This document shows, one piece after another, positions 1-35,069 of a DNA stretch of 35,069 nt (positions within the stretch are counted from its first letter, which is position 1; every line of letters starts with the position of its first letter). The position numbers and the translations under genes are program-made. A model generated the notes under the pieces. That model was not told where the DNA came from and searched no databases. It was given only the letters and a program-made list of their open reading frames with translations. The DNA comes from an uncultured Clostridia bacterium (GTDB taxonomy: Bacteria; Bacillota; Clostridia; Oscillospirales; Oscillospiraceae): positions 1 through 35,069 of the forward strand of contig CAMZIY010000010.1 of assembly GCA_947307365.1 (NCBI GenBank), written 5' to 3'.

Positions 1-879
1 GCCGCAGGTGCCGATATCCGGCTGGGCGATCTGGAGCGCCATATTCTCGAAGTAGGGGGCGTACTGCCACCGGGAGAAGATGCGCTCCCCGTTGGCCAGG
101 GGGATGTTGATGTGCTCGCAGATGAATTTTGAGGTTTTCACGTTGGGGCTGTTGGGTTCTTCAAAATACAGGATCCGGTACTTTTCCGCCATCTGCGCCA
201 CCTGGATGGCGCTGAGGGCGTCCAGGTTGGAGTGGTTCTCGATGATGATGTCCACGTAGGGTCCGGCAGCCTCCCGCACGGCGGCAAGCCGCTCCTCAAA
301 GGTGGACAGCACCCGGGGCAGGAGCATGGCCTTCCGATCCTCGTAGGTGTAGGGTCTTCCGTTTTCGTCGTAGCACATGAAGTCCACCTTCACGGCGTCG
401 TACCCCTCGGATACCACCTGCCTGGTGATATCATAGTAATCCTGCACGCTTTTCTTTACCTCGTGCACCGGTCCGAAGCCCTGGTGGATCTGGCTGGCGT
501 AGGCCCGGAGATCCTCCCGGAACTTGCCGCCCAGCAAGCGATAGATGGGCAGGCCCAAAGCCTTGCCCTTGATGTCCCAGAGGGCCACGTCCAGGGCGGA
601 GATCCCCGCGTACACCACCGGCCCTCCCGCCTGGCCCCAGAAGGTGGTGCGGTAGAGCTTGTGCCAGATGACCTCGTTCTCCATGGGATCCATTCCGATG
701 ATCAGCTTCGCCAGATCCTTCACCATGCCGAAGGCCGCGGAGGCGCCCACGCCGTAGGACAGGGCGGCTTCCCCATCCCCATAGATCCCCTCGTCCGTAT
801 ACACACGGCAGCCGATGACCCGGAAAAAGGGCTTCCCCTCGCAGATGAATTCCATGATCTCAACCTTTGTGATTTTCAT
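1..879 (-). CDS. Mandelate racemase/muconate lactonizing enzyme (enolase superfamily) sugar-acid dehydratase-like, C-terminus beyond window
   Basis: Reverse-strand reading from ATG at 879: MKITKVEIMEFICEGKPFFRVIGCRVYTDEGIYGDGEAALSYG...ALDVALWDIKGKALGLPIYRLLGG...DAVKVDF...IIIENHSNLDALSAIQVAQ...YFEEP...IPLANGERIFSRWQ; typical enolase-superfamily motifs (WDIKGKALGLP, EEP). SD ggaggtacgg upstream. Open at left edge; not in the supplied ORF track. Confidence 0.9.
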   Translation of the reverse strand, partial: MKITKVEIMEFICEGKPFFRVIGCRVYTDEGIYGDGEAALSYGVGASAAFGMVKDLAKLIIGMDPMENEVIWHKLYRTTFWGQAGGPVVYAGISALDVALWDIKGKALGLPIYRLLGGKFREDLRAYASQIHQGFGPVHEVKKSVQDYYDITRQVVSEGYDAVKVDFMCYDENGRPYTYEDRKAMLLPRVLSTFEERLAAVREAAGPYVDIIIENHSNLDALSAIQVAQMAEKYRILYFEEPNSPNVKTSKFICEHINIPLANGERIFSRWQYAPYFENMALQIAQPDIGTCG

Positions 880-915
880 ACCGTACCTCCCTGTTTGAAT
901 ACATGTCTTTTTTCT

Positions 916-944
916 ATTGTACCGAAAGCCTGCCGGAGCGTCAA
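916..944 (-). promoter_or_regulatory. Candidate sigma-A promoter of the enolase-superfamily gene
   Basis: On minus strand TTGACG-N17-TACAAT (-35 at 944..939, -10 at 921..916). Confidence 0.6.
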
Positions 945-972
945 TGAAAAAAAGTTCCGTGGGGCAGAGTGC

Positions 973-1001
973 TTGACAAGACCTGCGGCAGGCCTTAGAA
1001 T
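973..1001 (+). promoter_or_regulatory. Candidate sigma-A promoter of the MoaF-like gene, with palindrome in spacer
   Basis: TTGACA (973-978), 17-bp spacer, TAGAAT (996-1001); spacer holds AAGaCCTGCgGCAGGcCTT (978-996). Confidence 0.65.
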
Positions 1002-1042
1002 CGAAACCAGGAAAAACCATAAAGAAACGGAGGACAGAGCGC

Positions 1043-2824
1043 ATGTTTTTCACGAAATTCGATCCCCTGACCAAAGAATACGTGGACGAAAAGATCGGCG
1101 CGGCTCCGGCCGCCGCAGGAAAGAGCTGCCCCTGCCTGGCGGGTCTGAAGTTCGTCGTGAAGCTGGAGGGGGAGTTCGCCCCCAAGACCCTGAAGTACGA
1201 GATCAAGGATGAGAAGACCCTGAAGGTGAAGGAAGGAAACAAGACCTGGACCGCGGCCTACGCCGCCGTCTCCCAGGGGGACGTCACCCTCCTCACCCAC
1301 CTGATCCCCGGCACGGACCGGGGCTGGCATCTGGTGATCGACCGGCGCACCTGGGCCTGCACCGCCTTTGAAACCTGGTTCGGCATCAGCGTGCCCGTGG
1401 GCGGCAGCCTGTACGGGGACCGGAAGCCGGATCATTTCCGGGATATCCCCCGGGAGATCCAGCGGCAGTACTACTTTGGCTGGATCGACAAGGGCGACAA
1501 CAAAAAGCCCGCGAAGCTCCACACCACCACCAACCGCATCGAGGGCCGCGGCCTGCACTGGGAGTTCGACACCGGCTATGAGATCCTTACCTTCAACCCC
1601 TCCAACTGCTGCACCACCTTCACGGAGCTGGGGGGCGAGATGGGCGGCATCACCATGACGAACCCGGCGGACTACATCCGCATCGACGACGAGTACTACG
1701 TCTACGCCCGCTGGGAGGTGGAGTTCTCCGGCAAGATGTGGATCGAGGTCATGAACTTCTTCGACTTCGCCGCCGCCGGCGTGGAGCTGGGCTTCGAGGC
1801 GGACAATTCCCTCACCTACCGGCTGCACCGGGCGGAGCTGGAGCGCACCGGCGACGTGGCCCACCTGGAAAAGATCACGGACTACGGCGACCAGGAACGG
1901 CCCATGGGCTTCATCAACAAGCGGAAGGGCGGACGCTACTCCTACCGGCCCGCGGATATCGACATCCCCATGACCCGGGAGGAAGCGCTGCAGCACGCCG
2001 CGGAGAAGCAGAACATCCTCAACGGCGAAGCCAACATCATGAACGCCTTCAACACCATGCCCCTGTGCGCGGACCTGGCGGGCAGGAAGTTCAAGATCTG
2101 GAACGACAAGGAAAAATACGCCCAGGCCCCCTGGAGCGGGGACAAGGGCAAGGCCTGGGAATACCAGATCATCGACGGCAGCAAGCTGAAATGGCGGCAC
2201 GGCAGCCGCAACTGGCAGGAGGAGCAGTACGCCTGCTTCCAGCCGGACAAGGACCTGTATTTCTTCGCCCACATGCTCACCGGGGATCCGGACTACAGCA
2301 TGGTGGGCCAGATTGTGGACTTTAAAAACGGCCTCACCACCACCGTCAAGACCGGCATCGGCAACTGGCACAGCGAATGGGAAGCCGGAGCCAACGTGCT
2401 CTTCGGCACCCTGGAATACAAGGATATCCAGCCTCCCTTCGCCCGGCGGCACCACTTCACGGATGAGCTGGTGGGCGAGAGCTTCGCCTATTCCTACAGC
2501 GGCAGCATGAACTCCATCCATGTGTACTCCTCCCCCGAGAGCTACTCCTGGACCATCTTCTCCGGGGATAACAGCGGCGGCGCCACCTGGTCCAGCCCCT
2601 GCTTCTATATCAAGCTCCGGCCGGACGTGTACCTCTTCCAGTGGGTGGAGGAGAACTGCAACGGCAGCCAGGGACTGCTGGTCATCAACCGGAAGATCCA
2701 GCACGACGGCGGCTTCTTCTACGGCGTCAGCCACAACGGCATCCAGCTGAACATCACCGGCGCGTATATGCGGGAGCTGGGCAAGTACAAGATCAAGAAG
2801 TACTTCGATCACTATAAAGCATAA
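1043..2824 (+). CDS. Multi-domain MoaF-like (calycin/lipocalin-fold) protein, 593 aa
   Basis: Long ORF with promoter upstream and terminator downstream. Segments such as LAGRKFKIWND..GKAWEYQIIDGSKLKWRHG and ELVGESFAYSYSG...YSWTIFSG...FYIKLRPDVYLFQWVEE resemble MoaF N/C domains, and the motif recurs internally (LHWEFDTGYEILTF...FTELGG...ADYIRIDDEYYVYARWEVEFSG). Confidence 0.65.
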   Translation: MFFTKFDPLTKEYVDEKIGAAPAAAGKSCPCLAGLKFVVKLEGEFAPKTLKYEIKDEKTLKVKEGNKTWTAAYAAVSQGDVTLLTHLIPGTDRGWHLVIDRRTWACTAFETWFGISVPVGGSLYGDRKPDHFRDIPREIQRQYYFGWIDKGDNKKPAKLHTTTNRIEGRGLHWEFDTGYEILTFNPSNCCTTFTELGGEMGGITMTNPADYIRIDDEYYVYARWEVEFSGKMWIEVMNFFDFAAAGVELGFEADNSLTYRLHRAELERTGDVAHLEKITDYGDQERPMGFINKRKGGRYSYRPADIDIPMTREEALQHAAEKQNILNGEANIMNAFNTMPLCADLAGRKFKIWNDKEKYAQAPWSGDKGKAWEYQIIDGSKLKWRHGSRNWQEEQYACFQPDKDLYFFAHMLTGDPDYSMVGQIVDFKNGLTTTVKTGIGNWHSEWEAGANVLFGTLEYKDIQPPFARRHHFTDELVGESFAYSYSGSMNSIHVYSSPESYSWTIFSGDNSGGATWSSPCFYIKLRPDVYLFQWVEENCNGSQGLLVINRKIQHDGGFFYGVSHNGIQLNITGAYMRELGKYKIKKYFDHYKA

Positions 2825-2840
2825 GGCCAGAGGAAACTAT

Positions 2841-2877
2841 TCGCCGGTCCCGGATCTCCGGGACCGGCGATGCTTTT
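2841..2877. terminator. Rho-independent terminator after the MoaF-like gene
   Basis: Perfect 13-bp stem tcgccggtcccgg-atct-ccgggaccggcga followed by tgcttttt. Confidence 0.85.
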
Positions 2878-2882
2878 TCCGT

Positions 2883-3629
2883 TCATTCCTCCAGCTCCGG
2901 GACGAGCTCTTTGGCATAGGCCCCCGGCTTCCGGCCGAGGTACTCGCAGTGGTTCAGTCCGGGGCGGATGAGGATCCTGGCCCGGGGATACAGCTTTTCC
3001 GCCACGGGCTTTGCTTTCCCCAGGGAGGGGTCCTTCTCTCCCCATTCGAAGGTCAGACGGCCGACACGCTCCTCATCCAGCGGCACGGCGCAGCCGGAGA
3101 GGCAGGCCTTCAGGATCCGGCGGACGCTGTCCTGGCTCAGGGCTCCCAGCTGCTGCGCCATGGTCTTTCCCAGCTTCTCGCCGTAGAGGCGGGAGATCAT
3201 CCCGACCGCCGAAGACGGGTCCTTCTGCGCCTTCTTATGGATCCGCAGGAAGCCTGTCAGAGCCAGCTGCGACTGGATGCCGTCCTGCTTCCCCAGCGGC
3301 ACGCCGTCCATGTGGACGGCATGATAGCGCAGGCCGCCCAGCTTCATCAGCTCCATGGCCGTGACGCCCCCCAGGGAGGCTGCGCACAGCAGGCGGATCT
3401 CTTCGATCCCCTGCCCGGTCAGCCAGCGGTGCAGCTCCAGGGCCTCCTGTTCCGGCGAGACGAATTCTCCCTGATCCTCCCCGTGCCCGCTCTGGTCGGG
3501 AAAGATGAGGTAATGGCTGCCGGGCAGCCGCCGGCCCAGACCGGCGGCCATCTGCTCCCCGGAGAACAGCATCGGATGCAGCAGGAGAACGGCCGGAGCG
3601 CCGGGCTCCCCTTCGGTATGGATCACCAT
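2883..3629 (-). CDS. Alpha/beta-fold hydrolase, about 248 aa
   Basis: MVIHTEGEPGAPAVLLLHPMLFSGEQ...CAASLGGVTAMELM (nucleophile elbow)...FEWGEKDPS...LNHCEYLG; SD ggaggg before the ATG at 3629, so the longer track ORF start at 3770 is unlikely. Confidence 0.8.
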   Translation of the reverse strand: MVIHTEGEPGAPAVLLLHPMLFSGEQMAAGLGRRLPGSHYLIFPDQSGHGEDQGEFVSPEQEALELHRWLTGQGIEEIRLLCAASLGGVTAMELMKLGGLRYHAVHMDGVPLGKQDGIQSQLALTGFLRIHKKAQKDPSSAVGMISRLYGEKLGKTMAQQLGALSQDSVRRILKACLSGCAVPLDEERVGRLTFEWGEKDPSLGKAKPVAEKLYPRARILIRPGLNHCEYLGRKPGAYAKELVPELEE

Positions 3630-3650
3630 GCGGATCCCTCCTTTTTCGAC

Positions 3651-3679
3651 AGTATAATCCCGGCTTCGGCCAAAGGCAA
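3651..3679 (-). promoter_or_regulatory. Candidate promoter of the alpha/beta hydrolase gene
   Basis: Minus strand TTGCCT-N17-TATACT. Confidence 0.45.
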
Positions 3680-3789
3680 GAGCCGTTTTCCGGTGCGTCC
3701 GGAGGGCGCCTTTTTCCCGGATTGCCCGTGTACAACGTCCGGAAAATATGGTATGCTGTACAAAAAGCAACGAGAAAGGGCGTGGAAAT

Positions 3790-6672
3790 ATGGCAGAATA
3801 TAAGAGGATCTCCCGATACTACCCCGGCTGCGACGGGACGAAGATCGCGGTGGACCTGTATATCCCTGCGACGGAGCAGCGGGTGCCCGTGCTGGTGGAG
3901 TGCGGCTATGACGACCGCCGCCGGGCCTTCGATATGCGGAAGGAGACCCTGGAGCGGTTCCTGGAGGCGGGGTATGCCCTGGCCCTCATTGAGCCCCGGG
4001 GCTCCGGCGCCAGCTACGGCGTGAGCGAGGGATTCTTCTCCCCCCGGGACGCGGACGATCTGGCCGTAATCGTGGACGCCATCACCCTGGAGCCCTGGTG
4101 CAACGGCAAGGCGGGTTCCTTCGGCGGCTCCAACAAGGGCCAGAGCCAGCAGCTCATGCTCACCCGGCAGCCCAAGCGGCTCTTTGCCTCCGCCCCCTGC
4201 GACTGCAACCCGGATTTTTATTATCAGAATTTCTGCAATGGGGCCTCCTCCCTGCCCCGTCGGCCCGGCCACCACGCCTCCGTCGAAAACATCGGCACCC
4301 CGGTGGACGAGGATCCCGCGCCGGATTACCCCCTGGCCCACGAGGCCCTGGAATGCCACCGCATGAACCTGGGCTTCCTGGAGCAGCACGTGCCCAACAT
4401 GTTCCGGGACCAGGTGAATCCCCGCATCGGCTACGCCCCCAATCTGGAGATCCCCGCCTGGTCGTATATGGACAAGATCCGCCACGGCCATGTGCAGGTG
4501 TACCAGAACGCCGCCTGGTTCGACCCCGGCTGCACCGGGGAGATCTTCGGCTGGAAGAGCTGGGGCGGCAAGCTGCTCCTGGGCCCCTGGCGGCACTGCG
4601 AGATCTACCGGGGCGGCAGCGATCTGCCGAACGGCAGCTTCGACTGGGCAGCCGAGCACATCCGCTTCTTCGACCCCATCCTGAAAGGCCGGGACAACGG
4701 CTCCCAGGATGAGCCCCCCATCCTGTACTACACCCAGGGGGCGAAGGAGGGGGAGGAATGGCGTTACGCCGCGGACCTGCCCCTGGACACCCAGACCCAG
4801 CCGGACCTGTACCTCTCCCCCGACGGGGGACTGAGGGAGGAGGACGTCCCGGCGGGGAAGCTGGACTATACCGTGCGCAGCGACCTGACCCTCTACCCCG
4901 GCTTCGGCAAGCTGGACCGGCGCATCACCGCGGACATGGGGGACTATGAGAGCAAGAGCCTCTGCTTCACCCTGCCGCCGCTGGAAAAGGATCTGGAGCT
5001 CACGGGCATCCCGGTGCTGAACCTCTGGGTCACCTCCACCCATACGGACGGGAACTTCATCGCCGCCCTGGACGAAGTCCTGCCGGACGGCTCCAGCAGC
5101 TTCATCACCGAGGGCGCCATGCGGGCCAGCCACGCCAAGCTGAGCCCCGGCACCATCCGGGACGCCTTCGGGGTCCCCTATCACCGGGGCTACCGGGCGG
5201 ACGCGGTGCAGCTCAGCCCGGATCAGCCCACCCTTCTGGCCTTCAACCTGGAGGCGACCTCCCGGATCGTGAAAAAGGGCAGCAGGCTCCGCATCGCCGT
5301 GAGCTGCGGCGGCAGCGGCTACGACCAGCCCGAGGGCTTCCCGGAAGAAGCGCCCACGGTCACGGTGCACACCGGAGGCCGCTTCGCCTCCTTCCTGCGC
5401 CTGCCGGTGATCGCCCCCAACGTCACGAAGTTCACCGGCACCCTCACCCTGGACGGGAAACCCGAGCCCGCCAGCGTGTACGCCTTCAAGCGCAGCGTAT
5501 ACGTCGAGCGCAGCGGCAGGCGGTGGCGGAAGTTCGACTGTCTCCAGGTCTTCCCCGACGGGGACCATACGCGCTTCGTCACCCGGGCCTTCACCGCCGT
5601 GCGCCGCCCCATCGCCGGGGGCATGGCCCTTACCATCGCGGTGCCCGGCCTGGCCTTCACCGGCAGCGGGAAGCTGCCGGATACCGGGACTCTGGGAGAG
5701 ACCAGTTGGGAAATCAAGCGCGCCATGCCCGGCTTCCCCGGGCCCCGGCTCCCCAAAACCACGTACCGGAACCTGTACGTGGCCACGGTGCCCGTTTCCA
5801 AGGAAGCCCCCGGCTCCTCCAATCCTCAGCCCAGGCACACCCTGGATCTGATGGTGGACGTGATCCTGCCGGAGACCGGAAAGGCCCCCTATCCCTGCTG
5901 CGTATATATCCACGGCTTCGGCGGTTCCAACCATGATTTCGAGGCCACCGCCCCGGATTTCCTGGCACGGGGCATCGCCGTGGCCTCCATCGATTACCGT
6001 CTGCCCCCTCCCACCCCCTGGCCCGCCTGCGGCTGGGACGCCAAGGGCTGCTTCCGGTATCTGAAGGCCCACGCCGCCGAGCTGGGGCTGGATCCCTCCC
6101 GCTTCGCGGTGCTGGGCGGCTCCATGGGCGGCCACCTCACCAGCATGATCGCCGCCTGCAACGGCAGCCGGGCGGACGAAGGGGATATCGGCGGCAACAC
6201 GGAGTTTGACAGCGGCGTAAAGGCCGCCTGCGCCTCCTTCGCCTTTACGGATTTCTTCGGCATGGGGGACGACTGCGCCGCCGTCTGGCCCCTCCAGGCG
6301 GATCGCATCGCCCGGTGCGACGGGCCCTACGCCCCTCTGGCCTCCATGCTGGATTACGTGGGTCCCGGCAAGGGCATGGCTGACGTGAAGCTCCATCTCC
6401 ACGACCCGGATCCCAAATACGTCGCCCTGCGGGAAAAGGCCCGGGACGCCAGCCCCATTTGCCACGTGACCCCAAAGAGCGCCCCCACAGCGCTGGTCCA
6501 CGGCATCTTTGAGTGCGGCATCCAGGTCCCCATGGGCCAGAGCCTCCGCTTCTTCGAGGCCCTCACCCGGGCGGGCGTCAAGAGCCTGCTGCTGTGCAAC
6601 AACAACGGCATATACGGGGCGGATCCGGAGGTCAGGCAGGCGGTGGTGGAGTTCATCGCGTCCCGGATCTGA
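3790..6672 (+). CDS. CocE/NonD family (X-Pro dipeptidyl-peptidase S15-like) hydrolase fused to a C-terminal BD-FAE/esterase-like alpha/beta-hydrolase domain, about 960 aa
   Basis: N-terminal part: NGKAGSFGGSNKGQSQQ aligns to the CocE elbow NGNVGMFGVSYLGVTQW; LLLGPWRHC matches GPWxH; DLELTGIPVLNLWVTSTHTDGNFIAAL...LRIAVSCGG is PepX_C-like. C-terminal part: CVYIHGFGGSNHDFEATAPDFLARGIAVASIDYRLPP...FAVLGGSMGGHL. Confidence 0.82.
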   Translation: MAEYKRISRYYPGCDGTKIAVDLYIPATEQRVPVLVECGYDDRRRAFDMRKETLERFLEAGYALALIEPRGSGASYGVSEGFFSPRDADDLAVIVDAITLEPWCNGKAGSFGGSNKGQSQQLMLTRQPKRLFASAPCDCNPDFYYQNFCNGASSLPRRPGHHASVENIGTPVDEDPAPDYPLAHEALECHRMNLGFLEQHVPNMFRDQVNPRIGYAPNLEIPAWSYMDKIRHGHVQVYQNAAWFDPGCTGEIFGWKSWGGKLLLGPWRHCEIYRGGSDLPNGSFDWAAEHIRFFDPILKGRDNGSQDEPPILYYTQGAKEGEEWRYAADLPLDTQTQPDLYLSPDGGLREEDVPAGKLDYTVRSDLTLYPGFGKLDRRITADMGDYESKSLCFTLPPLEKDLELTGIPVLNLWVTSTHTDGNFIAALDEVLPDGSSSFITEGAMRASHAKLSPGTIRDAFGVPYHRGYRADAVQLSPDQPTLLAFNLEATSRIVKKGSRLRIAVSCGGSGYDQPEGFPEEAPTVTVHTGGRFASFLRLPVIAPNVTKFTGTLTLDGKPEPASVYAFKRSVYVERSGRRWRKFDCLQVFPDGDHTRFVTRAFTAVRRPIAGGMALTIAVPGLAFTGSGKLPDTGTLGETSWEIKRAMPGFPGPRLPKTTYRNLYVATVPVSKEAPGSSNPQPRHTLDLMVDVILPETGKAPYPCCVYIHGFGGSNHDFEATAPDFLARGIAVASIDYRLPPPTPWPACGWDAKGCFRYLKAHAAELGLDPSRFAVLGGSMGGHLTSMIAACNGSRADEGDIGGNTEFDSGVKAACASFAFTDFFGMGDDCAAVWPLQADRIARCDGPYAPLASMLDYVGPGKGMADVKLHLHDPDPKYVALREKARDASPICHVTPKSAPTALVHGIFECGIQVPMGQSLRFFEALTRAGVKSLLLCNNNGIYGADPEVRQAVVEFIASRI

Positions 6673-6690
6673 GCAGACAGCACAAAAATC

Positions 6691-6735
6691 GGGGGCCGGA
6701 AGCGTTTGCTTCCGGCCCCCGCCGTTTCGTTTTTC
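6691..6735. terminator. Bidirectional terminator between convergent genes
   Basis: Perfect 13-bp stem gggggccggaagc-gttt-gcttccggccccc flanked by caaaaatc on the left and gccgtttcgttttt on the right. Confidence 0.85.
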
Positions 6736-6773
6736 CGATCCCGGCCCGGAGGCCGGGATTGGATGTTTGGGGC

Positions 6774-7885
6774 TCAGCCTGTAACCGTGACGCTGCCGCT
6801 CAGCTTGTTGACCTTCGTCTCTGCGGCGTCCTTCACATAGACCCTGACTTTGTAGGTCCCGGATTCTGTGGGGGTATAGCTGAAGGTGTTGGCGGTGCTG
6901 TAAGCCCGGGTCTTGACTCTGACTCCGTCTTTGTAGACGATGAAGTAGTACTGCAGCGGCTGCTCGCTCCCCACCGCCGCGGCGGTCCAGGTGATCTTCT
7001 CCCCCACAGCGGCGGTGGTTTTGCCCGCTTTGACGCTGATGACGGCGGGAGGTCCCAGGGTCACCGCGACTGCCGCGCTCAGCTTGTTGACCTTGTTTTC
7101 GGCGGCGTCTTTCACGTAGACCCTGACCTTATAGGTCCCGGCTTCTGTGGGGGTATAGCTGAAGGTGTTTGCGGTGCTGTAGGCCCGGGTCTTGATCCTG
7201 ACTCCGTCCTTGTACAGGTTAAAGTAGTACTGCAGAGTACCGGAGCCGCCGGAGGTAGCAGCCGTCCAGGTGATCTTCTCCCCCGCATAAGCGCTGGTAA
7301 CGCCCGCCTTGACGCTGGAGATCGAAGGCCCGGCAGGGGTGACTGTCACGGCGGTACTCAGCTTGTTGAGCTTTGTATCATTGGCATCCTTGACGTAAAC
7401 CCTGACTTTATATGTCCCGGCCTCGGTTGGCGTATAGCTGAAGATCTGCGTCGTGCTGTAGGCCCGGGTCTTGAGCTTGGTCCCGTCCTTGTACAGGATA
7501 AAGTAGTACTGCAGGGAGCCGGAGCCGCCGGAGGCAGCAGCCGTCCAAGTGATCTTCTCCCCGGCAGAGGCAGACGTCTTGTCCGCTTTGATACTGCTGA
7601 GGGTGAGAGGCGCTGCCGCAGTCACCGTGACGCCGGAGCTGAGCTTGTTGACCTTCGTATCGGCGGCGTCCTTCACATAGACTCTGACCCTGTAGGTCCC
7701 GGGCTCAGTGGGGGTATAGCTGTAGGTATTCTTCGTGCTGTAGGAGCGGGTCTTGAGCTTGGCTCCGTCCTTGTACAGGATGAAGTAATACTGCAGGGTG
7801 CCGGAACCGCCGGAGGCCGCGGCCGTCCAGGTGATGGCGCTGCCGACAGCGGCGGAGGTTTTATTTGCGGTGACGGTTGGGGGGA
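6774..7885 (-). repeat. Four tandem repeats of about 92 aa (about 275-285 bp) encoding Ig-like domains
   Basis: Conserved blocks recur, e.g. the cttgttga motif near 6805, 7084, 7360 and 7645; protein copies are near-identical in the YKDG..KTR.YST...YTPTE.GTY.VRVYVKDA core. Confidence 0.9.
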
Positions 7886-9581
7886 ATAACGTATTGTAAT
7901 GGATGGTGACGCCGTCCAGCCCGGTATTTCCGCTCTTCACGGTGATCGCCGCCCAAGAGGTCTCCCCCGCGCCGTAGTAGATATCCGTCAGCCCCGGGCA
8001 GGAGTTAAAGGCGTAATCGCCGATGGTTGTCACGGTGGCTGGGATATTGAGATAAGTCACGCTCTGGCAGCCCCGCAGCAGATTTTTGGGGATCTGAGCT
8101 GCCTCAGGACTGAGGGTGAGGGTTTTCAAAGCCGGGCAGTTTCGGAAGCTGCCGTCTTCGGCATTGCTGGCCCCGATGGAGGTGAGGGATGCGGGAATAT
8201 TGATGCTCTTCAAGGCTGTGCAGCCCTTGAATACCGCAGTGCCCATGCTGCGGAGCCCCTCGGAGAGCGTCACCGTGGTCAGTGCCGCGCAGTCCGCAAA
8301 AGCTGCACCGTCGATCAGCGTAACGCAGCCTGGGACGGACAGCTTCGTCAGGCTCTTGCAGCCCTGGAAAGCGCCGCTGCCTATGGACGTCACGCCGTTG
8401 GGTATACTCAGCTCCGCCAGGGCCGTGCAGCCCGCAAAGGCGCTTGAGGGAATGGTGGTCACCGTGGAGGAGATCCGCACCGTTTTCAGGCTCGTGCAGC
8501 CCGCAAAAGCATAGCTCCCGATCTTCTCGATGGTATCCGGGATCGTAAGGCTTGTGACGCCCGGGCAGCCACGAAGCAGGCTGTAGGGGATCGCGGTGAG
8601 TTCCGGGCTGAAGGAAACGGACTTCAGCGCAGTGCAGCCGTTGAAGATCCCGTCTCCATTGTTGCTGGCGCTGACGTTTTTCAGCGTGGAGGGAATATAA
8701 ATGCCGGTGAGACCGGTGCAATCCCTGAAAGCTTGGGCGCCAAGGGTGACGAGACCTTCCGACAGCCGAACTGAGGTGAGGCCGGTGCAGCCCTTGAAGG
8801 CTGTGTAGCCGATGCTCTCCACGCTGCCCGGGACGGACAGCGTCGTCAGGCTCGTGCAGTCCTGGAAAGCGCCGCTGCCCACAGAAGTAACGCTGTTGGG
8901 GAGGTTCAGCTCCGCCAGGGCCGTGCAGCCCGCAAAGGCGCTGCTGCCGACGGTCTCCACCGAAGAGGGGATGCGTACAGACGCGAGTCCCGTGCAGTTC
9001 GCAAAGGCATAGTCGCCGATGGTCGTCACCGTATTGGGGATGTCGATGCTCGTCAGGCCCGTGCAGCCCCGGAGGAGGCTGTATGGCAGTTCCGTGATAC
9101 CCGGGGCGAAGGTGACGGCATCCAGCGACGAGCAGCCGGAAAACGGTGCGTCGCCGGCATTGGCAGCGTGGAGCGTGGTCAGGGTGGAGGGGATGTAGAT
9201 ATGGGTCAAGGCGCAGTTGCCGAAGGCACGGTTATGCAGCTCGCATAGGCCCTCCGTCAGGTCCGCCGTCACCAGCGCGGTACAGCCGTAAAAGGCCTCA
9301 TAGCCGATGGTCGTCACGCTGGAGGGAATCACAATGCTGACCAGGAAATCGCTGTTCCGAAACGCATTGCTGCCGATCCTTGTCACGGCCACTCCGCCGA
9401 TGGACGAGGGGATCTTGATATCGGGGGCAAGGCCCCGATAGCCGGTGATGGACAGGGTCCCGTCGTCCAGGGTCTGGGTTTCCCACAGCGAGTCCGCCGC
9501 CTGCACTGCTCCCGGCAGCAAGGCCAGCAGAAACGCCATTGTCAAGATCAAAGAGAAGAGCTTTTTTGCCGTTTTTTTCAT
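6774..9581 (-). CDS. Secreted BspA-type leucine-rich repeat (LRR_5) protein with four C-terminal Ig-like repeats, about 935 aa
   Basis: Signal peptide MKKTAKKLFSLILTMAFLLALLPGAVQAA; repeated LRR units of the form IGSYAFAGCTSLKTVRISSTVTTI; C-terminal repeats GEKITWTAA.SGGSG.LQYYF.LYKDG..KTR.YST...SYTPTE.GTYKVRVYVKDA. SD aagggggat upstream of ATG at 9581. Confidence 0.93.
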   Translation of the reverse strand: MKKTAKKLFSLILTMAFLLALLPGAVQAADSLWETQTLDDGTLSITGYRGLAPDIKIPSSIGGVAVTRIGSNAFRNSDFLVSIVIPSSVTTIGYEAFYGCTALVTADLTEGLCELHNRAFGNCALTHIYIPSTLTTLHAANAGDAPFSGCSSLDAVTFAPGITELPYSLLRGCTGLTSIDIPNTVTTIGDYAFANCTGLASVRIPSSVETVGSSAFAGCTALAELNLPNSVTSVGSGAFQDCTSLTTLSVPGSVESIGYTAFKGCTGLTSVRLSEGLVTLGAQAFRDCTGLTGIYIPSTLKNVSASNNGDGIFNGCTALKSVSFSPELTAIPYSLLRGCPGVTSLTIPDTIEKIGSYAFAGCTSLKTVRISSTVTTIPSSAFAGCTALAELSIPNGVTSIGSGAFQGCKSLTKLSVPGCVTLIDGAAFADCAALTTVTLSEGLRSMGTAVFKGCTALKSINIPASLTSIGASNAEDGSFRNCPALKTLTLSPEAAQIPKNLLRGCQSVTYLNIPATVTTIGDYAFNSCPGLTDIYYGAGETSWAAITVKSGNTGLDGVTIHYNTLFPPTVTANKTSAAVGSAITWTAAASGGSGTLQYYFILYKDGAKLKTRSYSTKNTYSYTPTEPGTYRVRVYVKDAADTKVNKLSSGVTVTAAAPLTLSSIKADKTSASAGEKITWTAAASGGSGSLQYYFILYKDGTKLKTRAYSTTQIFSYTPTEAGTYKVRVYVKDANDTKLNKLSTAVTVTPAGPSISSVKAGVTSAYAGEKITWTAATSGGSGTLQYYFNLYKDGVRIKTRAYSTANTFSYTPTEAGTYKVRVYVKDAAENKVNKLSAAVAVTLGPPAVISVKAGKTTAAVGEKITWTAAAVGSEQPLQYYFIVYKDGVRVKTRAYSTANTFSYTPTESGTYKVRVYVKDAAETKVNKLSGSVTVTG
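8045..9090 (-). repeat. Higher-order LRR super-repeat, period 166 aa / 498 bp, two full copies plus partial copies
   Basis: Corresponding codons of the YSLLRGC / YSLLRGC / KNLLRGC motifs are spaced exactly 498 bp (codons near 9081, 8583 and 8085). Each copy is six 23-aa LRRs plus one 28-aa variant. Confidence 0.85.
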
Positions 9582-9623
9582 CGTTTGTCGATCCCCCTTG
9601 CAATTGAGTATCTTCTTGTGATA

Positions 9624-9652
9624 ATTGTATTCCCCCATTTCACATCTGTCAA
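9624..9652 (-). promoter_or_regulatory. Candidate sigma-A promoter of the LRR surface-protein gene
   Basis: Minus strand TTGACA-N17-TACAAT (-35 at 9652..9647, -10 at 9629..9624). Confidence 0.7.
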
Positions 9653-9684
9653 TCACCGGGGACGCAAGGAAAGGTACGCAACAT

Positions 9685-9720
9685 AAAAATCGGGGGCGGA
9701 CCGCATCGCGGCCCGCCCCC
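9685..9720 (-). terminator. Terminator of hsp20
   Basis: Stem gggggcggaccgc-atc-gcggcccgccccc preceded on the + strand by aaaaa (U-run on the minus transcript). Confidence 0.75.
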
Positions 9721-9735
9721 GGGAGTTTATTCGGT

Positions 9736-10182
9736 TCAGCCTTCGATCTGGATCGTCTTCCGCTCGGGCAGCTTCTTCTGCTCCACCTTGGGGAAGTCCA
9801 GGGTGAGGACGCCGTTTTCGAATTTGGCCTTGATATCCTCTTCCTCCAGATTCTCGCCCACGTAGTAGCTCCGGCTCATACTGCCGGAGAACCGCTCCTG
9901 ATGCACCAGACGGCCTTTCTTATCCTTTTCTTCCTCTTCGACGCCCTTGGCGGCGCTGACGGTAAGGTAGCCGTTACTGAGCTGCAGCTGGATCTGGTCC
10001 TTCTTGAAGCCCGGCAGATCCACGGACAGCTCATAGCCATCCTCATGCTCCTTCAGGTCGGTCTTCATGACCCGGGCCGCATTCTTGCCGTACAGCTTCT
10101 TCTCCAAATCGGTCCCAAAGCCTCTGAACGGGAAATCCATCCAGTCATCAAACAAACTCTCTCCAAAAATACTCGGCAACAT
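9736..10182 (-). CDS. Small heat shock protein, Hsp20/alpha-crystallin family, 148 aa
   Basis: MLPSIFGESLFDDWMDFPF...MKTDLKEHEDGYELSVDLPGFKKDQIQLQLSNGYLTVSAAK...FSGSMSRSYYVGENLEEEDIKAKFENGVLTLDFPK; SD aggagg 8 nt upstream. Confidence 0.95.
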   Translation of the reverse strand: MLPSIFGESLFDDWMDFPFRGFGTDLEKKLYGKNAARVMKTDLKEHEDGYELSVDLPGFKKDQIQLQLSNGYLTVSAAKGVEEEEKDKKGRLVHQERFSGSMSRSYYVGENLEEEDIKAKFENGVLTLDFPKVEQKKLPERKTIQIEG

Positions 10183-10266
10183 AAGTCATTCCTCCTCACT
10201 TATTTTGTTACCTGAGCAAGGGGAAGGAGGTCATTCATTCGATCTCTGTTCCTTTGTTCGGCTCCT

Positions 10267-10294
10267 ATTATAGCACCGGTTTTAGCACTGTCAA
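10267..10294 (-). promoter_or_regulatory. Consensus sigma-A promoter of hsp20
   Basis: Minus strand TTGACA (10294..10289)-N16-TATAAT (10272..10267). Confidence 0.8.
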
Positions 10295-10308
10295 GAGGTG
10301 AGTGCTAA
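10282..10308. promoter_or_regulatory. CIRCE operator (HrcA binding site)
   Basis: TTAGCACTg-N9-GAGTGCTAA; one mismatch to the CIRCE consensus TTAGCACTC-N9-GAGTGCTAA, overlapping the hsp20 -35 box. Confidence 0.93.
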
Positions 10309-10365
10309 TTTCTCTGTAAACAGTTTGTGAACGAATTTCATATACTTTGTGAACGGGAGAAAACA

Positions 10366-11214
10366 TCAGCCGGAAATCCAGGCTTTTACCGCCTCCAGCC
10401 TCTTCAGGGCCTCCTCCCGGCCTATGCGGTATACCCGCTCCAGCTCTTTCGGGTTCTTTTCCGTCCGGCCGATCCCCGGATCCTCCGGAGGCCGGATCGC
10501 CAGCAGCTCCCCGGCTTCCTCCCGCCGGTCGATCTCCTCCATGATGGCGTTATACCGCCAGGGACGGAGCTCCAGGGCCTCCGCCACCTTGGGATACTCC
10601 CCCAGGGCCAGGCGCATGGGCAGGAGGAAGGGGACGGACTTCTTCCGGTATCCCTTCGCCCGGGTGAGGATCAGCACGTTCCGGTCATACCCCCGCTTTT
10701 CCATGAAGTGCAGGGGCAGAGGCTCCACGATCCCCCCGTCCAGCAGGAGTTTGTCCCCCGCCTTCACCGGACGGGAGACCAGGGGCATGGAGGCGGAGCC
10801 CCGGATCCAGGCGATATCCTCCTCATACCCGTCGGTGCACAGATGATACAGGAGCTTCCCGGTGCGCACGTCCGCAGCCCCCACCCAGAATTCCATGGGG
10901 TTCTTTTCAAAGGCTTCGTGGTCGAAGGGATCCAGCACCTCGGGCAGCTCCCGGTAGCAGAAGTCCGCCCCATACAGGTCCCCGGTGCGCAGGAGGGACC
11001 GGAGACCGCAGTACCGGGGATCCCGGCTGTATTTCAGATTGTAGCGCAGGGCCCGGCCCGGCTGACGGGATTTATAGTTGATGCCGAAGGTGGCCCCGGC
11101 GGAGATGCCCGCCGCGCCGTCGAACTCCACGCCCTGCTCCAGGAACACGTCGATGACGCCGCAGGTGAACAGGCCCCGCATGGCGCCGCCCTCCATGATG
11201 AGTGCCGTTTTCAC
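10366..11214 (-). CDS. Patatin-like phospholipase family protein, 282 aa
   Basis: MKTALIMEGGAMRGLFTCGVIDVFLEQGVEFDGAAGISAGATFG (patatin GGAMRG and GxSxG), DGGIVEP (catalytic D-G-G). Confidence 0.92.
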   Translation of the reverse strand: MKTALIMEGGAMRGLFTCGVIDVFLEQGVEFDGAAGISAGATFGINYKSRQPGRALRYNLKYSRDPRYCGLRSLLRTGDLYGADFCYRELPEVLDPFDHEAFEKNPMEFWVGAADVRTGKLLYHLCTDGYEEDIAWIRGSASMPLVSRPVKAGDKLLLDGGIVEPLPLHFMEKRGYDRNVLILTRAKGYRKKSVPFLLPMRLALGEYPKVAEALELRPWRYNAIMEEIDRREEAGELLAIRPPEDPGIGRTEKNPKELERVYRIGREEALKRLEAVKAWISG

Positions 11215-11235
11215 GATACCGCCCCTTTCCCGCGT

Positions 11236-11264
11236 ATTATACCCGCCTCCCCGCGGATTGACAA
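11236..11264 (-). promoter_or_regulatory. Candidate promoter of the patatin-like gene
   Basis: Minus strand TTGTCA-N17-TATAAT (-35 at 11264..11259, -10 at 11241..11236). Confidence 0.6.
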
Positions 11265-11285
11265 GCGCCGGGGATATGGTACAAT
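11258..11285 (+). promoter_or_regulatory. Candidate promoter of the esterase gene
   Basis: TTGACA (11258-11263)-N16-TACAAT (11280-11285). Confidence 0.65.
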
Positions 11286-11320
11286 TTCATCAGAAACGAT
11301 CATAACAGGAGGATACTCAC

Positions 11321-12373
11321 ATGGCCAAAAAGATCGCCTATTCCTACGTGCCGGACCGGGGCTGGACCGGCAAGGGCTTCTCCATCCCCCACGCGGCGGT
11401 GCCCCGGGAGGAAGTGCGCCTCACCCTGGCTCCCCGGGGCCGGGAACCCTACGAGGTGCCCATCGCCAAGGTGGAAAAGCGGGGCGAGCTGCTGAAGATC
11501 ACCCCGGCGGAATTCGACTACCGTTCCAATTGGACCCTGCGCATCGGCAAGGACGCCTACACCCGGAAGGAGATGGACGAGGAGCTCTGCGAGGGGCTGG
11601 AGCAGTTCGCCCCCGGGAAGAAGGGCGACGTGCTGTACCGCCTGTACTCCCCCAAGGCCTCGACTCCCAGGCCCATGATCCTCTTCCTCCACGGCGGCGG
11701 CAACGGGGGCACGGACAACATCACCCAGATCGCGGCGGATCTGAGCTGCAACCATTTTGTGAAGAAGTATCCGGATTTCTACGTTCTGGCCCCCCAGGCC
11801 CAGGAACCGGACTTCTCCATGATGGTGGGCCGCATCGGAAAGATCGACTTCGCTCACAGCGACCAGGACGGGGACTTCGGCTGGTCCCGCCGGTACCTGG
11901 GAGAGGTGTGCGACCTGATCCGGGGCATGATCAAAGACGGCAAAGTGGATCCCCGCCGGGTATACGTCACGGGGATGTCCATGGGCGGCGCCGGGACCCT
12001 CCGGGCCATGAGCGTGGGAGCCGGGCTCTTCGCCGCGGCGGTGCCCGTATGCCCCACCATGACCCCGGAGACCTTCGCCATCCTGAAGGGCCTGGTGCAC
12101 GCCAAGCTCTGGATCGCCACCAGCTACGTGGACCACACCATTTATCGGCACAAGTACATCGTGGACGGGATCCTGGCCCTGCGGGACGCGGGAAACCGGG
12201 ACGCCCATCTCACCCTGTACAGCCCGGAGGAGCTGCAGAAATACGGCATCGCCACGGATCCGGACCTCTCCTACCCGGAGCTGTTCTCCCAGAACCATAT
12301 GTCCTGGGTGCCCACCTACCACGATGAGTACGGCATCATGAGCTGGCTCACGGAGCAGGTGCTGGAGGCCTGA
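11321..12373 (+). CDS. Alpha/beta-hydrolase, esterase/predicted peptidase (CE1-like), 350 aa
   Basis: PRPMILFLHGGGNGGTDN...RRVYVTGMSMGGAGTLRAM...; SD aggagg upstream. Confidence 0.82.
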   Translation: MAKKIAYSYVPDRGWTGKGFSIPHAAVPREEVRLTLAPRGREPYEVPIAKVEKRGELLKITPAEFDYRSNWTLRIGKDAYTRKEMDEELCEGLEQFAPGKKGDVLYRLYSPKASTPRPMILFLHGGGNGGTDNITQIAADLSCNHFVKKYPDFYVLAPQAQEPDFSMMVGRIGKIDFAHSDQDGDFGWSRRYLGEVCDLIRGMIKDGKVDPRRVYVTGMSMGGAGTLRAMSVGAGLFAAAVPVCPTMTPETFAILKGLVHAKLWIATSYVDHTIYRHKYIVDGILALRDAGNRDAHLTLYSPEELQKYGIATDPDLSYPELFSQNHMSWVPTYHDEYGIMSWLTEQVLEA

Positions 12374-12378
12374 GCGCC

Positions 12379-13593
12379 ATGGCTTACAAGACTGCCGCCC
12401 TGGTCATCCTGGCCGCGGTGTACCTGTACCGGCTCTGCCTGCACTGGTTGAATTGGCGCAGCGCGGACCGGCCCATCCCGGAGAACGTAAAGGACGTGTA
12501 CGACCCGGAGACCTACGCCAAATGGCGTGCCTACCATGGGGAGACCAGCCGTCTGGGCCTCGTCTCCGTCACCCTGGGTTTTCTGCCGACCTTCCTTCTC
12601 ATCCTGTTCGACGCCTATCCCGCCTTCGCCCGCCTCTTCCCGGAGGATATTTACACCCAGGCCGCGGCGGTGCTCATCCTCTACGCCCTGTCCGGGCTGG
12701 TGAGCATCCCGGCGGAGTACTTCGGCACCATGGTGATCGAGGAAAAATACGGCTTCAACCGCTCCACGAAGAAGACCTTCTGGCTGGACCAGCTGAAGAG
12801 TTTCCTCATCGGCCTCATCGTCTCCTTCGCCGTCGCCTATCTCCTTCTGGCTCTCCACCTGGCCCTGGGGGACTGGCTGATCCTGGTCTTCGCCCTGATC
12901 CTCATGGCGATGATCCTGGGGATCTCCTTCCTGTACCCCTTCCTGAGCCGCATTTTCAACAAGTTCACCCCTCTGGAGGAGGGGGAGCTGCGGGAGAAGC
13001 TCACGGGGCTGCTGGAGAAACACGGGTATAAGGTCCGGGCTATCCAGGTCATGGACGCCTCCCGCCGCAGCACCAAGTCCAACGCCTACTTCACCGGCTT
13101 CGGCCGGATGAAGACCATCGTGCTGTACGACACCCTGGTGCAGGCCATGACCCCGGAGGAGATCTGCGCCGTGTTCGCCCATGAACTGGGCCACGGCCTG
13201 CATAAGGACACCTTGAAAAATCAGGCGCTGAGCTTCCTGCAGATCGCCGTCCTGGCGGTGTTGGCCTGGCTCACCCTGCGTACGGAGTCCCTTTTTGCCT
13301 CATTCGGCTTTTCCGCGGTGAACTACGGCTTTGCCCTCCTCCTCATCATGGAGGTGGAGTTCGCCCTGATCTCCCCCCTGTTCAGCCTGCTGGTGAACGC
13401 CTTTTCCCGCCGGGCGGAGCACCGGGCAGACGCCCAGGCGGTGGGGGATGGATACGGAGAAGCCCTGGTCTCCGCCCTCAAGACCCTGGGAAGGGAGAAT
13501 TTCTCCAACCTCTCCCCGGATCCCCTGCTGGTGAAGCTGGAATATTCCCACCCGCCCCTGAGCGACCGAATCGAAGCCATACGGGGAGAATGA
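12379..13593 (+). CDS. M48 family metallopeptidase (Ste24/CAAX protease-like), 404 aa
   Basis: Multiple TM segments; VFAHELGHGLHKDT (HExxH), FSRRAEHRADAQAV; N-terminal Ste24-like region AEYFGTMVIEEKYGFNRSTKKTFWLDQLKS. Confidence 0.92.
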   Translation: MAYKTAALVILAAVYLYRLCLHWLNWRSADRPIPENVKDVYDPETYAKWRAYHGETSRLGLVSVTLGFLPTFLLILFDAYPAFARLFPEDIYTQAAAVLILYALSGLVSIPAEYFGTMVIEEKYGFNRSTKKTFWLDQLKSFLIGLIVSFAVAYLLLALHLALGDWLILVFALILMAMILGISFLYPFLSRIFNKFTPLEEGELREKLTGLLEKHGYKVRAIQVMDASRRSTKSNAYFTGFGRMKTIVLYDTLVQAMTPEEICAVFAHELGHGLHKDTLKNQALSFLQIAVLAVLAWLTLRTESLFASFGFSAVNYGFALLLIMEVEFALISPLFSLLVNAFSRRAEHRADAQAVGDGYGEALVSALKTLGRENFSNLSPDPLLVKLEYSHPPLSDRIEAIRGE

Positions 13594-13671
13594 ATCGCCC
13601 GCTGCGCGGGTGTGGATTGAGCTGCGGTCATGAATTGCGCCTTCCGGCACGTGAATTGCCCTGCGGGCATA
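13591..13671. repeat. Short array of about four imperfect ~20-bp palindromic units
   Basis: tgaatcGCCCGCTGCGCGGGtg / tggattgagctgcggtca / tgaattGCGCCTTCCGGCacg / tgaattGCCCTGCGGGCata; unit starts 13591, 13612, 13631, 13652. Confidence 0.6.
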
Positions 13672-13673
13672 AC

Positions 13674-13710
13674 AAAGCCGGGTCTGCCTTTTTTCGGCAG
13701 GCCCGGCTTT
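13674..13710. terminator. Bidirectional terminator between the M48 gene and deoB
   Basis: 15-bp stem aaagccgggtctgcc / ggcaggcccggcttt (one G-U wobble) with flanking A/T. Confidence 0.85.
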
Positions 13711-13719
13711 CCGGTTTTG

Positions 13720-14889
<1,170 letters not shown>

Positions 14890-14911
14890 CGTTCACGTCA
14901 CCTCAATCCTT

Positions 14912-15652
14912 CTATTTGCGGAAACGGGGCGTCCTGGCCTCAAAGGTGACCAGCAGCTCCCGCAGGATCTCCGGCAGGGGGACATCCGTATGCAGAGGCC
15001 GGAGGAAGCGGTATTTCTGCCGCGCCGCCTCTTTCCTCTTCCGGATGCTCTCCTTTACCGCATCAAAACGCACCACCACGTCATTTTCCGCGGCGAAGCG
15101 CCGGAGCTTCGCCGTCAGGTTGGCGGAATTCACCACATCCAGGATGAAAAAGCCGAAGAAAAGGCCGATGAAGAAGGAGAAGGCCAGGTTTTGAGAGAGC
15201 CAGTCCAATGCATGAAGGATCCGGGGATGGATCAGGAAATAGTACAGAGCGCCCAGGAGCGCCCAGGCCAGGGAGAATTTGGGGCAGATGATCCCCTGGA
15301 TATTCCCCCACTGATCCGTATAGTCCCACAGGCGCACCTTCGCCACCCGCAGGGCCAGGAGGCCCGCGACGTATTCGATCCCCGTCATGGCCAGGGCCAT
15401 GACGGCAAAGAGGGCGATCCGCTTCCACACCGGGTCCCGGATCAGGTCTGCGCTCTCCAGGAAAGTAAGCAGATACAGGATGCACAGGCCGCTGCCATAC
15501 AGGGGAAGCCAGGGTCCGGTGCAGAAACCGGGGTTGATCCATCGGCGCTCCGGGTTCGCCCGGGAGAAAAAGCGGCGGAAGAAAACCTCCAGCACCCATC
15601 CCGCCACGGAACCCAGGAAAAACAGATATGCGAAGATGAGGAAAAGGGGCAT
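14912..15652 (-). CDS. Putative ABC transporter permease/CmpB-type membrane protein (ABC_trans_CmpB family), 246 aa
   Basis: FLGSVAGWVLEVFFRRFFSRANPERRWINPGFCTGPWLPLYGSG...LWDYTDQWGNIQGIICPKFSLAWALLGALYYFLIHP. Confidence 0.85.
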   Translation of the reverse strand: MPLFLIFAYLFFLGSVAGWVLEVFFRRFFSRANPERRWINPGFCTGPWLPLYGSGLCILYLLTFLESADLIRDPVWKRIALFAVMALAMTGIEYVAGLLALRVAKVRLWDYTDQWGNIQGIICPKFSLAWALLGALYYFLIHPRILHALDWLSQNLAFSFFIGLFFGFFILDVVNSANLTAKLRRFAAENDVVVRFDAVKESIRKRKEAARQKYRFLRPLHTDVPLPEILRELLVTFEARTPRFRK

Positions 15653-15661
15653 AGCCGGTCC

Positions 15662-16375
15662 TCACCTCCGGAAAACGCCGGGCAGGAGCCGGAAATACTG
15701 CTTCATGAGGATGGATCCCTCCACGGAATCCGGGGCGAAGAGCCGCCCGGACCGCTCCGAAAGCACCGGCAGGAGCTTGTAGCACAGGAACAGGAGCAGT
15801 CCCGCCAGCAGGATCCCCAGGACGGCGCCCAGGATGCCTCCCAGGGCCCGGTTCGTCTCGTTCACCAGCGGGATATGGTCGATCAGCGGGGCGATCACCC
15901 CGTTGAACAGGAGGCGCAGAAGGAGGGAGGCCAGGATCAGTCCCAGAAGGAACAGGATCCATCCCGCCAGCCGCCGGGCGATGAGCTGGGCGGCGCTGGC
16001 CACCGCGGAGGCGCCGCTTTCCCGCATCTGCAGGACCTGCTCCGGAATGTTCAGCTTCAGAAAGGCGGGAAGCTCCGCGTTGTCCAGGATCCGCTGCAGG
16101 TTCTCCAGCAGGTCCGAGAGGCCCAGATTGTCCTTGGCCCGTTCCAATACACGGCCGATGGCCGGGGCGATCCACAGCTCCGCCACCGTATCCGCCAGCA
16201 GATTCTTCAGGATGATGCCGGCCCAGATGCCGCCTATCAGGGAGATCAGCCCGCCCAGCATCCGCACCAGTCCGCTGCGGGCGCCGGATACGAGCTTCCA
16301 GACGATGATGGCCAGCAGGACCACGTCCGCCAGGATCCCCGCGTTCAGGCTCATGGATGCGACCATTGGATTCAT
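15662..16375 (-). CDS. CvpA family membrane protein, about 237 aa
   Basis: MNPMVASMSLNAGILADVVLLAIIVWKLVSGARSGLVRMLGGLISLIGGIWAGIILKNLLAD...NRALGGILGAVLGILLAGLLLFLCYKLL; SD gaggaggag upstream of ATG at 16375. Confidence 0.82.
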   Translation of the reverse strand: MNPMVASMSLNAGILADVVLLAIIVWKLVSGARSGLVRMLGGLISLIGGIWAGIILKNLLADTVAELWIAPAIGRVLERAKDNLGLSDLLENLQRILDNAELPAFLKLNIPEQVLQMRESGASAVASAAQLIARRLAGWILFLLGLILASLLLRLLFNGVIAPLIDHIPLVNETNRALGGILGAVLGILLAGLLLFLCYKLLPVLSERSGRLFAPDSVEGSILMKQYFRLLPGVFRR

Positions 16376-16544
16376 CTTGTCTCCTCCTCTCACGCGCCGG
16401 GTCCCGGAAAGGTCCGGCGCCGTTTCTCCGTTTACCAGCTTATGCGCGGGCTGCGCCCGGGTTTCCGCGCCGCCCGACGGCGCGGTCATTCTTCCATCTG
16501 TTGGACGCCCGGAGCCTCGGAAGGTTCCTTCCCCGGTCCTCCGC

Positions 16545-17570
16545 TTACTCCCGGCAGATGGTGCCGCCGAAGAGGAGGAGGTCCCCCTCGTACCCCGCCG
16601 CCAGCTGGCCGGGGGCGGGACGGCGCACGGGTTCGTCGAAATGCAGGAGCAGGCTCCCGTCCTCCCTGGGCTCCACCAGGGCAAAATTCCTCCGGGGACC
16701 GCTGCGGAGCTTCACCTCCGCCCGGAAGGCTTCTTTCCGCTCCGGTACGGAGACCCAGTTCAGGTCCCGCACCGGGACCTCCCGGGTATCCAGCTCCTCC
16801 CGGGGGGTCAGCAGGATCTCATTGGTCTCCCGCCGCAGCTCCGCCACGTACAGGCGGCTCTCTGCCGAGACCCCCAGGCCCCGGCGCTGGCCGATGGTAT
16901 ACCGGTGCAGGCCCTTGTGACGCCCCAACACCCGTCCGGCGGCATCCACGAAGTCCCCTTCCGGCAGGCTCAGGCCCCGGCTCTCCAGCCAGGCGCCGTA
17001 ATCCCCGTCCGGGATGAAGCAGATATCCTGGCTCTCCTTCTCCCCTGCGGCGCCCAGGCCGGCGGAGGCGGCGGAAATCTTCACCTCGCCCTTCTCCATC
17101 CCCGCCAGGGGAAACAGGATGCGGCGCAGCTGATCCTGGGACAGACGGGCCAGCATATAGCTCTGGTCCTTTCTCCCCCCGGAGGCCAGAAGACGGGTGC
17201 GTCCATCCGGGCCGGTCTCAGTCCGGGCGTAATGTCCCGTGGCGATCTTCTCCGCCCCCCATTCCTCCGCGGCTTTCAACAGGGAGGGGATCTTCACCCG
17301 GGGATTGCATACGGCGCAGGGATTGGGGGTGAGCCCGGCCATGTAGGCTTCCCCGAAGGGGCGGCGGACCAGAGCCTCATGGGCTTCCGCCGCCGGGAAG
17401 ACCCGGAAGGGGATCCCCAGCTCCCGGGCGGTGCGCTCTGCCGCAGTGGGGCTCCCGAAGCCCAGATCCAGCCAGACGCCCAGGACCTCATAGCCCGCCT
17501 CCCGCAGACGGCGGGCGGCCTCGCTGCTGTCCACGCCGCCGGAAAGGCCCAGGACTGCCTTTTCCATCAT
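16545..17570 (-). CDS. mnmA: tRNA-specific 2-thiouridylase MnmA
   Basis: [13 protein letters not shown] (P-loop), [14 protein letters not shown] and [17 protein letters not shown] (both catalytic Cys motifs), [23 protein letters not shown]. Confidence 0.93.
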
Positions 17571-19438
17571 CTTCTCTCCTTATCCAGCCAAATCATCAGG
17601 GCGGCCATGTCCGCCGGATTCACCCCGGAGATCCGGGAGGCCTGGCCGAAGTTCTCCGGCCGCACCTTATCCAGCTTCTGCCGGGCCTCCAGCCGGAGGC
17701 TGTCGATATGCAGATAATCCAGATCCGCGGGCAGGGGCCGCTGCTCCAGGCGGCGGAATTCCTCCGCCTGCTTCTGCTGCCGCTTGATATACCCCTCGTA
17801 CTTGATGCCGATCTCCGTTTCCAGGCCGATGCTCCGGTCCAGCTCCGGCCGGCCGGGATCGAAGGGGAGCAGATCGGCGTAGCTGATCCCGGGGCGGCGG
17901 ATCAGATCCGCCAGGGAGATCCCGGAGGCGGGTAAGGCGCTGTTCTTTTCCTCCAGAAATGCCGACAGCTCCGGGGAGGGGGCCAGATGGGTATGCTCCA
18001 GCCGCTCCCGCTCCGCCGCCACCCGGCGGTACTTCTCCCGCACCTGCTCCAGCCGCTCATCGCTCACCAGGCCGATGGCATGGCCCTTCTCCGTCATGCG
18101 TTCGTCCGCGTTGTCCTGCCGGAGGAGCAGGCGGTATTCGCTGCGGGAGGTCATCATCCGGTAGGGCTCGTTGGTGCCCTTGGTCACCAGATCGTCCAGG
18201 AGCACGCCGATGTATCCCTCGCTCCGGTCCAGGGTGAAGGGCTCCCGTCCCAGCAGGGCCAGGGCGGCGTTCACCCCCGCCATGAAGCCCTGGACCGCCG
18301 CTTCCTCATAGCCGGAGCTGCCGTTGAACTGTCCCGCCCCGTAGAGGCCCGGGACCTGCTTCGTCTCCAGGGTATGCCGCAAGGCCAGGGGATCCACACA
18401 GTCGTACTCGATGGCGTAGGCGGGGCGCTGCATCTCCGCATGCTCCAGACCGATGACGGTGTGGAGCATCTGCAGCTGTACGTCCTCCGGCATGGAGGAG
18501 GAAAAGCCCTGTACGTAGACCTCTTCCGTATCCAGGCCCATGGGCTCCAGGAAAAGCTGATGCCGGGGCTTGTCCGCAAAGCGCACCACCTTGTCCTCGA
18601 TGGAGGGACAGTACCGGGGGCCGACGCCCTCGATCACCCCGGAGAACAGGGGGCTGCGGTGGAGGTTTTCCCGGATGATCCGGTGGGTCTCCTCCGTGGT
18701 GTAGGTGAGCCAGCAGACCGCCCGGTTCTCCAGGGGCGTCTTTGTGGTGAAGGAAAAGGGTTCCGGCGCCGGGTCCCCGTACTGGGGCTCCAGCCGGGAA
18801 TAATCCACCGTCAGTCCGTTGATGCGGGGCGGGGTCCCGGTCTTGAACCGGCGGAGCGGGAGTCCCAGGGCTTTCAGGCTCTCCGTCAGGGCGGTGGCGG
18901 CGTGCATCCCGTCCGGGCCGCTTTCCCGCATGACCTCCCCCACGATAGTCCTGCCCCGGAGATAGGTGCCGGTGCAGATCACCGCCGCCCGGCAGCGCCA
19001 GGTGGCCCCCGTCTCGGTGCGGACCCAGGCCACCCGCCCGTTCTCCGTACCCAGCTCCGTGATCTCCGCCTGCTTCAGCCGCAGCCGGGGCTGCCGCTCC
19101 AGGGTGCGCTTCATGATCCGCTGGTAGAGCTTCCGGTCCGCCTGGGCCCGGAGGGAGTGGACCGCCGGTCCCTTCCCCAGGTTCAGCATCCGGTACTGGA
19201 TGCAGGCGGCGTCCGCCGCCTTGCCCATTTCGCCCCCCAGGGCGTCCAGCTCCCGTACCAGGTGGCCCTTGCCCGTGCCGCCCACCGCCGGATTGCAGGG
19301 CATGTTCCCCACCGCGTCCAGATTGATGGTGAAGAGCACCGTATCCAGGCCCATGCGGGCAGCCGCCAGAGCGGCTTCGATCCCCGCGTGGCCGGCGCCG
19401 ATCACGGCGATATCGCAGCTTCCCGCCTCAAAAATCAT
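17567..19438 (-). CDS. mnmG: tRNA uridine-5-carboxymethylaminomethyl modification enzyme MnmG (GidA)
   Basis: [64 protein letters not shown]...[18 protein letters not shown]. Confidence 0.98.
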
Positions 19439-20456
19439 TTTCGGTCACCTCTGTCTCTCCCTGCTGACGGAACAGCAGGTCCATACGGATCTTTTTCCAT
19501 TCCGGGGCAAACCGGCGCTCCAGTCCGGCGGCGGTATCCCCCATCTCCCGTCGGAACAGGCCCGATGCTGCCAGGCTGCGGAGGCTCTCCGCCCCCTCCC
19601 CGGTGAGGGTGTCCGCCTCTGCCTCCAGAGGACAGCGGAGGATCAGATATACCCCGTCCTCCAGCCGGAGGGCGGCGCAGCCGCCCGTCTCCAGGGAAGC
19701 GGCGGCGGCATACAGGGCTTCCTCCCCGCAGCCGGGGGCCAGCTGTCTCCCGGCGCTCAGGCGCTCGTCCTCCCCGTAGGCGGCGCAGAGCTCGTCGAAG
19801 TCCGCTTCTCCCCGCCGGAGCTGCCGGGCGAAGATCTCCGCCTGCTCCAGTCTGCCCCGGATCTCCGTTTCGGTGTAGATCTCCGGGTTCGCGCTGAGCC
19901 ACAGGGCCCGGATGCGCAGGACACCGTTTTCCTCCCCCCAGCGCACCGCCTCTTCTTCGGACAGGAGGCTCCCCTCCGGCCCGTATTTCCGGAGGTAAAG
20001 CAGGGAGGACAGGCTTTCCGCCCGCAGGAGGCTCTCCGCCACCGAAGGGGTGACGAAGGTCTCCCGGCACAGGGCCTCCGTCATCTCCGGATCCGGCTCC
20101 GGGGCGCTGATCCCCGCTTCCATGGCCAGGACCGTCACCGCCCGCCAGCGGGCGGCCCGAAGCAGAGCCAGTTCCTTCACCTGCTCCGCCAGGGTCTCGT
20201 CGTAAAACAGATCGACCTCTCCCGGATCCCTGCCCAGATCCCGGGTCAGGGCTTCCCAGGCCTGATACCGGAATTCTTCCATGGTAAGCCCCAGGCCGCC
20301 CAGCCGGGCCACCACCGCCCGCTCCGGCACATAATAGGGCTTCTCCTCCGGGGCCGCGGGGGACATCCGGTCATTTTGGGACAGGGCCAGGAGCCCGATG
20401 GCAGCCAGGCAGAACAAAGCCAGAGGCAAAACGCGCTTCAGCAGCAGCCGCTTCAT
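19428..20456 (-). CDS. Membrane-anchored SurA/PrsA-like protein with degenerate parvulin-like domain, 342 aa
   Basis: N-terminal [45 protein letters not shown] resembles the parvulin G-x-DF-x-x-L-A...S-x-D motif. Adjacent to mfd, where foldase genes are often found in Clostridia. Confidence 0.6.
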
Positions 20457-23400
20457 TTCTTCGTCCCCCGCCAGGCCCGGATGAACTTCACCGACTGGGC
20501 GATCACGTCCCCGGTCTGGAGCTTCAGACTCACGCAGGGCACGGTCCCCGCCTCCACCTTCAGCCTGCCCCGGAAATCCGGCAGCTGATAGAGAGCGGAG
20601 ATCAGCTCCATGTCGAAATCCTGCACCTTGAAGAGCATCCGGCCTGATTTCTGGGTGATCTCCGTGATCCCCGCCTCCGTGGCCTCCCCCCGCATGAGGG
20701 CCACCTGGATCAGATTGTTCACGCTCCGGGGCGGATCCCCGAAGCGGTCCACCAGCTCGTCCGTCATGTCGTCCGCATCCTCTTCGCTGCGGATGAGGGC
20801 GATGCGGCGATACAGATCCATGCGCTGCTCCGGAGATTCCACGTAATTCTCCGGGATGCCGGCGTCCACGGAAAGGTCCGCGGAGCAGGAGGTCTTCACC
20901 GGCTTCTTCTCCCCCTTCTGCTCCAGCACCGCTTCCTCCAGGAGCTTCAGGTACATATCGTAGCCCACGCTCATCATGAAGCCGCTCTGCTCTGCTCCCA
21001 GGAGGTTCCCCGCCCCCCGGATCTCCAGGTCCCGCATGGCGATGCGGAAGCCGGAGTTGAACTCCGCGTACTCCCGGATGGCGCAGAGGCGCTTGTTCGC
21101 CACCTCGCTCAGGACCTTGCCCCGGCGGAAGGTGAGATAGGCGAAGGCGTGGCGGCTGGACCGCCCCACCCGGCCCCGGATCTGATGGAGCTGGGCCAGG
21201 CCCAGCTTATCCGCGTCCTCGATGATGAGGGTGTTGACGTTGGGGATATCGATGCCCGTCTCGATGATGGTGGTGCACACCAGCACCTGCACCTCCCCGG
21301 AGGACACCCGGTCCATCACGGCGTTCAGGGCCGCCTCGTCCATCTGCCCGTGGGCGACGGCCACGCTGACCCCCTCCACCAGCTCCCGGAGCCGGGCGGC
21401 GCAGCGCTCGATGGTCTCCACCCGGTTATGGAGGTAATACACCTGGCCGCCCCGGCTCACCTCCCGGCGGATGGCGTCCGCCAGAACGGAATAGTCGTGC
21501 TCCAGCACGTAGGTCTGCACCGGATGCCGCCCCGTAGGGGGTTCCTCCAGGGTGGACATGTCCCGCAGGCCGGAGAGGGCCATATTCAGGGTGCGGGGGA
21601 TGGGGGTGGCGGAGAGGGTGAGCACGTCCACGTTCCGGCTCAGTTCCTTCAGCCGCTCCTTGTGGGAGACGCCGAAGCGCTGCTCCTCGTCCACCACCAG
21701 GAGCCCCAGGTCCCGGAAGCGCACGTCCTTCTGCAGCAGCCGGTGGGTACCGATGACGATGTCCGCGCTGCCCTCCGCCGTCATCCGCAGGGCCTCCTTT
21801 ACCTGTCCCGCGGTGCGGAAGCGGCTCAGCACTTCGATATGCAGGGGCAGGCCGGCGAAGCGGCGCATGGCGGTGACGTAATGCTGCTGGGCCAGCACCG
21901 TGGTGGGCACCAGTACGGCGGCCTGCTTCCCGTCCATGACGCATTTCATGATGGCCCGGAAGGCCACCTCCGTCTTGCCGAAGCCCACGTCCCCGCACAG
22001 GAGCCGGTCCATGGGGACCGGCTTTTCCATATCCGCCTTGATCTCCGCAGCGGCCCGGAGCTGGTCCCGGGTCTCGCTGTATTCGAAGCGGTCCTCGAAT
22101 TCCTGCTGCCAGACCGTATCCGGCCCAAAGGCGTAACCCGGGCGGCGGCTCCGCTCCGCATAGAGCTTGATGAGCCCTTCCGCCAGATCCTTGGCCGCCT
22201 TCCTGGCCCGGGTCTTGGCCTTGACCCAGTCCGTGCCCCCCAGCTTGGAAAGCTTCGCCGGGGCGTCCTCTCCCCCGGTGCCGATATATTTGGACACCAG
22301 ATCCAGCTGGGTGGCGGGTACGTAGAGCACGTCCGTCCCCGCATAGGCGATCTTGATATAGTCTTTGTACACCCCGTCCGTCTGCAGCCGCTCGATCCCC
22401 AGGAAACGGCCGATGCCGTGGGTCTCGTGCACCACCAGATCTCCCCGGCTCAGGTCCGTATAGCTCTGGAGCTTCTGCCGGTTGGAGCTGCCTTTTCTCT
22501 TGGGGGCACTCTGCCGGTAGCGCTGGGTGAACTGTCCCTCCGTCATCACCGCCAGGCGGATGGAGGGATACTCCGCGCCCGCGGAGAGCGCCCCCACGGC
22601 GATGCGGCATTCCCCGGGCTTGCCCAGGTCCGCCAGGGCCTCGTCCACGGCGGCGGGGATCTGCCGGTCCGCCAGATAATCCCGCAGGATATCCGCCTTC
22701 CTCCGGTCGGCGCAGAGCACCGCCACCCGGTATTTATCTCCCAGGTAATGGCGGATATCCTCCGCCGCGGTGGACAGGCTGCCTCCGTAGCTGGGGAGCT
22801 GCTTGGCGGTCAGGTCCAGCAGGCCCCGGGGCGCCAGAGGATAGGCGCTGCCCCGGAAGCTGTCCAGATAGGCCAGGGGATAATCCCGGAGGCCGTCGCA
22901 GACCTCATCCCAGGAACGGCAGAATTCCGCCAGTCCCCCCTCCAGCTGACCGCTCTCCAGCAGGGTGGCCGTATCCTCCCCCAGCTGCCAGAGCCAGTTC
23001 TTTCCCCGCTCGGCGCAGGCGGCGGGCTCCTCCATCAGGACCACCGCGTCCGCAGGGATATAGTCCGCGCCGCAGGTCATGCGGGAAAAGCTCAGGGCCA
23101 TGTATTTATCCGCAGAATTCAGGGGCAGCCGCTGCCGCAGCCGCTCCAGATCCTCCTCCATCACCCGGATCAGGTCCCGGGAAGGGTTCTTCCGTTTTCG
23201 GACCCGCTTCAGCAGTTCCTCCAGCCGGTCCGCCAGGCCTTCCTCTCCCCCCTCCGCCAGCGCGGGAAGGGCTTCCGCTGCGGGAAGCAGCACCGTCTCC
23301 CGCAGGTTCTCCGTCCGCCGCTGGGTCTCCGGGTCGAAATACCCCATGGAGTCCAGCTCGTCCCCGAAGAACTCGCAGCGCACCGGCAGAGAGGCGGCGG

Positions 23401-23992
23401 GGCTGAAAAAGTCCACGATGCCGCCCCGACGGGCAAACTGGCCCGGACCTTCCACCGCATCGTACCGCTGATAGCCGCACAGGAGCAGGGCTTCCGTCAG
23501 TTTTTCCGGCCCGTCCTCCCCGCCCTGGCACACCTGGGCGCAGGCGGAGTCCAGCCGATCGGGAGGAAGGGTGCGCTGCATGAGCCCGTCCGGGGTGGTC
23601 ACCACCACGCCCGCCCGCTCCCGCAGGAGGGCCAGCAGGGTGCGGAGCCGGGTCTGCTCCCCTTCCCGGGAGACGCTGTCCGCATGGAAAAAGGTGAACT
23701 CCCGGCCGTAGAGGGTCCAGACCTCCTCCTGGCACAGGGTCTCCAGATCCCCCCGGATCCGCTCCGCCTCCAGCTCATCCGGGCAGATGAGCACAAGGGG
23801 ACGGCCGCTCTCCCTCCGGAGGGCGGCGGCGACGTGACTCTTATGGATGGGACTGAGGCCGCTGTACACGGCGGGACACCCGCCGTACTCCACCCGCTGC
23901 ATCAGTTCCTTGAACCCCTTCTCTCCCATGAGGGCGTGGGTCAGACCATACATAAACGGCTCCGTTTCTTCCGGCCAGCGCATAACGGGCAC
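20453..23992 (-). CDS. mfd: Transcription-repair coupling factor Mfd
   Basis: DLVVHETHGIGRFLGIERL, DRLLCGDVGFGKTEVAFRAI, LVVDEEQRFGVSHKE, LTLSATPIPRTLNMAL. GTG start at 23992 with SD ggagg 6 nt upstream. Confidence 0.98.
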   Translation of the reverse strand: MPVMRWPEETEPFMYGLTHALMGEKGFKELMQRVEYGGCPAVYSGLSPIHKSHVAAALRRESGRPLVLICPDELEAERIRGDLETLCQEEVWTLYGREFTFFHADSVSREGEQTRLRTLLALLRERAGVVVTTPDGLMQRTLPPDRLDSACAQVCQGGEDGPEKLTEALLLCGYQRYDAVEGPGQFARRGGIVDFFSPAASLPVRCEFFGDELDSMGYFDPETQRRTENLRETVLLPAAEALPALAEGGEEGLADRLEELLKRVRKRKNPSRDLIRVMEEDLERLRQRLPLNSADKYMALSFSRMTCGADYIPADAVVLMEEPAACAERGKNWLWQLGEDTATLLESGQLEGGLAEFCRSWDEVCDGLRDYPLAYLDSFRGSAYPLAPRGLLDLTAKQLPSYGGSLSTAAEDIRHYLGDKYRVAVLCADRRKADILRDYLADRQIPAAVDEALADLGKPGECRIAVGALSAGAEYPSIRLAVMTEGQFTQRYRQSAPKRKGSSNRQKLQSYTDLSRGDLVVHETHGIGRFLGIERLQTDGVYKDYIKIAYAGTDVLYVPATQLDLVSKYIGTGGEDAPAKLSKLGGTDWVKAKTRARKAAKDLAEGLIKLYAERSRRPGYAFGPDTVWQQEFEDRFEYSETRDQLRAAAEIKADMEKPVPMDRLLCGDVGFGKTEVAFRAIMKCVMDGKQAAVLVPTTVLAQQHYVTAMRRFAGLPLHIEVLSRFRTAGQVKEALRMTAEGSADIVIGTHRLLQKDVRFRDLGLLVVDEEQRFGVSHKERLKELSRNVDVLTLSATPIPRTLNMALSGLRDMSTLEEPPTGRHPVQTYVLEHDYSVLADAIRREVSRGGQVYYLHNRVETIERCAARLRELVEGVSVAVAHGQMDEAALNAVMDRVSSGEVQVLVCTTIIETGIDIPNVNTLIIEDADKLGLAQLHQIRGRVGRSSRHAFAYLTFRRGKVLSEVANKRLCAIREYAEFNSGFRIAMRDLEIRGAGNLLGAEQSGFMMSVGYDMYLKLLEEAVLEQKGEKKPVKTSCSADLSVDAGIPENYVESPEQRMDLYRRIALIRSEEDADDMTDELVDRFGDPPRSVNNLIQVALMRGEATEAGITEITQKSGRMLFKVQDFDMELISALYQLPDFRGRLKVEAGTVPCVSLKLQTGDVIAQSVKFIRAWRGTKK

Positions 23993-24057
23993 GACTTGCC
24001 TCCCCCGGGGGGTAGCCGCCGCGCCTGAATATCCGAAATGCCGGTACAGAATGAGAA

Positions 24058-24086
24058 ATTATACACCATATGCCTTGCGACTTCAA
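24058..24086 (-). promoter_or_regulatory. Candidate promoter of mfd
   Basis: Minus strand TTGAAG-N17-TATAAT (-35 at 24086..24081, -10 at 24063..24058). Confidence 0.6.
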
Positions 24087-24103
24087 GCCGGATGTGCTAT
24101 CTT
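24075..24103 (+). promoter_or_regulatory. Candidate promoter of queH-proB-proA
   Basis: TTGCGA (24075-24080)-N17-TATCTT (24098-24103). Confidence 0.5.
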
Positions 24104-24109
24104 GTGCCT

Positions 24110-24721
24110 ATGAATTATGCGATTTTATGCGAGGAGATCCTCCGGAAGGAAAAGGAAGCGGGACGAAGGCCCCGGATCCTGCTGCAGGCCTGCTGCGCCC
24201 CCTGTTCCAGCGTGGTGCTGGAGCGGCTGAGCGAGGTCTGCGACCTGACCCTGTATTACTATAATCCCAACACCATGCCCCGGGAGGAATACGAAAAGCG
24301 GCTGGGGGAATTTGAAAAACTGCGGCGTTTCCCCTTCACCCTCATCGAAGGCGCCTGGGATAACGACCGGTTCCAGGAAAAGATACGGGGGCTGGAGAAG
24401 GAACCGGAGGGGGGCGCCCGCTGCGCCGTCTGCATCCGTCTCCGGCTGGAGGAGACGGGCCGTCTCGCCGCCGAAAAAGGCTTCGATTACTTCGGCACCA
24501 CCCTCACCGTGGGCCCCCGGAAGGATCCGGTGCTGGTGAACGGCGTCGGGGAGGCGGTTTCCCGGGCCTGTAGCGTGCCCTGGTTCTATGCGGATTTCAA
24601 GAAGAAGGACGGGTTCCGCCGCTCCGTGGCCCTGTGCCGGGAGCTGGGGATCTATCGTCAGGCTTACTGCGGCTGCCGCCTGGGGGCGGAGCCGGAGAGG
24701 GAAGGAAACGAAACATGCTGA
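24110..24721 (+). CDS. queH: Epoxyqueuosine reductase QueH (DUF208)
   Basis: ILLQACCAPCSSVVLERLSEVCDLTLYYYNPNTMPREEYEKRLGEFEKL...EGGARCAVCIRLRLEETGRLAAEKGFDYFGTTLTVGPRKD; ATG at 24110 chosen over the upstream in-frame ATG at 24038. Confidence 0.9.
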   Translation: MNYAILCEEILRKEKEAGRRPRILLQACCAPCSSVVLERLSEVCDLTLYYYNPNTMPREEYEKRLGEFEKLRRFPFTLIEGAWDNDRFQEKIRGLEKEPEGGARCAVCIRLRLEETGRLAAEKGFDYFGTTLTVGPRKDPVLVNGVGEAVSRACSVPWFYADFKKKDGFRRSVALCRELGIYRQAYCGCRLGAEPEREGNETC

Positions 24722-25497
24722 AGGAAGCGAAAAGCATCGTCTTCAAGGTGGGCACCTCCACCCTCACCCACCGCAGCGGCAAGCTGAATCTGCGGCGGCT
24801 GGAGGAGCTGGCCCAGGTGCTGGCGGATCTCATGAACGAGGGGATCCGGGTCACCCTGGTGACCAGCGGCGCCATCGGCGTGGGAGTGGGCAAGCTGGGC
24901 CTCCGGGAGCGTCCGTCGGACACCGCCGGGAAGCAGGCCGCCGCCACGGTGGGCCAATGCGAGCTCATGTATATCTATGACAAGCTCTTTGCCCAATATG
25001 GCTATAACGTGGGCCAGCTCCTCATCACCCGGGAAGACGTGGAGGATCCCCGCCGGCACGGGAACCTGGAGCAGACCTTCGATCAGCTCTTCCGCATGGG
25101 GGTCCTGCCCATCATCAACGAGAACGACGCCGTGGCGGTGGAAGAGATCGTCTACGGGGATAACGACAGTCTATCCGCCGTGGTGGCGGTGCTCATCAGG
25201 GCGGACGCCCTGGTGATCCTCACGGAGACGGACGGGCTCTTTACCGCCAATCCGGAGACGGATCCGGAGGCGAAGCGCATCCCTCTGGTGCGGGAGATCA
25301 CGGAGGAGATCAAAGCCTGCGCCGGCGGCGCCATATCCGGCCAGGGCACCGGCGGCATGGTCACCAAGGTCCACGCGGCGGAGATCGCGGCCGCCGCAGG
25401 GATCGACACCTATGTGCTGAACGGAGCGGATCCCAAGGCCATCTACCGTCTGCGGGACGGGGAGGATCTGGGGACCCGGTTCCTGGGAAAGGAGTAA
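24715..25497 (+). CDS. proB: Glutamate 5-kinase (short form without PUA domain, about 260 aa)
   Basis: MLKEAKSIVFKVGTSTLTHRSGKLNLRRLEELAQVLADLMNEGIRVTLVTSGAIGVG...VLPIINENDAVAVEEI...GTGGMVTKVHAAEIAAAAGIDTYVLNG. Confidence 0.96.
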   Translation: MLKEAKSIVFKVGTSTLTHRSGKLNLRRLEELAQVLADLMNEGIRVTLVTSGAIGVGVGKLGLRERPSDTAGKQAAATVGQCELMYIYDKLFAQYGYNVGQLLITREDVEDPRRHGNLEQTFDQLFRMGVLPIINENDAVAVEEIVYGDNDSLSAVVAVLIRADALVILTETDGLFTANPETDPEAKRIPLVREITEEIKACAGGAISGQGTGGMVTKVHAAEIAAAAGIDTYVLNGADPKAIYRLRDGEDLGTRFLGKE

Positions 25498-25501
25498 TCA
25501 C

Positions 25502-26743
25502 ATGCTGGAAGATCTGGGCAGACGGGCGCAGGACGCCGCCGTCATCCTGGCGGACACCTCGGAGAAGACCCGGAACGACGCCCTGGAGGCCATCGCCTCC
25601 GCTCTGGAAGAGAATACCGCCGCCATCCTGGCGGCCAATGAGAAGGACATGACCCTGGGCCGGGAAGCCGGTCTGCGGCAGGCCCTGCTGGATCGGCTCC
25701 TGCTTACTCCGGAGCGGATCCGGGGCTGCGCCGACGGGGTCCGTGCCGCCGCCGCCCTGCCGGATCCCCTGGGGCGGCTCCTGGAGGAGACCCGGCGGCC
25801 CAACGGGCTGCTCATCCGCAAGATCAGCGTTCCCATGGGGGTCATCGCCGTGATCTATGAGGCACGGCCCAACGTGACCGTGGATTCCGCCGCCCTCTGC
25901 CTGAAAAGCGGCAACGCGGTGCTCCTCCGGGGCGGCAAGGAGGCGAAGTTCTCCAACGAGGCTCTGGCTGAGATCATGCGCGCCGCCCTCGCCCGGGCAG
26001 GTCTGCCTGCGGACTGCGTCCAGCTGGTGGACTGCGAGAGCCGGGAGAGCGCCAGGGCCCTCATGGAGCTGAAGGGCTACGTGGACCTGCTCATCCCCCG
26101 GGGCGGCGCGGGCCTCATCAAGGCGGTGGTGGAGAATGCCAAGGTCCCGGTGATCGAGACCGGGGCAGGCACCTGCCACGTGTATGTGGACAGGGCCGCC
26201 GACCCGGATATGGCGGCGGAGATCCTGTATAACGCAAAAACCTCCCGCCCTTCCGTGTGCAACGCGGCGGAGTGCGTGCTGATCCATCGGGACATCGCGC
26301 CGGTGTTCATTCCCAAAATGGCCGCCTCCCTGGCCCGCAAGAACGTGGAGATCCGGGGGGACGAGACGGTGTGCGCCCTGCTGCCCTCCGCCGTACCCGC
26401 CGTCGAAGACGACTGGGGCCGGGAATACGGAGACTATATCCTGGCCGCCCGGGTGGTGGACAGTCTGGAGGAGGCCATGGCCCATATCCGGAAATACGGC
26501 ACCAAGCACAGCGAATGCATCGTCACGGCGGATGCCGGCGCGGCGGAGCGCTTCCTCCGGGGTGTGGACGCGGCGGCTGTGTATCACAACGCCTCCACCC
26601 GCTTCACGGACGGGGGCGAATTCGGCCTGGGGGCGGAGATCGGCATCTCCACCCAGAAGCTCCACGCCCGGGGACCCCTGGGCCTGCGGGAGCTCACCAC
26701 CATGAAGTATATGATCTTCGGCTCCGGCCAGGTCCGGGGATGA
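25502..26743 (+). CDS. proA: Gamma-glutamyl phosphate reductase
   Basis: VPMGVIAVIYEARPNVTVDSAALCLKSGNAVLLRGGKEA...LIPRGGAGLIKAV...NTxTSRPSVCNAAECVLIH-like; ASTRFTDGGEFGLGAEIGISTQKLHARGPLGLRELTT. Confidence 0.97.
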   Translation: MLEDLGRRAQDAAVILADTSEKTRNDALEAIASALEENTAAILAANEKDMTLGREAGLRQALLDRLLLTPERIRGCADGVRAAAALPDPLGRLLEETRRPNGLLIRKISVPMGVIAVIYEARPNVTVDSAALCLKSGNAVLLRGGKEAKFSNEALAEIMRAALARAGLPADCVQLVDCESRESARALMELKGYVDLLIPRGGAGLIKAVVENAKVPVIETGAGTCHVYVDRAADPDMAAEILYNAKTSRPSVCNAAECVLIHRDIAPVFIPKMAASLARKNVEIRGDETVCALLPSAVPAVEDDWGREYGDYILAARVVDSLEEAMAHIRKYGTKHSECIVTADAGAAERFLRGVDAAAVYHNASTRFTDGGEFGLGAEIGISTQKLHARGPLGLRELTTMKYMIFGSGQVRG

Positions 26744-26807
26744 CGCACACGGACATTCTGCCGATCAACCCGGATTGCAGCATATGTTCGCTACGCAAGG
26801 AGGCCCC

Positions 26808-27254
26808 ATGATCACCATAAAACCCGTGGATGAAAACAGCGTGGAAGCCTGCGCTTCCCTGCAGTGTACACCGGAACAGCGGCAATTCACCAATTCTCCC
26901 ATATGGTCCTTGCTGGAAACCGCATATACACCGCTGAATCAGCATTGCAGGCTTTACGCCATATACAATGAAGAAACTGTTGTGGGCATGGTTCGTCTCG
27001 ACTTCACGCTGCATGACGGATATTATGAGTTTACAAATCTTCTGATCGATCAAATCCATCAGAGAAAGCATTGCGCTACGGAAGCGATCCGGCAGATCAT
27101 CGATGTGTTTCGCAAGGATGGTCGTTTTCAGCTCCTGCGGCTCCATGTCGCGCCGGAGAATACTGCCGCTGTCGGATTGTACCGGAAGTTGGGATTCACT
27201 TATACGCATGACACGGAAGATCATGTGTTTCATGTGTATGAGTATTTGCTATAA
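26808..27254 (+). CDS. GNAT family N-acetyltransferase, about 148 aa
   Basis: EETVVGMVRLDF...LLIDQIHQRKHCATEAIRQIIDVFRKDGRFQLLRLHVAPENTAAVGLYRKLGFTYTHD; SD aaggagg upstream of ATG at 26808. Confidence 0.88.
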   Translation: MITIKPVDENSVEACASLQCTPEQRQFTNSPIWSLLETAYTPLNQHCRLYAIYNEETVVGMVRLDFTLHDGYYEFTNLLIDQIHQRKHCATEAIRQIIDVFRKDGRFQLLRLHVAPENTAAVGLYRKLGFTYTHDTEDHVFHVYEYLL

Positions 27255-27260
27255 TAAGCC

Positions 27261-28127
27261 ATGAAATGCTATTTATGTCCCCGTTCCTGCGGGGCGGACC
27301 GGGAGGCGGGGGAACCGGGCTGGTGCCGCTGCCCCGCCCTGCCCCATGCGGCGAGAGCCGCCCGGCACGACTGGGAGGAACCCTGTCTGAGCGGGACCCG
27401 GGGCTCCGGGGCGGTGTTCTTCTCCGGCTGCAATCTGGGCTGCGTCTACTGTCAGAACCGGGAGATCAGCCGGGAGATCCGGGGAAAGGAGCTGGATGCC
27501 GCCGGGCTCCGGGCCGTCTTTCTCCGTCTGCGGGACACGGGGGTGCATAACCTGAACCTGGTGACCCCCACCCCCTACGCCCGGGTGATCGCGGAAGCGC
27601 TGGAGCAGCCCATCGGCATCCCCGTGGTGTGGAACTGCGGCGGATATGAATCCATCGAGACCCTGCGGATGCTGGAGGGGAAGGTGGACGTGTGGCTGCC
27701 GGATATGAAATACACGGAGGAAGAACCCGCCCGGGTCCTTTCCGCCGCGCCGGATTATTTTGCCCGGGCTGACGAGGCCATCCGGGAGATGTACCGGCAG
27801 ACGGGCCCCTACGTCCTGGACGGGGACGGGCTCCTGATCCGGGGGGTGCTGGTGCGCCACCTGGTGCTGCCGGGATACCTCTCCAATTCCAAGGGCGTGC
27901 TGGAATGGTTTGCCGACACCTTCGGCCGGGGAAAGGGCCTGCTGAGCCTCATGGCCCAGTACACCCCCAACGGCCTGGGGGGACCGGACCGGCCCCTCCG
28001 GGAGGAGGAGTACGGCGAGGTGCGGGATTATCTCTATATGCTGGGCATCCGGGACGGTTTCCTCCAGGAGCCCAAGGCTTCGGCGGGGACCTATGTTCCC
28101 GCCTTTGACGGGACGGGTGTGGAATGA
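27261..28127 (+). CDS. Radical SAM protein, PflX/COG1313-like (pyruvate formate-lyase activase-related), 288 aa
   Basis: MKCYLCPRSCGADR...GAVFFSGCNLGCVYCQNREISREIRGKEL (CxxxCxxC)...HNLNLVTPTPYA...VWLPDMKYTEEEPA. Confidence 0.88.
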   Translation: MKCYLCPRSCGADREAGEPGWCRCPALPHAARAARHDWEEPCLSGTRGSGAVFFSGCNLGCVYCQNREISREIRGKELDAAGLRAVFLRLRDTGVHNLNLVTPTPYARVIAEALEQPIGIPVVWNCGGYESIETLRMLEGKVDVWLPDMKYTEEEPARVLSAAPDYFARADEAIREMYRQTGPYVLDGDGLLIRGVLVRHLVLPGYLSNSKGVLEWFADTFGRGKGLLSLMAQYTPNGLGGPDRPLREEEYGEVRDYLYMLGIRDGFLQEPKASAGTYVPAFDGTGVE

Positions 28128-29968
28128 CCAGGGACGAGCTTCGGGAAAAGGCGCTGGCGCTGCCGCTGCAGCCCGGGGTCTATATCATGATGGACAAGCG
28201 GGGCGAGGTCATCTACGTGGGCAAGGCCAAAGCCCTGAAAAACCGGGTGGTGAGCTATTTCCGCGAGGGCTCCCACAGTCCCAAGACCGAGGTGATGGTC
28301 TCCCACGTGGACCACTTCGACGTGATCATGGTGCGGAGCGAATTCGAGGCCCTGATCACGGAAAACCAGCTCATCAAGCTCCACAAGCCCCGGTACAACA
28401 TCCTGCTGAAGGACGACAAGGGCTATCCCTACCTGCGGTACGATCCCCGGGAGGAATACCCCGTCTTCAGGGTGGCGGGCAGGCCGGGAAAGGACGGCGC
28501 CCGGTACCTGGGCCCCTTCGGCAGCCGCACCACCCTCTTTTCCGCCATCAGCGCCGCAAGCCGGGCCCTGCTCCTCCCCACCTGTTCCCGCCGCTTCCCG
28601 GCGGATCTGGGAAAAGGCCGCCCCTGCCTGAACAAGGACATGGGCCTCTGCCAGGGCTGGTGCACCGGAAATCCGGGAAGCGAGGAATACCGCCGGCGGA
28701 TGGAAGCCGCCGTCCTGGTGTTTGAGGGACGGACCGGCGAGCTGGAGGCGGAGCTGCAGAAGGAGATGGAGGCCGCGGCGGAGGACCTGCGCTTCGAGCA
28801 GGCGGCCCTGCTCCGGGACCGGCTCCGGGCGGTCCGCACCCTGGGGGAAAAACAGCTGGCCGTCTCCGGGGCCATGGCGGATACGGACGCAGTGGGCTTC
28901 CACCGGGGAGCCGCCAAATGCTGCTTCACCGTGCTCCACTATATCGGCGGAAAGCTGCTGGACAAGGATCTGTCCCTGCTGGAGATCCCCATGGAGGAGA
29001 GCGACGGAGAAGTGCTCAGTTCCCTCCTGCGGCAGTACTACGCCGTCCGGGGCTGCTGTCCCCCCCGCATCCTGCTGCCCGTGGAGCCGGAGGACGGGGA
29101 GGATCTGTCCCGACTTTTTACCGAGACCTACGGCCGGAAGGTCACCCTGACCGTGCCGAAGCGGGGAGATATGCGCCTCCGGGCCGAAACCGCCCAGCTG
29201 AACGCCCGGCAGGAGACGGAACGGGAAACGGACCGGGAGGAACGGATCTCCGCCATCCTGAAATGGCTGCAGAACGCCGCCGCCCTGCCCCGGCTTCCCC
29301 GGCGGGTGGAGGCCTATGATATCTCCAACCTGGGGAACGACGACATCGTCGCCTCCATGACCGTATTCACGGATACCCGCCCCTTGAAGCGGGATTACCG
29401 ACGCTTTAAAATGAAGACCGTCACCGGAGCGGACGACTACGCCAGCATGCGGGAGACCCTGATCCGCCGCCTGACGGAATACCGGGAGGGAAACGAGAAA
29501 TTCGCCCTCCTGCCGGACCTGTTCCTCATCGACGGGGGCAGCGTCCACGCCCGCACCGCCCTGGAGGTACTGCGGGAGTTTGATCTGGATATCCCGGTGC
29601 TGGGCATGGTGAAGGACGACAAGCACCGCACCCGGGCCCTGGCGGAGCCGGGAGGGGGAGAGATCGGCCTGGAGGGGAATCCCGCAGCCTTTGCCTGGAT
29701 CGGCCGGGTTCAGGAGGAGACCCACCGCTTCGCCATCACCTACCAGCGCAGTCTCCGGTCCAAACGCATCGGGTCCAGACTGGATGGCATCCCCGGGGTG
29801 GGGGAAAAGCGGAGGAACGATCTGCTGAAGGAATTCAAATCCGTCAAGGCCATCGCCGCCGCCTCGGAGGAGGAGCTGGCGAAGGTGGTGCCCAGGAACG
29901 CGGCGGCGGCGGTATACCGGCATTTTCATGAGGAGACCGGCGCAGCCGGAGAGGAGGAAGAAGCATGA
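28124..29968 (+). CDS. uvrC: Excinuclease ABC subunit C
   Basis: LPLQPGVYIMMDKRGEVIYVGKAKALKNRVVSYF...LKDDKGYPYL...DISNLGNDDIVASMTVF...LPDLFLIDGGSVHA; C-terminal HhH IPGVGEKRRNDLLKEFKSVKAI. Confidence 0.98.
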   Translation: MTRDELREKALALPLQPGVYIMMDKRGEVIYVGKAKALKNRVVSYFREGSHSPKTEVMVSHVDHFDVIMVRSEFEALITENQLIKLHKPRYNILLKDDKGYPYLRYDPREEYPVFRVAGRPGKDGARYLGPFGSRTTLFSAISAASRALLLPTCSRRFPADLGKGRPCLNKDMGLCQGWCTGNPGSEEYRRRMEAAVLVFEGRTGELEAELQKEMEAAAEDLRFEQAALLRDRLRAVRTLGEKQLAVSGAMADTDAVGFHRGAAKCCFTVLHYIGGKLLDKDLSLLEIPMEESDGEVLSSLLRQYYAVRGCCPPRILLPVEPEDGEDLSRLFTETYGRKVTLTVPKRGDMRLRAETAQLNARQETERETDREERISAILKWLQNAAALPRLPRRVEAYDISNLGNDDIVASMTVFTDTRPLKRDYRRFKMKTVTGADDYASMRETLIRRLTEYREGNEKFALLPDLFLIDGGSVHARTALEVLREFDLDIPVLGMVKDDKHRTRALAEPGGGEIGLEGNPAAFAWIGRVQEETHRFAITYQRSLRSKRIGSRLDGIPGVGEKRRNDLLKEFKSVKAIAAASEEELAKVVPRNAAAAVYRHFHEETGAAGEEEEA

Positions 29969-30510
29969 GAGTCATCACCGGCACGGCCCGGGGGCGGAAG
30001 CTCCTGGAGCCCGCGGGCATGGATATTCGGCCCACCACGGACCAGGTGAAGGAAGCGGTATTCAACATCCTGCAGGGGGACGTGGAGGGCCGGTCCGTTC
30101 TGGATCTGTTTGCCGGAACGGGACAGCTGGGGATCGAAGCCCTGTCCCGGGGAGCGGAGAAATGCACCTTCGTGGACGAGAGCCGGGAGGCGGTCCGTCT
30201 GGTGAAGGCCAATCTGGAGAAATGCGGTTTTTCCGGCTCCGTGATCCAGGGGGACGCCCTGCGCTTTCTGGAAGGCCGGGAGGCCTACGGTCTGATCTTC
30301 ATCGATCCCCCCTACCGCAGCGGCCTGTACGGGGAGATCCTGGAAGGGATAAAACATTTTGACAAACTCCAGACCGGTGGTATAATGGTGGTTGAAACTC
30401 CGGCGGAGCTGGAGCCGGACTCTCCGGGGCTTCCCTACAGGAAGCTCAGGAGCTATCGTTATGGAAAGGTCCGGATCACAACCTTTACAAGAAATGAGGA
30501 TGAAGCGTGA
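29965..30510 (+). CDS. rsmD: 16S rRNA (guanine(966)-N(2))-methyltransferase RsmD
   Basis: MRVITGTARGRKLLEPAGMDIRPTTDQVKEAVFNIL...VLDLFAGTGQLGIEALSRGA...LIFIDPPY. Confidence 0.95.
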   Translation: MRVITGTARGRKLLEPAGMDIRPTTDQVKEAVFNILQGDVEGRSVLDLFAGTGQLGIEALSRGAEKCTFVDESREAVRLVKANLEKCGFSGSVIQGDALRFLEGREAYGLIFIDPPYRSGLYGEILEGIKHFDKLQTGGIMVVETPAELEPDSPGLPYRKLRSYRYGKVRITTFTRNEDEA

Positions 30511-31022
30511 TCACTGCGATCTACACCGGCAGCTTTGACCCCATCACCCTGGGGCATCTGAACATGATCAAGCGGGCCTCCAGGGTATTCGACAAGCTCA
30601 TCGTATGCATCATGGTCAACAAGGACAAGAAACCTCTGTTCACCCAGGAAGAGCGGCTGAGGCAGGTACGCCTGGTCACCCAGCGCTTCCCCAACGTGGA
30701 GGTGGATCAGTCCGACCTTCTGGTGGCGGATTACGCCCGGCTCAAGGGAGCCAAGGTCATCGTCCGGGGCCTCCGGGCGGTATCCGACTACGAGAAAGAA
30801 TGTCAGATGGCCCTGATGAACAAGCGGCTCTATCCTGAGCTGGAGACCTTCTTTCTGGCCGCCAGCGAAAAGTACATGTACCTGAGCTCCAGCGCGGTGA
30901 AGGAACTGGCCATGTTCGGCGCAGACCTGTCCGCCTTTGCCCCCCGGGAGATCATCGGGGAGATCGAAGCCAAATACAAGCAAGAAAGGACGGATACTGA
31001 CCATGGCAAGCGGGATCAATGA
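30507..31022 (+). CDS. coaD: Phosphopantetheine adenylyltransferase
   Basis: MITAIYTGSFDPITLGHLNMIKRASRVFDKLIV...RGLRAVSDYEKECQMALMNKRLYPELETFFLAASEKYMYLSSSAVKELAMFGADL. Confidence 0.95.
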   Translation: MITAIYTGSFDPITLGHLNMIKRASRVFDKLIVCIMVNKDKKPLFTQEERLRQVRLVTQRFPNVEVDQSDLLVADYARLKGAKVIVRGLRAVSDYEKECQMALMNKRLYPELETFFLAASEKYMYLSSSAVKELAMFGADLSAFAPREIIGEIEAKYKQERTDTDHGKRDQ

Positions 31023-31470
31023 ACTCATCGACCAGCTGGATACCCTGATCAAGGACGCCTGGTCCCTGCCCCTCAGCACGGAAAAATGCATTCTGGACCG
31101 CAACAACGCCCTCGCCCTTCTGGAGGAGATCAAGACGCAGCTCCCCGCAGAGGTGACGGAGGCGAAGCGCCTCATCAGCGGCAAGGCGGAATTCATCCGC
31201 CAGACCCGGGAAGAGGTGGAGATGATACGCCAGAAGGCCGGCGAGGAATGCCAGCGCATGGTGGAGGAGGAAAACGTGGTGAAGGAAGCCCGGAAACGGG
31301 CCCGGGAGATCATCACCGCAGCGGAAAGCAAAGCCAACGACCTTCGGGAAGCCTCCAACAACTACGCGGATGATCTGCTGCGCCGCACGGAGGAGGGCAT
31401 CGTTCAGTCCCTCACCGCCATCCGCCAGTCCCGATCCAGTTTCCGGGACGCCTCCGGCAGAGGAGAATAA
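31003..31470 (+). CDS. Conserved hypothetical, charged coiled-coil (ATPase/ATP-synthase-subunit-B-like), about 155 aa
   Basis: MASGINELIDQLDTLIKDAWSLPLSTEKCILDRNNALALLEEIKTQLPAEVTEAKRLISGKAEFIRQTREEVEMIRQKAGEECQRMVEEE...; start at 31003 with SD aaagga, overlapping coaD. Confidence 0.75.
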   Translation: MASGINELIDQLDTLIKDAWSLPLSTEKCILDRNNALALLEEIKTQLPAEVTEAKRLISGKAEFIRQTREEVEMIRQKAGEECQRMVEEENVVKEARKRAREIITAAESKANDLREASNNYADDLLRRTEEGIVQSLTAIRQSRSSFRDASGRGE

Positions 31471-31494
31471 ATTAGCAAAGAAGAGAACGGTTCA

Positions 31495-33729
31495 ATGAAA
31501 AAGTGTATTCTGACTATCGCCGCCGTTGTTTTGATCATCGCCATTCTGGCCTTCGCCGTGTTCTACGGTCTCGATCTGGGCCCGCTGAACATCGATCCCA
31601 TGAAGGACGGCATCACCCTGGGCCTGGATCTGGTGGGCGGCTCTGAGATCACCTACGAAGCTCTGGTGCCCGATGGCATGACCGACGAAGACCTGTCCAA
31701 ATCCATGGACGCCGTTCAGGCCATGCTCCGGGAGCGTCTGAACTCCCTGGGCTACACCGAAGCCAGCGTCTACCTTAACGGCAGGCGGGGCGTTACCGTG
31801 GAGATCCCCAACGTGTCGAACCCGGAGCAGGCGGTCCAGATGCTGGGCGCCACCGCCGTGATCCAGTTCGTGGACCATGAGAACAACGTGATCATCGACG
31901 GGCGGGATATCGAATCCGCCACCGCCGCCTATCTCCCCACCGGCACCGGCGGCGTATACGAATATGTCGTCACCCTGAAGCTCACGCCGGAAGGCCACGC
32001 CAAGTTCCGGGACGGCACCAAAGCGGTGGCCAATCTGCTGAACGAAGACATGCGCTTTGTGGCCATCGTCCTGGACGATAAGGTCATCAGCGCTCCCACC
32101 GTGAAGGCGGAATATGCCGAGACCGGCATCGATACGGACGAACCGCTGATCCAGCTGGGCAGCGACGCCAACATGGATTACGCCAAGTACCTGGCCAGCA
32201 TCATCAACTCCGGCTCCCTTCCCTTTGAGCTGAAGGACACGAAGCTCCAGGCCGTAGGCGCCTCCCTGGGCGAGCGGAGCCTGGAGACCGCCATCATCGC
32301 CGGTCTCATCGGCATCGCCATCGTGATGATCTTCATGCTGATCGTGTACCGCATCCCCGGCATCGTGGCGGACCTCTCCCTCATCCTGTATATCGCCCTG
32401 TTCTGCGTGGTCATGTCCGCCCTGCACCTGAATCTCAGCCTCCCCGGCATCGCGGGCATCATCCTCACCATCGGCATGGCGGTGGACGCCAACGTGGTCA
32501 TCTACGAGCGCATACGGGAGGAACTGATCGCGGGCAAGACCCTGCGCAGCGCCATCGACGCGGGCTACAAACGGGCCTTTACCGCCATTCTGGACTCCAA
32601 CATCACCACCATGATCGCGGGCTTCGTCCTGCTTTGGAAGGGCACCGGTACCATCCTGGGCTTCGCCAAGACCCTGCTCATCGGCGTGGTGCTCAGCATG
32701 ATCTGCATGCTGGTAGTCACCCGGATCATCCTGAAGGCCTTCTCCGCCCTGCGGAAGTATGATCCCTGGCAGTACGGCCTATCCAGGAAGTACGATCCCA
32801 AGGATCCGGAGCCCAGCTACGGGAAGCTCCGGCATTTCGTCAGCAAGGGCAAGCTCTTCACCCTCATCTCCATCCTCCTGTGCGCCACCGCTATCGTGGC
32901 CCTGGTGCTCCTCCCCTTCGGGGTGAGCCTTTTCAACCTGGATATCGATTTCGTGGGCGGCGTCACCATCCAGTACAGCATCAACCGGGAGGTGGACGCG
33001 CAGGTCTCCGCCGAGATCTCCAATATGGTAGCGGACGCCACCGGGGTACGCCCCAGCTCGGTCGTCCGAACAGGCAATGACGGCAGGAGCGTCACCATCA
33101 AGATCCAGGAGCTCACCACCCAGCAGCGGGACGCCATCGGCACGGGCCTGGCGGAGCTTTACGGCGCGGACAACGTCGTTCTGGAAAGCTCGGATTTCGT
33201 CTCCGCCTCAGTGGGACGGGACATCACCGAGGCGGCCTTCGTGGCCTCTATCCTGGCGGCGGCGCTGATCCTGATCTATATCTCCCTCCGCTTCGAGATC
33301 CGCTCCGGTCTGGCGGCGGTGATCTGCCTCATCCATGACCTGCTGGTGATGCTGAGCTGCTACGTGATCTTCCGCATCTCCCTGAACATGAACTTCATCG
33401 CCGCAGCCCTCACCATCATCGGCTACTCCATCAACGCCACCATCGTCATCTTCGACCGCATCCGGGAGGAAGTCAAGCGCACCGGCGGCCACGAAGATTT
33501 CGCCCAGGTGGTGGACCGGAGCATCAGCCGCACCCTGCGGCGCAGCCTGGGCACCACCATCACCACCCTGCTGCCCATCATCCTGCTGCTTATCCTGGGA
33601 GTCAACTCCATCCGGAACTTCGCCTTCCCCATCATGGTGGGCGTCATCTCCGGCTGCTACAGCTCCACCTGCGTGGCAGGCCCCCTGTGGAACCTGCTGA
33701 AGGGCAAGAAAGCGGTCAAGGTGAAATAA
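31495..33729 (+). CDS. secDF: Fused protein translocase subunit SecDF, 744 aa
   Basis: SecD half: GITLGLDLVGGSEITYE...VDANVVIYERIREEL; SecF half: LDIDFVGGVTIQYSI...NATIVIFDRIREEVKR. Confidence 0.96.
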   Translation: MKKCILTIAAVVLIIAILAFAVFYGLDLGPLNIDPMKDGITLGLDLVGGSEITYEALVPDGMTDEDLSKSMDAVQAMLRERLNSLGYTEASVYLNGRRGVTVEIPNVSNPEQAVQMLGATAVIQFVDHENNVIIDGRDIESATAAYLPTGTGGVYEYVVTLKLTPEGHAKFRDGTKAVANLLNEDMRFVAIVLDDKVISAPTVKAEYAETGIDTDEPLIQLGSDANMDYAKYLASIINSGSLPFELKDTKLQAVGASLGERSLETAIIAGLIGIAIVMIFMLIVYRIPGIVADLSLILYIALFCVVMSALHLNLSLPGIAGIILTIGMAVDANVVIYERIREELIAGKTLRSAIDAGYKRAFTAILDSNITTMIAGFVLLWKGTGTILGFAKTLLIGVVLSMICMLVVTRIILKAFSALRKYDPWQYGLSRKYDPKDPEPSYGKLRHFVSKGKLFTLISILLCATAIVALVLLPFGVSLFNLDIDFVGGVTIQYSINREVDAQVSAEISNMVADATGVRPSSVVRTGNDGRSVTIKIQELTTQQRDAIGTGLAELYGADNVVLESSDFVSASVGRDITEAAFVASILAAALILIYISLRFEIRSGLAAVICLIHDLLVMLSCYVIFRISLNMNFIAAALTIIGYSINATIVIFDRIREEVKRTGGHEDFAQVVDRSISRTLRRSLGTTITTLLPIILLLILGVNSIRNFAFPIMVGVISGCYSSTCVAGPLWNLLKGKKAVKVK

Positions 33730-33741
33730 CGATCAGATAGG

Positions 33742-33777
33742 CAGCGCCGGGTGGGGAAACCGCCCGGCGCTGTTTTT
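33742..33777 (+). terminator. Intrinsic terminator after secDF
   Basis: Stem cagcgccggg / cccggcgctg followed by ttttt. Confidence 0.8.
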
Positions 33778-33791
33778 GGAGGTACGGACTT

Positions 33792-34277
33792 ATGCTGAAC
33801 ATCCTGTTTTCCTCGGAGAATATCGATTTTGTCCAGGTCTCGGAGGAACTAATCCCGGATTATCTCGTCATGGTAAATGATATGGAACACGTGGAGCGGT
33901 TCATCGGCGAGGTCCATGAACCCTTCACTCCCGATCAAGAGCTCCGCTGGGTGCAGAAGAAACGGGCGGAAAAGGCCGTGGTCTTTTCCATGATCCAGCG
34001 GGAAAACGGCGACTTCATCGGGAACATTGAGCTGATGGACGTCTCGGATGCCCAGGGAGAGCTGGGCATCGCCATCACGGCAGAAAAACAGGACCGGGGC
34101 TATGGCACCGAGGCCATCCGCAGGCTGCTGGAATACGGGTTTCAGGACCTTGGACTGAAGCGGATCACCCTGAGAGCCTACCCCTTCAACACCCGGGCGA
34201 TCCATGTCTATGAAAAATGCGGTTTTCGTACGTACGACCGGACGGAAAAACACGTCTGCATGGAATATATACGGTAA
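33792..34277 (+). CDS. GNAT family N-acetyltransferase (RimJ/RimL-like), 161 aa
   Basis: ENGDFIGNIELMDVSDAQGELGIAITAEKQDRGYGTEAIRRLLEYGFQDLGLKRITLRAYPFNTRAIHVYEKCGFRTYDR. Confidence 0.92.
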   Translation: MLNILFSSENIDFVQVSEELIPDYLVMVNDMEHVERFIGEVHEPFTPDQELRWVQKKRAEKAVVFSMIQRENGDFIGNIELMDVSDAQGELGIAITAEKQDRGYGTEAIRRLLEYGFQDLGLKRITLRAYPFNTRAIHVYEKCGFRTYDRTEKHVCMEYIR

Positions 34278-34303
34278 CCGCCTGACAGAAAGGAGAAAAA
34301 ACA

Positions 34304-34861
34304 ATGGAAAACAGGACAGCCTCCTCCCAGGATCTGCTGGAGGTGCTGGTAAAGGGGCAGCGCAAAGCCCTGCGTCACTCCCGGATCGTCACCCTTATCT
34401 GCCTGGTGCTGGCGGCGCTGCTGGTGATCGTCGTGCTGACGACCGTTCCCCGGATCACAGCGGCCCTGGACCGGATCGACGACGCCTTCTCCTCCGTGGA
34501 GAACTCCCTGGGGATGCTGGACCGGCTGGATACCGCCCTCACCTCCGTGGAAGGAGCCGTGGGGAAGCTGGACGGTCTGACCGACGCCTTCTCCGCAGTG
34601 GAAAGCGCCATGGGGAAACTGGACGGCCTGGCCGACACCCTTTCCACGGTGGAAAGCACCATGGGGAAACTGGACGGCCTGGCGGAGAACGCCGAAGCCC
34701 TCGGCAATGCGGCTGCCCGGCTGGAGGAGATGGACATCGACTCCCTGAACCGCGGCATCCGAAATATCAGTCAGATCGACTTCGAGACGCTGAATCAGGC
34801 CATCAGCGACCTGTCCGCCGCGGTGCAGCCCCTGGCGGAATTCGCCAACCTGTTCGGCTGA
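34304..34861 (+). CDS. Hypothetical single-pass membrane protein with 17-aa tandem helical repeats, 185 aa
   Basis: TM RIVTLICLVLAALLVIVVLTTV; repeats LDRIDDAFSSVENSLGM / LDRLDTALTSVEGAVGK / LDGLTDAFSAVESAMGK / LDGLADTLSTVESTMGK; SD aaaggag. Confidence 0.8.
   Translation: MENRTASSQDLLEVLVKGQRKALRHSRIVTLICLVLAALLVIVVLTTVPRITAALDRIDDAFSSVENSLGMLDRLDTALTSVEGAVGKLDGLTDAFSAVESAMGKLDGLADTLSTVESTMGKLDGLAENAEALGNAAARLEEMDIDSLNRGIRNISQIDFETLNQAISDLSAAVQPLAEFANLFG
34466..34720 (+). repeat. 51-bp (17-aa) tandem repeat within the hypothetical membrane protein gene
   Basis: Units start at 34466, 34517, 34568, 34619 and 34670 (last degenerate); gtggaaagc(g/a)ccatggggaaactggacggcctggc is near-identical between two units. 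Confidence 0.85.
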
Positions 34862-34890
34862 GCCGAAACTTCGGAATAAAACACAGATCG

Positions 34891-34923
34891 CCGCGGCCGG
34901 TTCGCAAACCGGCCGCGGCCTTT
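34891..34923. terminator. Hairpin between convergent genes, probable terminator
   Basis: Perfect 12-bp stem ccgcggccggtt-cgca-aaccggccgcgg followed by ccttt (short T run). Confidence 0.65.
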
Positions 34924-34960
34924 CACATTCCCATTCAATTCTTCATGCCCCGCAGGGGGA

Positions 34961-35069
34961 TCACGCCCGGATCTGCTTCAGCTTCGTGAACCGGGGCAGA
35001 CCATCCACGGTCGCCCGGCCGCAGTCCCCCTGGATCAGGGGCAGGACGTAATCCACGAATTCCTGCGTC
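34961..35069 (-). CDS. 6-phosphofructokinase, C-terminal fragment (gene continues beyond window)
   Basis: Minus-strand reading TQEFVDYVLPLIQGDCGRATVDGLPRFTKLKQIRA* resembles PfkA-type C-termini (F-x-x-Y-x-x-PLIQGE...GLPRF). Confidence 0.65.
   Translation of the reverse strand, partial: TQEFVDYVLPLIQGDCGRATVDGLPRFTKLKQIRA

Follow-up and report, generated by a model that had tools for sequence, protein, structure and literature searches.

The locus and its features

Near the beginning of the window (the whole stretch of 35,069 nucleotides that was analysed) lies a gene for a protein in which two MoaF units are fused; the gene, its candidate expression signals and the parts of its product are collected in Table 1. 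About 50 genome contigs contain intact homologues of the same length, at 46–99 % identity. Estimates of dN/dS by the Nei-Gojobori method are 0.13–0.41 for the window gene against six relatives and 0.66 against the second double gene of the same genome (about 62 % identical), it being understood that dS in such estimates may be lowered by base-composition bias. The protein is apparently cytoplasmic. A consensus scan of the region gave 2 candidate sigma-70-like sites where 0.5 would be expected, and the presence of such a site before the gene and of a strong hairpin with a T-run behind it implies that the double MoaF gene most likely forms a transcription unit of its own. On the opposite strand, a 605-aa ORF at 995–2812 can most likely be put down to high GC.

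Table 1 Features of the double MoaF locus; positions are those of the window.
Feature	Position	Strand	Remarks
Sigma-70-like candidate promoter	973..1001	+	TTGACA-17-TAGAAT, 11/12 match; consensus scan
Shine-Dalgarno	1029..1034	+	GGAGGA, 8 bases 5' of ATG; from sequence
Gene for fused double MoaF protein, 593 aa	1043..2824	+	Real, conserved gene; no apparent signal peptide
Barrel 1 (N1, diverged MoaF_N), residues 31–149	1133..1489	+	Invariant E110, W112, F113, R137, E138, R141
Barrel 2 (C1, diverged MoaF_C), residues 160–272	1520..1858	+	W173, E225 (53/68) and invariant E227 kept; H-x-Y lost (T183, N185)
Linker, residues 273–340	1859..2062	+	Near-invariant TGDxAHLE (from 269) and KGxRYxYRPxDxDxPM; second part similar to the start of a separate MoaF gene in another family
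Barrel 3 (N2, MoaF N-terminal domain, PF10703), residues 345–458	2075..2416	+	
Barrel 4 (C2, MoaF C-terminal domain, PF17409), residues 471–582	2453..2788	+	PAD-like
Codons Y483 to Y485	2489..2497	+	Aligned with PAD Tyr11 and Tyr13; 483 is W in most relatives
Codons H493 to Y495	2519..2527	+	MoaF H-x-Y signature, absent from PAD
Codon E536	2648..2650	+	Aligned with PAD Glu64
Intrinsic terminator	2841..2880	+	13-bp stem, 4-base loop, T-run

The flanking genes are an enolase-superfamily gene of MR/MLE type and an alpha/beta hydrolase, both on the reverse strand, and on the forward strand (3748–6669) a 974-aa chain in which a CocE/NonD (S15-PepX) hydrolase is fused to a BD-FAE (feruloyl/acetyl-xylan esterase-like) domain. 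Further along, at 6777–9656 (reverse strand), is a secreted-looking protein of 960 aa whose translation has BspA-type-like leucine-rich repeats and, after them, four repeats of Ig/PKD-like type. Two other ORFs, at 14990–17014 (forward, 675 aa) and 19431–20456 (reverse, 342 aa), have no Pfam match at E 0.001 and may not be genes.

Domain architecture

The product of the gene has the order MoaF_N–MoaF_C–MoaF_N–MoaF_C, i.e. it consists of two complete MoaF units fused end to end, giving four calycin-type barrels, where "barrel" denotes a strand count together with the Foldseek matches of a predicted model. For this architecture taken together with a single origin of the fusion (see below) we would put the probability at about 95 %. 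The MoaF family is itself known, although without an established function; what is new here is the fused variant. Whereas a MoaF chain would have one N and one C barrel, this protein has two of each, so that it is a fused variant rather than a standard member, and NCBIfam has no model for it.

Only half 2 is confidently recognised by Pfam, half 1 being too diverged: above their cut-offs are MoaF (PF10703) at residues 337–440, with a whole-protein score of 56.1 bits against 23.3, and MoaF_C (PF17409) at residues 471–566, with 50.9 bits against 22.1, and both families were matched in all 40 of the relatives tested. The relationship of the two halves emerges when family profiles are compared using hhalign, N1 matching N2 at 99.3 % (E 9e-21) and C1 matching C2 at 98.6 % (E 5e-16), these E-values being for a single pair and not database-scaled; the corresponding figures with a smaller, earlier set of profiles were 97 % and 88 %. 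The sole cross-match between N and C domains is that of N2 with C2 (87 %), N1 having no match to either C.

An AlphaFold2 model built from an 84-sequence alignment has a mean pLDDT of 91.4 and a pTM of 0.90 (a single-sequence model, with a pLDDT of 33, was discarded), and its predicted strands fall into four groups of eight, at residues 36–149, 169–272, 349–458 and 479–582. Among solved structures its best Foldseek match is MoaF 4q51 (E 6e-13, target TM 0.77), followed by 5hal and then by phenolic acid decarboxylases (PADs), for which the probability is 1.00 and the target TM about 0.5. The first-pass annotation, made from the letters alone, had divided the protein into four blocks, proposed an N-C-N-C duplication with a calycin-type fold, and aligned blocks 2 and 4 by eye; profiles and model agree with it on all these points, including the number of barrels.

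MoaF 4q51, from Burkholderia cenocepacia (PF10703 plus PF17409), has the same N–C order of calycin-type domains as each half, and its C domain shares with barrel 4 a signature of W/Y-x-Y, H-x-Y and E (specifically Y-x-Y, H-x-Y and E in 4q51, on alignment with the family profile). It differs in that the window protein fuses two such units, of which half 1 lies beyond confident Pfam recognition, is without H-x-Y and has invariant residues of its own. Barrel 4 also matches the profile of the MoaF-like family PF22036 above its cut-off; 5hal, a single stand-alone solved barrel that matches the model with a Foldseek probability of 1.00, would appear to belong to that family. Unfused MoaF paralogues in the same genomes (singles, of about 300 aa) have the same two-domain unit and site as the doubles but are without the signature of half 1 and share only a minority of the extra invariant residues.

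Barrel 4 and phenolic acid decarboxylase

When the 84-sequence family profile was run against all PDB chain sequences, 12 sequences were found up to E 10, namely 4q51 (2e-33) and eleven PADs, the best of these at E 0.004. By hhalign the similarity to PAD is located in C2 (94 %), weakly in N2 (47 %), and in neither N1 nor C1, so that the PAD likeness noticed earlier applies to barrel 4 and, weakly, to barrel 3, but not by sequence to barrels 1 and 2. Of the three Pfam families proposed for checking the original assignment, the two MoaF domains were recovered in half 2 while PA_decarbox (PF05870) was not among the matches at E values up to 1. A gene for a PF05870 PAD was likewise not found in the window's genome, which is about 72 % complete.

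PAD, exemplified by PadC of B. subtilis (4alb) and PDC of L. plantarum (2w2a), has one barrel per chain, of the same type as those seen here. Its residues Tyr11/Tyr13, Arg41 and Glu64 have been proposed to take part in substrate binding and conversion (PMC10915792), Glu64 being able to serve as both general acid and general base (PMC10116590); these roles of Glu64 and Tyr13 as general acid/base and substrate-binding residues are discussed in PMC10116590, PMC10915792 and PMC3025021. Mapping from the B. subtilis enzyme, by sequence alignment at about 20 % identity rather than by superposition, places Tyr13 at Y485 (in 68/68 doubles and 26/28 singles), Glu64 at E536 (68/68 and 27/28) and Tyr11 at Y483, a position occupied by Trp in 63 of the 68 doubles. 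In contrast, catalytic Arg41 aligns with G513 (Gly in 66/68 doubles, although another residue could fill the place of Arg41 spatially), and Tyr31 with W503, which is invariant across the doubles but not across the singles. Conversely, H493 and Y495 are near-invariant in singles and doubles and have no counterpart in PAD. With Glu64 and Tyr13 kept, Arg41 and Tyr31 lost and His-x-Tyr added, what is predicted is a PAD-like site with altered chemistry, and not decarboxylation; that barrel 4 holds a PAD-like site of some kind is highly probable.

Divergence of half 1 and origin of the fusion

In the C1/C2 alignment the half-1 equivalents of H493 and Y495 are T183 and N185, while E225 is kept in 53 of 68 doubles and E227 in all. 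Residues conserved in at least 95 % of doubles include E110, W112, F113, R137, E138, R141, T163, R165, E167 and W173, and in the linker R298, Y301, R302 and P303. This combination of conserved residues of its own with loss of His-x-Tyr implies that half 1 is constrained for a role different from that of the ancestral site.

A tree of 73 units, repeated with 40 units, groups every first half in one clade (support 100/100) and every second half in a second clade (100/99), which implies one duplication or fusion without later mixing.

In a genome from another family of the class (G057, contig C407, 4115–8102) there are four tandem MoaF genes, preceded by a URO-D-type gene and a MATE transporter. 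The third of these (c) groups with half 1 in the best trees and the fourth (d) with half 2, with support of 98/94 and 91/78 in the first tree and 55/85 and 84/87 in the repeat, and the start of the fourth gene, MNQLLRPYRPHRMTVEMTEQEV, resembles the linker of the double, YRPADIDIPMTREEA, in having a YRP...MT.EE-like pattern. The order of the genes agrees as well, and it may be that the fusion joined two adjacent paralogues, of which genes c and d would be the unfused orthologues. However, an AU test keeps alternative placements of c and d (p 0.31 and 0.40), half 1 sits on a long branch, and the fourth gene is truncated by the end of the contig; because the alternatives are unrejected and the half-1 branch is long, the pair is retained here only as a lead.

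Distribution and gene neighbourhood

Relatives come mostly from metagenome-assembled genomes labelled Oscillospiraceae or Clostridiales, from rumen, other ruminant, horse gut, termite-gut and digester sources as far as record titles suggest. A match to the family, whether double or single, was found in 16 of 101 genomes of the window's own family, 6 of 291 of the class and 3 of 399 of the phylum (these last including the window's own), and doubles are present in the window's family and in two others (f28, in G084, and f144, in G483 and G665). Carrier genomes commonly have several MoaF genes, the window's having two doubles and at least seven singles, and doubles and singles are frequently neighbours. 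The second double of this genome (contig C52, 9448–11220) adjoins a URO-D-type gene, with a UGSC-family protein and a glycyl radical enzyme farther along. Elsewhere (G382, contig C31), a tandem array combines three MoaF genes and a 232-aa divergent MoaF-like protein with an SDR, a URO-D gene and ABC transporters.

A search for a conserved operon at the double loci found none, the neighbours varying from locus to locus. Joint working with the CocE/BD-FAE protein was considered, but the case is weak because only the closest relatives retain the two genes together. Raw counts over 109 near neighbours of doubles gave 7 FAD oxidoreductases, 5 proteins of Old Yellow/enoate-reductase type, 5 MFS, 3 BD-FAE and 3 URO-D. 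Among the 150 matches listed, 8 of the 62 MoaF clusters have a glycyl radical enzyme within 5 kb, as against 2.9 expected (P about 0.01, this being one of three distances tried); at 3 kb and 8 kb, P is about 0.04. These P values are uncorrected for the choice of family or distance. Taken as a whole, the neighbourhood fits loosely with a role in the anaerobic handling of plant-derived aromatics.

Across 16 genomes there are 2–23 glycyl radical enzymes and 0–26 URO-D-family proteins per genome. Six of the glycyl radical enzymes were tested and scored far under all NCBIfam equivalog cut-offs, so that their substrates are probably unassigned. At one locus (L121, 11976–13913; also at L030 and L032), a 646-aa protein without a Pfam or NCBIfam match, possibly a wrong-frame ORF, adjoins MoaF and glycyl radical enzyme genes.

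Possible functions

Tentatively, and at somewhat less than even odds, the MoaF double may act as an enzyme, by acid/base chemistry on small aromatic molecules. Barrel 4, presumably open-ended as in PAD, would then be the working site, and the ligand would be a small, probably plant-derived aromatic (phenylpropanoid-like) molecule, oriented by Tyr485, Trp/Tyr483 and the added His493 and Tyr495, with Glu536 as general acid/base. As the Arg that grips the carboxylate in PAD is missing, the reaction would probably be an isomerisation, hydration/dehydration or similar step, in which a proton is moved to or from a side chain activated by a phenol or enol, rather than decarboxylation of the PAD type. 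Half 1, given its loss of His-x-Tyr and its own invariant charged residues, would most likely provide a second, different pocket, or else be a structural or regulatory partner, formerly a separate subunit. The first-pass annotation had suggested binding or decarboxylation of small aromatic or lactone-type compounds: binding or conversion of aromatics is plausible and has loose support from the neighbourhood, decarboxylation is less supported given the residues lost from the site, although others are kept, and there is no specific indication of lactones.

Binding proteins are common among those with calycin-type barrels, and it is a serious, if rather doubtful, possibility that the double is instead a non-catalytic binder, i.e. 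a lipocalin-like protein, with several pockets in each chain, that would carry, sense or scavenge small molecules of a hydrophobic or aromatic kind. Varied neighbours, as for an accessory protein, with MFS and ABC transporters among them, would suit such a role, as would the occurrence of as many as four MoaF genes in a row; on the other hand, Glu, His and Tyr are near-invariant in the PAD-like site of both singles and doubles and look more like catalytic residues than binding ones, and the nearest other family, PAD, is an enzyme. Were it a true phenolic acid decarboxylase, removing CO2 from hydroxycinnamates, one could point to the fold and profile matches, to the retained equivalents of Tyr13 and Glu64, to a neighbouring gene with a feruloyl-esterase-like domain and to the lack of any detected PF05870 PAD in the incomplete genome, but the alignment of Arg41 with Gly513 and of Tyr31 with Trp503, together with the lack of a PA_decarbox match at E up to 1, would make this distinctly improbable.

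A partnership with a radical or corrinoid pathway of anaerobes (glycyl radical enzymes, URO-D-type methyltransferases), for example in processing aromatic or ether substrates or products, draws on the 14 Gly_radical and 16 URO-D matches in the window's genome, on the glycyl radical enzymes near MoaF clusters and on the URO-D genes that adjoin this genome's second double and several others. It is nevertheless unlikely, as the enrichment is modest, neither kind of gene occurs in the visible flank of the window copy, and most loci are without them. As for molybdenum-cofactor biosynthesis, the only pointers to it are the name that was inherited and the title of entry 4q51, and it may almost be dismissed: 4 of the 8 better carrier genomes (at least 90 % complete, at most 5 % contamination) lack MoaC, an absence that contradicts a general role in cofactor synthesis, and, MoaF itself apart, model and profile both match PAD best rather than any pterin enzyme. 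Work by Azakami in 1995 reportedly described a Klebsiella moaEF operon; expression or a role in the monoamine regulon would be a further mark of MoaF. A moaF in a moaDEF operon has been termed "MoCo-unrelated", but also a fluoride transporter, and is maybe another gene (PMC11540253). No functional study of MoaF was found in the literature searched.

Implications

Extending the proposal of acid/base enzymology in barrel 4 to the family as a whole, MoaF might be a sister enzyme family of PAD that, with a rebuilt site, carries out a novel acid/base step on aromatics of plant origin in gut anaerobes; the fused form would then be a permanently joined pair of former subunits with two different pockets. 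As a complete picture this is on the unlikely side. The name MoaF is misleading, no established biochemical role having been found in the literature searched, and the profile link to PAD, with its exact list of residues kept and lost, defines a small set of mutants and substrates with which the function of MoaF could be approached. The fused form, which has a single origin and has so far been met chiefly in gut bacteria, offers a case where one MoaF unit drifts to a new role while the other retains the ancestral site. Finally, the many MoaF paralogues, some of them beside radical and flavin enzymes, provide a lead on how rumen and termite bacteria may deal with plant aromatics.
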